DNA of 58,828 nt from Gammaproteobacteria bacterium. Its GTDB lineage: Bacteria > Pseudomonadota > Gammaproteobacteria > UBA6429 > Thiohalophilaceae. Location of the stretch: assembly GCA_026197095.1 (NCBI GenBank), contig JAPHTF010000099.1:1-58828 (forward strand), given 5' to 3'. The notes beneath the pieces are model-generated. The model saw only the letters and a program-made list of their open reading frames with translations. It had not been told where the DNA came from and ran no database searches. This document shows positions 1 through 58,828 of this stretch, in pieces. The position numbers were made by a program, and so were the translations under genes. Each line of letters starts with the position of its first letter. The first letter of the stretch is position 1.

Positions 1-93
1 CAAATTGATACAAGCTATAGAAAATTCACGGGTGATGAAAAAGAAAGGAAGGTTGATAAGATTATAAAAGAGTATGAGTTAAGAGGTAAGTGA
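1..93 (+). CDS. C-terminal end of an unidentified upstream gene (partial)
   Basis: An open frame runs from the first base of the window to a TGA at 91-93. It gives 30 residues rich in Lys, Glu and Arg (ending YELRGK). The stop overlaps the GTG at 90 of the next gene as GTGA, a typical arrangement for co-transcribed genes, which supports this being a real coding tail. The family cannot be identified from so short a stretch. It could also be a chance open frame, since 30 codons is not statistically strong. Confidence 0.45.
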   Translation, partial: QIDTSYRKFTGDEKERKVDKIIKEYELRGK

Positions 94-2795
94 GTGTGAA
101 GAATATTATCTTGTTAGCTTTCTTATGTGTATTTTTTGTTTCTAGAGTCGATGCTATAGAAATCCACACTCACGCCGTTGTCACTCAGAAAGCTATAGAG
201 AGAACAATATTATTAAATAATGTTTTTCAGCGGGAGTTAGGTCTGGATGAGTATAAAGATAATTTCGGCTTAAAGTATTATGATTACGATAATGATTTAG
301 ATGTCGAAGGTAATCACTTTGTTACTCTTGTGGAAAGGAGTAATGATGATTTTGATGATGATATTATTAAAGATGATTTTAAAGAAGGTTTAAGTTCAAT
401 AAAAGCTTGGTTTATGCGCGGTGCTATCCGTGAAGATGATTGCTGGATACCTTTTGGTATTTGTAATAATCCATTGGATGATCCTGTTAATGCTATTAGA
501 CCCTTCAGTCATTTTTTTGACCCTTATAACAATATAGGACTGGTTGTTCTAGGTTTTGAACATGAAACAGCACCCAGTTGGGCATTGGGTTCTGTGGAGC
601 CATTTAAAGCTCCTATTAAACCTTTGCCTGATTATTGGAATAATCTAAATCATTATACTGTTTTTGATGCGCAGCGTGCGATGGTACGCGCATTATCGGG
701 ACAATATATTGATGATTCTGGGGAAATAATAAGTTTAGATGAGTCAGAACGTAGGGCATATTGGGCTACCACATTTAGAGCATTAGGAAATGTAGTACAT
801 CTCGTGCAGGATATGGGGCAACCTCAGCACACACGAGGTGATGCGCATAGTAAAAGAAATACGCTCGAACAACAAGTTTATGAGAAATTGACAAATGTTA
901 GAGCATTAATTGCTGATCCTGAAGAGAAGTTTAAGTGCTTTGATGAAAGCGACCCTGCTGAAAGTATTACGCCACTCAATTTTTCTTCCTATCCTGTCCC
1001 TCAATTTAATAAATATGGGGATTATTTTTCAACGCAGCCAGGTGGCAAAACTCAAGATGGCAAAGGTTTAGCGGATTATAGTAACCGTAATTTTTTTACA
1101 GCAGGAACAAATAAAGAAGCTTCTGAATTTCCAAGCCCCGATAATAAAGAGTTAATAAAATCTGATGTAAGCTTTAATAGTGCATGCGTCAATAAAAATT
1201 CTGCAAAAAAATATATTTTATATAATGGTGAAGTTGATGATGAATATGATTCAACACAAAATGCAGTACTCCCATTAACTGCACGTTCGATATGGGATAT
1301 AAAAGATGCATCTTTGCCAAAGTATGCGCTAACACTAAAAAATTATGTGGCAATGGCTGATAATTTAATCCCTCGATCAGTGTCTTATAGTGCGGGACTT
1401 ATCAATTTCTTTTTTCGTGGCCGCCTGGATGTCACAAAGTCAGAAAATACAACTGACACATCAGGCAATACTCTTGTTGCCATCACAATAAAAAATACTT
1501 CTGGGCCAGATTTTCAAATGAGCAATGGCAAGATTGAAATATTTTATGATGCAATCGTAGACGGTGAAGAAATTCGTAAACCGGTACAACTGGCTGAAGG
1601 TGAAACAGGCAATATCACTGAACTACCAAATGGTGATGAAACAACATTAAAAATTATTTTACCAGGAGATATAGATACAAATAAGGAGAATCCTTTCGTA
1701 ATCGTTTACAACGGTATCATTGGTAAAGAACCGGGTGTAGCGGGGAAGGTATTTAGCCTCTCTGAAGAAACAGCAATTTTACTTTTTTATGAAAAAGATG
1801 GAAGTACTGATTTATTAGTAAAGCGTTCAGTAGATGAAGGGAAATCATGGGAAAATGTGGATGCAACTAATTTTGCCAGTTTTAGATTATATCCGAATAG
1901 CCGCGGTTACCAGTTATTACCATCAGGTAAAGGACGAGGTCTTTTAGTTGGGACAAATAGTAGTGGAATATTTACTTTACGTACAACGGATAATGGCAAT
2001 AGCTGGGCCCCTCATCTTGAACAAGCATACGGGCAATATACCGAAGTACTAAATGTTATTAGAGCGATACATGCTGGGGATGGCCGGCTTATAACCTATA
2101 ATAATATTTATTCAGGTTCTTACAAAGTAGGTACACGTACTTATTATACTTATGATGTTGAGTTATCTGAATCATTTGACGATGGTGAAAGCTGGACCCC
2201 ATTATCTCTTCCATTTGATGTGAATGGTTCAGCTTCTCAATTATTTTACCTGGGAAATCAACATTTATATCTATTAACATCCGGTTACGATATTTATTGT
2301 GGGTGCGTAAAATCATCATGGTATGAATCATTTGATTCGGGTGAAAATTTTACTAAAGCTGAGTTCACCTATGCTGATTTGGAATGGAAATATGATTGGT
2401 ATCGCGATGCCTATGCGTTTGATGATGGCAAGATCATTACGATGAAAAATATGGGGACTCTTGATCTTTTAACTTATAATTTTGCCGTTTCACATGATGG
2501 GGGAAAAACTTTAAACATTACTGATAAAGCCTCTAAGAATGAAATGTGGCCACAGGCAGAACCGATACATATTCGCCCAATAGGACAGGGAAAATTTGTT
2601 TCTTACGTATTTGACCCCTGGACAGCATATGAGAAAGGTTATGATACCTACTATGAAGGTAGTCTCGTCTCAAAAGATCGAGGCCAGAACTGGACAGAAA
2701 TGTCACAAGGCACATTAAGTACCTGGAATGGCCCATGGTACCTAATGATGGGCGTATTGACAAAAGATGGTAATAATTTGAAATATATTCATTAA
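90..2795 (+). CDS. Secreted zinc-phospholipase C/nuclease-like protein with six Asp-box repeats
   Basis: 901 residues. Residues 1-22 are a signal peptide (hydrophobic core, cleavage near VDA), so export by Sec is expected. The N-terminal part (about 23-430) has His26/His28 close to the mature N-terminus and a metal-ligand-like cluster HLVQDMGQPQHTRGDAH at 237-253 (HxxxD then H, D, H), as in the zinc-dependent phospholipase C/S1-P1 nuclease fold. Residues about 445-550 look like an Ig-type beta sandwich. Six Asp-boxes (S/T-x-D-x-G-x-x-aromatic or Leu) follow, with their Asp at 582, 634, 697, 749, 803 and 863; the 52-63 residue spacing suggests a six-bladed propeller. The start may be GTG 90 (GTGA overlap) or GTG 96, which lies 9 nt after AGAGG (82-86). 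Substrate is unknown; secretion by the type II system encoded later in the window is possible but only inferred. Confidence 0.7.
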   Translation: MSVKNIILLAFLCVFFVSRVDAIEIHTHAVVTQKAIERTILLNNVFQRELGLDEYKDNFGLKYYDYDNDLDVEGNHFVTLVERSNDDFDDDIIKDDFKEGLSSIKAWFMRGAIREDDCWIPFGICNNPLDDPVNAIRPFSHFFDPYNNIGLVVLGFEHETAPSWALGSVEPFKAPIKPLPDYWNNLNHYTVFDAQRAMVRALSGQYIDDSGEIISLDESERRAYWATTFRALGNVVHLVQDMGQPQHTRGDAHSKRNTLEQQVYEKLTNVRALIADPEEKFKCFDESDPAESITPLNFSSYPVPQFNKYGDYFSTQPGGKTQDGKGLADYSNRNFFTAGTNKEASEFPSPDNKELIKSDVSFNSACVNKNSAKKYILYNGEVDDEYDSTQNAVLPLTARSIWDIKDASLPKYALTLKNYVAMADNLIPRSVSYSAGLINFFFRGRLDVTKSENTTDTSGNTLVAITIKNTSGPDFQMSNGKIEIFYDAIVDGEEIRKPVQLAEGETGNITELPNGDETTLKIILPGDIDTNKENPFVIVYNGIIGKEPGVAGKVFSLSEETAILLFYEKDGSTDLLVKRSVDEGKSWENVDATNFASFRLYPNSRGYQLLPSGKGRGLLVGTNSSGIFTLRTTDNGNSWAPHLEQAYGQYTEVLNVIRAIHAGDGRLITYNNIYSGSYKVGTRTYYTYDVELSESFDDGESWTPLSLPFDVNGSASQLFYLGNQHLYLLTSGYDIYCGCVKSSWYESFDSGENFTKAEFTYADLEWKYDWYRDAYAFDDGKIITMKNMGTLDLLTYNFAVSHDGGKTLNITDKASKNEMWPQAEPIHIRPIGQGKFVSYVFDPWTAYEKGYDTYYEGSLVSKDRGQNWTEMSQGTLSTWNGPWYLMMGVLTKDGNNLKYIH

Positions 2796-3184
2796 TACCA
2801 AAATACTCGCAAAAATTGCTGTCTATTTAGCCCAGATAAAAAGCAGAGCAAAAGCTTTGATTTTATCTGTTCGGTTCTTGAATAGTGAGTGATATGTTTT
2901 CTCCTATCTTGCTCACAAGACAGAACCCGGCTTATCGGCCAACTCCACTTAATTTAAGATAAATTTCTTTTTATTTTGCTTTATTCCACTTTATTTTCTA
3001 CTTAAATTGCTCAATTAATAAGTAATTTCGCTCTCAAATAGCTCTTAGTTCACATTAAGTAAAATCTATAAATTCTTGATTTATAATGATTAAATTTTTT
3101 CCAGTTTTTCCCATTTTTACCCTCATCCACCTTACAAAAGTGCTCTAAGTCATTGTCTCATAAGCAAAATGTGGAACAGTCGAC
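2796..3184. other. Non-coding stretch between the secreted protein gene and the mraZ promoter
   Basis: This AT-rich stretch has no credible ORF or RNA gene. The only structure seen is an imperfect hairpin just after the upstream gene: CAGATAAAA (2833-2841) and TTTTATCTG (2861-2869) are exact inverted repeats separated by 19 nt that contain a small AAAGCTTT palindrome. No T-run follows, so it is at best a weak terminator or processing site. The rest, 2880-3184, is T/A-rich with no repeats that I could find. Confidence 0.4.
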
Positions 3185-3214
3185 TTGACAGTAAGGTAAT
3201 TTAGTAACTATAGT
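3185..3214 (+). promoter_or_regulatory. Sigma70-type promoter of the dcw cluster (Pmra-like)
   Basis: A perfect -35 box TTGACA lies at 3185-3190. After an 18-nt spacer there is TATAGT at 3209-3214, five of six bases of the -10 consensus. Transcription would begin near 3221, directly at the MraZ repeats and about 80 nt before mraZ. Position and box quality both agree with the mra promoter known upstream of mraZ in other gammaproteobacteria. Confidence 0.75.
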
Positions 3215-3222
3215 GTATGAAA

Positions 3223-3248
3223 GTGGATCAATGTGGGGTGAAGTGGAT
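3223..3248 (+). promoter_or_regulatory. MraZ operator: three GTGG repeats with 10-bp period
   Basis: GTGGAT (3223-3228), GTGGGG (3233-3238) and GTGGAT (3243-3248) are direct repeats spaced exactly 10 bp apart, one helical turn. MraZ of Escherichia coli binds three TGGGN repeats separated by 5 nt in front of its own gene; period and copy number match here, although two copies read TGGAT. The repeats start at the predicted transcription start, so bound MraZ would block initiation. This implies negative autoregulation of mraZ and the downstream division genes. Confidence 0.7.
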
Positions 3249-3300
3249 TTTAGAGATTTTCAGTCTTTAAGCTCTATTTCAAAATTGGAGGGGTCGGAAC

Positions 3301-3756
3301 TTGTTCCGAGGAGTTAATACATTAAACCTGGATGCAAAGGGTCGCATGGCTGTGCCGAGTAAATATCGGGATAGCTTGTTGTCTCAGTGTGCCGGACAGT
3401 TAGTGGTCACTGTTGATCGTAGTGATGCCTGCCTGTTGCTCTATCCCTTACCTGAATGGGAAGAAATCGAGCGTAAACTCGTTCGTCTTGGCAACCTCAA
3501 TAATCAAGCCCGCCGCTTACAACGTTTACTTATTGGCCATGCAACAGAAGTTGAAATGGACAGTAATGGTCGCATTCTCCTCCCTCCACCACTAAGAGAA
3601 TTCGCGAACCTGGACAAACGTATTGCATTAACTGGTCAGGGTAACAAGTTTGAAATTTGGGATGAGCAAACCTGGATGAATGAACGAGATAGCTGGGTAT
3701 CAGAAAATGATTCTGATGGCGCACTTTCAGCAGAACTGGAGTCTTTGTCATTGTGA
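3301..3756 (+). CDS. mraZ: Transcriptional regulator MraZ
   Basis: 151 residues, the usual length. MraZ is a ring-forming DNA-binding protein with two AbrB-like halves. The conserved loops are visible as [13 protein letters not shown] near residue 11 and [14 protein letters not shown] near residue 87. It opens the division and cell wall cluster and is expected to repress its own promoter through the repeats at 3223-3248. The TTG start is set by the universally conserved N-terminus [15 protein letters not shown] and by a strong ribosome site GGAGGGG at 3287-3293, 7 nt upstream. Its stop overlaps the rsmH start as GTGA. Confidence 0.96.
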
Positions 3757-4700
3757 CCTCGCATGATTCAAGCACGTTGATTCATCAGCCAGTTTTGCTG
3801 GAGGAAGCACTTACCGCCTTAAATATTAAACCTGATGGATGTTACGTTGACGGTACTTTTGGCCGCGGTGGGCATAGCCAGGAAATTATGAAACAGCTGG
3901 GTAAGAGCGGTAAATTACTTGCGTTTGATAAAGATCCACAAGCCATCGCGCAAGCAAAATCGATTGCGGCAAATGATGATCGTCTTCATGTGAAGCAAGG
4001 TTCGTTTACTCAACTTAAGCAAACAGTTGAGAGCTTAGGTTGGCAAGGTAAGGTTGACGGTGTTTTCCTTGATTTGGGTGTTTCTTCTCCACAGCTTGAT
4101 GATGCCGGGCGCGGTTTTAGTTTTCGTTTTGATGGCCCTCTTGATATGCGTATGGATCCTGATTCAGGACAGTCTGCCGCTCAATGGTTAGCGAGTGCAG
4201 AAGAACGCGACATTATGATGGTGCTGTTTGATTATGGAGAAGAAAAATTTGCTCGCCGTATTGCCAGTGCAATTGTAGCTGCCCGCCAGGAACAGCCAAT
4301 AAATACGACAAAACGATTAGCTTCAATTGTTGCGGCGGCGAATCCTTCCCGTGAAAAAAATAAAGATCCCTCAACGCGCACTTTTCAGGCTATTCGAATT
4401 TTTATTAATCAGGAATTAGAAGATCTAAAAACATGTTTAGCACAAGCGGTTGACTTACTTGCACCCGGTGGACGTTTAGTAGTGATTAGTTTTCATTCTT
4501 TAGAAGACCGGATCGTAAAACGTTTTATCCGTGAGCAGTGTAAGGGGGATGACTTCCCGCTAGATTTACCTGTTATGCATGTACAGCTAAATCAGAATAT
4601 GAAAATGGTTGGGAAAGCGATTAAGGCGGGTCGAAAAGAGCTTAATCAGAATCCACGTGCGCGCAGTGCGGTGATGCGGGTAGCAGAACGTTTAGCATGA
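3753..4700 (+). CDS. rsmH: 16S rRNA (cytosine(1402)-N(4))-methyltransferase RsmH
   Basis: 315 residues, matching the family (about 313 in E. coli). It methylates N4 of C1402 in the decoding centre of 16S rRNA using S-adenosylmethionine. The N-terminus [10 protein letters not shown] and the SAM-binding loop [10 protein letters not shown] (about residues 33-42) are typical, as are [18 protein letters not shown] and the C-terminal [16 protein letters not shown]. The start is GTG at 3753, overlapping the mraZ stop by 4 bp, so translational coupling is likely. Also called mraW. Confidence 0.97.
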
Positions 4701-4954
4701 AACTGGTAATGGTGTTAGCGCTTATTGTATTAGCATCGTCATTGGGAGTCGTTTATACAAAACACCAATCACGCAAGCTATTTGTAGAGTTAGATATATT
4801 AAAAAAAGAACGCGATGAAATGAATGTTGAATGGGGTCGTTTACAACTTGAACAGAGCACCCTGGCTACACATGGTCGCATTGAACGTGCAGCAAAAAAA
4901 CGTTTAGGCATGGTTACACCTGAATATGAACAAACTTTAATAGTAAAACCATAA
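4697..4954 (+). CDS. ftsL: Cell division protein FtsL
   Basis: 85 residues. FtsL is a bitopic division protein that forms the FtsQLB complex and activates FtsWI. A single membrane segment lies at about residues 2-19 ([18 protein letters not shown]), with almost no cytoplasmic tail. A periplasmic coiled-coil region follows ([26 protein letters not shown]). The short cytoplasmic part is smaller than in E. coli FtsL (121 residues). The ATG overlaps the rsmH stop as ATGA. Position between rsmH and ftsI confirms the call, as the sequence itself is poorly conserved. Confidence 0.92.
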
Positions 4955-4990
4955 GATAAAAATGAATCAATTAATTTTGAGAAATCAAAT

Positions 4991-6712
4991 TTGAGAAACC
5001 AAGTTCACAGTCCAGTCAGCCATTTCCGCTTATTAGTTGTGGTGGGGATTGTTTTTGCTGTTGCAGCAGTCATGATGTGGCGCGCGGTTGATTTACATGT
5101 CATGAATAAAGATTTTTTACAATCGCAAGGTAATGCGCGTTATATGCGCACTCTGCCTGTTGCGGCACACCGTGGCATTATTACTGACCGTAATGGTGAA
5201 CCACTTGCTGTAAGTACACCTGTTGATTCTGTATGGATTAATCCTGCTGAGTTTATGGCTGCCAGAGATTCATGGGGTAAGTTAACGAATCTGCTTTCAT
5301 TAGATAAAGAAAAAATTGAGCAGTTGGTATTGCAGCGATCTAATCGTGAATTTGTTTATTTGAAACGCCACATACGCCCTGATTTGGCAGAAAAAATAGC
5401 GGTATTAAATATTGATGGTGTTTACTTACAAAGAGAATATCGTCGTTATTATCCTGCTGGTGAAGTAGCAGCACATGTTTTAGGTTTTACCAATGTAGAT
5501 GATGCCGGACAAGAAGGTCTTGAGCTTGCATATAATGACTGGTTACGTGGCGAGTCTGGCCGCAAAATGGTAATAAAAGATCGACTTGGCCGTACCATTA
5601 AGCATGTAGAGTCCATTCAGGCAGCACAACCCGGTAAAGATTTAACGTTAAGTATTGACCGCCGTTTACAATATTTAGCCTACCGTGAATTAAAAAGAGC
5701 AGTGCTTCAATACAAAGCAAAATCAGCCTCAGCGGTTATCTTAGATACTAAAACAGGTGAAGTGCTTGCGATGGTAAATCAGCCATCCTATAACCCAAAC
5801 AATCGCAGTAAGCTAAATAGTAATCGCTTGCGTAATCGTGCCGTAACCGATGTGTTTGAGCCAGGTTCAACAATTAAACCATTTACAGTTGCAGCAGCAT
5901 TAGAAAGCGGTAAATTTAAATCAAATAGTATTGTTAACACCAGCCCTGGATATTTTCATATAGGTAAATATGTTGTTCAGGATGTAAAAAATTATGGACG
6001 AATTGATTTGTCGACCATTATGGCAAAGTCCAGCAACGTGGGTGCAAGTAAACTTGCATTAGATATCACGGCTAAAAATTTAACAGATGTACATTCACGT
6101 ATAGGTTTTGGTTTTACTACAGGAAGTGGATTTCCCGGAGAAGTAGGCGGCATCTTAAATATGCCGACTGAAAAACAATTAGTTGAGAAAGCGACACTCT
6201 CTTATGGTTATGGATTATCAGTTACTCCTCTTCAACTTGCGCGAGCATATGCTGCAATTGCAAATAATGGTGTGATGCCCGCAGTAAGTTTTACCCGCAT
6301 AAGTCAGGCTGAACATGAAACAAAAGTGTTATCAGTAAAACATGCAAAACAAATACGCATGATGTTAGAAGCTGTCGTTAGCGAAAAGGGTACAGGTTAT
6401 CGTGCCGATGTTTCCGGTTATCGTATCGCAGGTAAAACAGGTACAGTTAAAAAAGCTGATGCGGGTGGTTATAGTGATGATCGTTATTTAGCGGTATTTG
6501 CCGGTATGGCGCCGGTCAGCAATCCACGAATTGCGATGGTTGTAACCATAAATGAGCCTAAAGGTGACGTCTATTACGGTGGCAAAGTCGCCGCACCTGT
6601 TTTTTCAAAGGTTATGTCGGGTGCATTACGATTAATGGATATTGCTCCGGATGATATCTCTGATAAATCAGTACATCTTGCAAAACTGGTTATGGGAGAA
6701 CATGCACAATGA
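4991..6712 (+). CDS. ftsI: Peptidoglycan D,D-transpeptidase FtsI (PBP3)
   Basis: 573 residues. FtsI cross-links septal peptidoglycan in the periplasm together with FtsW. One membrane anchor lies at about residues 13-32. The PBP dimerisation domain follows (RGIITDRNGEPLAVS at 61-75), then the transpeptidase domain with Ser293-x-x-Lys296 (PGSTIKPF), SSN at 347-349 and KTGT at 482-485. All catalytic motifs are intact. The only in-frame start before the membrane segment is TTG 4991. A 14-bp imperfect tandem duplication sits immediately upstream and has put the nearby ATG 4962 out of frame (see findings), so the true start deserves checking. The stop overlaps murE as ATGA. Confidence 0.95.
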   Translation: MRNQVHSPVSHFRLLVVVGIVFAVAAVMMWRAVDLHVMNKDFLQSQGNARYMRTLPVAAHRGIITDRNGEPLAVSTPVDSVWINPAEFMAARDSWGKLTNLLSLDKEKIEQLVLQRSNREFVYLKRHIRPDLAEKIAVLNIDGVYLQREYRRYYPAGEVAAHVLGFTNVDDAGQEGLELAYNDWLRGESGRKMVIKDRLGRTIKHVESIQAAQPGKDLTLSIDRRLQYLAYRELKRAVLQYKAKSASAVILDTKTGEVLAMVNQPSYNPNNRSKLNSNRLRNRAVTDVFEPGSTIKPFTVAAALESGKFKSNSIVNTSPGYFHIGKYVVQDVKNYGRIDLSTIMAKSSNVGASKLALDITAKNLTDVHSRIGFGFTTGSGFPGEVGGILNMPTEKQLVEKATLSYGYGLSVTPLQLARAYAAIANNGVMPAVSFTRISQAEHETKVLSVKHAKQIRMMLEAVVSEKGTGYRADVSGYRIAGKTGTVKKADAGGYSDDRYLAVFAGMAPVSNPRIAMVVTINEPKGDVYYGGKVAAPVFSKVMSGALRLMDIAPDDISDKSVHLAKLVMGEHAQ

Positions 6713-8241
6713 TCTCTCAAGCTAAACAGCACTCAATGATCTTAAGTGACATATTAAATGGTTATATAAGAGAAGAATACTTAGATGAGAAATTTAATAA
6801 CATTGTTATCGACGGTTTGAGTCTTGATAGCCGGAATATTAAAAAACATTACCTGTTTCTTGCGATTAAAGGCGAAACAGTAAATGGAATTGAATTTATC
6901 AATAATGCCATTGAGCAAGGTGCTGCGGCAGTGCTGTGGGACGCCGATGCAGATGTCGATGCGATTGCTATTAATTGGCGTACAAACTCATCAGGAATTA
7001 ATGTACCAATCATTGCGGTTAAAAATTTAATTCAATTAACTGGTGCATTGTCTGACCGTTTTTACCGCAGCCCATCAGAAAAAATATCCGTATGTGGAAT
7101 TACAGGCACAAATGGCAAAACCTCTTGTGCTGATTTTATTGCGCAAATGATGAGTATCGATTCAGCTTGTGGAATGATGGGGACATTAGGTAGTGGTATA
7201 TATCCAGAATTAAAAGAAACCGGGTTTACTACACCCGATGCGATCACGTGTCAGCAGTGGTTAGCTGATATTGTTTCAGAACACGCAAACTTTGCAGTGA
7301 TGGAAGTTTCATCTCATGCGCTTATACAAGGACGCGTTAACGGTATTCATTTTAATAGTGCTGTGTTCACAAACTTAAGCCGTGATCATCTTGATTTTCA
7401 TGGCGATATGGATAGTTATGCAGAAGCTAAATTAAAACTCTTTAAAACTGCAGGTCTTAAAAATGCCATTATCAATATTGATGATGAGGCTGGCCGTAAT
7501 ATTGTTAATGAATTAGCTGATGATATTCATTGCCTTCGTTATGGCCTGAATAAAACGTATAACCCGGATGTATATGGTTATGATGTTCAGTTAGATGAAC
7601 ATGGATTGTCAATGCAAGTGATTACTCCCTGGGGTGAAGGGCGGTTAACTGCGCCGGTGATTGGTGATTTTAATGCCAGTAATTTGCTCGCTGTTTTATC
7701 AGTCATGTTGCTACAGGAAATTGATTTCACTGAGTCATTAAAACGTTTAACAACAATTAAAAGTGTAGCGGGTCGTATGCAACGCTTTGGTGGGGAAACA
7801 CGTCCACTGGTGATTGTTGATTTTGCGCACACTCCTGATGCGTTAGAGCAAGTACTCAATTCTTTACGTCAACATACCCAGCACAAGCTATGGTGTGTGT
7901 TTGGTTGTGGTGGAGATCGTGATAAAGGAAAGCGTCCATTAATGGGTGCGATTGCAGAAGATAAAGCAGATTACGTTGTATTAACAAATGATAATCCAAG
8001 AAATGAATCAGCAGAAAATATTCTGGAAGATATTAAATCTGGAATAGTTAATCTACATAACGTGACAATTGAACCTGATCGCCAGGCGGCCATTCATTTT
8101 GCGGTTAAACAAGCAAAAGCCGGAGATGTTGTTTTAATCGCGGGTAAAGGACATGAAAAATATCAGCTCGTTGGTGATATGAAATACCCCTTTGATGATG
8201 CTAAAGAAGTACAACAACAGCTTGAGGCATGTGCAGGATGA
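6709..8241 (+). CDS. murE: UDP-N-acetylmuramoyl-tripeptide synthetase MurE (meso-DAP-adding)
   Basis: 510 residues. MurE adds the third amino acid to UDP-MurNAc-L-Ala-D-Glu in the cytoplasm. The ATP-binding loop GTNGKTS is at 133-139. The DNPR motif at 428-431 is the signature of meso-diaminopimelate-specific enzymes, so a DAP-type peptidoglycan is predicted. The carbamylated-Lys region (YAEAKLKLF) and the GKGHEKYQ motif near the C-terminus are present. The ATG overlaps the ftsI stop by 4 bp. Confidence 0.96.
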   Translation: MISQAKQHSMILSDILNGYIREEYLDEKFNNIVIDGLSLDSRNIKKHYLFLAIKGETVNGIEFINNAIEQGAAAVLWDADADVDAIAINWRTNSSGINVPIIAVKNLIQLTGALSDRFYRSPSEKISVCGITGTNGKTSCADFIAQMMSIDSACGMMGTLGSGIYPELKETGFTTPDAITCQQWLADIVSEHANFAVMEVSSHALIQGRVNGIHFNSAVFTNLSRDHLDFHGDMDSYAEAKLKLFKTAGLKNAIINIDDEAGRNIVNELADDIHCLRYGLNKTYNPDVYGYDVQLDEHGLSMQVITPWGEGRLTAPVIGDFNASNLLAVLSVMLLQEIDFTESLKRLTTIKSVAGRMQRFGGETRPLVIVDFAHTPDALEQVLNSLRQHTQHKLWCVFGCGGDRDKGKRPLMGAIAEDKADYVVLTNDNPRNESAENILEDIKSGIVNLHNVTIEPDRQAAIHFAVKQAKAGDVVLIAGKGHEKYQLVGDMKYPFDDAKEVQQQLEACAG

Positions 8242-9623
8242 TGTCAGCAAATCTTACACATCAGGTTGACTCTTTAAATTCATTTTCTATGTCATTAGAA
8301 GAGATTGCAGAAATATTGTCGGCCAAACTTATTGGTAAAAATATCCAGGTGAAGGGTATTTCAACTGATACACGGACAATCAAAGGTGGAGAATTATTCC
8401 TTGCTTTAAAAGGACCTAACTTTGACGGGCACAACTTTATTAATGATGCACTTAGCAAGGGTGCAGTTGCATGTTTAGTTCAGGAGTATGCTGAAGCAGA
8501 TCATTTAGTCGTTACAAATGATACTCACCAGGCATTAGGCTTATTAGCAACAGCCTGGCGCAAAAAATTTAATGGACCTGTGATTGCTGTTACAGGTAGC
8601 AATGGAAAGACAACAGTTAAAGAAATGATTGCAAGCATACTCAGGCAACAGCAATCTGTAATGGCAACACATGGAAATCTGAATAATGATATTGGTGTTC
8701 CGCTTACCTTATTCAGATTAAATGAACACATTGATGCAGCTGTTATTGAAATGGGTGCAAATCACTCTGGTGAGATTGATTACTTAACAAGTATTGCCTT
8801 ACCAGATATCGCAGTAATAACAAATATCGGTGCTGCTCACCTGGAAGGTTTCGGCAGTATTGAAAATACGGCAAAAGCTAAAGGTGAAATATTTAATGGT
8901 TTACCGGAAACTGGCATCGCAATAATTAATTCTGATGATGCTTTTGCAGAATATTTTAAAGATATAACGACACAATACAAAGTGCTTAGTTTTGGTATTA
9001 AGAATAAAGCCGATGTGATGTGTGAATGGAAGTCTGCTGCTGAAGGTAGCGTGTTAAATGTAACGACACCCATCGGCCACTGTGAAATTAATCTTAAGTT
9101 ACTTGGTCGCCATAACGTCATGAATGCACTTGCCTCAATTGCGGTATCCATTGCTGCAGAGATGCCACTAGAACAAATTGTTAATGGCTTAGAAGCGCTA
9201 ACCCCAGTTAATGGCCGTCTACAAATAAAACGAGGTCTTAACAACAGTCGCATTATTGATGATACCTATAATGCAAACCCAACATCATTACATGCGGCCT
9301 TAAATGTTTTACATGATTTTTCGGGTAAACGCTTTTTAGCTTTAGGTGATATGGGTGAGTTAGGCAGTCATGCTGTTGAGTTGCATATTGATGCAGGGAT
9401 TTATGCAAAACAAAGTGGTGTTGATTCTTTGTATTCATATGGAAAGTTAGCTGAAAAAGCAGCAAAGGAATTTGGTGCAAATGGTTTTTGCTATGAAAAG
9501 CATGAAGACATGATTAATGCTTTACGTGATGAACTCACACAAGAAGTTACGCTTTTAGTAAAAGGTTCCAGAAGTATGCAAATGGAAAATGTTGTAAACG
9601 CACTTACGATGGCTGAAGGGTAA
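8238..9623 (+). CDS. murF: UDP-N-acetylmuramoyl-tripeptide--D-alanyl-D-alanine ligase MurF
   Basis: MurF attaches the D-Ala-D-Ala dipeptide to UDP-MurNAc-tripeptide, the last cytoplasmic step of the nucleotide precursor. About 461 residues, with P-loop [13 protein letters not shown], the motif [13 protein letters not shown] and the C-terminal-domain motif [11 protein letters not shown] place the start at ATG 8238 (ATGA overlap with murE, 10 nt after GAGG at 8224-8227). An in-frame ATG at 8229 would add three residues and deepen the overlap. mraY follows after 4 nt. Confidence 0.95.
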
Positions 9624-9627
9624 AACG

Positions 9628-10713
9628 ATGCTGTATCACTTAGCACAATACTTACAAGAATTTTATAGTGGCTTTAATGTCTTTAACTATTTAACGCTTC
9701 GTACCATTTTGAGTGTTTTAACGGCGTTGTTTATTTCGCTTTTTATTGGTCCTTATATGATCAGAAAATTAAGTTCATATAAAGTGGGACAACCTATTCG
9801 TGATGATGGCCCTGAATCACATTTCAGTAAAGCGGGAACACCAACAATGGGTGGAGCGCTCATTATCGTTGCTATTGCCATCAGTACTTTGTTGTGGGCA
9901 AATTTAGAGAATCGCTTTGTTTGGGTCGTGATAGCTGTCTTGTTTATGTATGGTGCAATCGGTTGGGTTGATGATTATAAAAAACTCGTTAAGCAAGATC
10001 CTAAAGGATTAGCATCTCGTTATAAATATTTTTGGCAATCAGTTGCTGGGTTTGGTATAGCCATTTATTTATTTAATTCAGCTGCTGTACCAGCTGAAAC
10101 ACAACTGATTGTTCCTTTCTTTAAAGATATTATTATTCCGCTTGGAGCCGTGTCATTTGTATTACTTACTTATTTTGTTGTGGTTGGTACAAGTAATGCG
10201 GTTAATTTAACGGATGGTCTGGATGGTTTAGCCATTTTACCTTCTGTAATGGTAGCAGGTGCATTAGGTATATTTGCATATCTCTCTGGTCACTCTGGTT
10301 TTTCTGGATACCTGTCTATTCCTTATGTACCAGGTGCAGGTGAGTTAGCTGTTTTTTGTGGTGCACTTGTTGGCGCGGGCTTAGGTTTCCTTTGGTTTAA
10401 TACTTATCCTGCAATGGTTTTTATGGGGGATGTAGGTGCGCTGGCACTCGGTGCTGCGCTGGGTGTAGTCGCTGTTATGGTTCGTCAGGAGCTGGTCTTA
10501 TTTATTATGGGTGGCGTGTTTGTTGTTGAAACTATGTCAGTCATTCTTCAAGTAGCATCTTTTAAATTAACGGGGAAAAGAATATTTCGCATGGCGCCAC
10601 TGCATCACCATTTTGAATTAAAAGGTTGGCCTGAACCGAGAGTGATTGTTCGTTTTTGGATTATTACCGTAATCCTGGTATTAGTTGGCTTAGCCTCATT
10701 GAAGATTCGGTAA
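9628..10713 (+). CDS. mraY: Phospho-N-acetylmuramoyl-pentapeptide-transferase MraY
   Basis: 361 residues (E. coli 360). MraY transfers phospho-MurNAc-pentapeptide to undecaprenyl phosphate in the inner membrane, forming lipid I. Ten membrane segments are expected and the sequence is hydrophobic throughout. Family motifs are intact: [10 protein letters not shown], the Asp pair in [20 protein letters not shown], and the histidine loop [15 protein letters not shown] near residues 324-338. It starts 4 nt after the murF stop. Confidence 0.97.
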
Positions 10714-10723
10714 TTAAAGTTAA

Positions 10724-12118
10724 ATGTTGGCAGAGAATTTACAAACAACAGGTAATGAAATAGATCATATGCAAAGTTTGTCACATAAGCGCGTTCTTGT
10801 AGTTGGTTTAGGAAAAACCGGGTTTTCCTGTGCACGTTATTTAAGTGAGCATGGAATTGAGGTTGCAGTAACTGATAGCCGTGAACATCCGCCAGCATTA
10901 GATGAGCTACAAAATGCTTACCCTGATATAGCCGTGTTTGTGGGCGGTTTTAATTCAGAAGCATTTAAGCGAGCGACCTGTTTAATTATTAGCCCAGGCA
11001 TTTCACTACGCGAACCTTTAATTGCCGAAGCGCGAGTCCGTGGTGCAGAAATAGTTGGTGATATTGAGCTGTTTGCAAGAAATGCTAATGCTCCTGTTAT
11101 TGCTATAACCGGTTCTAATGGAAAGAGCACAGTTACTTCACTTCTCGGTGAAATGGCTAAAGCGGCCGGAATGGATGTAAGAGTAGGCGGAAATATTGGT
11201 GTGCCTGCACTTGATTTGTTAGATGAACCTCGTCCTGATTTATATGTGCTTGAGTTATCCAGCTTTCAATTGGAAACTACAGAAAGTCTAAACGCGAGCG
11301 CAGCGGCTATTTTAAATATTAGTGAAGATCACATGGATCGTTATTATGATTTAAATGACTACACTGCTGCAAAAGCTAAAGTTTATTATGGAACGGGGAC
11401 ACTTGTTGTAAATCTTGACGATGAACGTGTTATGGCGACAGTTAATCTTATGAGACAAGGCCGGGCATTAACAGGCTTTACCGCAAGCAAACCTAAGGAT
11501 AAAGAGTTTGGTATCTGTAATAAAAATAATGAAGATTATTTATGTTATGGGAATGAAATGTTATTGCCTGTATCAAGTTTAAAAATTAAAGGCACACATA
11601 ATGTTGTTAATGCTTTAGCTGCTCTTGCTTTAGGCCAGGCAGTAAATATACCTCGGGAAGCGATGTTGGCTGCATTAGAAAGTTTTCCAGGGCTTGCTCA
11701 CCGTAGCCAGTGGATTACTGAACAAAATGGTGTGACCTGGTACAACGATTCAAAAGCAACCAATGTAGGTGCAGCAATTGCGGCGATTAACGGTACTCAA
11801 GCAAATAAAATTATTTTAATTGCCGGTGGTCAGGGAAAAGGTCAGGATTTTAAACCTTTAAGAGATGTTATTAAAAATAAAGTAAAACATCTTATTTTAT
11901 TGGGTGAAGATGCAGAAAAACTAAATTCTCAGTTATCAGGTTGTACCGAGGTCACTTTCGTAAATGATTTATCACAAGCTGTAAGTAAGGCTCATGAACT
12001 TGCAGTAGCTGGTGATGCTGTTTTACTTTCTCCCGCTTGTGCAAGTTTTGATATGTTTACGGGGTATGAACAACGTGGTGATATGTTCGTCGTAGCCGTT
12101 CATGAGGTATTAAAATGA
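10724..12118 (+). CDS. murD: UDP-N-acetylmuramoylalanine--D-glutamate ligase MurD
   Basis: MurD adds D-Glu to UDP-MurNAc-L-Ala. Up to 464 residues: a Rossmann-like N-terminus VLVVGLGKTGFSCARYL, P-loop ITGSNGKSTVTSL, and the C-terminal-domain motifs WYNDSKATN and LLSPACASFD. The first 15 residues before MQSLSHKR are extra compared with E. coli MurD, so ATG 10769 is an alternative start; neither candidate has a good ribosome site. The stop overlaps ftsW as ATGA. Confidence 0.95.
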   Translation: MLAENLQTTGNEIDHMQSLSHKRVLVVGLGKTGFSCARYLSEHGIEVAVTDSREHPPALDELQNAYPDIAVFVGGFNSEAFKRATCLIISPGISLREPLIAEARVRGAEIVGDIELFARNANAPVIAITGSNGKSTVTSLLGEMAKAAGMDVRVGGNIGVPALDLLDEPRPDLYVLELSSFQLETTESLNASAAAILNISEDHMDRYYDLNDYTAAKAKVYYGTGTLVVNLDDERVMATVNLMRQGRALTGFTASKPKDKEFGICNKNNEDYLCYGNEMLLPVSSLKIKGTHNVVNALAALALGQAVNIPREAMLAALESFPGLAHRSQWITEQNGVTWYNDSKATNVGAAIAAINGTQANKIILIAGGQGKGQDFKPLRDVIKNKVKHLILLGEDAEKLNSQLSGCTEVTFVNDLSQAVSKAHELAVAGDAVLLSPACASFDMFTGYEQRGDMFVVAVHEVLK

Positions 12119-13338
12119 GCATAATCTCTTTACCTCAACATTATGCAAATCGTTTTTCTGCTAAGAATAAAGCGAGCTCACTTATTGAAAATATTGATAT
12201 GCCTTTGTTACTAAGTGCTGTTGCTTTATTAGGGCTTGGACTGGTCATGGTTGCATCATCATCAATATCTATTGCAGAACGCCAGTTATCTGATCCGTTA
12301 TATTATTTCTGGCGCCAGCTTTCATATTCAATTGTTGGGGTAGTTTCTGCATTTGCTGTGTTTAAGATTTCACTCGAGTTTTTGCAAAAAACAGGCCCCG
12401 TACTCATTGTTATTAGTATGTTTTTGTTAATGCTGGTTTTAGTTCCAGGTTTAGGTAAAGAAGTTAATGGCAGTATGCGTTGGTTAAATCTGGGTATGAT
12501 TTCATTACAGGTTTCCGAGTTTGTTAAACTTGCAACAGTTATTTATCTTGCGGGTTATCTTGTTCGCCATAATGAAGAAGTACGCACTAAATTGGGTGGC
12601 TTCATCCGTCCCTTAGGATTGATTTTTATCCTTTCTGTGTTATTAATTTTTGAACCTGATTTTGGTGCAGTAGCCGTTATCGTTATGACCGCGATGGGCA
12701 TGTTGTGGTTAGGTGGTGCAAGCTTCTTCCAGTTTGTATTACTGACTTTAACAACGGTTGCAGCATTAACATTAGCGGCTATTTCATCTCCATACCGAAT
12801 GGAACGTTTAACAACTTTTCTCAATCCATGGGCTGATCCATACAATAGTGGTTTTCAGTTAACGCAAGCATTGATCGCATTTGGACGCGGTGAATGGTTT
12901 GGCGTTGGCCTTGGTTCGAGTGTGCAAAAATTATTTTACTTGCCTGAAGCTCATACTGATTTTGTCTTGGCCGTATTAGCTGAAGAGCTGGGTTTGTTTA
13001 GTGTCATGCTTGTCATTGCCTTATTTTGTTTTATTGTCATTCGTGCATTAATGATTGGGCGTCGTGCTGAAAAACGTGAACGTCCTTTTACTGCGTTTCT
13101 GGCCTATGGCTTAGGCATCTGGTTAGGTTTGCAGGCATTTATTAATGTTGGGGTGAATATGGGCGTACTACCAACAAAAGGGTTAACGCTACCATTAATG
13201 AGCTATGGCGGAAGTAGTCTGATTATTATGTGTGTTGTTATTGCGCTATTACTTCGAGCAGACTACGAGACGCGCAAGTATGATCGTGTCAGCCAGAATA
13301 AACGAAGCAGTATGTCTGTAGGATCTCAGTCATGGTAA
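12115..13338 (+). CDS. ftsW: Peptidoglycan glycosyltransferase FtsW
   Basis: 407 residues, SEDS family. FtsW polymerises lipid II glycan strands at the septum and pairs with FtsI. About ten membrane segments are visible. Family signatures include LVLVPGLGKEVNGSMRWL with the following SLQVSEFVKL, FEPDFGAVAVI (conserved Asp), HTDFVLAVLAEELGL and the C-terminal LMSYGGSSL. The start overlaps the murD stop by 4 bp, and its end overlaps murG by 7 bp. Confidence 0.96.
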   Translation: MSIISLPQHYANRFSAKNKASSLIENIDMPLLLSAVALLGLGLVMVASSSISIAERQLSDPLYYFWRQLSYSIVGVVSAFAVFKISLEFLQKTGPVLIVISMFLLMLVLVPGLGKEVNGSMRWLNLGMISLQVSEFVKLATVIYLAGYLVRHNEEVRTKLGGFIRPLGLIFILSVLLIFEPDFGAVAVIVMTAMGMLWLGGASFFQFVLLTLTTVAALTLAAISSPYRMERLTTFLNPWADPYNSGFQLTQALIAFGRGEWFGVGLGSSVQKLFYLPEAHTDFVLAVLAEELGLFSVMLVIALFCFIVIRALMIGRRAEKRERPFTAFLAYGLGIWLGLQAFINVGVNMGVLPTKGLTLPLMSYGGSSLIIMCVVIALLLRADYETRKYDRVSQNKRSSMSVGSQSW

Positions 13339-14432
13339 GCCAATTGAAACCAGTTAAAGTGAAGCATGTTTTGATTGCAGCGGGTGGTACTGGTGGCCAT
13401 GTCTATCCTGCACTTGCTGTTGCCGATTACTTGCGTGAGCATGGCATTAAAGTGACATGGATAGGCACTGAAAAAGGCTTAGAGCACCGAGTCGTTCCTG
13501 CGGCAAATATTTCATTAGAAATTATTAGTATTAGCGGTTTGCGCGGCAAAGGGATATTAAATTTATTATTTGTTCCTTTGAAGTTAATAGTCGCCGTGGT
13601 ACAGGTTATAAAAATATTTATTCGAATTAAACCGGATGCCGTTTTAGGTATGGGTGGTTTTGTCAGTGGACCCTGTGGTTTAGCGGCTTTTATTTTAGGT
13701 AAGCCATTATATCTGCATGAACAAAATGCAATTCCAGGACTAACAAATAAAGTATTAAGTCATCTTGCAACTACAGCCATGCAAGCATTTCCACATAGTC
13801 TGAAAATAAAAAATACTGTTGTGACAGGCAACCCTGTTCGCAAAGATATTTCCGATATCGCTGAACCAGAATCCAGAATGGCCGTTCGTAAAGATAATAT
13901 TCGATTGCTAATTGTTGGTGGTAGTTTAGGTGCGCAAGCATTAAATGAAAACGTGCCGCAAGCATTGTCAGCAATATCAAAAACATTACAACCGAATGTT
14001 TGGCATCAAACAGGAAAAAATAAACTTGATACAACAATCGAGAATTACAGAAAAGTCAATATTGAAGCAAAGGTAACCGAGTTTATTGAGAATATGGCTG
14101 AAGCTTATGAGTGGGCTGACCTGGTTATTTGTCGCGCAGGCGCTTTAACGATATCCGAATTAGCCAATGCGGGTGTTGCGGCCATTCTGGTGCCATACCC
14201 GCATGCTGTTGATGATCATCAAACTGCAAATGCCCACTATCTAACAAAGGTTGATGCAGCGATTTTAATTCAACAAGAACACCTCATGCCGAAACTTAAA
14301 GAAGTGATGACAGAGCTTTTACAAGCTGGAAGAACAACGTTGATTGATATGGCAAAAGCAGCACGAAAATTATCAAAGCCAGATGCAACTAAAACTGTTG
14401 CAGAAATATGTTTAGGAGTATCGCATGGTTAA
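13332..14432 (+). CDS. murG: UDP-GlcNAc:lipid I N-acetylglucosaminyltransferase MurG
   Basis: 366 residues. MurG converts lipid I to lipid II on the inner face of the cytoplasmic membrane. The N-terminal glycine-rich loop [17 protein letters not shown], the [11 protein letters not shown] motif, [15 protein letters not shown], and the UDP-binding region [16 protein letters not shown] followed by [14 protein letters not shown] are all present. It overlaps ftsW by 7 nt and murC by 8 nt, so it is in the same transcription unit. Confidence 0.96.
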
Positions 14433-15861
14433 GAAGCTTGATTTAACACAACTACGTGATGAGCCAAGCATGGGGCGCATTCGTTGCATTCACTTCGTAG
14501 GTATTGGTGGTGTAGGCATGGGGGGAATTGCAGAGGTTATGCTGAATTTAGGTTATGACATTTGTGGATCAGATATAAACCAGAATGCGGTAACCCAACA
14601 TTTAACCCAATTAGGTGCTGATATTTCATATGGGCATGCAGCTGAAAATTTACGCAATTGCGATGTGGTTGTTGTTTCAACTGCTGTAAAAAAAGATAAC
14701 CCTGAAGTCATCGCTGCACACGAGCAAAGAATACCCGTTGTACCACGTGCAGAAATGTTAGCCGAGCTAATGCGTTTTCGTTACGGTATTGCTGTTGCAG
14801 GCACACATGGTAAAACAACGACAACCAGTCTTGTTGCAAGTGTATTGGCCGAAGGAGAGTTTGATCCTACATTTGTTATTGGTGGGCGATTAAACAGTGC
14901 AGGAACAAATGCTCGACTAGGTGAGAGTCATTATCTGGTAGCTGAAGCGGATGAGAGCGACGCTTCATTTATGCACTTGCAACCAATGATGGCGGTAGTA
15001 ACTAATATTGATGCAGATCATATGGAAACATATGGTGGTGATTTTGAAAACCTTCGCCAAACGTTCATAGAATTTTTACATCACCTTCCCTTTTATGGTC
15101 TTGCGATTTTATGTATTGATGATGAAGAGATACGAAATGTCATACCTCATATTAATCGCCCCATAATTACTTATGGTTTTAGTGAAGATGCTGATATACG
15201 TGCAACTAATTTAGAACAGAAAGGCAATCAAACATTTTTTTCAGTAGCAAAAGAAAATAATGAAAACTGGCTTGATATTACTTTGAACATGCCTGGTGAG
15301 CATAATGTTCTTAATGCTTTAGCGGCAATTGCCGTTGCAAATGAAATTGGCGTGGATGCAAAAGCAATACAACAAGCCTTGTTAAGATTTGAGGGCATAG
15401 GTCGACGTTTCGAGATTAATGGTGAATATAAAGTAGGGGATGCCAAGGTTTTACATGTTGATGACTATGGACATCATCCACGTGAAGTATCTGCAACAAT
15501 ACAAGCTATTCGCAGTGGCTGGCCAGATAATCGCCTGGTTGTCGCGTTTCAACCACATCGCTATACGCGTACTCGTGACTTATTTGAAGATTTTACAGCA
15601 GTACTTTCAAACGTAGATGCGTTGTTGTTACTTGAAGTTTATTCAGCGGGAGAGGCTGTAATTGCTGGAGCTGATGGCAGAAGTTTAGCAAGAGCAATTC
15701 GCGCACGTGGCCAGGTTGAACCTGTATTTGTTGAAAATATTGAAGATCTCTCTGCTACGTTAAAAGGTATTTTAAAAGATGGCGACATATTACTAACCTT
15801 GGGTGCAGGTAACATTGGTGCAGCAGCAAGTAAATTGAAAGAAGAATTGGTTGCTGAATAA
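14425..15861 (+). CDS. murC: UDP-N-acetylmuramate--L-alanine ligase MurC
   Basis: 478 residues. MurC adds L-Ala to UDP-MurNAc, the first amino acid of the stem peptide. It carries the N-terminal [17 protein letters not shown] nucleotide-binding loop, the P-loop [22 protein letters not shown], the C-terminal [16 protein letters not shown] motif and [12 protein letters not shown]. Length and order are normal. The start lies within the last 8 nt of murG. Confidence 0.96.
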
Positions 15862-15863
15862 AG

Positions 15864-16811
15864 ATGGGATTAGCAATGGCACAAGACAACCAGATAGATA
15901 ACACCACGGCATATAAAGGCATGTTGTTGAAACATGAACCTATGTCACGTCATACATCCTGGCGTGTAGGTGGTATGGCTGATCGTTTTTATCGTCCAAC
16001 GGATATTAATGATTTGTCATCTTATCTTAAAAGCTTACCTGTGAATGAACCTGTATTTTTTTTAGGACTTGGTAGTAACTTATTAGTTACTGATGCTGGA
16101 ATTCGGGGCACCGTTATTTGTACTAGTGGTGTTCTAAATGAAATTAAACAAATAGATGAATCACGTATCTATATAGAAGCCGGTGTTCCTAGTCCTAAGT
16201 TAGCAAAGTTTTCTGCAAAATCAGGTTTGGCCGGAGCAGAGTTCTTATCAGGTATACCAGGTACATTTGGTGGCGCATTAAAAATGAATGCCGGTGCAGT
16301 AGGCGGAGAAACCTGGGACATTGTTGAAAGTGTAGAAACAATTGATACACATGGTGAAATACATAAGCGGCTACCAGAAGAATTTTTAATTGCATATCGT
16401 CATGTAGAGGCAAAAGAAAAATCGAATCAACAAGAATGGTTTGTCTCAGCAATTATTAAATTAACAGCAGGTGATAAAGAAGAAAGTTTGCAAACGATTA
16501 AAAAACATCTTAATCGCAGAAGTGCAACGCAGCCCACACAGCAACCTAATGCAGGATCTGTATTTAGAAATCCAGCAGGTGATTATGCTGCGCGCTTAAT
16601 TGAAAATTGTGGTTTAAAGAATTTTTGTATCGGTGGAGCCTGTGTTTCAGAAAAACATGCCAACTTTATTATTAATACAGGCACCGCTACAGCTAAAGAT
16701 ATCGAAAGCTTAATTAACGCAGTACATAAAAAAGTACAACAACAACATTCTGTAGATTTAATTCGAGAAGTTCAGATTGTTGGTGAAGCAAGTGGTGAAT
16801 ACATTGAATAA
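15864..16811 (+). CDS. murB: UDP-N-acetylenolpyruvoylglucosamine reductase MurB
   Basis: 315 residues. MurB is an FAD enzyme that uses NADPH to reduce UDP-GlcNAc-enolpyruvate to UDP-MurNAc. MSRHTSWRVGGMADRFYRP and FLGLGSNLLVTDAGIRG form the FAD domain; GSVFRNPAGDYAARLIE and the C-terminal VQIVGE segment carry catalytic residues. The short form and overall pattern resemble the type II (Bacillus/Staphylococcus-like) enzymes rather than E. coli type I MurB (342 residues). It sits between murC and ddl, where E. coli has no murB. ATG 15876 is an alternative start. Confidence 0.95.
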   Translation: MGLAMAQDNQIDNTTAYKGMLLKHEPMSRHTSWRVGGMADRFYRPTDINDLSSYLKSLPVNEPVFFLGLGSNLLVTDAGIRGTVICTSGVLNEIKQIDESRIYIEAGVPSPKLAKFSAKSGLAGAEFLSGIPGTFGGALKMNAGAVGGETWDIVESVETIDTHGEIHKRLPEEFLIAYRHVEAKEKSNQQEWFVSAIIKLTAGDKEESLQTIKKHLNRRSATQPTQQPNAGSVFRNPAGDYAARLIENCGLKNFCIGGACVSEKHANFIINTGTATAKDIESLINAVHKKVQQQHSVDLIREVQIVGEASGEYIE

Positions 16812-17748
16812 CAACATATCACAGGTTAAGCCAGAAGATTTAGGCAAAGTTGCCGTTTTAATGGGCGGCTGGTCTGCTGAACGTGAAGTATCACTGAAAA
16901 GTGGTGAGGCAGTATTTAAAGCATTAATAGAGAAAAAAGTTGATGCACATAAAATTGATGTTAAGCGTGAATCGATTTTTGATGAATTAAAAAATGGCCA
17001 TTTTGATCGTGTATTCATTATTTTACATGGACCGGGTGGAGAAGATGGTGCGATGCAAAGCGTACTTGAAATTATGGAAATTCCATATACGGGGAGTGGT
17101 GTGCTTGCTTCTGCTATCGCAATGGATAAATTACGTTGCAAAGAATTATTACAAGGTTCAGGGCTACCAACACCTGCCTATATGAAGTTAGAAAAAACAA
17201 CAGATATGAACTATGTCGGAGCAACGTTAGGATTTCCAATTATGGTGAAACCTACACTTGAAGGCTCAAGTATAGGCATGAGTAAGGTTAATGAAGAAGC
17301 GGATTTGTATAAGGCATGGGAAATAGCTGCAGATTTTGGTGATACCGTACTGGCAGAACAATGGGTGCATGGTAAAGAATATACAGTGGCAATATTAGGT
17401 GAAGAGGCATTACCCGTTATACGCCTGGAAACGAAAAGAGAATTTTATGATTACGCAGCAAAATATGATGACGATGATACGCAATATCATTGTCCATGTG
17501 GTCTAAATCATGAGGAAGAGTCACAGTTACAACGATTAGCAATGGCTGCGTTTAATGCAGTTGGAGCAAGAGGCTGGGGACGTGTAGATATTATGTGTGA
17601 TGAAGAGGGTAAGCCTTCAGTCATTGAAATTAATACTGTGCCTGGAATGACAAGTCATAGCCTGGTACCAATGGCTGCAAAAGCAAATAATATTTCATTT
17701 GAAGATCTTGTGTTGAATATTTTATCTCAAACAGTGAAAGAGGCATAA
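16804..17748 (+). CDS. ddl: D-alanine--D-alanine ligase
   Basis: An ATP-grasp enzyme that joins two D-Ala residues for MurF. Motifs are KVAVLMGGWSAEREVSLKSG at the N-terminus, LEGSSIGMSKV, RGWGRVDIMCDEEGKP and VIEINTVPGMTSHSLVP. No ATG exists before the conserved core, so a non-ATG start is required. I prefer TTG 16804 (GGTGA at 16794-16798), giving 314 residues, but GTG 16792 or 16795 and TTG 16777 are also in frame; all overlap the murB end (8 nt from TTG 16804, up to 35 nt). It corresponds to ddlB of E. coli by position. Confidence 0.93.
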   Translation: MNNNISQVKPEDLGKVAVLMGGWSAEREVSLKSGEAVFKALIEKKVDAHKIDVKRESIFDELKNGHFDRVFIILHGPGGEDGAMQSVLEIMEIPYTGSGVLASAIAMDKLRCKELLQGSGLPTPAYMKLEKTTDMNYVGATLGFPIMVKPTLEGSSIGMSKVNEEADLYKAWEIAADFGDTVLAEQWVHGKEYTVAILGEEALPVIRLETKREFYDYAAKYDDDDTQYHCPCGLNHEEESQLQRLAMAAFNAVGARGWGRVDIMCDEEGKPSVIEINTVPGMTSHSLVPMAAKANNISFEDLVLNILSQTVKEA

Positions 17749-17756
17749 CCAGGAAA

Positions 17757-18554
17757 ATGTCACCAATAGCGAAACAGGCAGCATACGTTACTAAAAGAGA
17801 ACTACCTGTGATCTCATTTAGATGGGTGCATTGGTTGCTTCCTCTGGTGGTTGCTTGTGCGGTTTTATTTTTTACTGAAAGTCATTTGAGTAATCCCGCT
17901 ACATTGCCTGTTAAGAAAATACGTGTACATGGTGCCTTTGTAAATATTGATGAGGCTATGTTACATCGCGCGATCGCAGGTGTTATTGCCGGTGGTTATT
18001 TTAATGTTGATGTGGAACGAGTAAGGGAAGTGGTTGAGCAGTTGCCATGGGTAAGTACGGCTTCTGTTCGCCGCGTATGGCCAGATACATTAAGTGTTAG
18101 TGTTATTGAGCAACAGCCTGTTGCTGTTTCTAAAGATGCAGGACTTATTAATGCTAATGGTGATGTTTTTAAACCTTTAAATAACATTTTACCTGAAGTA
18201 TTACCCATATTTGATGGTGACGTGAAGTCAAACAAATTGATGTTATCTAAATATTATGAAATGAATACATTGCTTGTATCAATTGATCGGAAAATTACAT
18301 ATTTAAAACTCGATGCGCGTGCTGCGCTTGAGTTAAAACTTGATAATGGATTAAAAATTGTTTTAGGTCGCGGAGATGCGATAAAAAGATTAGAACGTCT
18401 TATCCGTATCTATACTAAAGTTTTGGCTGCACGTGTAAATGATATTGAAATAATTGATTTGCGTTACACCAATGGCATGGCTATCAGTTGGAAAAAGAAG
18501 ATTAACAATGCAGAAGCTGCGCCAGAGATACCAGGAGACATGAGAAATGTCTAA
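17757..18554 (+). CDS. ftsQ: Cell division protein FtsQ
   Basis: 265 residues. FtsQ is a bitopic inner-membrane division protein that joins FtsL and FtsB. A cytoplasmic N-terminus is followed by one membrane helix (about residues 25-41, WLLPLVVACAVLFF). A periplasmic POTRA domain follows, starting at VKKIRVHGAFVNIDE and including LPWVSTASVRRVWPDTLSVSV, then the beta domain. Gene order ddl-ftsQ-ftsA is standard. The end overlaps ftsA by 8 nt. Confidence 0.94.
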   Translation: MSPIAKQAAYVTKRELPVISFRWVHWLLPLVVACAVLFFTESHLSNPATLPVKKIRVHGAFVNIDEAMLHRAIAGVIAGGYFNVDVERVREVVEQLPWVSTASVRRVWPDTLSVSVIEQQPVAVSKDAGLINANGDVFKPLNNILPEVLPIFDGDVKSNKLMLSKYYEMNTLLVSIDRKITYLKLDARAALELKLDNGLKIVLGRGDAIKRLERLIRIYTKVLAARVNDIEIIDLRYTNGMAISWKKKINNAEAAPEIPGDMRNV

Positions 18555-19782
18555 GAAAATGGAAAAAAATCTAATAGTTGGATTAGATATTGGAACATCG
18601 AAAGTTGTTGCAATCGTCGGTGAAATAACACCAGACAATGAAGTTGAAATTATAGGTTTAGGTTCACATCCTTCACGCGGATTAAAAAAAGGTGTGGTGG
18701 TAAATATTGAATCAACCGTACAGTCCATTCAACGCGCGATTGAAGAAGCCGAACTTATGTCTGGATGTCAGATTCATTCTGTCTATGCTGGCATCGCCGG
18801 TAGTCATGTTCGTAGTTTAAATTCACACGGTATTGTTGCTATTCGTGATAAAGAAGTGACTTCAGCTGATGTTGAACGTGTTATTGATGCTGCACGGGCA
18901 GTTGCAATACCTGCCGATCAAAAGATCCTGCATATATTACCTCAGGAATTTATTATTGATGAGCAGGAAAGTATTCGTGAACCTGTTGGAATGTCTGGAG
19001 TACGGCTAGAAGCAAAAGTTCACATGGTGACCGGAGCAGTAAGTGCAGCACAAAATATTATTAAATGTGTGCGCCGTTGTGGACTGGAAGTTGATGATAT
19101 TATTCTTGAACAACTTGCATCAAGTCATTCTGTATTAACTGATGATGAAAAAGAGCTCGGTGTTTGTTTAGTTGATATTGGCGGTGGTACGACAGATATG
19201 GCCGTGTTTACTGAAGGTGCAATACGCCATACAGCAGTTATTCCAATTGCCGGTGATCAGGTTACGAATGATATTGCTGTAGCGTTACGTACACCAACTC
19301 AGTATGCCGAAGAAATCAAAATTAAATATGCCTGCGCATTAACACAGCTAGCCAGCGCTGATGAAACAATTGAAGTGCCAAGTGTGGGGGAACGTCCAGA
19401 TAGACGTTTAGCTCGTCAAACACTGGCTGAAGTTGTTGAACCACGTTATGAAGAATTATTTACCTTGATTCAGGCTGAATTACGTCGAAGTGGATTTGAA
19501 GATTTATGTGCGGCAGGCATTGTCTTAACCGGTGGTAGTTCCAAAATGGAAGGCGCGGTTGAGTTGGCAGAAGAAATTTTCCATATGCCGGTACGTTTGG
19601 GCGTTCCTCAATACGTAACGGGATTGGTTGATGTGGTTCGAAATCCAATACATTCCACGGGGGTGGGTTTGTTGTTGTTTGGATATCAGAATCGGGCGAT
19701 GCGTGAGTCAGAAGCGCGTATGGGTAAAGGTTTTAAATCAGTGTGGAACCGAATGAAAAATTGGTTCCAGGGTAATTTTTAA
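18547..19782 (+). CDS. ftsA: Cell division protein FtsA
   Basis: 411 residues. FtsA is an actin-like ATPase that tethers FtsZ to the membrane. The phosphate-1 loop GLDIGTSKVVAIVGE is near the N-terminus; VDIGGGTTDMAVF and VLTGGSSKMEGAVELAE are the other nucleotide-binding motifs. The C-terminal amphipathic helix (WNRMKNWFQGNF) is the membrane-targeting sequence. ftsZ follows after 50 nt. Confidence 0.97.
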   Translation: MSKKMEKNLIVGLDIGTSKVVAIVGEITPDNEVEIIGLGSHPSRGLKKGVVVNIESTVQSIQRAIEEAELMSGCQIHSVYAGIAGSHVRSLNSHGIVAIRDKEVTSADVERVIDAARAVAIPADQKILHILPQEFIIDEQESIREPVGMSGVRLEAKVHMVTGAVSAAQNIIKCVRRCGLEVDDIILEQLASSHSVLTDDEKELGVCLVDIGGGTTDMAVFTEGAIRHTAVIPIAGDQVTNDIAVALRTPTQYAEEIKIKYACALTQLASADETIEVPSVGERPDRRLARQTLAEVVEPRYEELFTLIQAELRRSGFEDLCAAGIVLTGGSSKMEGAVELAEEIFHMPVRLGVPQYVTGLVDVVRNPIHSTGVGLLLFGYQNRAMRESEARMGKGFKSVWNRMKNWFQGNF

Positions 19783-19804
19783 AACAGGTGTAATTTTTAA
19801 AAAA

Positions 19805-19820
19805 TCTCTGGAGACAGAGA
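19805..19820 (+). promoter_or_regulatory. Small hairpin with GAGA tetraloop next to the ftsZ ribosome site
   Basis: TCTCTG (19805-19810) and CAGAGA (19815-19820) are exact inverted repeats closed by GAGA, a GNRA-type tetraloop. The helix abuts the purine-rich ribosome site GAGGGG (19821-19826) and lies 12 nt before the ftsZ ATG. It could affect translation or mRNA processing; only the sequence is seen, and a 6-bp stem can occur by chance. Confidence 0.4.
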
Positions 19821-19832
19821 GAGGGGTGAAAA

Positions 19833-20981
19833 ATGAAATTTGAATTTATGGATACACAGAGTCAAAGCGCTGTAATAAAAGTTATTGGTGTTGGTGGCGG
19901 TGGTGGTAATGCTGTTGAACACATGGTGCAAGAAAATCTTGATGGTGTAGATTTTATTTGTGCCAACACAGATGCGCAGGCATTAAAAAATAGTTCAGCG
20001 AAAATCACTATCCAAATTGGTACTAATATTACTAAAGGCTTAGGTGCTGGCGCGAATCCTGAAATTGGCAGAGAAGCTGCAATAGAAGATCGTGAGCGAA
20101 TCCAGGAAATGTTAGAAGGTTCGGACATGATCTTTATTACTGCCGGAATGGGTGGTGGTACAGGTACAGGTGGAGCTCCAATCGTTGCACAAGTTGCAAA
20201 AGAAATGGGAATTCTGACCGTTGCCGTTGTCACTCGTCCATTTTCGTTTGAAGGTAAAAAACGTATGGATATCGCTGCAGATGGTATTGAAGAGTTAAAA
20301 AGTTATGTTGATTCGTTAATCACGATCCCTAATGAAAAGTTGCTCAGTGTTCTGGGTAAAAATGTGAGCTTACTCGACGCCTTTAAAGCAGGTAACGATG
20401 TATTATTAGGCGCCGTTCAGGGGATTGCAGAATTAATTACTCGTCCAGGTTTGATCAATGTCGATTTTGCTGACGTTAGAACTGTCATGTCTGAAATGGG
20501 TATGGCCATGATGGGCTCAGGAAAAGCTGTTGGTGAGAATCGTGCGCGTGAAGCAGCAGAAGCGGCTATAGCAAGTCCATTGCTTGAAGATGTAAATTTA
20601 TCGGGTGCAAGAGGTATTCTGGTTAATGTAACCGCCGGCATGGATATGTCAATTGGTGAGTTTGAAGAAGTGGGTAATACGGTAAAAGAATTTGCTTCGG
20701 ATAACGCGACAGTTGTTGTAGGTACCGTTATTGATCCTGAAATGTCTGGTGAACTTCGAGTGACTGTTGTTGCAACAGGTTTAGGTCGTGAAAATGAAAG
20801 CTTTAGTGGAAAACCGGTAAAGCTTGTTGTCGATAAAAAACCAAATGGTGAAGTTGACTATGCTCAGTTAGATAAACCTGCTGTTATTCGAAATAAAGTT
20901 GCTGGTGACCGCTTCTCAGAAACGGAAAGCGGAATGGATTATCTGGATATTCCGGCATTTTTACGTCGTCAGGCAGATTAA
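19833..20981 (+). CDS. ftsZ: Cell division protein FtsZ
   Basis: 382 residues (E. coli 383). FtsZ is the tubulin-like GTPase that forms the division ring. The tubulin signature [13 protein letters not shown], the N-terminal [15 protein letters not shown] loop and the T7-loop region are intact. The C-terminal peptide [14 protein letters not shown], which binds FtsA and ZipA, is present after a short linker. A strong ribosome site (GAGGGG, 19821-19826) precedes the ATG. It ends the dcw run; the next gene is 279 nt away with its own apparent promoters. Confidence 0.98.
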
Positions 20982-21095
20982 ATACGAGTGGCTAATAATG
21001 AGATGCCCCAATATTGTGCAAATTACCCCCTCTTTTTTGTATGTTTTGGGAACTACTTAACTATTATGCCGTTAAGTTATATAACGAAATGACGC

Positions 21096-21152
21096 TATAA
21101 TTAACATAATTACGGAATATGCGCTGGAAAGGACGAAAAATATCGTTATAAT
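21096..21152 (+). promoter_or_regulatory. Two candidate -10 boxes upstream of lpxC
   Basis: Perfect TATAAT hexamers occur at 21096-21101 and 21147-21152 in the 279-nt gap between ftsZ and lpxC. The matching -35 regions are poor (TTAAGT at 21072-21077 with an 18-nt spacer; CTGGAA at 21124-21129 with a 17-nt spacer). A promoter in this gap is expected because lpxC is usually also transcribed independently of ftsZ. I cannot say which box is used. Confidence 0.35.
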
Positions 21153-21172
21153 GGGCGGTTTTCCCGTATGCT

Positions 21173-21202
21173 TAAATTTCAATCAATTGTTATTGGAATT
21201 TA
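21173..21202 (+). repeat. Inverted repeat in the lpxC leader
   Basis: TAAATTTCAAT (21173-21183) pairs with ATTGGAATTTA (21192-21202) over 11 positions with one G.T wobble around an 8-nt loop. It lies downstream of the TATAAT at 21147 and about 60 nt before the lpxC GTG, so it would be in the 5' untranslated RNA. No T-run follows, which makes a terminator unlikely. Confidence 0.45.
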
Positions 21203-21260
21203 GGTCTGAATTTTGCATATTATTTTAATATTGATTGTTTTGGATTAAAGGTACACATAA

Positions 21261-22172
21261 GTGATTAGACAGCGCACTCTAAAAAACGTAATTCGAGCAA
21301 CTGGTGTTGGTTTGCATACGGGTGAAAAAGTATATTTAACACTTCGACCGGCAGCACCTGATTCAGGTATTATTTTTAGACGTGTAGATTTAGATGAGCC
21401 TGTAGAGATTCCTGCTACTCCTGAGAATGTTGGTGATACCACCCTGTCAACAACACTCATTAAAGATGGTGTAAGAATTTCAACGGTTGAACATCTTTTA
21501 TCTGCAATGGCTGGTTTAGGTATTGATAATGCTTATGTTGATTTGAATGCAGCTGAAGTGCCCATTATGGACGGTAGTGCTGGGCCTTTTGTCTTTTTAA
21601 TCCAGTCAGCAGGCATTGAAGAGCAAAATGCCCCAAAGCGTTTTATCCGTATTAAGAAACAAGTAAGAGTTGAAGATGGCGACAAATGGGTTAATTTCGA
21701 ACCATTTGACGGATTTAAGGTGGCTTTTACCATAGATTTTGATCATCCTGCTTTTAAAGAAGGTTCACAAATTGCAGAAGTCGATTTTTCTACTACATCA
21801 TTTGTCAGAGAAGTCAGTCGTGCACGTACCTTTGGTTTTATGAATCAAATTGAACAACTCCGAGCGAACAATCTGGCACTTGGTGGCAGTTTAGATAATG
21901 CTGTTGTGGTTGATGATTACCGCGTTTTAAATGAAGACGGCCTGCGTTATGTTGATGAGTTTGTGAAACATAAAATTCTGGATTCAATTGGTGATTTGTA
22001 TCTTTTAGGACATAGCCTAATAGGCGCTTTTTGTGGTCACAAATCTGGTCATGCATTAAACAATGAATTACTTCGTGCATTATTAGCTCAAGAAGATGCG
22101 TGGGAAGAAGTAACTTTTGAAGATGAATCCACTGCTCCTATCTCTTTTGCTCAACCTGTTCACGCAGGTTAA
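21261..22172 (+). CDS. lpxC: UDP-3-O-acyl-N-acetylglucosamine deacetylase LpxC
   Basis: 303 residues (E. coli 305). LpxC is the zinc enzyme for the committed step of lipid A synthesis. Zinc ligands are His78 (TVEHLLSA), His237 and Asp241 ([16 protein letters not shown]), and the catalytic His264 is in [10 protein letters not shown]. The start is GTG 21261, about 9 nt after AAGG, and matches the conserved N-terminus MIRQRTLKN. Position after ftsZ is conserved in gammaproteobacteria. Confidence 0.97.
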
Positions 22173-22236
22173 GTGTTAGCTTTGTTTTTTCCTATTTTTA
22201 GCAAAAGATAATAACTATATATTTTATATGTGGGTA

Positions 22237-22689
22237 TTATTTTTGTTTATGACGTTTAGCCAAACGTCGCAAAGATTGTTGTAAGCCTTCATTATTCAAA
22301 CCATTTGCCATACTTTCTAAGCATTTCTTCGCTTCGAAACTTATGTAGCGATGGCTTATCGCTTTCTTCTTTTCTTCTCTTGTTTTAAGTGGCCTCGTTG
22401 AGACAGATATTTCTTTAACATATTGAAAATATTGAATATTTTTTTTAAGAGTGGGGATGATATGCGCACTCATAAAACGAAATTTAGTGGCCCAGGCAGG
22501 TGTGTCTGCAATGACATGAAGTTTATTACCATTTATATAGGCGAGTTGAACGTGCATATTGACTGGTGTGGGTATGTTTTTTAGGAACTCTTGATTCAGT
22601 TTTCCCATGAAACGAGCCTTTGTGACCAAGTCTGCAACGCGATCATTTTTTCGATTCAAATACTTGAACATTGGCTTTGGAGAATTCAT
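22237..22689 (-). CDS. dciA: DciA-like (DUF721) protein, predicted replicative helicase loader
   Basis: 150 residues on the reverse strand, convergent with lpxC and divergent from the M23 peptidase gene. The N-terminal half has the DUF721 pattern (VADLVTKARFMGKLNQEFLKNIP, then VHVIADTPAWATKFRFMSAHIIPTL-like core with the conserved PAWA). DciA proteins load or assist DnaB at replication initiation in bacteria that lack DnaC. In Pseudomonas the homologue lies in the same place between lpxC and an M23 gene/secA. The basic C-terminal tail (LRRLAKRHKQK) fits DNA binding. Family assignment is by pattern and synteny. Confidence 0.75.
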   Translation of the reverse strand: MNSPKPMFKYLNRKNDRVADLVTKARFMGKLNQEFLKNIPTPVNMHVQLAYINGNKLHVIADTPAWATKFRFMSAHIIPTLKKNIQYFQYVKEISVSTRPLKTREEKKKAISHRYISFEAKKCLESMANGLNNEGLQQSLRRLAKRHKQK

Positions 22690-22767
22690 AATATAAATTA
22701 ATAGTTTGCGGGCGATTTCCGATAAACATTATACAATAAAATAAAAATTGAGGCGCTCAGTAGCAAC

Positions 22768-23697
22768 ATGAATATTATCCTGCTCAAGCGGAAAAAGGGA
22801 TCATCAGGTTTAGTCACCCTAAATAAAAAGAAAGTAGCCACAGTTTTGATGGCTGTATTTATTGTTTTACCTGCCACTTTTTTATTCACAGGTTATAAAA
22901 TTGGCATCCATTATATGCAGGCGAATCCTGATGATTTAATGGTTGCTATGCAGTCTGAAATGGACGTGCAAAGACTCAAAATTGATGAAGTTACTAAAAC
23001 TGCTGAGGAAAATATGAATGCCTTAGCATTGCGTCTGGGTAAACTTCAGGCACATGTTATTCGACTTGATGCACTTGGTTCTCGTTTAACAACAATGGCT
23101 AAATTAGATAGTGGGGAGTTTGATTTTAACCAGTCACCTGCTCAGGGTGGTCCGGTTGCTGCAGGTGAACTTTCTTCAGAAATGAAAGTGCCTGACTTCA
23201 TGGCCTCTCTTAAAAACTTATCTCTTCAGTTAGATGACCGAAACCAACAGCTTAGTGTTCTTGAAACGATGATGATGAATCGTAATTTGCAAGCTGAAGT
23301 TATGCCTGCTGGTCGTCCAATTACACGTGGCTGGCTGTCTTCTTATTTTGGAATTCGGACAGATCCTTTTAATGGCCGTCGAGTACACCACTCAGGTGTC
23401 GATTTTGCCGGCAAGATGGGGTCGGACGTAGTTGCGGTTGCAGCGGGTGTTGTAACTTATTCTGGTAAGCGTTCGGGTTATGGTAATTTGGTTGAGATTA
23501 ACCACGGTAATGGTTATTCGACTCGTTATGGTCATGCCAGTGAGCTTTTAGTTAAAGTTGGTGAAACGCTCAAAAAAGGATATGTTGTTGCTAAAATGGG
23601 TACGAGTGGTCGCTCTACAGGCCCTCATGTTCATTTTGAAGTGCTTTTTAATGGTCGGGCGGTTGATCCAAAGAAATATATTCACGCTTCTCGCTAG
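22768..23697 (+). CDS. Membrane-anchored M23 (LytM-type) metallopeptidase
   Basis: 309 residues. One membrane anchor lies at about 22-42, followed by a periplasmic coiled-coil-like region (60-175) and a C-terminal peptidase M23 domain. The LytM zinc ligands are intact: His208-x-x-x-Asp212 (HHSGVDFAG) and His287-x-His289 (GPHVHFE). It should therefore be an active peptidoglycan endopeptidase rather than an inactive EnvC/NlpD type activator. The position between lpxC/dciA and secA matches the Pseudomonas arrangement. A perfect hairpin follows the gene. Confidence 0.9.
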   Translation: MNIILLKRKKGSSGLVTLNKKKVATVLMAVFIVLPATFLFTGYKIGIHYMQANPDDLMVAMQSEMDVQRLKIDEVTKTAEENMNALALRLGKLQAHVIRLDALGSRLTTMAKLDSGEFDFNQSPAQGGPVAAGELSSEMKVPDFMASLKNLSLQLDDRNQQLSVLETMMMNRNLQAEVMPAGRPITRGWLSSYFGIRTDPFNGRRVHHSGVDFAGKMGSDVVAVAAGVVTYSGKRSGYGNLVEINHGNGYSTRYGHASELLVKVGETLKKGYVVAKMGTSGRSTGPHVHFEVLFNGRAVDPKKYIHASR

Positions 23698-23708
23698 ACA
23701 CTTGCTTG

Positions 23709-23734
23709 AGCCAATACGAAATATCGTATTGGCT
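23709..23734 (+). terminator. Hairpin between the M23 peptidase and capA-like genes
   Basis: AGCCAATACGA (23709-23719) and TCGTATTGGCT (23724-23734) form a perfect 11-bp stem with a 4-nt loop, 12 nt after the peptidase stop and 11 nt before the next ATG. The bases after it (TATATAACTCC) are not a proper T-run, so termination may be partial and the next gene may be read through or have a separate start. Confidence 0.6.
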
Positions 23735-23745
23735 TATATAACTCC

Positions 23746-24852
23746 ATGAAATTCTTCCCTGTTCCTTTATTTGCTGTTTTATTACTAGCTTTCAGCCTTA
23801 TTGGGTGTAGCGCGCCAGTATGTTGCATTCAACCCGAAGTTGAAATTGTCAAAAAGAAACCAGATATTCGGATAGTCGCTGTTGGCGACATTATGCTCGG
23901 TACAAATTTTCCAGATGATAGGCTTGCACCTGATGATGGCTCGAAACTACTGAGTACAATTACCCCGGTCTTAAAAGATGCTGACATTACGTTTGGTAAT
24001 TTGGAAGGCGTATTATTAGAAGGCGGTGAAGCCGCGAAAAAGTGCAAAAAACACTCGTCCTGTTATGTTTTCCGTTCTCCTCCACACTATGCAAAATACC
24101 TTAAAGCTGCCGGTTTTGATGTTTTAAGCCTCGCTAACAATCATGCGCGTGATTTTGGTGAAGAAGGGCGTACTGCTTCAATGAAGGCATTAGATGCTGT
24201 TGGGCTGTATCATACAGGGCGAATAGGAGACATTGCTCGCTGGGAAGTTAAAGGTATTACTGTGGCATGGATAGCTTATGCGCCATTTGGTGGCTCATAT
24301 GATTTACTGGATATTCCTTTAGCCGTAAAACAGATTAAAGAACTATCTAAAAACAGCGACCTGGTTTTTGTGTCCATTCATGCTGGGGCAGAAGGCAAAG
24401 ACGTTAAACATATCCCCTTTAAAAATGAATTCTTCTTTGGTGAAGATAGGGGGGATGTTGTGAAATTTAGCCGTTCTGTTATCGATGCTGGCGCTGACCT
24501 GGTAATAGGTCACGGGCCTCATGTTCCCCGTGCTATGGAATTGTATAACAACAGGCTTATTGCTTATAGCTTAGGCAATTTTGCCACTTACCAGGGTATA
24601 AGAATTACTGGTGATAATGGGATAGCGCCCATTTTGTCTATCACGATGTCAGCTGATGGTAAGTTTAAACACGGACAGATTGTTTCGGCACGTCAACATC
24701 GTCCACAGGGAACATTACTCGACAATACACATGAAGCTGCGAAAATTATTGAAGAACTGACGCTTGATGATTTCCCTGCCACAGGGTTACATTTTTCTAA
24801 AACGGGTTCAATTAAACCGCTTATTATTCCGTGGATCGCCAACAAAAAATAA
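23746..24852 (+). CDS. CapA-family lipoprotein (metallophosphatase fold)
   Basis: 368 residues. The N-terminus is a lipoprotein signal with lipobox LIGC (Cys21). The body matches the CapA/PgsA family: IRIVAVGDIMLGTNF, FGNLEGVLL, VLSLANNHARDFG, VSIHAGAEG, GHGPHVPRAMELYNNRLIAYSLGNF. These Asp/Asn/His motifs form the calcineurin-like metal site. In Bacillus, CapA acts in poly-gamma-glutamate capsule synthesis; here no capB or capC is nearby, so that role is not supported and a phosphoesterase or envelope role is equally possible. Confidence 0.8.
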   Translation: MKFFPVPLFAVLLLAFSLIGCSAPVCCIQPEVEIVKKKPDIRIVAVGDIMLGTNFPDDRLAPDDGSKLLSTITPVLKDADITFGNLEGVLLEGGEAAKKCKKHSSCYVFRSPPHYAKYLKAAGFDVLSLANNHARDFGEEGRTASMKALDAVGLYHTGRIGDIARWEVKGITVAWIAYAPFGGSYDLLDIPLAVKQIKELSKNSDLVFVSIHAGAEGKDVKHIPFKNEFFFGEDRGDVVKFSRSVIDAGADLVIGHGPHVPRAMELYNNRLIAYSLGNFATYQGIRITGDNGIAPILSITMSADGKFKHGQIVSARQHRPQGTLLDNTHEAAKIIEELTLDDFPATGLHFSKTGSIKPLIIPWIANKK

Positions 24853-24986
24853 CCGCTGTCACACCATTTAAATATTTAAGCACAAGCCATATAAATATGT
24901 TTAAACACGAAGATTCTAAGCAGGACAAATGCAGCCATCGCCTGTAGAATATGCCGCTTTAATGGTCAGATAAAAAGTAAATATCC

Positions 24987-25022
24987 TTTGCTATATAGCA
25001 AAATCCGTCAGTAAGTACTTAC
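24987..25022 (+). promoter_or_regulatory. Two perfect palindromes in the secA leader
   Basis: TTTGCTATATAGCAAA (24987-25002) is a perfect 16-bp palindrome and GTAAGTACTTAC (25011-25022) a perfect 12-bp palindrome, 8 nt apart and ending 27 nt before the secA ATG. They may be operator sites for a dimeric regulator or part of the promoter. I find no clear -35/-10 pair. No secM-like regulatory peptide gene is present in the 197-nt gap. Confidence 0.45.
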
Positions 25023-25049
25023 ATAAATAATATAAAAAGATAAACAATT

Positions 25050-27755
25050 ATGGTTGGGAAACTCTTTAAGAAAATTTTTGGTAGTCGTAATGAAAGACTC
25101 GTTAAAGTAATGCGTAAAGTGGTTACGCAGATTAATGAGTTCGAGTCAGACTTGCAGTCTTTGAGTGATGAGCAGTTGAAGGCAAAAACAGATGAGTTTC
25201 GTCAGCGTTTAGAACAAGGTGTAACGCTGGATTCATTGCTACCAGAAGCCTTTGCAACGGTCCGTGAAGCGAGCCAGCGTGTTTTAGGTATGCGTCACTA
25301 TGATGTTCAAATGATTGGCGGCATGGTCTTACATGACGGCAAAATTTCTGAAATGAGAACAGGTGAAGGTAAAACACTGATGTCTACCTTACCCGCTTAC
25401 CTGAATGCGTTAAGTGGTAAAGGTGTGCATGTCATTACAGTGAATGATTATCTTGCTACACGTGATGCTGAGTGGATGGGTAAGTTGTATAACTTCCTCG
25501 GAATGAGCGTCGGTGTCATTGTTTCTAATATGCCTTTTGAAGACAAGAAAAAAGCCTATCACGCAGATATTACTTACGGTACCAATAATGAGTTTGGTTT
25601 TGATTACCTGCGAGACAATATGGCGTTTAGCAATGAAGAACAATTTCAGCGCGGCCAGCACTTTGCCATTATTGATGAAGTTGATTCAATTCTTATTGAT
25701 GAAGCGCGTACACCATTAATTATTTCTGGGCCTGCGGAAGACAGTTCAGAACATTACTATAAAGTTAATGAGTTAGTGCCTAAACTGGTTAAGCAAGAAG
25801 TAGAAGACGGTCCGGGTGATTATACTGTTGAAGAGAAGAGTAAGCAGATCTTTCTTACAGAAGAGGGTCATCAGCACGTAGAAGAGCTATTAGCAGGCGT
25901 TGGCTTACTCGCTGAAGATGCCAGTCTTTATGATGTTTCCAATATTAACCTGTTACATCATGTTAATGCTGGATTAAGAGCACATGTTCTGTACCAGGTT
26001 GATGTGGATTACATCATTTCTAACAATGAAATCGTCATTGTTGATGAGTTCACTGGACGTACCATGCCCGGGCGTCGTTGGTCAGATGGTTTACACCAGG
26101 CGGTTGAAGCTAAAGAAGGTGTGCCTATTCAACAGGAAAACCAGACTTTAGCGTCAATTACTTTCCAGAACTATTTCCGTTTATATGAAAAGCTGTCTGG
26201 TATGACAGGTACGGCTGATACCGAAGCCTATGAGTTCCAACAAATTTATGGCCTGGAAGTCGTGGTGATTCCAACTCACCGCGCCATGGTAAGGGATGAT
26301 CGAGGTGACCTGGTTTACCTGACAATGAATGAAAAGTTCAATGCCATTATTGAAGATATTTTAGATTGTCAAAAGCGAGGCCAGCCAGTATTAGTCGGTA
26401 CTTCATCAATTGAAGTATCTGAATATCTTTCAGGTTTATTGAAAAAAGCTAAAATAAAACATGAAGTGTTAAATGCAAAACAGCATGAACGTGAAGCTGA
26501 TATTGTTGCTCAGGCAGGACAACCGGGCGCGATAACCATTGCCACAAATATGGCCGGTCGTGGTACTGATATTGTATTGGGTGGTAACTTTGATGCAGAA
26601 ATTGCAGCTTTGGATAACCCGGATGAAGCAACGATCAGTAAACGCAAAGCTGCATGGCAAGAACGTCACAATCAAGTCGTTGATGCAGGCGGCTTACACA
26701 TTATTGGTACTGAACGCAATGAATCGCGTCGTGTTGATAATCAGCTGCGAGGTCGTGCTGGTCGTCAGGGTGATAAGGGCTCATCTCATTTTTATTTATC
26801 ATTAGAAGATAACCTGATGAGAATTTTTGCCTCTGAACGTGTTGCGGGTTTAATGCAACGTTTAGGCATGAGTGAGGGTGAGGCGATTGAACATCCCTGG
26901 GTAAGTAAAGCCATTGAAAATGCACAACGCAAAGTAGAAGGGCATAACTTTGATATGCGGAAGCAATTGCTTGAGTACGATGATGTTGCTAATGATCAAC
27001 GTAAAGTGATTTATACTCAGCGTAATGAGCTTATGATGCTGTCAGATATTTCAGAGAGTATTGAAGCGATTCGTTCTGATGTTGTGAATAATCTAATTAA
27101 CATCTATGTACCACCTCAAAGTATCGAAGAACAATGGGACTTACCTGGGTTAGAAGAAACAATCGAAGGTGAGTTTGGTGTTCAGTGTGATGTGCGTGCC
27201 TGGCTAGAAAAAGATTCAAGCTTAAATGAGGATTCATTACGCGAAAAAATTCTTGATGAAGTAGTGACCGCATATCAAGAAAAAGAAAAAGAGTATGGAT
27301 CAGAAACCATGCGACACATTGAAAAAGCTGTCATGTTGCAAGAACTTGATTCCTCATGGAAAGAACATTTAGCGATGATGGATCAATTGCGACAAGGTAT
27401 ACATTTACGTGGTTATGCTCAAAAAAATCCAAAGCAAGAATACAAACGCGAATCATTTGAAATGTTTACAGAAATGTTAGATCGAATTAAACATGATGTT
27501 GTGACTATTTTAAGTCGAGTACAGATCCGTAGTAATGAAGAGATTGAAGCGCTTGAAGCACAGCGACGACAAAGCAGTGAATCTATTGAATATCAACATG
27601 AGGCCGCTTCAGCCATGAGTAATGGCGGGGGCTCAAATGAGAATGAAGAAGAGCACACGCCTTTTGTTCGTGATGAACGAAAAGTAGGAAGGAATGAACC
27701 TTGCCCATGTGGCTCAGGGAAAAAATATAAACAGTGTCATGGTAAACTTAACTAA
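25050..27755 (+). CDS. secA: Preprotein translocase ATPase SecA
   Basis: 901 residues (E. coli 901). SecA drives export of unfolded preproteins through SecYEG. Walker A RTGEGKT (about 103-109), the [16 protein letters not shown] Walker B region, [24 protein letters not shown] and RGRAGRQGD helicase motifs are all present. The C-terminal zinc motif Cys885-x-Cys887, Cys896-His897 ([15 protein letters not shown]), which binds SecB and phospholipid, is complete. There is no secM upstream. Confidence 0.98.
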
Positions 27756-27809
27756 TCGTGACACACTTATTTGACAAAAGTCAGATTACGAAAAGTTTTG
27801 GTGAACAAC

Positions 27810-29036
27810 ATGACACAAGAAAGAAATATTGATTTTAAAAAATTCCCGGTCGCAGGTATACGCTTAGGTGTTGCCTGTGCAGGCATTAAAAAAGGTAAAT
27901 CTACTTCAGATCGCAGTGACCTTGTTTTAATTGAAATCGCTGAAAATTCACATACTGTGGCTGTTTTTACACAAAATGCATTTTGTGCAGCACCTGTCGT
28001 TATTTCGAAAAAACATTTAACTCTATCTTCACCCCGTTATTTATTAGTGAATACAGGTAATGCAAATGCCGGCACAGGTGAGCAGGGCATTGATGATGCA
28101 ATCTCATGTTGTGACATGGTTGCGAATGTTGCTTCAGTTAAAACTTCTGAAGTCTTACCTTTTTCCACGGGGGTTATTGGCGAATATTTGCCAGTGAGTA
28201 AATTTCAAAAAGCTATTAATAGTGCTTACGAAAACCTGTCAGAAGATAATTGGGAAAGTGCCGCTAAAGGAATTTTGACAACGGATACTGTTGTTAAAGC
28301 CTTCACACGTAGTCTCAATATTAATAATCAAACTATAACAATCAGTGGTATTGCCAAAGGTTCTGGCATGATTCGGCCTGATATGGCTACTATGCTTGCG
28401 TATATCGCAACTGATGCAAAGCTTGGGCAGGGATTATTGCAAAATTGTTTGCTTGATGCTGTAAACCATTCGTTTAACAGGATTACAGTTGATGGTGATA
28501 CTTCTACTAATGATTCCGCTATATTAATTGCAACAGGTCAGTCAGGCCTGGAATTGGCAAAGGATAGCGCTGAACTTTCGGCTTTTCAGGGCGCATTAAC
28601 AGAAATTTGTGAAGAACTTGCCAAAGACATAGTACGTGATGGTGAAGGTGCAACAAAACTTATTTCTATAGCTGTTAGCGGCTGTAAAGATGACAAAGAG
28701 GCAAAGGATGTTGCGTTTACCGTTGCTCATTCTCCTCTGGTGAAAACAGCTTTTTTTGCTAGTGACCCAAACTGGGGAAGGATACTTGCTGCAGTAGGAC
28801 GAGCCGGTGTAACAGACTTTGATTTATCTAAAGTTAATATTGCCTTAGATGATGTTTATATCGTTCGCGATGGTGGTAAAGCGAGTGATTATAGTGAAGA
28901 GAGAGGCCAGAAAGTCATGGATAAAAGTGATATTACTATTCATATAGATCTTGGTCGCGGAGACAAAGAAATTATGGTTTGGACATGTGACTTTTCGTAT
29001 GACTATGTTCGGATTAATGCTGAATATCGTACTTAA
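27810..29036 (+). CDS. argJ: Bifunctional ornithine acetyltransferase / N-acetylglutamate synthase ArgJ
   Basis: ArgJ transfers acetyl from N-acetylornithine to glutamate, recycling it in arginine synthesis; bifunctional forms also use acetyl-CoA. The autoprocessing site is seen in RPDMATMLAYIATDA, where the Thr before Met-Leu becomes the nucleophile of the beta chain. TGNANAGTG and DPNWGRILAAVGRAG are other family motifs. I place the start at ATG 27810 (408 residues; GGTGA at 27800-27804). An upstream TTG at 27771 would add 13 residues not seen in homologues. The secA-argJ-mutT order is common in gammaproteobacteria. Confidence 0.95.
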   Translation: MTQERNIDFKKFPVAGIRLGVACAGIKKGKSTSDRSDLVLIEIAENSHTVAVFTQNAFCAAPVVISKKHLTLSSPRYLLVNTGNANAGTGEQGIDDAISCCDMVANVASVKTSEVLPFSTGVIGEYLPVSKFQKAINSAYENLSEDNWESAAKGILTTDTVVKAFTRSLNINNQTITISGIAKGSGMIRPDMATMLAYIATDAKLGQGLLQNCLLDAVNHSFNRITVDGDTSTNDSAILIATGQSGLELAKDSAELSAFQGALTEICEELAKDIVRDGEGATKLISIAVSGCKDDKEAKDVAFTVAHSPLVKTAFFASDPNWGRILAAVGRAGVTDFDLSKVNIALDDVYIVRDGGKASDYSEERGQKVMDKSDITIHIDLGRGDKEIMVWTCDFSYDYVRINAEYRT

Positions 29037-29074
29037 TTGAAAGAAATATATAGATGTTTCATATAATTTAAGTT

Positions 29075-30034
29075 ATGTCCTTTTTAAAAAAAGTTCATGT
29101 TGCCGTTGCCGTTATTAAAAATCAACATGGGCAAATCTTTATTGCTAAACGCCCGAAAGATTCCCATCAAGGTGGTTTGTGGGAATTTCCCGGTGGCAAA
29201 GTTGAAAATAATGAGACTGTTTTAGCTGCGTTAAAACGAGAGTTAGTTGAAGAAGTTGGAATATCCTTAGTACATGCTTCTTCCTTAATACGAATACACC
29301 ATGATTATACGGATAAATCTGTTTTATTAGATGTGTGGTGTGTAGATAACTTTGCAGGAAAAGCCTTTGGTAAAGAAGGCCAAAAAACTTGTTGGGTGAA
29401 TGTTGATGACTTAGCTGCGTATGATTTTCCTGATGCAAATTTGCCTATTATCAAAGCACTTAATTTACCAGATCGATATATGATTACAGGCAAGTTTGAT
29501 AGTGAAGCAGAATTGTTATCTCGCATTCAATCAGGATTAGAACAAGGAATCAAACTTATTCAGTTTCGTGCTCCCGGTTTAGATGAAGATGTCTATTTTA
29601 ACTATGCTGAAAAAATATATTCAGCCTGTCAAGAAAAAAAATCAAAGCTATTCTTAAATACGTCATATGAAAAGTTTAGAAAATTTTATGCTGCTAAATT
29701 TAGTCATGGCTTACATTTAAATTCAGAAGAAATAGCATTATACACCTCTGAAAATAAAGATGAAGAATTGTTAACTTCAACATCAATACATAATTATGAT
29801 GAGTTGCTAATGGCTGAAGAAAAGAATATTGATTTTGCGGTATTATCGCCTGTTAATAAAACATTATCACATCCAGATTCAGTACCGATTGGCTGGGAAT
29901 ATTTTAAAGAGTTAACCGATAAAACGAACATGCCTGTTTTTGCGCTTGGTGGTATGACTGAGAAGGATATAATTATAGCAAAAGAACATGGAGGACACGG
30001 TATAGCCTCTATCGGAGCATTCTGGAAAAGTTAA
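29075..30034 (+). CDS. Nudix hydrolase (MutT-like) fused to a ThiE/TenI-like domain
   Basis: 319 residues with two domains. Residues 1-130 are a MutT-type Nudix hydrolase with the complete Nudix box at 40-62 (GGKVENNET...REL.EEVGI), expected to clean 8-oxo-dGTP from the nucleotide pool. Residues about 135-319 resemble thiamine monophosphate synthase/TenI barrels (KLIQFRAPGLDED, HGLHLNSEE, SIHNYDELLMAEEKNIDFAVLSPV, VFALGGMTEKDI). This fusion is known in other gammaproteobacteria next to argJ. The role of the ThiE-like half is not established, and I cannot confirm that it is catalytic. Confidence 0.88.
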   Translation: MSFLKKVHVAVAVIKNQHGQIFIAKRPKDSHQGGLWEFPGGKVENNETVLAALKRELVEEVGISLVHASSLIRIHHDYTDKSVLLDVWCVDNFAGKAFGKEGQKTCWVNVDDLAAYDFPDANLPIIKALNLPDRYMITGKFDSEAELLSRIQSGLEQGIKLIQFRAPGLDEDVYFNYAEKIYSACQEKKSKLFLNTSYEKFRKFYAAKFSHGLHLNSEEIALYTSENKDEELLTSTSIHNYDELLMAEEKNIDFAVLSPVNKTLSHPDSVPIGWEYFKELTDKTNMPVFALGGMTEKDIIIAKEHGGHGIASIGAFWKS

Positions 30035-30043
30035 TACACATTT

Positions 30044-30535
30044 ATGACTAGATTAAACAAGATTATAATAATCGCACTACTGATAATGGGCATAACAGTT
30101 TCAATTTCTATCCTGCCTCTTAAAAATGAAAATAAAGAATACATAGTTACTGCTCTACCGGATAGCGCCTGCAACGCTCAAGAAAAAATATGCAGAGTAG
30201 ATTCTGATAAATTCAGTCTGGAAATAGTATATGACAAAAATATTTTTTATTTAAAACCATTTAGTGTTTCAGTTTGGACTGAAAATAATGATGGCTTTGG
30301 TGTTGAGTCAATTTCAATTGATTTTAAAATGAAAAATATGGATATGGGTATTAATCGTTTTAAGTTATCAAAAGAAGGCAGTCCAATCAGAAATAAACAA
30401 AAGTGGAAAGGGAATGCTCTATTGCCAGTTTGTGTTAGCGGACGCGCAGATTGGTTTTCAGAGTTAGAGGTAGCGACAAAGCAAAAAAAATATATATTAG
30501 CATTTCCAATATTGGTGAGACAAACAGCTAATTAA
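30044..30535 (+). CDS. Unknown membrane-anchored or secreted protein
   Basis: 163 residues. The N-terminus has a hydrophobic helix at about 7-25 ([18 protein letters not shown]), a signal anchor or signal peptide, followed by a beta-rich domain of about 130 residues. Cys residues at CNAQEKIC could form a disulphide. The middle segment ([22 protein letters not shown]) with Met-rich MKNMDMG, then [10 protein letters not shown], recalls FixH/YtkA-type Ig-like domains, but I am not sure of this. It starts 9 nt after mutT-thiE, so probably shares its transcript, and its stop overlaps the yacG stop on the other strand by 4 bp. Confidence 0.65.
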
Positions 30536-30735
30536 AAACTATCTATATCTTCACTACTGGAGAATGGAAACTCTTCTGTGGTTGGTATAGTTTCATCGGC
30601 TATAGCATGTTTTTCACTTGCCCAATCCCCTAAATCAATTAAACGGCAGCGTTCACTACAGAATGGTCTGAATGCAGATAGTTCTGACCATTCTACCTGC
30701 TTTTGGCATGCAGGACATTTGACAATTGTATTCAT
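30532..30735 (-). CDS. yacG: DNA gyrase inhibitor YacG (zinc protein)
   Basis: 67 residues from the ATG at 30735, which overlaps the zapD stop as ATGA; a longer reading from 30747 is less likely. YacG is a small zinc-finger protein that binds GyrB and inhibits gyrase in E. coli. Zinc ligands Cys7, Cys10, Cys26 and Cys30 (CPAC ... CSERC) and the following [11 protein letters not shown] are the family signature. It closes the pilBCD-coaE-zapD-yacG block. The acidic Ser/Glu-rich tail is usual. Confidence 0.93.
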
Positions 30736-31499
30736 ATCGCACAACAAACAAGCTGAAAATTAACATCTTCCATAGCTTGAATTGGACGCTTCCCATCCTG
30801 GGGCAACATAAAACGTATTGAAAAACGCTGTTTCCCAGCACTGATTTCTGGAAAATATTCTGATTCCCGATTTAAACCTACTCGAATTAGTTGCACGGGA
30901 GCATTGCTGTCAACATTTTGCTGGTAAAATCCTTTTTCAGCAATAATTTTTGCAGGTGAACTGCTTTCTCGAGTGATATCTAAAATTAAGCTTATCGGAT
31001 GCGAAATAATTTCAAGTTTTTCCAGCCAGTTTTCTAGCTTTCCGATACGATACTCTGGCGGCTGTTGTAACCAGTGGTGTAGATAGGGAATATCAAAATT
31101 ACATGTTCCACCAACAATACTGCTACGCTGTCTTAAGCTATTTAATAATTCATGGTCACGAATGTTTTGTCCTAACTGACCATTAAAATCCAAAATATTT
31201 TGTTGCGATGTTTCTATTTGCTTCAGGATGTTATTAAGCTGTTCTTTATCAACGCCTGCGAGATTCGATAACGCAGATAACGTTTTTTCCTGACGTTCCA
31301 GTTCTTTTAATAATTCAGTTTTTAGATCATTGCGGGATAAAATATCCAGAATAGTGGTAATGCTACTTAATGTAGAACGACTATCCCATATTGAATAACC
31401 TCGCAATGTGTATGCGGCATGCTTAAACAGATGCTCAAGACGAAGAAAACTTCGCATTCTCTCATTTAAAGGTTGTTCGTAAAATATTGTGTCGCTCAT
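30732..31499 (-). CDS. zapD: Cell division protein ZapD
   Basis: 255 residues (E. coli 247). ZapD (YacF, DUF1342) is a cytoplasmic FtsZ-bundling protein that stabilises the Z ring. The sequence has the typical start [20 protein letters not shown] and core motifs [19 protein letters not shown]. It lies 82 nt after coaE and overlaps yacG by 4 nt. This places a Z-ring factor in the pilus block, an arrangement conserved in gammaproteobacteria. Confidence 0.94.
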
Positions 31500-31581
31500 A
31501 ATTTATACTATGCTTTACTTATACAGGGATTTTGAGTGAGTTAAAGAAAATTATCAACTATTCGTTCTTAAACAGAATATC

Positions 31582-32184
31582 TTACTTAGAGAGTTTAAGA
31601 TATTTTTTGTGCAAAAGTTCAACTTTTTCTTTTAGCGAGGCTAAATTATTTACATTTTCTAAAACATCATCCGCGGCCTCTAGACGAGTCTGGCGCGACA
31701 CCTGACTTGCCATAATATTTTCTACTGCTGCACGATCGCAGTTATCTCTGTTTTGTACTCGGCTTTTTTGTATTTCTTCTTGTGCATCAATGACGAGGAC
31801 TCGATCAAATGTAACGGTTTTTTTTTGCAACGAGTTTTCTAATAAAAGTGGCACTACAACAATACAGTAAGGTGATGATAGTTCTGACAGCCGCAATTTA
31901 ACTTCTTCCCAGATTAAAGGGTGAAGAATATTTTCTAGTTGTAAGCGTTTTTTTTCTGATGAAAATATAATCTGTCGGAGTGTTTGGCGATTTATACTTT
32001 TGTTTTTAGCTAGTATTTTTTCACCAAAGGTATTTATGATTTCAGTATACGCGGGTTTGCCTTGCTCAACCAGCTCTCGAGAAATAATATCAGTATCGAT
32101 TACAGGAACATTCTTTGATTGGAATATTTCAGAAACAGTTGATTTACCACTGCCAATTCCACCTGTTAAAGCAATAACAAGCAT
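31582..32184 (-). CDS. coaE: Dephospho-CoA kinase CoaE
   Basis: 200 residues (E. coli 206). CoaE phosphorylates the 3'-hydroxyl of dephospho-CoA with ATP, the last step of coenzyme A synthesis. The P-loop GGIGSGKS is at 8-15, followed by VPVIDTDIISRELVEQG, HPLIWEEV, VVVPLLLE and QNRDNCDR lid residues. It starts 8 nt after pilD in the same orientation. Confidence 0.95.
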   Translation of the reverse strand: MLVIALTGGIGSGKSTVSEIFQSKNVPVIDTDIISRELVEQGKPAYTEIINTFGEKILAKNKSINRQTLRQIIFSSEKKRLQLENILHPLIWEEVKLRLSELSSPYCIVVVPLLLENSLQKKTVTFDRVLVIDAQEEIQKSRVQNRDNCDRAAVENIMASQVSRQTRLEAADDVLENVNNLASLKEKVELLHKKYLKLSK

Positions 32185-32192
32185 GTTTTTTC

Positions 32193-33083
32193 TTAACTAA
32201 TCCAGTTTAAATAGGATTGATTAATTTCTGTTCCCCAGAGTAAAACAATCCAGCCAGCAATAGCTAAATAAGGGCCAAAAGGTATAGGGATCTCGCGTTG
32301 GTGCTTTTTAAGTAATATAAGTGAAATACCAATAATAGAACCGACGAGAGAAGAAAGAATAATGATTGCGGGAAGAAATTGCCAACCTATCCAGGCGCCT
32401 AAAAGTGCAAGTAATTTAAAATCTCCGTAACCCATACCTTCCTTTTTGGTAAGGAGTTTAAATAGGTGATAAACACCCCAAAGAACAAGGTAGCCAGCTA
32501 CTGCACCAATAATGGCTGAGTTAATATCAGTAAAAGTATTGCTTAAATTTAGCAGTAAACCTAACCACAAAAACGGCAGTGTAATTTGATCGGGCAAATA
32601 CTGGGTATCATAGTCGATAAAAGAAAGTGAAATGAGTGCCCATGAAAGTATAATTCCTGAGAATCCTGTAAGTGAAAATCCAAATTTCCAGGCACATATC
32701 GCCGCTAAAGTTGCGCTCAATAGTTCAACAAAAGGATAGCGAAAAGATATGGGTGTTTTACAGTTCGAACATTTTGCTTTAAGGAAAAGGTAGCTTATAA
32801 CAGGGATATTTTCCCATGCACGGATTTTATGCTGACAAACAGGACAGGTTGAATCAGGCTGAACCAGGTTAAAGGGTTCAGGAGGTTCATTACTTGTATC
32901 AAGCCTGATTTCTGCTTTGTAATTTTCTTCCAGATAGTTACAGCAGTCTTTACGCCATTCTCTTTTAAAAATAATAGGTAGGCGATAAATGACAACATTC
33001 AAAAAACTGCCAACAAGTAGTCCAAGAATAATTACAGCTATAATATAAAAAGTCTGATTTTGCTGAAGTACATCAATAATCAT
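32193..33083 (-). CDS. pilD: Prepilin peptidase / N-methyltransferase PilD
   Basis: 296 residues. PilD is an inner-membrane aspartic protease that removes the leader of type IV pilins and methylates the new N-terminal Phe. It carries two cytoplasmic Cys pairs (Cys80, Cys83, Cys105, Cys108), DYDTQYLPD (catalytic Asp at about 157-159) and GYGD with Asp221, the GxGD protease motif. About seven membrane helices follow the first anchor. Besides the pilins here, it is the likely processor of GspH, I, J and K, since no separate gspO is seen. Confidence 0.95.
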   Translation of the reverse strand: MIIDVLQQNQTFYIIAVIILGLLVGSFLNVVIYRLPIIFKREWRKDCCNYLEENYKAEIRLDTSNEPPEPFNLVQPDSTCPVCQHKIRAWENIPVISYLFLKAKCSNCKTPISFRYPFVELLSATLAAICAWKFGFSLTGFSGIILSWALISLSFIDYDTQYLPDQITLPFLWLGLLLNLSNTFTDINSAIIGAVAGYLVLWGVYHLFKLLTKKEGMGYGDFKLLALLGAWIGWQFLPAIIILSSLVGSIIGISLILLKKHQREIPIPFGPYLAIAGWIVLLWGTEINQSYLNWIS

Positions 33084-33107
33084 TGAAAAATATTTTATTG
33101 TAGTTGT

Positions 33108-34334
33108 CTAGCTAACTACTTTACCCATTTGGAAGATAGGTAAGTACATGGCAATAACCAGGCCACCAATCACGACACCAAGGAATGCCATGATCATAGG
33201 TTCTAATAATGCAGTTAAATTATCTACGGCATCATCCACTTCTGCTTCATAGAAATCAGCAACTTTTGATAGCATCGTATCAACTGAGCCCGCCTCTTCA
33301 CCAATAGCTGTCATTTGCACAACCATATGTGGAAATAACTTTGCTTGTTTCATTGCGGTATTAATTTGAGTACCAGTAGAAACCTCATCTCGCATTTTTA
33401 GTACTGCTTCTTTGTAAACGACATTGCCAACAGCTCCTGATACTGAATCCATTGCCTCAACAAGCGGAACACCAGCGGCAAACATTGTGGATAAAGTACG
33501 TGCATATCGTGCTATTGCCGCCTTGTGTAAAATTGATCCAATAACGGGTGCTTTAAGTAAATATTTATCTAAAAATATATTAAAAGCTTTGGAACGCTTT
33601 TTTGCTTCAAGACCCGTTTTGACAACTATACCTATACCAGCAAATAGTGCCCACCAATAGGCTTGCATCCATTCTGACATTTTTACAACAAATTTTGTCA
33701 TTGCTGGTAGATCTGCACCGAAGCCTGAAAAAAGTTGTTCAAATTGAGGGATAACAAAAATCAATAGAATAACAGTAATAATAAATGCGACTACCATGAT
33801 TGCCATTGGATACGTCATCGCTTTTTTAATTTTTCCTTTAATGGCTTCCGTTTTTTCTTTGTAGGTGGCTATTTTATCCAGGATGCTATCAAGAATACCT
33901 GCATGCTCGCCTGCCTGTACTAAATTACAAAAAAGTTCATCAAACTGTAATGGGTGTTTAGCCAAAGCTTCAGAAAGAGTGGTTCCGCCTTCAATATCAT
34001 TTTTCACTGCATTCAAGAGATTAGACATGCCTTGGTTCTCATGTCCTTTTCCTATTATTTCAAATGACTGAACCAGCGGTACGCCAGAGTCCATCATGGT
34101 TGCAAGCTGGCGGGCAAAAATAGATATATCTGACGGAGTGATCTTGGTTTTACCGCCTCCACCAAATAATGGTTTTGGTTTCTTTCGAACTTTAGTTGGA
34201 TTAACACCCTGACGACGAAGATCAGCTTTTACCAGAGCTACACTTGCACCCATAGTTTCACCTTGAGTTTTCTGGCCTTTACTGTCTTTGCCTTCCCAGA
34301 TGAACGTTTCTTTTTTTGCTGCTTTTGTTGCCAT
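33108..34334 (-). CDS. pilC: Type IV pilus inner-membrane platform protein PilC
   Basis: 408 residues, GspF/PilC family. PilC is the membrane platform that couples PilB to pilin assembly. Two repeated cytoplasmic GspF domains are seen (FARQLATMMDSGVPLVQSFEII near 70-90, YARTLSTMFAAGVPLVEAMD near 275-295), each with membrane segments after it, and the C-terminus LLEPMIMAFLGVVIGGLVIAMYLPIF. It lies between pilB and pilD in the standard order. Confidence 0.96.
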   Translation of the reverse strand: MATKAAKKETFIWEGKDSKGQKTQGETMGASVALVKADLRRQGVNPTKVRKKPKPLFGGGGKTKITPSDISIFARQLATMMDSGVPLVQSFEIIGKGHENQGMSNLLNAVKNDIEGGTTLSEALAKHPLQFDELFCNLVQAGEHAGILDSILDKIATYKEKTEAIKGKIKKAMTYPMAIMVVAFIITVILLIFVIPQFEQLFSGFGADLPAMTKFVVKMSEWMQAYWWALFAGIGIVVKTGLEAKKRSKAFNIFLDKYLLKAPVIGSILHKAAIARYARTLSTMFAAGVPLVEAMDSVSGAVGNVVYKEAVLKMRDEVSTGTQINTAMKQAKLFPHMVVQMTAIGEEAGSVDTMLSKVADFYEAEVDDAVDNLTALLEPMIMAFLGVVIGGLVIAMYLPIFQMGKVVS

Positions 34335-34388
34335 ATTTATTATTATTCCTTAAGACAGAGGATTTTGTATAAATTATTCTTTCGATTC

Positions 34389-36104
34389 TTATTCTTTTGT
34401 AACACGATTAACTTCTTCTAAAGAGGTGTGGCCATCAAGAACTTTCTTTAATCCTGACTGGCGAAGATCACTTATACCTTCTTTTTGAGCTTGTTCTGCT
34501 AAATCTAATGATGTACAGCCTTCCATGATGAGTTTCCCAATTGCAGCTGAGATAGGCATAACTTGATATACACCAACACGCCCCTTATAGCCATTTGAAC
34601 ATTGATCACATCCTTGTGGGCCAAATATTTTTATACCCTTTGCTACTTGTGCTTCAGTAAAACCTTCTTCTAATAAAGCTTCTTTAGGTAGATCAGCCGG
34701 TTTTTTGCAATGGGTACATAAACGCCTGGCAAGACGTTGAGCAATAATTAAGTTTACAGCGGATGCAATATTAAAGGGCGGGATCCCCATGTTAACCATA
34801 CGCGTCAGAGTTTGTGGTGCATCATTGGTGTGCAAGGTTGAGAGTACCATATGGCCAGTTTGGGCTGCTTTAATAGCAATTTCAGCTGTTTCAAGGTCAC
34901 GGATTTCACCAACCAGTATTACATCAGGATCTTGACGTAAAAAGGCACGCAATGCGCTACCAAAATTAAGGCCGACTTTGGGATCAACATTTACCTGATT
35001 TACGCCAGCAAGATTGATTTCTACTGGATCCTCAGCCGTTGAAATATTGATTTCTGGTTGGTTAAGGATATTTACACCAGTATAAAGAGTAACTGTTTTA
35101 CCGCTACCCGTTGGGCCTGTAACCAGGAACATGCCATAGGGTTTATGCAGATTTTCTAACAATATTTTCTTTTGTTCAGGCTCAAAGCCTAAAGCGTCGA
35201 TCCCCATTTTGGCACTACTTGGGTCTAAAATACGTAATACAATTTTCTCTCCAAAGAGGGTTGGGCAGGTATTTACACGAAAATCAATGGCACGGCTTTT
35301 AGATAAATTAAGTTTAATACGACCATCTTGTGGAATACGTCGTTCTGAAATATCCATACGTGACATAACTTTAATACGGGCGGCTAAACGCATGCTCATA
35401 CCAAGAGGAGGGGAAGCAACTTCAGCTAATATTCCATCAGTTCTAAAACGTACTCGATAGCTTTTTTCGTAGGGTTCAAAGTGAATATCCGATGCCCCCT
35501 TATTAATTGCATCCAGTAGGACTTTATTTACGAAACGAACTACGGGTGTATCATCAACTTCAGAGTCTGATTGAGATTCTTTCGACGTTGCCTCTTCATC
35601 AATAAACTCAACATCATCAAGATCACTATCACCTAAATCACTTAAGCTAGTATCTGCCTCAGCAAGGTTTTTTTCGATAAAGGCCATGAGACGATCATCG
35701 CAAGCTAAAACGGCTTCTGTGGTCATACCTACATGAAATTTTATTTCATCTAAGGCCTGTAAATTAGTAGGGTCAGAAACCGCAACAAATAAACGGTTAC
35801 CACGTTTATATAACGGAATGGTGTGGTGTTGCCTAATGAGTTTTTCTTTAACTAGTTTTACAACTTCAGGTTCAATATCAACGACATCAATATCGACTAG
35901 CGGTACACCAAATTCTTCGGAGGCGGAGTGAGCTATTTTTTTTGCATCAGCGAGTTTATTTTCGACAAGAAAACTAACAAATGGAATTTTCTTTTTGGTG
36001 GCGGCTTCTAGAGCAGAAATAGCTTTTGCTTGCTCGAGAATGCCATCTTCTACGAGTTTGCGTGCTAGTCCACTTAATTGAGTTACTGCTGCTGCGGTAG
36101 CCAT
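34389..36104 (-). CDS. pilB: Type IV pilus assembly ATPase PilB
   Basis: 571 residues (usually about 566). PilB hydrolyses ATP to extend the pilus. N-terminal MshEN-like domain, then the Walker A GPTGSGKT at 330-337, Walker B ILVGEIRD at 396-403, His box GHMVLSTLHTND, and a zinc tetracysteine at Cys463, 466, 499 and 502. All motifs are intact. It is followed by pilC and pilD and is preceded by a 226-nt AT-rich gap. No pilT is present in the window. Confidence 0.97.
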   Translation of the reverse strand: MATAAAVTQLSGLARKLVEDGILEQAKAISALEAATKKKIPFVSFLVENKLADAKKIAHSASEEFGVPLVDIDVVDIEPEVVKLVKEKLIRQHHTIPLYKRGNRLFVAVSDPTNLQALDEIKFHVGMTTEAVLACDDRLMAFIEKNLAEADTSLSDLGDSDLDDVEFIDEEATSKESQSDSEVDDTPVVRFVNKVLLDAINKGASDIHFEPYEKSYRVRFRTDGILAEVASPPLGMSMRLAARIKVMSRMDISERRIPQDGRIKLNLSKSRAIDFRVNTCPTLFGEKIVLRILDPSSAKMGIDALGFEPEQKKILLENLHKPYGMFLVTGPTGSGKTVTLYTGVNILNQPEINISTAEDPVEINLAGVNQVNVDPKVGLNFGSALRAFLRQDPDVILVGEIRDLETAEIAIKAAQTGHMVLSTLHTNDAPQTLTRMVNMGIPPFNIASAVNLIIAQRLARRLCTHCKKPADLPKEALLEEGFTEAQVAKGIKIFGPQGCDQCSNGYKGRVGVYQVMPISAAIGKLIMEGCTSLDLAEQAQKEGISDLRQSGLKKVLDGHTSLEEVNRVTKE

Positions 36105-36330
36105 TAATTGTTAGTCTCTTATAATTTTGGTATAAATATTTATATATTAATGTATCTATGTATCGGCAAACTATCAATATAGATTAACGAGTTATATGGT
36201 TTTTTTGAACTAATTACTAAAATAATTTGTTATTTTCTAATAAATAAATTATATCTTCACTAAAGTTGTACCTAATTAATGTTTAAATATTAGTATTTAC
36301 TTATATTGGTGTGAGAAATATAATTTATGA
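36105..36330. other. AT-rich gap between the O-ligase gene and pilB
   Basis: 226 nt of very AT-rich DNA without an ORF or stable hairpin. On the reverse strand a TATAAT occurs at 36248-36253 (read as ATTATA on the plus strand), about 145 nt before the pilB ATG, but no convincing -35 box lies at the right spacing. A separate pilB promoter here is plausible and unproven. Confidence 0.3.
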
Positions 36331-38193
36331 TTAAAAATTATCTTGGTTTATTTGATTCAGTAATGGTGAAGAAAGTTCGTTTTCAGGATCAACTTTTTTG
36401 GCATATTTTAGGAGCTTGACGGCTGCAGACTTATTTTGATTTTGTAACGCTGCATATGCTAACCCAATATAGCCACTAGCTCGATGAGGAAGTATCTGTG
36501 TTACCCGTAGAAAATCATTAATGGCTTTTTGAGTTGACTTTTGCTGCAGGTAAATAGTACCCCGAGTAATGTATGCTCGCGTATTCGTCTCGTCATAACT
36601 TAAAACACGATTCATAGCAAAAAGCTTTTCTTTAACATCGATATCACATTGGCTATAAACCGCAACATATAGTGATTGATGACGAAAATCTGTGTCAAAT
36701 GAATCCATCATTTTGTCAACACTTTTTTGTGCGGGTACACAGTTACCTGTATTTATATTATTTTCAGCTATAAGCCGATGTTTACTAGCATTAATATAAG
36801 CTTGATAATAATTAAGATTATATAATGAAAATATTAAACCAAAAATTATTAAAAGTATAACAGTGCTTTTATTTATATTTATAATTTTCACGGGGATTGT
36901 TTTAATTGATAGTGCGGAGATGATCCCTAACCAAATCCAAAACTGCAATGTTGATGATGGTTTATGAAAGGGAAAATCTACACTTGCATGTACTCCATTG
37001 GCAATAACGGCTAGCAATAGACCAGAAACTAAAAATATTAAATGTGGATCAGTTGATTTTTTTATTATCCGCCAACAGGATTGAAGCAAAATAATATAGA
37101 TATAAATAAATAATAGGCCGCCTATTAATCCTAGTTCAACGAATGATTGCAGAAGATCATTATGGAGACGAGCAAATACATTATCTTCTGTGACCTTAGT
37201 AAAGGGAACTACACTAAACATATAATGTCTGAAACTTGTTTTAAAACCACCATATCCAGATCCCATAATAGGGTAATCTTTCACCATAGCTAATGAATTA
37301 ATATATGCATCTAGTCGAATTTTCGCTGAACCATCAAAAGCTAATTGGCTATTTTTAACTGGTTGATCACTAACATTAGTAGGAATAAAGAATAATAAAA
37401 ATGGAATAATAATCGAAATTATTAAATAGAATTTGTTTGAAGCAATTTGTGAATACAGGGCTTGTTTAAAGTTAGTATTTTTGAACAATAGAAATAATAT
37501 ACCAATCATTATGAAAACAAGAGACAGCCATGAACCGCGGCTGTGAGAAAGCAGTAAAAATGACAAGCATAATATGCTACCTACTACTGTAAGATATTTG
37601 TATTTTTTAGACTTCACAACAAAAATAAGTGCAAATGCGAGCGGTGTAATTAAATCAATGTAAGTAGTTGCAATATTAGTATTTGTGAACGTTGATGCTG
37701 GAATACTGAATTGATGGTACCCGATGGGGTTAAAATTAAAATACTGAGCAATACCGATAGCAGATGCAATTGAAGCACCCAAAACGGAACATGTAATAAT
37801 GATGGTTAAATACTTAAGCCTTGTTAATTGTGAAATTGAAAAGGCAATTATTATACAACCAGTTAATTGAATGAGTTCGAGGAAAGAATTTTTTGGATCA
37901 ATACTCCAACTTGAAGAAAGCCATGCCCAGGTAAGGAATAAGAGTACAGGTAAAAATAAATACTGCTGAAAATGCGGTAGTGTATGTTCGGTAAAATTCT
38001 TTATGAGAATAAATGATAAAATTATACCCGAACTAAAACCATAAAGAGCATAACGAGGTAAAGATGAAGCATCACGTAGACTGCCGAAATAAAGCAGAGG
38101 TAAAAGAAATACTAACGATGATAAAAGTATTATTGAAGCGACTTCAATATTTTTAACAGCTTGTTTGTTCTTATTGTAATTGTTGTTGAACAT
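36331..38193 (-). CDS. O-antigen ligase-like (Wzy_C) membrane protein with C-terminal TPRs, possible pilin glycosyl transferase
   Basis: 620 residues. About the first 430 residues are polytopic, with a dozen hydrophobic helices. A periplasmic loop GSGYGGFKTSFRHY ... LHNDLLQSFVELGLIGG has the Wzy_C/WaaL signature (conserved Arg and HNDLLQ His). The last 150 residues contain TPR-like repeats (TRAYITRGTIYLQQKSTQKA, GYIGLAYAALQNQNKSAAV). This architecture occurs in PglL/PilO-type O-oligosaccharyltransferases that glycosylate type IV pilins. It sits between two pilin genes and pilB on the same strand, which supports that role; O-antigen ligase or polymerase remains possible. Confidence 0.75.
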   Translation of the reverse strand: MFNNNYNKNKQAVKNIEVASIILLSSLVFLLPLLYFGSLRDASSLPRYALYGFSSGIILSFILIKNFTEHTLPHFQQYLFLPVLLFLTWAWLSSSWSIDPKNSFLELIQLTGCIIIAFSISQLTRLKYLTIIITCSVLGASIASAIGIAQYFNFNPIGYHQFSIPASTFTNTNIATTYIDLITPLAFALIFVVKSKKYKYLTVVGSILCLSFLLLSHSRGSWLSLVFIMIGILFLLFKNTNFKQALYSQIASNKFYLIISIIIPFLLFFIPTNVSDQPVKNSQLAFDGSAKIRLDAYINSLAMVKDYPIMGSGYGGFKTSFRHYMFSVVPFTKVTEDNVFARLHNDLLQSFVELGLIGGLLFIYIYIILLQSCWRIIKKSTDPHLIFLVSGLLLAVIANGVHASVDFPFHKPSSTLQFWIWLGIISALSIKTIPVKIININKSTVILLIIFGLIFSLYNLNYYQAYINASKHRLIAENNINTGNCVPAQKSVDKMMDSFDTDFRHQSLYVAVYSQCDIDVKEKLFAMNRVLSYDETNTRAYITRGTIYLQQKSTQKAINDFLRVTQILPHRASGYIGLAYAALQNQNKSAAVKLLKYAKKVDPENELSSPLLNQINQDNF

Positions 38194-38256
38194 ATTTTTG
38201 TAGTTACAGTCAACAACTCAATAAATTTCAGGCCAAGGAATTATTGAAATGGGATA

Positions 38257-38637
38257 TTATTTTGAGTAACTTTCAATTTTTCCAGCAACCGGAGTTCCCG
38301 CATTGCCCGTAGCTGTAATAGTGTAGCTATTACCGCTGCCACTAACTGTATAAGTAAAGTTTACTTGGTTGCCATCACCTTTAGTTGCACTCCATAAATT
38401 AGTGCTTGCAGACGCAAGATTAGCATTATCGTTTGTCATGTCATAAAAGTAGCTATTATTCTCAAGGAAGTGCTCTTCCTCGGCTAACTTTAATGCCGCG
38501 ATGTTATTTTTAGCTTCAGCTAGCCTTGCCGTTGCGATATATCCGGAGTACAGAGGTATAGCAATTGCGCTAACGATGCCTAAAATCGCAATAACAATCA
38601 TGAGCTCGATCAAGGTAAAACCGGTGTTATTTTTCAT
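38257..38637 (-). CDS. Type IV pilin (PilE/PilA-like, second pilin)
   Basis: 126 residues. Class IVa prepilin: short leader MKNNTG, then [28 protein letters not shown] with Glu5 of the mature protein. The mature part has an alpha-helical spine (ARLAEAKNNIAALKLAEEEHFLENNSYFYD) and a small beta domain (FTYTVSGSGNSYTITATG), and resembles the PilE minor pilin group. It lacks a Cys pair, unlike the neighbouring pilin. It is downstream of pilA, separated by a strong hairpin, so it is probably expressed at a lower level. Confidence 0.9.
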   Translation of the reverse strand: MKNNTGFTLIELMIVIAILGIVSAIAIPLYSGYIATARLAEAKNNIAALKLAEEEHFLENNSYFYDMTNDNANLASASTNLWSATKGDGNQVNFTYTVSGSGNSYTITATGNAGTPVAGKIESYSK

Positions 38638-38676
38638 TTTTAAATTCTTCTATAAAATTAGTGATTTTATAATGAA

Positions 38677-38709
38677 TTAAGGGCCAGCTATATGATAGCT
38701 GACCCTTAA
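38677..38709 (-). terminator. Strong hairpin between pilA and the second pilin gene
   Basis: TTAAGGGCCAGCTAT (38677-38691) and ATAGCTGACCCTTAA (38695-38709) form a 15-bp stem with a 3-nt loop. The single non-match is G.U in the reverse-strand RNA and C.A in the forward one, which favours function on the reverse strand. It starts 21 nt after the pilA stop. The sequence after it in the direction of pilA transcription is U-rich but interrupted, so partial termination (attenuation) with read-through into the second pilin is likely. Confidence 0.75.
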
Positions 38710-38730
38710 TTTTATTTTCAACTAAAATAA

Positions 38731-39219
38731 TTAGTCCATTGAAAAAGTAACGGTAGTTAGAGAATCTGTAGGATATTTTGCAGAAAGGCCAGTGACAGCA
38801 AGCATGCTAACAGTAAATGAACCTGTCGCAGGGCAACTTGAGGCCGTATCAAATGTGCCATAAACGCCTACTGTTCCTGCATTAGTAGCACCTGCAGGTG
38901 CTGCGCCCGACGCAACTGCAACATAAGCATCTTGTCCAGAATTACCCACTGCTTTTTTACCACCTTGGTTCAAGCCATCAATGAAACCAGCCAGGTTAGC
39001 TGAAAGATTAGAGTTTGCACAACTACCGCCTGATGAACCTTTTGCATACTCGTTTCGGATTAAGCGAAGGGCAATATCTTTATTACTGATATGTGCATTA
39101 ATTTTAGCTGAAGAGATATAGCCATTATACGCAGGAATCGCGATGGCAGCCAGGATGCCAATGATCGCTACAACGATCATCAGTTCGATAAGAGTAAAAC
39201 CTTGTTGCATTTTTTTCAT
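38731..39219 (-). CDS. pilA: Type IV major pilin PilA
   Basis: 162 residues. Class IVa prepilin with leader MKKMQQG and the N-terminus [29 protein letters not shown] (Glu5 present), to be cut by PilD. The mature domain has a Cys pair (GGSCANS, SSCPATG), which may form a disulphide, and a Gly/Ala/Ser-rich middle. The ribosome site GGAGA lies 5 nt upstream of the ATG on the reverse strand. It is preceded by a sigma54 promoter at 39296-39311 and followed by a strong hairpin, as expected for a highly expressed major pilin. Family is certain; major versus minor is inferred from position and promoter. Confidence 0.92.
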
Positions 39220-39295
39220 GTTGTTCTCCGGTGTTCGTTCGGGGTTAATAAAATTTAAAATTCTGTATTCAGTTGTTATTTCTAATAGTTTTTAT

Positions 39296-39311
39296 AGCAG
39301 CTTGTATGCCA
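39296..39311 (-). promoter_or_regulatory. Sigma54 (RpoN) promoter of pilA
   Basis: Read on the reverse strand, TGGCATACAAGCTGCT matches TGGCACRNNNNTTGCW at the invariant GG (-24) and GC (-12) with the exact spacing between them. The predicted start is near 39285, giving a leader of about 65 nt to the pilA ATG. In Pseudomonas and Geobacter pilA is transcribed by sigma54 with PilR, and pilR/pilS are also in this window. Confidence 0.75.
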
Positions 39312-39388
39312 AGTCACAATACAGGCTATCGGTTAAAGATTTAAATTCTTTAGATATTTATAATAATAGTTTAAATTCAGTGACTTAG

Positions 39389-39404
39389 TGTGATTTTAAT
39401 CACG
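39389..39404. promoter_or_regulatory. CRP/Vfr-like palindrome between pilA and gspC
   Basis: TGTGATTTTAATCACG fits the CRP/Vfr consensus TGTGA-N6-TCACA at nine of ten defined bases; the inner 14 bp (39390-39403) are a perfect palindrome. It is about 105-120 bp upstream of the predicted pilA start and about 270 bp before gspC, so it could serve either gene. No crp/vfr gene is visible in the window. Confidence 0.55.
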
Positions 39405-39475
39405 TTTTTATTTTTGTTGAACGACTCTTTAGCGTAAGATATGAATGTTGATGAAAGCTATAAACGTGTTCTAAT

Positions 39476-39502
39476 GTGACCAAAATTGTCACTATCTGAC
39501 AA
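39476..39502. promoter_or_regulatory. Nested inverted repeats, candidate PilR enhancer
   Basis: GTGAC (39476-39480) and GTCAC (39488-39492) form one inverted repeat and TTGTCA (39486-39491) and TGACAA (39497-39502) another, sharing the central arm. They provide several TGTC/GACA cores, the core reported for PilR sites, about 190-215 bp upstream of the predicted pilA start, a normal distance for a sigma54 enhancer. Assignment to PilR is inference. Confidence 0.4.
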
Positions 39503-39625
39503 AGTGTGGCGAAGCTATATTGATGTTAGGGATGAAAAGTGATTTCTTAATAAAAGAAATGAAAAATAGAAGATTCTAATAAACTTATTCAGTATAAAAT
39601 GCTGTTCAATGAGTTTAAAAACATT

Positions 39626-39639
39626 TTGTTAATTAACAA
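39626..39639. promoter_or_regulatory. Perfect 14-bp palindrome upstream of gspC
   Basis: TTGTTAATTAACAA is a perfect palindrome ending 32 nt before the gspC ATG. A TATATA follows at 39644-39649. A TATAAA at 39593-39598 could be a -10 box. The palindrome looks like an operator for a dimeric regulator of the type II secretion operon, but its AT-rich makeup makes chance occurrence possible. Confidence 0.4.
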
Positions 39640-39671
39640 CAGGTATATAAGTAAGCATTAATATTTTAAGT

Positions 39672-40637
39672 ATGAATAAAGCGCAACTGACACAGTTTTG
39701 GCAGGACCTGCCGTGGAATGAGATTAAACAGCATGCAAATAAGTATTTGCCGAAGTTTATTTCTATCGTTCTTATTGTATTGATAGCGCAAACATTTGCT
39801 GAGTTAACCTGGCAGCTGTTTACAGATGAACAAGATACTCAGACGACGACTATTAAAAACCAAGTTAAGTCAGTTGAGCTCATTGATACGGCAGTCTCAG
39901 TTCCCGATCTTAACGATGTCGCAGCCTATCATTTATTTGGTGATGCCAAGAAGCCTGTTGTGGTGCAACAACAGGTTATTGATGCTCCAGAAACTCGCTT
40001 AAAGTTAGAATTAAAGGGTGTCTTTGCGACAACGAATGCCAGCGAGGCACTGGCGATTATTTCCAGTAGTAAAGACAAAGATAAAACATACCATATTGGT
40101 GACAAAGTGATTGGTGGAGCACTCTTACATGCTGTTTATGCAGATCGCATTATTCTTAAACGAAATGGGCGCTTAGAAACATTACGTTTACCAAAAGCAA
40201 AAGTGGACAGTAAGGCATTTTACAGTTCAGAGCCTGCCACCGAGTCGAACGAGCAGTCAGTAAAAAGAACGTCACAAAACAATGTTAGTGTACAAGAGCA
40301 ACTGCCGGGTATGCAGGTAAATCAAAGTCAAAATCAGCGTTTAAAAAATATGCGCGATACATTAATCAATGAACCGGAAAAAATCTGGGAGCAAGTGCGG
40401 ATAAATCCCGTAATGAATGATGGCAAGGTGCAAGGGTATACACTTTCACATGATGATCAGGATTTGATGACGGCGATGAATATTAGAAATACAGATGTAA
40501 TAACGGGAATAAATGGTCATTCGTTAAGTGATCCTGCTACGCTATACGGGTTAATAAATACCCTGTCTGAGCAGCAATCACTGGAACTGACAGTTCAACG
40601 AAACGGCCAGGAACAAACCATTCAGCTGAGTTTTTAA
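39672..40637 (+). CDS. gspC: Type II secretion system protein GspC
   Basis: 321 residues. GspC is a bitopic inner-membrane protein that links the platform to the secretin. One membrane helix at about 26-45 (LPKFISIVLIVLIAQTFAEL), a periplasmic homology region (VAAYHLFGDAKKP, then RLKLELKGVFATTNASEALAII) and a C-terminal PDZ-like domain (KVQGYTLSHDDQDLMTAMNIRNTD) are seen. It starts the gsp operon, divergent from pilA. No good ribosome site precedes the ATG. Confidence 0.93.
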   Translation: MNKAQLTQFWQDLPWNEIKQHANKYLPKFISIVLIVLIAQTFAELTWQLFTDEQDTQTTTIKNQVKSVELIDTAVSVPDLNDVAAYHLFGDAKKPVVVQQQVIDAPETRLKLELKGVFATTNASEALAIISSSKDKDKTYHIGDKVIGGALLHAVYADRIILKRNGRLETLRLPKAKVDSKAFYSSEPATESNEQSVKRTSQNNVSVQEQLPGMQVNQSQNQRLKNMRDTLINEPEKIWEQVRINPVMNDGKVQGYTLSHDDQDLMTAMNIRNTDVITGINGHSLSDPATLYGLINTLSEQQSLELTVQRNGQEQTIQLSF

Positions 40638-40743
40638 TGGTATCTGCTTGTTCTGCTTAAGCATTACTGGGTATACGTCTGAGTTTTAGTGTATATTATC
40701 TGCGTCGTATATATAGAATAATAACAGGGTATGAGTAGGAATA

Positions 40744-42801
40744 ATGATGAGGCAGGATGCAAGTTTAGTTTTTAAGCAATTATGGGGGTTTTTAATCACC
40801 AGTATATTTATTGCTTTTGTTTTTACCTCGTTACCCGTGAATGCAGTTAATGACAAAAAAGCTCCTGTAGCAAATAAAGTCACTTTAAACTTCAATGATA
40901 CGGATATTAGCGCAGTTATTTCTGCAGTATCAGAAATGACGGGGCGTAATTTTATTGTTGACCCACGTGTTAAGGGTAAGGTCACCGTCATCTCTCATCG
41001 CGCCTTAAAAACATCTGAAGTTTATGAGGTTTTCCTTTCCGTTTTAAAAGTACATGGCTTTGCTGCAATACCTGGAGATAATGTTACTAAAATTGTACCC
41101 GAGGTTAATGCTAAACAAGATGCGATTATTACGGGTCAAAAAACTGTTCCATTAAGTGATGAATTTATTACTCAAGTTTTAGAAATTAAAAATGTTGAGG
41201 CTGCAGAGCTTGTTCCCATTTTAAGACCCCTGGTTCCTCAGCGCGGACATTTAGCGGCTTATCCCGCTTCAAATGTTTTAGTTATTTCAGATTCCGGGGC
41301 TAATATTCGACGCTTAAAAAATATCATTAGTAGTATAGATCAGGCTACCGGTGATGACATCGAAGTCGTCGCGCTGCAACATGCCTCAGCAAGTGAAGTG
41401 GTACGAATCATTCAGCAACTCTCTTCGCAAGATCCCAAGCAAAAGAAAAATAATTTAATTGCCGACGATAGAACGAATAGTATTTTATTAGGTGGCAATA
41501 AAGCTTCACGTTTAAGAACGAAAGCGTTAATCGCACATCTTGACACACCTGTTGATGATGGCGGTTCAACTCAAGTGGTTTATTTACGTAATGCTGTCGC
41601 CAAAGATTTGGTTACAGTATTAACGGGGGTAAGTAAAAGTGTTAGCGATGCAAAAGGTAATAAGACGTCAACAACAAAGCCAGACGCGATTAGTATCCAG
41701 GCAGATGAGAATACCAATGCTTTAGTGATAACTGCACCACCTGATATTTTTAGATCTTTACGCGCGGTCATTCGTCGCCTTGATGTTCGCCGTGCGCAAG
41801 TATTAGTAGAAGCGATCATTGCTGAAGTTTCATCTAATTCAGCTCAAGAGTTTGGCATACAGTGGGCAGCTGATTCTACCGGGAAAAATGCAGTTGGCTT
41901 GGTTTCATTTGGATTGGGTAATTCTCTAACCGGATTATTGAGTGATCCACCTTCATTAGGCCCTGGTTTGAATTTGGGAGTGGGTAATTTAGAAGGCGCA
42001 AGTCGTGTTGGTGCGCTAATCAGTGCATTAAGTTCAGATGGTAAATCGAATATTCTTTCTACTCCTTCCCTATTAACATTAGATAATGAAGAAGCTGAGA
42101 TTGTTGTGGCAGATAATGTGCCTTTTCTGACCGGTTCTTATTCAGGAACAGGCGGTGGTAGTACACCTACAAATCCTTTCCAAACTATTCAGCGAGAAGA
42201 TGTGGGCTTGACACTACGCATTACTCCACAGATTAATGAAGGTAACGCGATTAAAATGAAAGTTGAGCAAGAAGTTTCATCCGTTACTTCGAGTGCTCAG
42301 GCGGTTGATTTGATTACCAATAAACGTTCACTTAAAACCAATGTTATTGTCGATGATGGTCAAATGATTGTATTGGGTGGCTTAATAAAGGAAGATTTTC
42401 AAGATACAGAGCAACGTGTCCCAGGTTTAGGTGATGTTCCTTTACTTGGTTGGTTCTTTCGTTACAACAAAACTTCTAAAATTAAAACTAACCTTATGGT
42501 GTTTTTGCAGCCTACTATATTAAAAGATGCTGCGTTGACATCCGCACATACAGGCGATAAATATAATTTCATACGTGGCCAGCAACTTAAGTTACGTGAA
42601 GATGGATTTCGACTGGCTTCCGAAGAAGATTCGCCGCTATTAGCTGAGAATAAGCAGTTTTTAACATTACCTGCGCCTTACAGTGAATCATCATTATCTG
42701 AAAGCGATGATGAAAAATTAAAAGTCATCGCAGTACCACCGACCATGATGGAGAAGGTTAATGACAAGCAGTCAGAATCAACCGATGGTGGAAAACAGTA
42801 A
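40744..42801 (+). CDS. gspD: Type II secretion system secretin GspD
   Basis: 685 residues. GspD forms the outer-membrane channel. A signal peptide covers about the first 34 residues. N0-N3 domains follow (FNDTDISAVISAVSEMTGRNFIVDPRV at the start, repeated VVALQHASASEVVRIIQQL and VVYLRNAVAKDLVTVL). The C-terminal secretin core has VPFLTGSYSGTGG, QREDVGLTLRITPQI and VPGLGDVPLLGWFFR. An acidic Ser-rich tail may be the pilotin-binding S region. gspE begins inside its last 41 nt. Confidence 0.96.
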   Translation: MMRQDASLVFKQLWGFLITSIFIAFVFTSLPVNAVNDKKAPVANKVTLNFNDTDISAVISAVSEMTGRNFIVDPRVKGKVTVISHRALKTSEVYEVFLSVLKVHGFAAIPGDNVTKIVPEVNAKQDAIITGQKTVPLSDEFITQVLEIKNVEAAELVPILRPLVPQRGHLAAYPASNVLVISDSGANIRRLKNIISSIDQATGDDIEVVALQHASASEVVRIIQQLSSQDPKQKKNNLIADDRTNSILLGGNKASRLRTKALIAHLDTPVDDGGSTQVVYLRNAVAKDLVTVLTGVSKSVSDAKGNKTSTTKPDAISIQADENTNALVITAPPDIFRSLRAVIRRLDVRRAQVLVEAIIAEVSSNSAQEFGIQWAADSTGKNAVGLVSFGLGNSLTGLLSDPPSLGPGLNLGVGNLEGASRVGALISALSSDGKSNILSTPSLLTLDNEEAEIVVADNVPFLTGSYSGTGGGSTPTNPFQTIQREDVGLTLRITPQINEGNAIKMKVEQEVSSVTSSAQAVDLITNKRSLKTNVIVDDGQMIVLGGLIKEDFQDTEQRVPGLGDVPLLGWFFRYNKTSKIKTNLMVFLQPTILKDAALTSAHTGDKYNFIRGQQLKLREDGFRLASEEDSPLLAENKQFLTLPAPYSESSLSESDDEKLKVIAVPPTMMEKVNDKQSESTDGGKQ

Positions 42802-44287
42802 TTTAGATAATCCCCATTATACTGATGAGGATCGTTTGCCTTTTGCCTTTGCACGCCGCCATGGAGTGATGGTGACAGAAAGTGATAGCCACTCTATTTT
42901 TCTGACATGTCGTGAGAAATTATCGCCGACTATTCTTTTAGAAATTCAGCGCCACACTCGAAAAGCATCCAAAGTACAAACTGTTGATAGTGAAACGTTT
43001 GATGCTTTGTTACAACAAAGTTATGAGTCCCAATCACAACAAAATTCGATGGAATCATTTGATGATGAAATTGATTTATCCGGTGTCGCTGAAGCCTTGC
43101 CTGAACCTGAAGATTTGCTTGACGCAGAAGATGATGCTCCGATCATTCGCTTGATTAATGTTTTATTGGCACGTGCAGTTAAACAAAATGCATCAGATAT
43201 TCATATTGAACCCTTTGAGAATCGTTTATTAATTCGTTTACGTGTTGATGGTGTGTTACAGGAAGTAATGCAACCTCCGCGAGCGTTAGCCCCCCTTATT
43301 GCCTCGCGTATTAAAGTCATGGCTAAGATGGATATTGCCGAAAAACGTTTACCTCAGGATGGCCGTATTTCATTACGAATAGCCGGACGTGCAGTTGATG
43401 TTCGTGTTTCGACCATGCCAGCAGGTCATGGTGAACGTGTTGTGTTACGTATTTTAGACAAACAAGCAGGGCGGCTTGATTTACAAAACCTGGGTATGGA
43501 TGACGATACCTTAAAACGCATGGATCAATTAGTGCATCGTCCGCATGGCATTATTTTGGTCACTGGTCCAACTGGTTCAGGTAAGACAACAACATTATAT
43601 GCTGCATTAGGTCGAGTGAATAACACCGATCGAAATATTGTTACTGTTGAAGATCCTATTGAATACTATATTGATGGCATTGGGCAGACCCAGGTTAATG
43701 CCAAGGTAGATATGACCTTTGCCCGTGGCTTACGCGCCATCCTGCGTCAAGATCCCGATATCGTGATGGTGGGTGAGATTCGAGATTTAGAAACGGTGCA
43801 AATAGCCGTACAAGCGAGTTTAACTGGGCATATGGTTTTTTCGACATTGCATACCAATACTGCAGTGGGTGCGATAACCCGTTTACGTGATATGGGTGTA
43901 GAGCCTTTCCTGCTGTCATCAAGTTTGATTGGTGTCTTGGCGCAACGCCTGGTGAGATTATTATGTAAAGAATGCAGAACACCTTACAAACCAGATGCCA
44001 GTGAATGTAAATTATTAGGCATTGCCTCAGATAATCCACCGACCCTGTATTTACCCAATGGCTGCAAAAAATGTAATCAATCGGGTTACGAAGGACGCAC
44101 GGGTATTTATGAATTAGTTGAAGTAGACGATAAATTAAAAACTCTAATTCATGATGGCAGCGGCGAACATGAGCTTGAACAATATGTACGTAAATACTCA
44201 CCAAGTATTCGTGCTGATGGGATTCGCCTTATACTTGCGGGTAAGACTTCACTTGAAGAAGTATTACGCGTGACCAGGGAAGACTAG
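42761..44287 (+). CDS. gspE: Type II secretion system ATPase GspE
   Basis: 508 residues. GspE powers pseudopilus assembly. It has an N-terminal domain binding GspL, Walker A GPTGSGKT, Walker B IVMVGEIRD, the His box GHMVFSTLHTNT and a tetracysteine zinc motif (CKECRTPY and CKKCNQSGYEGRTGIYELV). The ATG at 42761 has a ribosome site (GAGAAGG about 42750-42756) inside gspD; a second in-frame ATG is at 42785. Its C-terminus resembles that of PilB, encoded on the other strand, as expected for paralogues. Confidence 0.96.
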   Translation: MTSSQNQPMVENSNLDNPHYTDEDRLPFAFARRHGVMVTESDSHSIFLTCREKLSPTILLEIQRHTRKASKVQTVDSETFDALLQQSYESQSQQNSMESFDDEIDLSGVAEALPEPEDLLDAEDDAPIIRLINVLLARAVKQNASDIHIEPFENRLLIRLRVDGVLQEVMQPPRALAPLIASRIKVMAKMDIAEKRLPQDGRISLRIAGRAVDVRVSTMPAGHGERVVLRILDKQAGRLDLQNLGMDDDTLKRMDQLVHRPHGIILVTGPTGSGKTTTLYAALGRVNNTDRNIVTVEDPIEYYIDGIGQTQVNAKVDMTFARGLRAILRQDPDIVMVGEIRDLETVQIAVQASLTGHMVFSTLHTNTAVGAITRLRDMGVEPFLLSSSLIGVLAQRLVRLLCKECRTPYKPDASECKLLGIASDNPPTLYLPNGCKKCNQSGYEGRTGIYELVEVDDKLKTLIHDGSGEHELEQYVRKYSPSIRADGIRLILAGKTSLEEVLRVTRED

Positions 44288-44317
44288 TCGTGATGACTAA
44301 ATTGCAGGTGGTGAGTT

Positions 44318-45535
44318 ATGAGTGCCTTTGAGTATTCCGCGCTTGATCAAAAAGGACGTGAAAAAAAAGGTATTTTAGAAGGTGATTCTGCGCGTTTGAT
44401 ACGGCAACAGTTACGTGAAAAAAATCTTGTTCCTTTAACAGTTGCCGAAGTTAAAAACCAGTCAGGTAATAAAAAAAATAATATCTTTGTATTAAATCAG
44501 CGAATTAATACGACTGAATTAGCGTTAATGACCCGACAACTTGCAACCTTGTCGCGGTCGGGCATTCCATTAGATGAAGCAACCGCAACCGTTGCACGTC
44601 AAAGTATAAAACCAAAAATAAAAAAACTTCTCTTAGGTGTGCGCGCTAAAATACTTGAAGGTCATACACTGGCTGATGGTTTGCGTGATTATCCGCATAT
44701 CTTTTCCGAGATGTATTGTGCAACAGTTGCTGCAGGTGAACAGTCTGGGCATCTTGATGTTGTTTTGGAACGTTTGGCTGATTACACAGAACAACGCCAA
44801 CAGATACAGCAACGTATGAAGCTTGCACTTATCTATCCTGTTATTTTAACCATTATGTCAATTTTGGTAGTGAGCGGTTTATTAACTTATGTTGTTCCCG
44901 AAGTGGTTAAGGTTTTCTCAGATACAGGGCAAAAATTACCCTGGCTAACAATTGCGCTTATTGCGGTAAGTGACTTCATGCAAGTGTGGTTTATTTATTT
45001 GTTCCTGGCCATGCTGGCCGCTTTTGTAATATTTAAAAAAATCATACAGAAACCTGTTTTTAGGAAGCGTTATCACCAGCTGGTATTAAAACTTCCCGTT
45101 ATCGGTAATTTAGCCTTAGGCGCAAATTCTGCACAGTTTTCTCGTACCTTAAGTATCTTAGCCGCAAGTGGCGTTCCTATTCTTGAGGCTATGCGTATCG
45201 CGGTTAAGGTAATGGATAATATTCCAATGCGTGAAGCGGTAGAGAATGCATCGCAACAGGTGAGTGAGGGCAGTAGTTTGTCGAATACTTTAGAACAAAG
45301 CGGTTATTTTAACCCTATGTTAATTAACTTGATTGCAAGTGGTGAAGCAACCGGGCAGCTTGAACAAATGCTTGAACGTGCAGCGATGAATCAGGAGAGA
45401 GAGTTAGAAACAACCTTGGCCATGTTAATGGGATTGTTAGAACCTTTACTCATTGTTGTTATGGGTGGCGTTGTATTAATTATAGTATTAGCGATTTTAT
45501 TACCCGTGCTTGATCTTAACCAGCTTGTTAAATAG
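44318..45535 (+). CDS. gspF: Type II secretion system inner-membrane platform protein GspF
   Basis: 405 residues, paralogue of PilC. It is the platform for pseudopilus assembly and partner of GspE. Two GspF domains (MTRQLATLSRSGIPLDEATATV and FSRTLSILAASGVPILEAMRIA), three membrane segments and the C-terminal LLEPLLIVVMGGVVLIIVLAILLPV are present. It lies 30 nt after gspE. The gene that normally comes next, gspG, is missing; gspH follows after 15 nt. Confidence 0.96.
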   Translation: MSAFEYSALDQKGREKKGILEGDSARLIRQQLREKNLVPLTVAEVKNQSGNKKNNIFVLNQRINTTELALMTRQLATLSRSGIPLDEATATVARQSIKPKIKKLLLGVRAKILEGHTLADGLRDYPHIFSEMYCATVAAGEQSGHLDVVLERLADYTEQRQQIQQRMKLALIYPVILTIMSILVVSGLLTYVVPEVVKVFSDTGQKLPWLTIALIAVSDFMQVWFIYLFLAMLAAFVIFKKIIQKPVFRKRYHQLVLKLPVIGNLALGANSAQFSRTLSILAASGVPILEAMRIAVKVMDNIPMREAVENASQQVSEGSSLSNTLEQSGYFNPMLINLIASGEATGQLEQMLERAAMNQERELETTLAMLMGLLEPLLIVVMGGVVLIIVLAILLPVLDLNQLVK

Positions 45536-45550
45536 CTGTTGGTAAAGTAA

Positions 45551-46063
45551 ATGCAGATTAGTCATAAAAATGGATTTACCTTAATTGAACTGCTGGTAGT
45601 TATTGTTTTATTGGGGATTGTTACAAGCCTGGCTGTTTTATCAATGGGGGCATCGGGTGCTGAGCGCAAAATGGAAGAGGAAGCTAAACGCCTGCATGCA
45701 TTGATTAAATTAGTGCGAGAAGAAGCCATAATCCAGGCTAAAGAAATCGCAATGGAAATAAATAAGCAAGAATATTTGTTTTTAGAATATAAAGAAAAAA
45801 AATGGATACCTTTAAATAATAAGATATTTCAAGCAAGAACAATAAATGAAGAATTAGATTTCCGAGTAGAAACGGAAGCCGAATTAAAGTTAGTTGAAAC
45901 AAAAAAAGAAAATCTGTTGCGGTTGTATTTTTTATCGAGCGGTGAGCAAACGCCATTTGAGATAAGGCTTAATACAAAAGATAACCCTCAAAACTATTAT
46001 CGTTTACTGGGGCTTTTTAATGGCGAATTAAAACTTGAACATATAAACACGTATGAAAATTAA
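45551..46063 (+). CDS. gspH: Type II secretion minor pseudopilin GspH
   Basis: 170 residues. The prepilin motif HKNG/FTLIELLVVIVLLGIVTSLAVL has Glu5 and is to be cut by PilD. The downstream pattern (EEEAKRLHALIKLVREEAIIQAKEIAMEI) is that of GspH/FimT-type pseudopilins and not of the calcium-binding GspG. The C-terminal part is Lys/Glu-rich and AT-rich. It overlaps gspI by 11 nt. GspH is part of the pseudopilus tip with I, J and K. Confidence 0.88.
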   Translation: MQISHKNGFTLIELLVVIVLLGIVTSLAVLSMGASGAERKMEEEAKRLHALIKLVREEAIIQAKEIAMEINKQEYLFLEYKEKKWIPLNNKIFQARTINEELDFRVETEAELKLVETKKENLLRLYFLSSGEQTPFEIRLNTKDNPQNYYRLLGLFNGELKLEHINTYEN

Positions 46064-46460
46064 CATGGAATATTTCAGGTATAAACAAAAAGCATTTACC
46101 TTACTTGAAGTGCTTGTTGCTCTTGCTGTTCTTACCATGGGGTTAGGAACAGTCATTAAAGTCGCCGGTACCCAGGCATCACAATTAAGTTATTTAAAAG
46201 ATAAAACGGTTGCATTATGGATCGCCAATAATAAAGCAAGTGAAGTTCAACTGGATAATTGGCCAGAGACAGGCACCTCAAGTGGCCAGGAAATTATGGC
46301 AAATCAGGAATGGCGCTGGGAACTAAAAGTCTCTAATACTGCTGATAAGGATCTTCGACGACTGGATATCCATGTAAGCCGGGTTAATAATGAAGGTGAA
46401 CCGATAGTACGTTTTATCGCCTTTACTGGTAATAGAAGTAGCAATACATCCATACCATGA
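46053..46460 (+). CDS. gspI: Type II secretion minor pseudopilin GspI
   Basis: 135 residues. The prepilin leader ends KQKA and is followed by FTLLEVLVALAVLTMGLGTVIKVAG, the GspI pattern, then LWIANNKASEVQLDNWPETG. GspI nucleates the pseudopilus tip with GspJ and GspK. ATG 46065 is an alternative start that would avoid overlap with gspH. The gene ends as ATGA with gspJ. Confidence 0.9.
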   Translation: MKINMEYFRYKQKAFTLLEVLVALAVLTMGLGTVIKVAGTQASQLSYLKDKTVALWIANNKASEVQLDNWPETGTSSGQEIMANQEWRWELKVSNTADKDLRRLDIHVSRVNNEGEPIVRFIAFTGNRSSNTSIP

Positions 46461-47077
46461 TAATAAGACAATCACATTTAAAGCGAGGCTTTACCTTATT
46501 AGAGTTACTCGTCGCATTGTCAATATTCAGCCTGGTATCGGTAATGGCATATGGTGGTTTACAAACAGTGATTAAAACAAAAAACATTACACAACAGAGC
46601 GCCGATCGAATTGCTGAAGTTCAGTTGCTGATGATGCGTATTAGTGATGATTTAAGACAAGCCGTTTCGCGAAAAATCAGGGATGAATATGGTGACTTTT
46701 TACCAGCTATGCAGTCAGGTAAAAATGGTAATGAAACGATAGCATGGACTCGGTTAGGTTACCGTAATCCCGCACGCTTGACGCGCAGTAACATACAGCG
46801 TGTTGCTTATAAATTAGAACAGCAAAAGCTAGTACGTATTACCTGGCCTGTGCTCGATCGTGCTCAAGATACGAAAGAGTTAAACAGTGAAGTTTTATCA
46901 AATGTTGAGTCAATTGAATGGCGTTTTATGAATAATAATAATGAATGGCTTTCTACATGGCCGGATGAGGGAGAAAATATGGTCTTATATCCTTTACCCA
47001 AAGCGGTTGAGGTTACCCTGGAGCTTCAGGACTGGGGCAAAATTAAACGTTTAATTTTAGTGGCAAGTGATACATGA
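46457..47077 (+). CDS. gspJ: Type II secretion minor pseudopilin GspJ
   Basis: 206 residues. Prepilin motif HLKRG/FTLLELLVALSIFSLVSVMAYGGLQTVI. The body has the GspJ pattern (ADRIAEVQLLMMRISDDLRQAVSR, then RVAYKLEQQKLVRITWPVLDRAQDT). It forms a heterotrimer with GspI and GspK at the pseudopilus tip. The start and stop overlap gspI and gspK by 4 nt each. Confidence 0.92.
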   Translation: MIIRQSHLKRGFTLLELLVALSIFSLVSVMAYGGLQTVIKTKNITQQSADRIAEVQLLMMRISDDLRQAVSRKIRDEYGDFLPAMQSGKNGNETIAWTRLGYRNPARLTRSNIQRVAYKLEQQKLVRITWPVLDRAQDTKELNSEVLSNVESIEWRFMNNNNEWLSTWPDEGENMVLYPLPKAVEVTLELQDWGKIKRLILVASDT

Positions 47078-48006
47078 GTTTTAGTTTCAAGCAACAGGAT
47101 AAAGGCATTGCACTTATAACCGTGATGTTAATTCTTGCTTTGGCGACTATTCTTGCTGTCTCAATGTCATCCCGGCAGCAATTAGATATTCATCGAAGCG
47201 CAAATATTCTAAATTTAGAGCAGGCCTATCAATATATATTGGGTGCAGAAGCCTGGGGCAAACAAATTCTGACGCGTGATAGTCAAGATAATAAAGTTGA
47301 CAGCTTAAATGATGACTGGGCGACAATTTTACCTGCATTGCCGATTGAAGGTGGAAAAATGACTGGACGAATTGAGGATTTACAGGCGCGATTTAATATT
47401 AATAATCTTGTACAAAATGGTAAAACACAAAAATTATATGTCGATCGTTTTAAGCGTTTGCTACGTAATCTTGAGTTGAATGAGGATATCTCTTTAGTCA
47501 TTATTGACTGGCTCGATGCAGATGAAGAGACAGGTTTTTCAGGCGCTGAAGATAATGAGTATTTAAATCTGTCACCCGCTTATCGTACCGCAAACCAGGC
47601 TATGCATGATGTGAGTGAACTATTATTAGTGAAAAATATAGATTTTGCGACCTATGAAAAATTACGCCCCTTTGTATGTGTGTTACAGTCAGAGACTGCA
47701 ATTAATGTAAATACGGCTTCTGCAGAGGTATTAAGCAGTATTGTAAAAGACTTGTCTCTTGAAGATGCCAAGAGCCTGGTAGAAGACAGAAACAAAGAAA
47801 CTTATGAAAAAGTAGATGATTTTATTCAGCATCCATTGTTAAAACAAAAAAAAGTAGAAAAAGATGGTTTAAGTGTGAGTACACAATATTTTCAATTGAG
47901 TTCCACAACACAAATAGAACGGGTGAATGTAGAGTATTTATCTGTTCTTTACCGTGATAATGAGGGTCGCGTTAATATTTTATCGCGTAATCGGGGTGTC
48001 ATGTGA
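47074..48006 (+). CDS. gspK: Type II secretion minor pseudopilin GspK
   Basis: 310 residues. The leader ends QQDKG and the mature N-terminus is IALITVMLILALATILAVSMS, with no Glu at position 5, which is the hallmark of GspK, the tip subunit. The long insertion domain with helix-hairpin-helix-like segments (INVNTASAEVLSSIVKDLS and AKSLVEDRNKETYEKVDDF) is typical. It overlaps gspJ and gspL by 4 nt. Confidence 0.93.
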   Translation: MSFSFKQQDKGIALITVMLILALATILAVSMSSRQQLDIHRSANILNLEQAYQYILGAEAWGKQILTRDSQDNKVDSLNDDWATILPALPIEGGKMTGRIEDLQARFNINNLVQNGKTQKLYVDRFKRLLRNLELNEDISLVIIDWLDADEETGFSGAEDNEYLNLSPAYRTANQAMHDVSELLLVKNIDFATYEKLRPFVCVLQSETAINVNTASAEVLSSIVKDLSLEDAKSLVEDRNKETYEKVDDFIQHPLLKQKKVEKDGLSVSTQYFQLSSTTQIERVNVEYLSVLYRDNEGRVNILSRNRGVM

Positions 48007-49250
48007 ATTCCAATTTTTATTTATTTATCCCAGCTCATGTTGACCAAAATAGTGAATTAGAGTCAGTTGATTTAAGCTGGATTTATGAAGATATCAATAA
48101 TGATTTAAACGTGGCCCAGGGTTCGCTTAACAACGCGGCGGCAGCTGCATTGAATCATAAAGTTTCAGTTATTATACCTGGTGAAAACATTTTATTTTTA
48201 ACTGCAGATGTCCCGGGTAAAAACCTTCAACACATTCAGCAAGCTGTACCTTATATACTGGAAGACAGTGTGATTGATGACGTTGATGATCTCCACTTTG
48301 CACTCATAAAAGCTACAGATGGCAAAGCAGGTAATAGTGATACAGCTAATGAGTATAATGTTGCTGTTATTAACAAAGACTATTTTGAATCAATTATTTC
48401 ACAACTTGAAAAATGTGGTATTCACGCGGATGAAATGATTGCCGATTATGCTCTGCTAGAAAAAAATACATTATTGCTAGATGGCGGCAGAGTGCTATTT
48501 AACAGCTATAACTTAAAGTTTAGCGCTTCAATTGAAAATGATATTAATCTGGACAATTATGGGCTGACTGAAAATAACATGAACAAGTTAATTTATTGTA
48601 ATACTGAAGCAGACCTGGATAAAAAAATAGATGAATTATCGGCAGAGCTAAATATTAAAAAGGAACAATGCAACACTGATCCGTTATTGTATTTAATTAG
48701 CCACAAATCAGAAGAAAAAAATATAAATCTGTTACAAGGCTTATATAAGAAAAAGAAAAACTGGTCAAAGACAGGAAAAACATGGTTGCCTGTAGCAGTA
48801 TTATTTGTAGTTTGGTTAAGTGTTCAGGGCTTTATGTTTATAACTGATTACATTTGGCTAAATAATCAAAATAAAATTTTAGAGACTAAAATAACTCAAA
48901 TATATAAAAATGCCTTCCCGTCTGCTAAACGAACAGATAATCCTAAAGCGCGCATGGAATCACAGCTCATAAGTTTGAAAAAACGTAAAGGACAAAGTGG
49001 CCGTAGTTTCAGTGAGATGCTTGCCAGTAGTGCGGAAATTTTTTCTAAAACTCAGGGGTTGAAAATAAAGTCATTACGTTACTATGATGGCCGTATTAAC
49101 CTGGAATTAGACATAGCCAGTTTACAGGCTTTGGATAAATTGAAATCTCAATTGATTAAAGATAAGGGTTATCTGGTTGAAATTCAAAATGCGTCTTCGG
49201 AAAAAGAAAGTGTGACTGCTCGTGTTCAGATTACGGGAGCTACATTATGA
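48003..49250 (+). CDS. gspL: Type II secretion system protein GspL
   Basis: 415 residues. GspL is a bitopic inner-membrane protein whose cytoplasmic actin-like domain (about 1-245) recruits GspE. One membrane helix lies near residues 260-280 (WLPVAVLFVVWLSVQGFMF), followed by a ferredoxin-like periplasmic domain (LKIKSLRYYDGRINLELDIASLQAL) that pairs with GspM. It is weakly conserved in general; position and layout confirm it. It overlaps its neighbours by 4 nt. Confidence 0.9.
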   Translation: MNSNFYLFIPAHVDQNSELESVDLSWIYEDINNDLNVAQGSLNNAAAAALNHKVSVIIPGENILFLTADVPGKNLQHIQQAVPYILEDSVIDDVDDLHFALIKATDGKAGNSDTANEYNVAVINKDYFESIISQLEKCGIHADEMIADYALLEKNTLLLDGGRVLFNSYNLKFSASIENDINLDNYGLTENNMNKLIYCNTEADLDKKIDELSAELNIKKEQCNTDPLLYLISHKSEEKNINLLQGLYKKKKNWSKTGKTWLPVAVLFVVWLSVQGFMFITDYIWLNNQNKILETKITQIYKNAFPSAKRTDNPKARMESQLISLKKRKGQSGRSFSEMLASSAEIFSKTQGLKIKSLRYYDGRINLELDIASLQALDKLKSQLIKDKGYLVEIQNASSEKESVTARVQITGATL

Positions 49251-49726
49251 AAGACTGGTTTTCAAGTTTGACACAAAGAGAAAGAACACTGGTTCAGTTA
49301 GCAGGAACGGTAATCATTTTATTTATATTCTATTTAATTATTATTGAACCTATCAGCTCAAGTTACACAAAAAATAAAAATAATGTTGCCTCGGCAACAG
49401 AGACGCTTGAATGGATGCAAGCGGCTTCTGTTGAAATAAAGCAGTTACGTGGTGGTCATGAATTAGCAGAACGACCAAAGGACAAACAATTTACATTAAG
49501 CTTAGTTGATCGTAGTGCGAGAAAATCAGGATTGGCTGAGGTAATGAAACGTGTTCAGCCAGAAGGGGATTTAGGTGTGAGAGTATGGTTTGAAAATGCC
49601 GCTTTTGATCAGTTAATAACATGGTTAGCTACAATAGAATCTGAGCATGGTTTGTCTGTTAATGAAATTAATATAGAACAAACTGAAATGACTGGTTTGG
49701 TCAATGTGCGGGTGTTTTTAAATTAG
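49247..49726 (+). CDS. gspM: Type II secretion system protein GspM
   Basis: 159 residues. The short cytoplasmic start MKDWFSSLTQRERTLVQL, one membrane helix (AGTVIILFIFYLIIIEPI, about 20-37) and a small periplasmic domain (VWFENAAFDQLITWLATIESEHGLSVNEINIEQT) are the standard GspM layout. It binds GspL. It overlaps gspL by 4 nt and is followed by gspN after 2 nt. Confidence 0.9.
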   Translation: MKDWFSSLTQRERTLVQLAGTVIILFIFYLIIIEPISSSYTKNKNNVASATETLEWMQAASVEIKQLRGGHELAERPKDKQFTLSLVDRSARKSGLAEVMKRVQPEGDLGVRVWFENAAFDQLITWLATIESEHGLSVNEINIEQTEMTGLVNVRVFLN

Positions 49727-49728
49727 TC

Positions 49729-50517
49729 ATGAGAGTTAATTATTTTTTATCTGCCTATTCCTGGGTTAGGGGAAATATTAAAATTATTTTAACGGTAAGT
49801 GTTTTATATCTGTTTTTTTTAATAATAAATATTCCTGCTAATTTCATTATCCCCGTATTAAAGCTACCCGAAAGTGTCAAGATAACAGCAATATCAGGCA
49901 CAGTCTGGTCGGGTAAAATTAAAAATATGAAATTTTCTGGAATTGATCTTGGTTCTGTTAACTGGAATTTGCAGCCAGCATATTTACTGTTAGGAGCAGT
50001 TGCTGCTGATATATCAATGAGTAAAGATCAGCAACATATTACTAGCTGGGTAAAACTTTCCTCTTCTGGGAAAGTTGAGCTTGAAGAAACGCGATTTTTA
50101 ATTGATTTAGCATCATTACAACCATTAATTTATGGTATGCCTTTCTCATATGCCGGGATGGCTTCGGGCTATTTCCCTGTTTCTTATTTTCACAAGAATA
50201 ACTATGTAGGATTTAATGGGAAATTAACTTTAAGCAACCTGGAAATGATTTCACCTCAGCAGCAAGCGTTTGGTGGTTTAGATATTGAGCTTCGCGCTGA
50301 AAATGATGGGCTTACATCCGGGCGTTTAAAGGGTACTGGTGATCTTTTAGATATCACCGGCCAAATAACATTAAATAAAGATGGTGAGTTTGTTGTTTCT
50401 GTCAGCTTAGCCGCTCGTGAGAAGGGAGGCTCTTTAGAAAATGTGGTTTCATTTCTGGGACCTAAAGATGCTGCCGGACGTATTCAGTTAAATAATCAAT
50501 TAAAGTTATGGCATTAA
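49729..50517 (+). CDS. gspN: Type II secretion system protein GspN
   Basis: 262 residues. One N-terminal membrane helix (about 17-37) and a beta-rich periplasmic domain with the GspN/AsmA-like pattern (LPESVKITAISGTVWSGKIKNMKFSGIDLGSVNWNL; ending GRIQLNNQLKLWH). GspN is present in only some type II systems. It is the last gene of the operon and converges with pilR, 14 nt away, with no clear terminator between them. Confidence 0.88.
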   Translation: MRVNYFLSAYSWVRGNIKIILTVSVLYLFFLIINIPANFIIPVLKLPESVKITAISGTVWSGKIKNMKFSGIDLGSVNWNLQPAYLLLGAVAADISMSKDQQHITSWVKLSSSGKVELEETRFLIDLASLQPLIYGMPFSYAGMASGYFPVSYFHKNNYVGFNGKLTLSNLEMISPQQQAFGGLDIELRAENDGLTSGRLKGTGDLLDITGQITLNKDGEFVVSVSLAAREKGGSLENVVSFLGPKDAAGRIQLNNQLKLWH

Positions 50518-50531
50518 ATATTTTTGAATAA

Positions 50532-51887
50532 TTAATCTAGACCTAATTTTTTAATTCGATAACGCAAAGCGCGAAATGAAATACCCAGTAATTTTGCTGC
50601 AGCAGTTTTATTGTATTTTGTTTTTTCTAATGCTTGCAGTATGACTTCTTTTTCTTTTTCTATCAGCGTTGGATCAAGGAGACTTGAAGTGGATGAATGA
50701 TCACCACGCTCTTCAGTTAATATATCTTTATTTGAAATTTCCGGTAATTGAAGATCACTACGCGTAATAAGATTGTTTTCGTGTAATGTCATTGCCCTTT
50801 CAAGAATATTTTCCAACTCACGTACATTTCCAGGGAATGAATATTCACTCAGTGCTGTTAATGTGTCATCGCTAAGTTCCGGTGTCTCTGTTTGCCATTC
50901 ATCAGCAATTTTTTGTAGAATGTGTTTAGCTAACAAAGGAATATCTTCTGGGTGTTCGCGTAAACTTGGAACCTCAAGCGTAATAACATTAATTCGATAA
51001 TAGAGATCCTGACGGAACTCAGCTTTTTCAGTAAGTATGGTGAGATCTTTATGTGTCGCACTTAATATGCGTATATTAACAGGGATTTCATGTTGCCCAC
51101 CAATAGGCCGAATGGCTTTTTCCTGTATTGCACGTAGCAGCTTGACTTGCATCGGTAGTGGCAAGTCTGCAACTTCATCCAAAAATAAGGTGCCTCCATC
51201 AGCGGCTTGAAACAGGCCTTCTTTATCACTGTTTGCACCGGTAAAACTGCCTTTCTTGTGGCCAAAAAATTCACTTTCCATTAGCTCTGCTGGAATTGCA
51301 CCACAGTTGACCGGGACAAAGGCTTTATCTGCTCGAGGACCTTGTTCGTGAATCAGCTTCGCAACAAGTTCTTTACCTACACCTGATTCGCCGTGAATAT
51401 AAACAGGGGCCTGACTTCGGGAAAGTTTTTGAATTTTTTTTCGTGTTTCTTTAATTGATTCTGAGTTGCCCAATAAGCCAGTTTTCTCATCCTGAGCTGT
51501 TTCAGTTTTATTATCTGAAAGCTTAAGTGCAGTGTTTACCAGGTTACGTAAAATATTAAGGTCAACAGGTTTTGACACAAAATCAAATGCACCTGATTTT
51601 AACGCTTCAATCGCAAACTCCATATTGCCATGTGCTGTAATCATGGCAACAGGTAAGCTTGAAATATTTTCCTGAATATATTTTATAAGTTCTATTCCGT
51701 TTCCATCAGGTAGACGCATATCGGTTAAACAAAGATCAAAGTGATGTTGAGTCAGCAAGTCTTTCGCTTGTATGATATTTTCAGCGCTAAGAGTGTCAAT
51801 ATCCATGCGAGAGAGAGTGATGTCGAGTAACTCACGAATATCGGGTTCATCATCAACAATTAAGGCAATATGCTTTTTTTGATTCAT
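50532..51887 (-). CDS. pilR: Sigma54-dependent response regulator PilR
   Basis: 451 residues, NtrC family. Receiver domain with phospho-acceptor Asp56 (LTDMRLPDG) and Lys106, AAA+ domain with Walker A GESGVGKE at 166-173 and the sigma54-contact loop GSFTGA at 213-218 (Ser in place of the usual Ala), Walker B GGTLFLDEVADLP, and a Fis-type helix-turn-helix at the end (NKTAAAKLLGISFRALRYRIKK). Paired with pilS 4 nt upstream. It should activate the pilA sigma54 promoter at 39296-39311 in this window. General NtrC-type identity is certain; the PilR name rests on the PilS partner and context. Confidence 0.93.
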   Translation of the reverse strand: MNQKKHIALIVDDEPDIRELLDITLSRMDIDTLSAENIIQAKDLLTQHHFDLCLTDMRLPDGNGIELIKYIQENISSLPVAMITAHGNMEFAIEALKSGAFDFVSKPVDLNILRNLVNTALKLSDNKTETAQDEKTGLLGNSESIKETRKKIQKLSRSQAPVYIHGESGVGKELVAKLIHEQGPRADKAFVPVNCGAIPAELMESEFFGHKKGSFTGANSDKEGLFQAADGGTLFLDEVADLPLPMQVKLLRAIQEKAIRPIGGQHEIPVNIRILSATHKDLTILTEKAEFRQDLYYRINVITLEVPSLREHPEDIPLLAKHILQKIADEWQTETPELSDDTLTALSEYSFPGNVRELENILERAMTLHENNLITRSDLQLPEISNKDILTEERGDHSSTSSLLDPTLIEKEKEVILQALEKTKYNKTAAAKLLGISFRALRYRIKKLGLD

Positions 51888-51891
51888 TGTT

Positions 51892-53535
51892 TTAATTCAT
51901 TTGTCTTCTTGGATCAGAGAAGGTTAAACGAAAACAGCTTCCTTGTTTCTCATTTTGCAAAAGGGTTAAGTGTGCTTGATTACATTCTGCCAACTCACGT
52001 GAAATATACAAGCCCAGCCCCGTTCCTGTTTCAGCTGTTGTGTAAAAAGGCTCAAAAATATGTGTTGCAGTTTCTTCATCTATACCGGTACCGTGATCGA
52101 TAATATCAAGATATGGACGATTGTTGTTACTCGATATACCTGCATGAAACTCAATTTTAAATTGTTCTTTATTCATGTCAGTATCAGTAGTGTGGCGTAT
52201 ACCATTTTCACATAAGTTTGTTAATATCTGTTGTAAATGACTGGGATCAAAGTGTATGCGTATATCTTCTTGCTGCATGTTGATAAGAAAGTCATTTCGT
52301 TGCGTTTGATTTCCCGACATAAAATCATTTAGGAAGCTTTCAAGGTAACTTCTAAGTTCAACTAATTGAGGGTAGCTTTGGTTTCCTCGGCCAAGTTGCA
52401 TCACATTTTCTATAATGGTGTTTACTCGTTTAGAGTGGTCAGAAATGATTTGGGTGAGACGCAAGTCTGCCGCATCCATATTGGGTGATTCTGCAAGTAA
52501 TTGGCCTGCATGACTAATAGCACCAAGTGGATTGCGAATTTCATGAGCAATACTTGCTGTTAACCGGCCTAAAGCAGCTAATTGAAGTTGTTGTGCTTCA
52601 CGAGACATGGCAGAGGCATCTTCAAGAAAAATTAATGTGGCTGGATTTTTTTCCTGGCTGAGTTGAGCAAAACGCGGTAATAAATTGGGATATTCCGGTG
52701 ACAGCTGAAGCGGGGTGGAAACTACTTCATTATTATTTTGCCAGTTGGTATAAGCGGTATTTAAATCTTCATTGATGGCAGATACATACGGATTATTTAC
52801 AATAGAAGGCATGTTTAGCATATGCCAGGCAGATTCGTTTATCAGCCGCAAGCGGTTATATTGATCAACTACCAAGATGCCCGTTTGCATGCGCTGAATG
52901 ATATGCTCGGTTAACTGCGACATATTCGCAAGGTCAACTCCACGTTCGAGCGCAAGTGCTTCACTTTCACGAATATGTTTGGCAACAAAATGGGTAATAA
53001 TCGCAGTCGTAAAGAATGTGATGCCTAAGATACCGGCTTGTAATGAACTGCCGTCTAAATAAACGCCTTCAAGATTGTTGTAGTACTCTTCATATAAAAC
53101 GGCAAGGCTGGCTACGGAGGCAAATAAAAGTGAGTGCCGTCCTCTAATAACGATACTACCACCGGCAATGGATATGATTATGAGTGTTCCTAAACCACTT
53201 TGTACGCCACCACTTGCATGCATGATTAGAGTAGTAAAGATAATGTCGCTTAAAATTTGGATATGGATTTGTATATTAAAGTCAGGCTTCCGTAATCGAA
53301 TCATCATGCCAAAAAGTAAGCCAGCGATAAGATAACTGCCGCTTGCACCATAAAACAGGTAAGGATTATGTGATGCTAATTGTGGAAATGGATTTCCAGT
53401 GAAATAGAACGTAATAAATAAACCTGAGATAAGCAGGCGGTACAGGTTAAGGAAATTCAGTGGCCCCCATGTGTAAGCCACATCATCAAGAAAGAGTGGA
53501 TTAAAGCCGGGGCGTTTAGAGTAATGGTTAAACAT
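51892..53535 (-). CDS. pilS: Sensor histidine kinase PilS
   Basis: 547 residues. Six membrane helices occupy about 30-185, the PilS-type input region. A PAS-like domain follows (about 205-310), then the HisKA dimerisation domain with phospho-His331 (ASIAHEIRNPLGAISHAG) and the HATPase domain (N box LTNLCENGIRHT, then DHGTGIDEE, FEPFYTTAETGTGLGLYIS). In Pseudomonas PilS senses pilin in the membrane and controls PilR. It is co-directional with pilR, 4 nt apart. Confidence 0.94.
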   Translation of the reverse strand: MFNHYSKRPGFNPLFLDDVAYTWGPLNFLNLYRLLISGLFITFYFTGNPFPQLASHNPYLFYGASGSYLIAGLLFGMMIRLRKPDFNIQIHIQILSDIIFTTLIMHASGGVQSGLGTLIIISIAGGSIVIRGRHSLLFASVASLAVLYEEYYNNLEGVYLDGSSLQAGILGITFFTTAIITHFVAKHIRESEALALERGVDLANMSQLTEHIIQRMQTGILVVDQYNRLRLINESAWHMLNMPSIVNNPYVSAINEDLNTAYTNWQNNNEVVSTPLQLSPEYPNLLPRFAQLSQEKNPATLIFLEDASAMSREAQQLQLAALGRLTASIAHEIRNPLGAISHAGQLLAESPNMDAADLRLTQIISDHSKRVNTIIENVMQLGRGNQSYPQLVELRSYLESFLNDFMSGNQTQRNDFLINMQQEDIRIHFDPSHLQQILTNLCENGIRHTTDTDMNKEQFKIEFHAGISSNNNRPYLDIIDHGTGIDEETATHIFEPFYTTAETGTGLGLYISRELAECNQAHLTLLQNEKQGSCFRLTFSDPRRQMN

Positions 53536-53539
53536 TTAA

Positions 53540-53770
53540 TTAATCTTGTTTTCCATCAAGATGTGCCTGACTACAGTAAAACTCGCCATCTTTTTTCAGC
53601 GCCTCGTTTTCTGGAATATGCAATTTACAGGTTTTACATTGCACCATGGCGGTTGAATTTTGGTGTTGTTCTGAAGAGGAAGATGAATTTTTATTTGCTG
53701 CCCAGCGTTTAAATATTTGGATGAGCAGGTAAATAATTAAAGCAATGACAATTAGACGTATAAGACTCAT
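53540..53770 (-). CDS. PP0621-type small membrane protein with Cys motif
   Basis: 76 residues. An N-terminal membrane helix (about 3-20) is followed by a Ser-rich linker and a C-terminal CKTCKLHIPENEALKKDGEFYCSQAH, a likely zinc site with Cys-x-x-Cys and a later Cys/His. This is the PP0621 family, commonly found next to pilS in gammaproteobacteria. Function is unknown. It is 4 nt from pilS and probably starts that transcript. Confidence 0.85.
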   Translation of the reverse strand: MSLIRLIVIALIIYLLIQIFKRWAANKNSSSSSEQHQNSTAMVQCKTCKLHIPENEALKKDGEFYCSQAHLDGKQD

Positions 53771-53901
53771 AATAATTTTATCTTTATATAGTTAGTGATT
53801 CTTTAATAGTAACCATAGATGATGTTGCTGGCGATAATTTTCAGCAAAATTGTTAAATAAGAGTTATTTTTTTCAAAATACGGGCTGTTTTCAGCTAAAT
53901 G

Positions 53902-53930
53902 TTGTTCCCATAACGGTTGTAGCTTATATT
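53902..53930 (+). promoter_or_regulatory. Candidate sigma70 promoter of nadE
   Basis: TTGTTC (53902-53907) and TATATT (53925-53930) are separated by exactly 17 nt, with 4/6 and 5/6 matches to consensus. The start would be near 53937, about 25 nt before the nadE TTG. It lies in the 191-nt divergent gap between the PP0621 gene and nadE. Confidence 0.5.
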
Positions 53931-53961
53931 TCGCTCTGGTTTTTAATCGTATTTAATTATT

Positions 53962-55617
53962 TTGACAACACATAATAAAGCAAACATATCCGAACAGACT
54001 TTGCGCATTGCAATTGCGCAAATTAATTTATTAGTCGGCGATATTGAAGGAAACGCAAAGCGCATTCTCGAGTGGATTAAGCGTGCTCGAGATGAAAATC
54101 AGGCGGATATTATTGTTTTTCCAGAGTTGGCATTAACGGGCTATCCCCCTGAAGATTTATTACTCCGGCCAGGACTGTATGAACGTGTTAGCTCAGAATT
54201 GACTAAGCTCATGCATGGGACGAAAGGGATCACCGCAGTAGTGGGGTATCCTGAAAAAACAGATGAAGGGATATATAACGCGGTTGCTGTTCTTGAAAAC
54301 GGGTCTTGTGTAGCGGTAGCACGAAAAAAACATTTACCAAATTATAGTGTTTTTGATGAAAAACGGTATTTTATTCCATCAAATAAAAGTTGTGTTTTTA
54401 CAGTTAAAAATAAAAAACTGGGTATTTGTATTTGTGAAGATATCTGGTATTCCGCGCCGGTAAAAAATACTGTGGATGCCGGGGCTGGACTTATTCTTAA
54501 CTTGAACGCTTCACCTTTCCATGCACAAAAAACTCAAGAACGTGAAGATGTTATTCGGCAACGAGTGGATGAAGTTCATGTGCCTATCGTGTATGCAAAT
54601 TTAGTCGGTGGTCAGGATGAACTGGTCTTTGATGGCCAGTCATTTGTGATTGATGCAGATAAAAATCTATCCCATCGTTTTGTTGCCTTTGAAGAAACTC
54701 TTGAGATTATTGATTTTGACCGTGAAACATTAAAACCGTTATCACCTTCTATCCTTCCCATACTGTCTGATGAGGCCAGTATTTACCAGGCTTTAGTCAC
54801 CGGGGTACGTGACTATGTGGCTAAGAATGGCTTTCCCGGTGTAGTGATCGGTCTTTCGGGCGGGATTGATTCTGCTTTAACATTAAGCATTGCTGTTGAT
54901 GCGTTAGGTGCAGATAAAGTCGAAGCAGTGATGATGCCCTCATGTTATACGCTGGATATGAGTGTAGAGGATGCAAAAGAGCAGGCTGAACTTTTAGGTG
55001 TTAATTTCAAAATCATTCCGATTGAGAAGCCTTTTAATGCTTTCCTTGAATTATTAGAAGATGAATTTGCCGGCAAAGACGTTGATGCCACTGAAGAAAA
55101 TATTCAGGCTCGATGTCGTGGATTAATATTAATGGCGATTTCAAATAAAAAAGGAAAAATGGTATTAACGACTGGAAACAAAAGTGAGATGGCGGTGGGA
55201 TATGCCACGTTATATGGTGATATGGCGGGGGGCTATAATGCACTCAAGGATGTTAAAAAGACCCTGGTTTTTCGTTTAGCTGAATACCGAAATTCTGTTT
55301 CGGCTAATATTCCTCAACGCGTTATTGAGCGTCCACCGTCAGCTGAATTAGCTCCAGATCAGAAAGATACTGATTCTTTACCCGAGTATGAAATTTTAGA
55401 TGACATTCTGGAGTGTTTTGTTGAGCGGGATATGGGGTTAGAAGATATTGTCGCGGCTGGATTTGAGCGTGAAACGGTACGTCGAGTCTTGCGTCTAATC
55501 GATGTTAATGAATATAAGCGACGTCAGGCAGCACCGGGTGTGCGGATTACTCGACGCGCATTTGGACGAGATCGTCGCTATCCGATAACTTCAGGCTATG
55601 GAAGACATCGAAAATAG
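53962..55617 (+). CDS. nadE: Glutamine-dependent NAD+ synthetase
   Basis: 551 residues. It converts nicotinic acid adenine dinucleotide to NAD+ using ATP and ammonia from glutamine. The N-terminal nitrilase-type glutaminase domain has Glu55 (FPELALTGYPPEDLL), a Lys at 122-123 (RKKHLPNYSVFDE) and Cys158 (GICICEDIW). The C-terminal synthetase domain has the PP-loop LSGGIDSALT and TTGNKSEMAVGYATLYGDM. All residues of the Glu-Lys-Cys triad are present. The start is a TTG with no clear ribosome site; TTG 54001 is a second candidate, just before LRIAIAQINLLVGD. Confidence 0.95.
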   Translation: MTTHNKANISEQTLRIAIAQINLLVGDIEGNAKRILEWIKRARDENQADIIVFPELALTGYPPEDLLLRPGLYERVSSELTKLMHGTKGITAVVGYPEKTDEGIYNAVAVLENGSCVAVARKKHLPNYSVFDEKRYFIPSNKSCVFTVKNKKLGICICEDIWYSAPVKNTVDAGAGLILNLNASPFHAQKTQEREDVIRQRVDEVHVPIVYANLVGGQDELVFDGQSFVIDADKNLSHRFVAFEETLEIIDFDRETLKPLSPSILPILSDEASIYQALVTGVRDYVAKNGFPGVVIGLSGGIDSALTLSIAVDALGADKVEAVMMPSCYTLDMSVEDAKEQAELLGVNFKIIPIEKPFNAFLELLEDEFAGKDVDATEENIQARCRGLILMAISNKKGKMVLTTGNKSEMAVGYATLYGDMAGGYNALKDVKKTLVFRLAEYRNSVSANIPQRVIERPPSAELAPDQKDTDSLPEYEILDDILECFVERDMGLEDIVAAGFERETVRRVLRLIDVNEYKRRQAAPGVRITRRAFGRDRRYPITSGYGRHRK

Positions 55618-55708
55618 CAGAAAATTTTTATCCAGCGGTATTGCCACTGAGTTTTTCCTGTTAAAGTAAGTCTGTTTATGTAAGCTTGGTCGCAAGATTC
55701 ATTGCTGA

Positions 55709-56056
<348 letters not shown>

Positions 56057-56078
56057 TCAGCTTATTTTATCAGACATA

Positions 56079-56118
56079 AAAAAACCGCTGATGTGTAATA
56101 AACACTCAGCGGTTTTTT
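56079..56118. terminator. Bidirectional intrinsic terminator between glnB and bamD
   Basis: AAAAAACCGCTGA (56079-56091) and TCAGCGGTTTTTT (56106-56118) form a perfect 13-bp stem, extended inside by GTGT/ACAC around an AATAA loop with one bulged T. The A-run on one side and T-run on the other give a functional U-tract in both directions, fitting the convergent genes glnB and bamD. Confidence 0.9.
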
Positions 56119-56134
56119 ATTAACAGACGTTTAA

Positions 56135-56962
56135 TTATTTAGATTCTGGCTTTACTGATTCGTGTTGTGATGCTGCACGATTAGTTAATTTAAGTGCCTT
56201 TGTTTTTTCATGTTCCGGGTGATTTAGCTCCAGTACGCGAAAGGCATCTCCCGCTAAATCATGCATGCCTAATTTACGATAAGACTGGGTCATTAAGGAC
56301 AGGGCATCTGGAATAGCGCGTGAGCCCTGATAATTTTCAACCACATATTTTGCTCTATTAGCAGCCGCTAAATGAGCACCACGGCGTTGATAATAGCTGG
56401 CAACATGGATTTCATAGCGAGCAAGATTTTCGCGCAGTTCTTTCATACGATTAATTGAATCAGGAATATAGCGGCTTTTAGGGAATAGTTGTATTAATTC
56501 AGCAAAGTATTTAAATGCTCGCCGCACTGATTTTGAATCACGTTCAGACGGTTCTTGATCAAACACTTTATCCAAAAATGAAATAGAATTATCAAAGCTG
56601 GCTAAGCCACGTAAGTAATAGGCATAATCAACATTAGGGTGATTAGGATGCAACTTTATAAAACGGTCAGCTGAAATAATCGCTGTTTCAGGTTCTCCGG
56701 CCTTATAATGAGCATAAGCCATTTCTATTCGTGCTCGTTCAGCATATGTTCCATACGGAAAACGCGATTCGAGCTTTTCGTAGTATTGGATTGCTGTAGC
56801 GTATTCACCGCTGGTTAATAGTCTTTTTGCTTCTTGATAGAGTTTATCTACCGGCATGCCATAGGTCTCATCATCAGGATCACCTGGTCCTGATGATGCA
56901 CAGCCCGTTAAAAAGGCAGCTAAAAAAAGAGCGGATAAATTTAGTAAGCTGGAAAAACGCAT
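56135..56962 (-). CDS. bamD: Outer-membrane assembly lipoprotein BamD
   Basis: 275 residues from ATG 56962. BamD is the essential lipoprotein of the BAM complex that inserts beta-barrel proteins. The lipobox LTGC places the lipid on Cys21, followed by TPR repeats (YQEAKRLLTSGEYATAIQYYEKLESRFPYG, RIEMAYAHYKAGEPETAIISADRFIKLHPNHP and more). ATG 56962 has AGG 9 nt upstream and puts the signal sequence at the N-terminus; a longer reading to 57088 would bury it and run into the rluD region. Confidence 0.94.
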   Translation of the reverse strand: MRFSSLLNLSALFLAAFLTGCASSGPGDPDDETYGMPVDKLYQEAKRLLTSGEYATAIQYYEKLESRFPYGTYAERARIEMAYAHYKAGEPETAIISADRFIKLHPNHPNVDYAYYLRGLASFDNSISFLDKVFDQEPSERDSKSVRRAFKYFAELIQLFPKSRYIPDSINRMKELRENLARYEIHVASYYQRRGAHLAAANRAKYVVENYQGSRAIPDALSLMTQSYRKLGMHDLAGDAFRVLELNHPEHEKTKALKLTNRAASQHESVKPESK

Positions 56963-57106
56963 GCGTGTTAACCTGTTGGTATTTAAATAAATAATCATGT
57001 TATACGGTATTTTCTTATTATACCTTAGATTTGTGGTCAGGTTACAGACTAGAGTCTCGACTTGAACACAGCAAAGAAAATAAAGCATGAGTATAGAGAC
57101 GATTTA

Positions 57107-58075
57107 ATGAATGAAACAGAGATTATTGAAGGAACTATTCCGGATGAATGGGCGGGTGAACGAGTGGATCAAGCACTGGCCAAGTTATTCCCGGAGTATT
57201 CCCGTTCTCGTCTTCAAAGCTGGTTAAAAGATGGTCAGATTTTTGTCAATGGCCAGGTCAAGCGGGCAAAAGATAAGGTTTTGGGTGGAGAACAGGTAAA
57301 AGTACATGTGGTTCTGAGCTCAGAAAATAGTTGGGAAGCAGAAGAAATCCCCTTAAACATTGTGTATGAAGACGAACAGTTATTAGTTATTAATAAGTCT
57401 GCAGGCATGGTTGTGCACCCGGCAGTGGGTAATTTCAGCGGGACGATGTTAAATGCCCTGTTACATTACGCGCCAGAACTTGAAGCGATTCCTCGGGCAG
57501 GAATTGTGCACCGCTTAGACAAAGAAACCAGCGGGTTACTCGTGGTCGCACGGACATTACAGGCCCAGAAATTATTGGTTGAGCAACTTCAGGCTCGCTC
57601 CTTTTTACGTGAGTATGATGCTATCGTAAATGGACTGGTCACAGCGGGTAGCACTATTAAGCAGCCAATAGGTCGCCACCCGGTTAACCGCAAACGCATG
57701 GCGATTAATTCAAATGGAAAAGCTGCGATCACACATTACCGTGTCAATGAGCGTTTTCGTTTGCACACCAAGTTAACGGTAAAATTAGAAACAGGAAGGA
57801 CACATCAGATACGGGTGCATATGGCTTATGTTAATCACCCGCTGTTAGGTGACCCGGTCTATGGTGGACGCTTTAAAATACCGCCGGCAAGTAATGAGGC
57901 ATTTGTTAATGCTTTGCGAAACTTCAAGCGTCAGGCGCTGCATGCACGACATCTCGGCTTAATTCATCCTGTGACCAAGGAGTTTGTGGAGTGGTCGGTT
58001 TCGGTTCCAAAGGATATGAGCGATTTAGAGGAAGTATTACGTCTGGATTTTAAACAGCAGACTAAAGACAGCTAA
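57107..58075 (+). CDS. rluD: 23S rRNA pseudouridine(1911/1915/1917) synthase RluD
   Basis: 322 residues (E. coli 326). RluD makes three pseudouridines in helix 69 of 23S rRNA. An S4 RNA-binding domain occupies about 17-65 (RVDQALAKLFPEYSRSRLQSWLKDG), and the catalytic Asp138 is in HRLDKETSGLLVV. TGRTHQIRVHMAYVNHPLLGDPVYGG is the C-terminal signature. I choose ATG 57107; a TTG at 57062 would add 15 residues absent from relatives. It is divergent from bamD and followed 7 nt later by pgeF, the common order. Confidence 0.95.
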   Translation: MNETEIIEGTIPDEWAGERVDQALAKLFPEYSRSRLQSWLKDGQIFVNGQVKRAKDKVLGGEQVKVHVVLSSENSWEAEEIPLNIVYEDEQLLVINKSAGMVVHPAVGNFSGTMLNALLHYAPELEAIPRAGIVHRLDKETSGLLVVARTLQAQKLLVEQLQARSFLREYDAIVNGLVTAGSTIKQPIGRHPVNRKRMAINSNGKAAITHYRVNERFRLHTKLTVKLETGRTHQIRVHMAYVNHPLLGDPVYGGRFKIPPASNEAFVNALRNFKRQALHARHLGLIHPVTKEFVEWSVSVPKDMSDLEEVLRLDFKQQTKDS

Positions 58076-58082
58076 GAAAAAT

Positions 58083-58820
58083 ATGGCAATGAACTGGATT
58101 AAAGCAGACTGGCCTGCACCCGATTTTATTAAAGCAGGAACCACTACACGTCAGGGAGGTGTCAGTGAATCACCTTATACCAGTTTTAATCTTGCCACTC
58201 ATGTCGGTGATGAACTGGCTGCAGTTAAGCAAAACCGGGCCATATTAAATAAATGCTTAAATTTACCAGGCGAGCCGCAATGGTTAGAACAAATTCATAG
58301 CACCAGGGCGGTCTTATTACCTGATGAAGTGACCACACCTAAAGCTGATGCAGCCTACACATCAAATAAAGACACAGTCTGTACTGTAATGACGGCAGAC
58401 TGTCTGCCACTGTTAATTACCGATAAACAAGGTAGTTGTGTTGCCGCGATTCATGCTGGTTGGTGTGGTTTATGTGACGGCATTATTGAAGTAACAATAA
58501 AAAAATTACCCGTTGCTGCTGAAACATTAATGGTCTGGTTAGGTCCCGCAATAGGCGCGGATGTATATGAGGTAGGTGAAGAAGTCTATAATGCCTTTGC
58601 TCTTCACGATAAAGAGGCCAGGCAGGCTTTTACCCCTGTATCAGAGGGGCATTGGTTGTTTGATATTTATCACTTAGCACGGTTACGATTAAACAAAATT
58701 GGTGTGACTCAAATTTATGGTGGTGATCATTGTACCTTTACTGAAAAGGAGAATTTTTTTTCTTATCGGCGTGATGGAGTTAGTGGTCGAATGGCGAGTT
58801 TAATCTGGATTGAGTCATAA
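58083..58820 (+). CDS. pgeF: Peptidoglycan editing factor PgeF (YfiH, multicopper-type laccase fold)
   Basis: 245 residues (E. coli YfiH 243). PgeF-family proteins hydrolyse wrongly made UDP-MurNAc-L-Ser, and related enzymes act on purine nucleosides. The zinc-type ligands His72 (EQIHS), Cys107 (TADCLPLLI) and His124 (AAIHAGWCGL) are present, with LGPAIGADVYEVGEEV and the C-terminal GGDHCTF and FFSYRRDG. The gene is complete; its TAA is 8 nt from the window end. ATG 58089 is an alternative start. Confidence 0.93.
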   Translation: MAMNWIKADWPAPDFIKAGTTTRQGGVSESPYTSFNLATHVGDELAAVKQNRAILNKCLNLPGEPQWLEQIHSTRAVLLPDEVTTPKADAAYTSNKDTVCTVMTADCLPLLITDKQGSCVAAIHAGWCGLCDGIIEVTIKKLPVAAETLMVWLGPAIGADVYEVGEEVYNAFALHDKEARQAFTPVSEGHWLFDIYHLARLRLNKIGVTQIYGGDHCTFTEKENFFSYRRDGVSGRMASLIWIES

Positions 58821-58828
58821 TAAGTGAA

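What the first reader, a model, noticed from the sequence alone, without database searches (positions are those of the whole stretch)
90..2795. Zinc phospholipase C/nuclease-like domain joined to a six-Asp-box propeller
The sequence shows an exported protein with a metal-ligand cluster (His237, Asp241, His247, Asp251, His253, plus His26/His28 near the mature N-terminus), an Ig-like middle and six Asp-boxes at 52-63 residue spacing. Zinc PLC/P1-nuclease folds and Asp-box propellers are each known; I do not recall this exact combination. Six evenly spaced boxes suggest one complete propeller, perhaps for binding glycans or surfaces. A type II secretion operon lies in the same window, so this may be one of its cargoes.
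Basis: partly seen in the sequence, partly recalled or inferred. Interest (0 to 1): 0.6.

Follow-up and report, generated by a model that had tools for sequence, protein, structure and literature searches.

The report
Exported zinc phospholipase with swappable tails
The gene encodes an exported zinc enzyme of the phospholipase C type carrying a six-repeat propeller-like tail, and it belongs to a little-described three-gene unit in which relatives keep the enzyme, vary the tail, and often travel with a dedicated lipoprotein that may protect the producer.

Summary
The ORF (better start GTG 96, not 90) encodes a signal peptide, a zinc phospholipase C (PLC) fold, an Ig-like domain and six Asp-boxes. 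The model matches solved Zn-PLCs at Z 15-17 (next row 9.0), and the metal ligands are nearly invariant in 39 aligned sequences. The propeller rests on sequence only; the model failed there.

The larger finding is the unit around it. The enzyme core is constant while the C-terminal tail varies: 36 tails fall in 13 groups, with Asp-box and RCC1 types among them. Upstream lie a fast-diverging lipoprotein (LIP) and a large Ig/PKD protein with a conserved C-terminal domain. In 96 genomes, PLC and LIP profiles hit the same nine (some hits are stubs), and the gene-1 domain hits eight of those and no others. Some loci are arrays with truncated PLC copies; two genomes keep LIP beside a PLC stub or alone.

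Best reading: a secreted phospholipase effector with exchangeable targeting tails and a cognate lipoprotein, probably immunity, as in TslA/TilA. Enzyme fold and gene linkage are well supported; substrate, targeting and immunity are inferred. Type II export could not be tested.

The parts
1..93 (+). 3' end (30 codons + stop) of the upstream lipoprotein gene (LIP); the rest, and gene 1, lie on contig C173 of the same genome
   Evidence: C173 ends with 99 bases identical to window 1-99; LIP 228 aa with lipobox LSAC; profile match G000:C173 E 5.6e-64
96..155 (+). predicted signal peptide, residues 1-20 (GTG start at 96)
   Evidence: hydrophobic N-terminus (sequence; no signal-peptide program was run); model residue 21 aligns with residue 1 of solved Zn-PLCs in 8 of 12 rows, 20 or 22 in the other 4
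156..1418 (+). zinc phospholipase C-fold catalytic domain, residues 21-441
   Evidence: model 21-441 against 1p5x Z 16.8; twelve Zn-PLC entries Z 15.2-17.3; profile match to 8cqm E 5e-4
432..437 (+). E113-D114; D114 the predicted counterpart of PLC D55
   Evidence: 39 of 39; aligned with the Asp of 8cqm
510..512 (+). H139, predicted zinc ligand
   Evidence: 39 of 39
798..848 (+). H235xxxD239xxxxxH245xRxDxH251 zinc-site motif
   Evidence: H235, D239, H245, R247, H251 in 39 of 39; the block 251-260 is poorly modelled (pLDDT 48)
1416..1772 (+). Ig-like / E-set beta-sandwich, residues 441-559
   Evidence: Z 8-9 to Kir-channel cytoplasmic domains; residues 441-550 80% identical to the G003 relative
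1773..2792 (+). Asp-box tail, predicted beta-propeller
   Evidence: six Asp-boxes; BNR over its cut-off; not modelled
1827..1850 (+). Asp-box 1 SVDEGKSW
1983..2006 (+). Asp-box 2 TTDNGNSW
2172..2195 (+). Asp-box 3 SFDDGESW
2328..2351 (+). Asp-box 4 SFDSGENF
2490..2513 (+). Asp-box 5 SHDGGKTL (degenerate; loose motif only)
2670..2693 (+). Asp-box 6 SKDRGQNW

Best explanation
An exported zinc-dependent phospholipase C-type enzyme whose beta-rich C-terminal tail (here an Asp-box propeller) acts as an exchangeable binding or targeting module, made from a three-gene unit with two dedicated partners. The upstream lipoprotein (LIP) most likely sits in the producer's envelope and neutralises the enzyme there (immunity). 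Gene 1, a large predicted surface protein with a conserved C-terminal domain, probably holds or presents the enzyme. Shown by computation: fold, metal-site residues, variable tails on a constant core, linkage and co-occurrence of the three genes, LIP outlasting PLC in two genomes. Inferred: substrate, export route, tail function, LIP as immunity, role of gene 1.
For: Fold: residues 21-441 match twelve solved Zn-PLC entries at Z 15.2-17.3; the next row is 9.0; 1ca1 is Foldseek's first hit, E 9.5e-5. Profile match to 8cqm E 5e-4 over both ligand regions. Ligands nearly invariant in 39 sequences. Constant core, variable tail: 13 groups among 36 tails; Asp-box and RCC1 labels each need two changes on the core tree. 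Linkage: 39 of 39 LIP hits lie by a PLC; 63 of 64 gene-1 hits among 890 genes lie within four genes upstream of one; LIP and PLC reading frames overlap in 23 of 34 pairs, 15 by exactly 4 bases (starts as picked by script). Co-occurrence in 96 genomes: PLC 9, LIP the same 9, gene-1 domain 8 of those, none elsewhere. LIP outlasting PLC: G007 keeps a full-length LIP frame beside PLC and gene-1 remnants; G032:C16 has LIP alone in 16 kb. Arrays with truncated PLCs or tandem LIPs. LIP recombination. LIP diverges most between G000 and G003, signal peptide aside: 38% identity against 57-80% for the PLC domains and 67% for gene 1. Analogy: TslA, an N-terminal phospholipase toxin with an upstream lipoprotein immunity gene in variable copy number (PMC10730906, abstract and passages).
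Against: No activity, toxicity or binding is shown. LIP is missing upstream of the first PLC in 13 of 35 evaluable loci of L019-L062 (one of them, L025, has LIP before its second PLC) and in 25 of 26 of L063-L091, so it is not obligatory; six Nitrospira-type loci carry a small multi-TM protein in that place. Of six LIPs that precede a truncated PLC, two (first copies in L022 and L029) are broken, so retention is not strict. LIP dN/dS is below 1 where defined and dS is high or undefined, so its fast change may be relaxed constraint. Tail labels are clustered on the tree (11 changes against a shuffled mean of 16.5), two changes for a two-row label is what any shuffle gives, and the second RCC1 row (L051) is a very long branch. 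Apart from 1ca1 and 2wxu, Foldseek's 50 listed rows are potassium channels matching the Ig-like part. The H251 region is poorly modelled. The window has Ile at mature position 1, where 37 of 38 have Tyr, Phe or Trp.
Confidence: 0.5

Rival explanations
1. LIP is a secretion chaperone or outer-membrane anchor for the enzyme, not an inhibitor; the unit builds a surface-displayed exoenzyme.
For: A strict lipobox is found in 21 of 39 LIPs, none of them with Asp at +2, and a Cys at that place is nearly invariant in 27 aligned LIPs; coupling to PLC; co-occurrence; correlated divergence LIP-PLC r 0.58 in 23 triplets.
Against: LIP kept without a full PLC in G007 and G032:C16; PLC without LIP in many loci.
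Confidence: 0.27
2. A scavenging exoenzyme: the tail binds detritus or cell surfaces and the enzyme releases phosphate or lipids; no antagonism, arrays are duplication debris.
For: Nearly all records are MAGs by title, not host-associated isolates; beta-helix, FG-GAP and Ig domains of gene 1 suit surface binding.
Against: Does not explain why a lipoprotein partner is kept where the enzyme is lost, or its fast divergence.
Confidence: 0.2
3. A nuclease of the S1/P1 branch rather than a phospholipase; the two share the fold and metal site.
For: The His lies six residues into the mature protein, as I recall for P1 nuclease; S1-P1_nuclease matched 1 of 39 members at E 0.099.
Against: All twelve top rows are phospholipases C; Zn_dep_PLPC matched 5 of 39 members (best E 0.0035); profile match to a PLC. 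The scores shown for PF00882 are below its cut-off.
Confidence: 0.12

Closest known systems
Zinc-dependent bacterial phospholipases C (B. cereus PC-PLC 1ah7, Listeria PLC 8cqm, C. perfringens alpha-toxin 1ca1)
   Same: Fold, N-terminal residue aligned at the metal site, HxxxDxxxxxH core, predicted export; alpha-toxin also joins the enzyme to a C-terminal beta domain (the last recalled)
   Different: 14-16% identity over the aligned core, long insertions, below the Pfam PF00882 cut-off where scores were shown, variable tails, two partner genes; H251 appears to replace the His of the usual HxxxE pair (inferred)
TslA/TilA (type VII-secreted phospholipase A toxin and lipoprotein immunity, PMC10730906)
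   Same: Enzyme at the N-terminus, another function at the C-terminus, lipoprotein gene directly upstream, variable copy number of the lipoprotein
   Different: Different enzyme (phospholipase A with Ser, Asp and His active-site residues), Gram-positive T7SS; immunity demonstrated there, only inferred here
Polymorphic toxin systems, including Tox-HET-C (PMC3482391)
   Same: Recombining cassettes; HET-C was proposed there to share the PLC/S1-P1 fold and active site
   Different: There the C-terminal toxin varies; here the enzyme is constant at the N-terminus and the tail varies
Asp-box / Vps10 / sialidase-type propellers (Pfam BNR, Sortilin-Vps10)
   Same: Asp-box repeats at 52-63 residue spacing
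   Different: No glycosidase signature was tested; fold not modelled

Membership tests
Zinc-dependent phospholipase C (PF00882 superfamily) | PLC alpha-helical fold | tested here: met
   Z 15.2-17.3 to twelve PLC entries, residues about 21-441
Zinc-dependent phospholipase C (PF00882 superfamily) | Three-zinc ligand set (B. cereus W1, H14, D55, H69, H118, D122, H128, H142, E146; recalled) | tested here: inconclusive
   Counterparts of D55, H69, H118, D122, H128 and E146 aligned and conserved; H26 and residue 21 by position; no direct H142 counterpart, H251 inferred and in a poorly modelled stretch; no coordinates read
Zinc-dependent phospholipase C (PF00882 superfamily) | Curated Pfam score reached | tested here: not met
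   Window: no PF00882 hit; 5 of 39 members at E <= 0.1, best 0.0035; scores shown for L062 (16.0) and L070 (19.4) are under 26.8 bits
Zinc-dependent phospholipase C (PF00882 superfamily) | Hydrolysis of phospholipid | not testable with these tools
   needs an assay
Asp-box beta-propeller | Repeated Asp-boxes at blade spacing | tested here: met
   six boxes, 52-63 apart; BNR 29.9 against cut-off 27 bits
Asp-box beta-propeller | Closed propeller fold with one blade per box | tested here: inconclusive
   pLDDT 31-62 over the tail
Type II secretion substrate | Export needs the Gsp machinery | not testable with these tools
   GspD co-occurrence uninformative: 8 of 9 genomes with a PLC hit, 67 of 96 overall
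Effector-immunity pair | Adjacent, co-occurring partner gene | tested here: met
   for the loci that have LIP; LIP is absent from many other PLC loci
Effector-immunity pair | Partner neutralises the enzyme | not testable with these tools
   needs binding and toxicity assays

The most novel reading that the evidence does not exclude
An effector-immunity system that my searches did not find described, spread over Pseudomonadota and Nitrospirota and, in reduced form, in Planctomycetota and Patescibacteria: a constant zinc phospholipase toxin at the N-terminus whose targeting tail is exchanged between propellers, RCC1 and other folds, guarded in many Pseudomonadota and some Nitrospirota by a lipoprotein encoded just upstream. 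It reverses the usual polymorphic-toxin rule of constant carrier and variable toxin.
Probability: 0.38. Interest if true: 0.82.

Novelty: new variant of a known kind. Interest (0 to 1): 0.64.

Why it matters
The enzyme core, LIP and the gene-1 C-terminal domain reach no curated Pfam cut-off in the scores I saw, and the core none in NCBIfam, so these units would largely go unannotated. If LIP is immunity, this would be a secreted phospholipase weapon whose target range evolves by changing a binding tail rather than the toxin, present in uncultured Gammaproteobacteria and Nitrospirota and, without LIP, in Patescibacteria, many of which live attached to other bacteria (recalled). If LIP is an anchor or chaperone, it is still a new dedicated partner of a well-studied enzyme family. 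Two cultured isolates carry whole units (Ramlibacter sp. WS9, L036; Microbulbifer variabilis ATCC 700307, L059), so it can be tested.

Tried and rejected
Single-sequence structure prediction of the whole protein failed (pLDDT 31); the second and last job used a 39-row alignment, so neither the tail alone, nor LIP, nor complexes could be modelled. P1 nuclease is not among the 50 rows shown; that does not exclude it.

PDB sequence search with the single protein gave no convincing hit (best E 0.015). Profiles of the gene-1 C-terminal domain and of LIP found no convincing solved relative (best E 0.015, to designed proteins, and 0.26). 'NTF2-like' for the gene-1 domain rests on weak Pfam hits (DUF4878 in 6 and DUF4864 in 3 of 30 members at E <= 0.1; that these belong to the NTF2-like group is recalled), so I keep it as a guess. 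LIP resembles carboxypeptidase regulatory-like domains in 20 of 27 members at E <= 0.1 (best 1.9e-6).

T2SS co-occurrence was uninformative. Viral contigs: 103 pattern matches, no relative. Phages: none. Plasmids: one record, query residues 164-276, with no annotated feature under it. PADLOC: none at E <= 0.01 for the three proteins of the window's unit. NCBIfam: four families, each matching one of 39 members at E 0.0089-0.098, none meaningful. Paper searches listed no paper that, from titles and abstract starts, describes this unit; searches returned nothing. Only PMC3482391 and PMC10730906 were opened, as passages.

Prevalence: the single protein found only itself among 398 phylum genomes; the profile found 5 of 398, the window's own and four weak matches of 47-61 positions.

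Rows dropped: the tree left out partial or short rows (L037-L041, L048, L050, L052-L054, L057, L059, L061 and truncated copies). I labelled L020 Asp-box and L056 type A by eye, although the clustering kept each apart. Tail clustering covered L019-L062 and the window only and left out three tails under 40 residues. One search set aside 9 of 44 loci (L019-L062) and 3 of 29 (L063-L091) as not evaluable; L024's PLC was missed there by my gene picker. G037 and G071:C328 end at a contig edge beside LIP, so they do not count as orphan LIPs; G032:C38 is partial. The truncated PLC of L030 is an identical copy of the start of the full one and could be an assembly artefact.

Full report
THE PROTEIN. The ORF at 90-2795 is real. 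A GAGG at 83-86 favours GTG 96, giving 899 residues; I use that numbering (reader = mine + 2). The window begins at the start of contig C89, whose first 99 bases are the last 99 of contig C173 of the same genome. There lie gene 1 (878 residues from its Met; Ig-like Big and glucodextranase-B domains) and a 228-residue lipoprotein (LIP) whose stop codon is at window 91-93.

CATALYTIC DOMAIN. Single-sequence prediction failed. With 39 sequences, 36 of the 53 ten-residue blocks from 21 to 550 are at pLDDT 84 or more and the rest at 47-83; the tail blocks are at 31-62. The second-look structure alignment puts 12 phospholipase C entries on top at Z 15.2-17.3, with model residue 21 (the predicted mature N-terminus) on PLC residue 1 in 8 rows, 20 or 22 in the other 4; the next row is Z 9.0. 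In Foldseek's own list 1ca1 is first (E 9.5e-5) and 2wxu 33rd, but the other 48 listed rows are potassium channels matching the Ig-like part. A family profile matches Listeria PLC at E 5e-4 for the whole chain, over both ligand regions, each weak on its own. H26 (38 of 38), E113, D114, H139, H235, D239, H245, R247 and H251 (39 of 39) and E263 (33 E, 6 H) are conserved; mature residue 1 is Tyr, Phe or Trp in 37 of 38, Ile in the window. No PF00882 hit is seen for the window's protein. Residues 441-559 form an Ig-like/E-set domain (Z 8-9).

TAIL. The Asp-box tail occurs in the window, in G003 (L019, 75% identical over the tail) and, by my reading, in L020.

RELATIVES. One genome scan gave 73 loci. 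The enzyme core is shared; in the window and L019-L062, 36 tails fall in 13 groups, among them Asp-box, RCC1 (L022 by Pfam; L051 by clustering) and two larger unnamed groups of 17 and 5. Four proteins scanned from loci mostly titled Patescibacteria carry lamin-tail domains, one of them also fn3 and beta-helix. On a 34-row tree of the core, 11 tail labels need 11 changes (minimum 10, shuffled mean 16.5); Asp-box and RCC1 each need two. So tails are largely inherited with the core and sometimes exchanged; long branches (L051 above all) make parts of the tree unsure.

THE UNIT. Gene 1 lies upstream of the first PLC in 33 of 35 evaluable loci of L019-L062 and 24 of 26 of L063-L091; LIP in 22 of 35 and 1 of 26. 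63 of 64 gene-1 hits among 890 genes lie within four genes upstream of a PLC, and 39 of 39 LIP hits by a PLC (these loci were fetched around PLCs, so this shows position rather than exclusivity). Exclusivity was tested in 96 genomes, the own included: PLC 9, LIP the same 9, gene-1 domain 8 of them (not G032), none elsewhere; the PLC hits of G007, G032 and G037 are short. LIP and PLC frames overlap in 23 of 34 pairs, with starts picked by script. Divergence of the three genes is correlated in 23 triplets (Spearman 0.49-0.58), as common descent would also give. The unit has different downstream neighbours in the window (mraZ and the cell-division cluster, my reading) and in G003 of the same genus (other genes), so it may move as a block.

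ARRAYS AND ORPHANS. Six loci (L020, L022, L025, L029, L030, L040) hold truncated PLC copies followed by a further LIP-PLC. L044 has three LIPs before one PLC; L058 has three whole units. Of six LIPs that precede truncated PLCs, four are intact and two broken. In G007 (same genus) LIP has a full-length frame while gene 1 and PLC are stubs, the PLC stub ending at a stop followed by a terminator-like hairpin (my reading); in G032:C16 LIP stands alone in 16 kb. The LIP of G032:C38 is a mosaic: its 5' half matches the third LIP of G022 (73%) and its 3' half plus the PLC start the second (78%). Such patterns suit effector-immunity loci (from general knowledge) but are few here, and most genomes are MAGs in which arrays may be misassembled.

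MECHANISM. Most likely the enzyme is exported, its tail docks on a target surface, and the zinc site cleaves phospholipid head groups; LIP guards the producer. The closest logic is TslA/TilA, where an N-terminal phospholipase toxin is neutralised by a lipoprotein encoded just upstream in variable copy number (PMC10730906, abstract and passages). The 2012 polymorphic-toxin survey (PMC3482391, passages) linked HET-C to the PLC/S1-P1 fold; the systems it surveys are described by their diverse C-terminal toxin domains. The rivals (chaperone or anchor; scavenging enzyme; nuclease) remain open.

VERDICT.

Noticed in passing
L063-L091 (mostly titled Patescibacteria, Parcubacteria, Paceibacterota and kin): Large predicted secreted proteins with the same zinc-PLC domain at the N-terminus and, in the four scanned, lamin-tail domains; 24 of 26 evaluable loci have upstream a gene resembling the gene-1 C-terminal domain, small and with an N-terminal membrane segment in the four I read.
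   Followed up: partly
L048-L050, L052, L053, L055 (Nitrospira-type MAGs): A 96-127 residue protein, multi-TM by my reading, takes the place of the lipoprotein between gene 1 and PLC.
   Followed up: no
L109 (G032:C38) against L022 (G022:C58): Mosaic lipoprotein gene joining halves of two neighbouring cassettes, a sign of recombination inside these arrays.
   Followed up: yes
L075:9722-20422: A frame of at least 3567 residues in a Nitrospirae MAG begins with the PLC domain and follows a LIP gene.
   Followed up: no
L113:5001-5338 (NZ_CP035703.1): Fragment of the PLC domain without an annotated feature on a 17-kb Pseudolysobacter plasmid.
   Followed up: partly
L111:2586-4094 (G022:C140): LIP-like domain at the N-terminus of a 503-residue frame, a possible fusion or other use of the domain.
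   Followed up: no
window 40885-42531: GspD of a type II secretion operon, over the curated cut-off (566.5 bits).
   Followed up: partly
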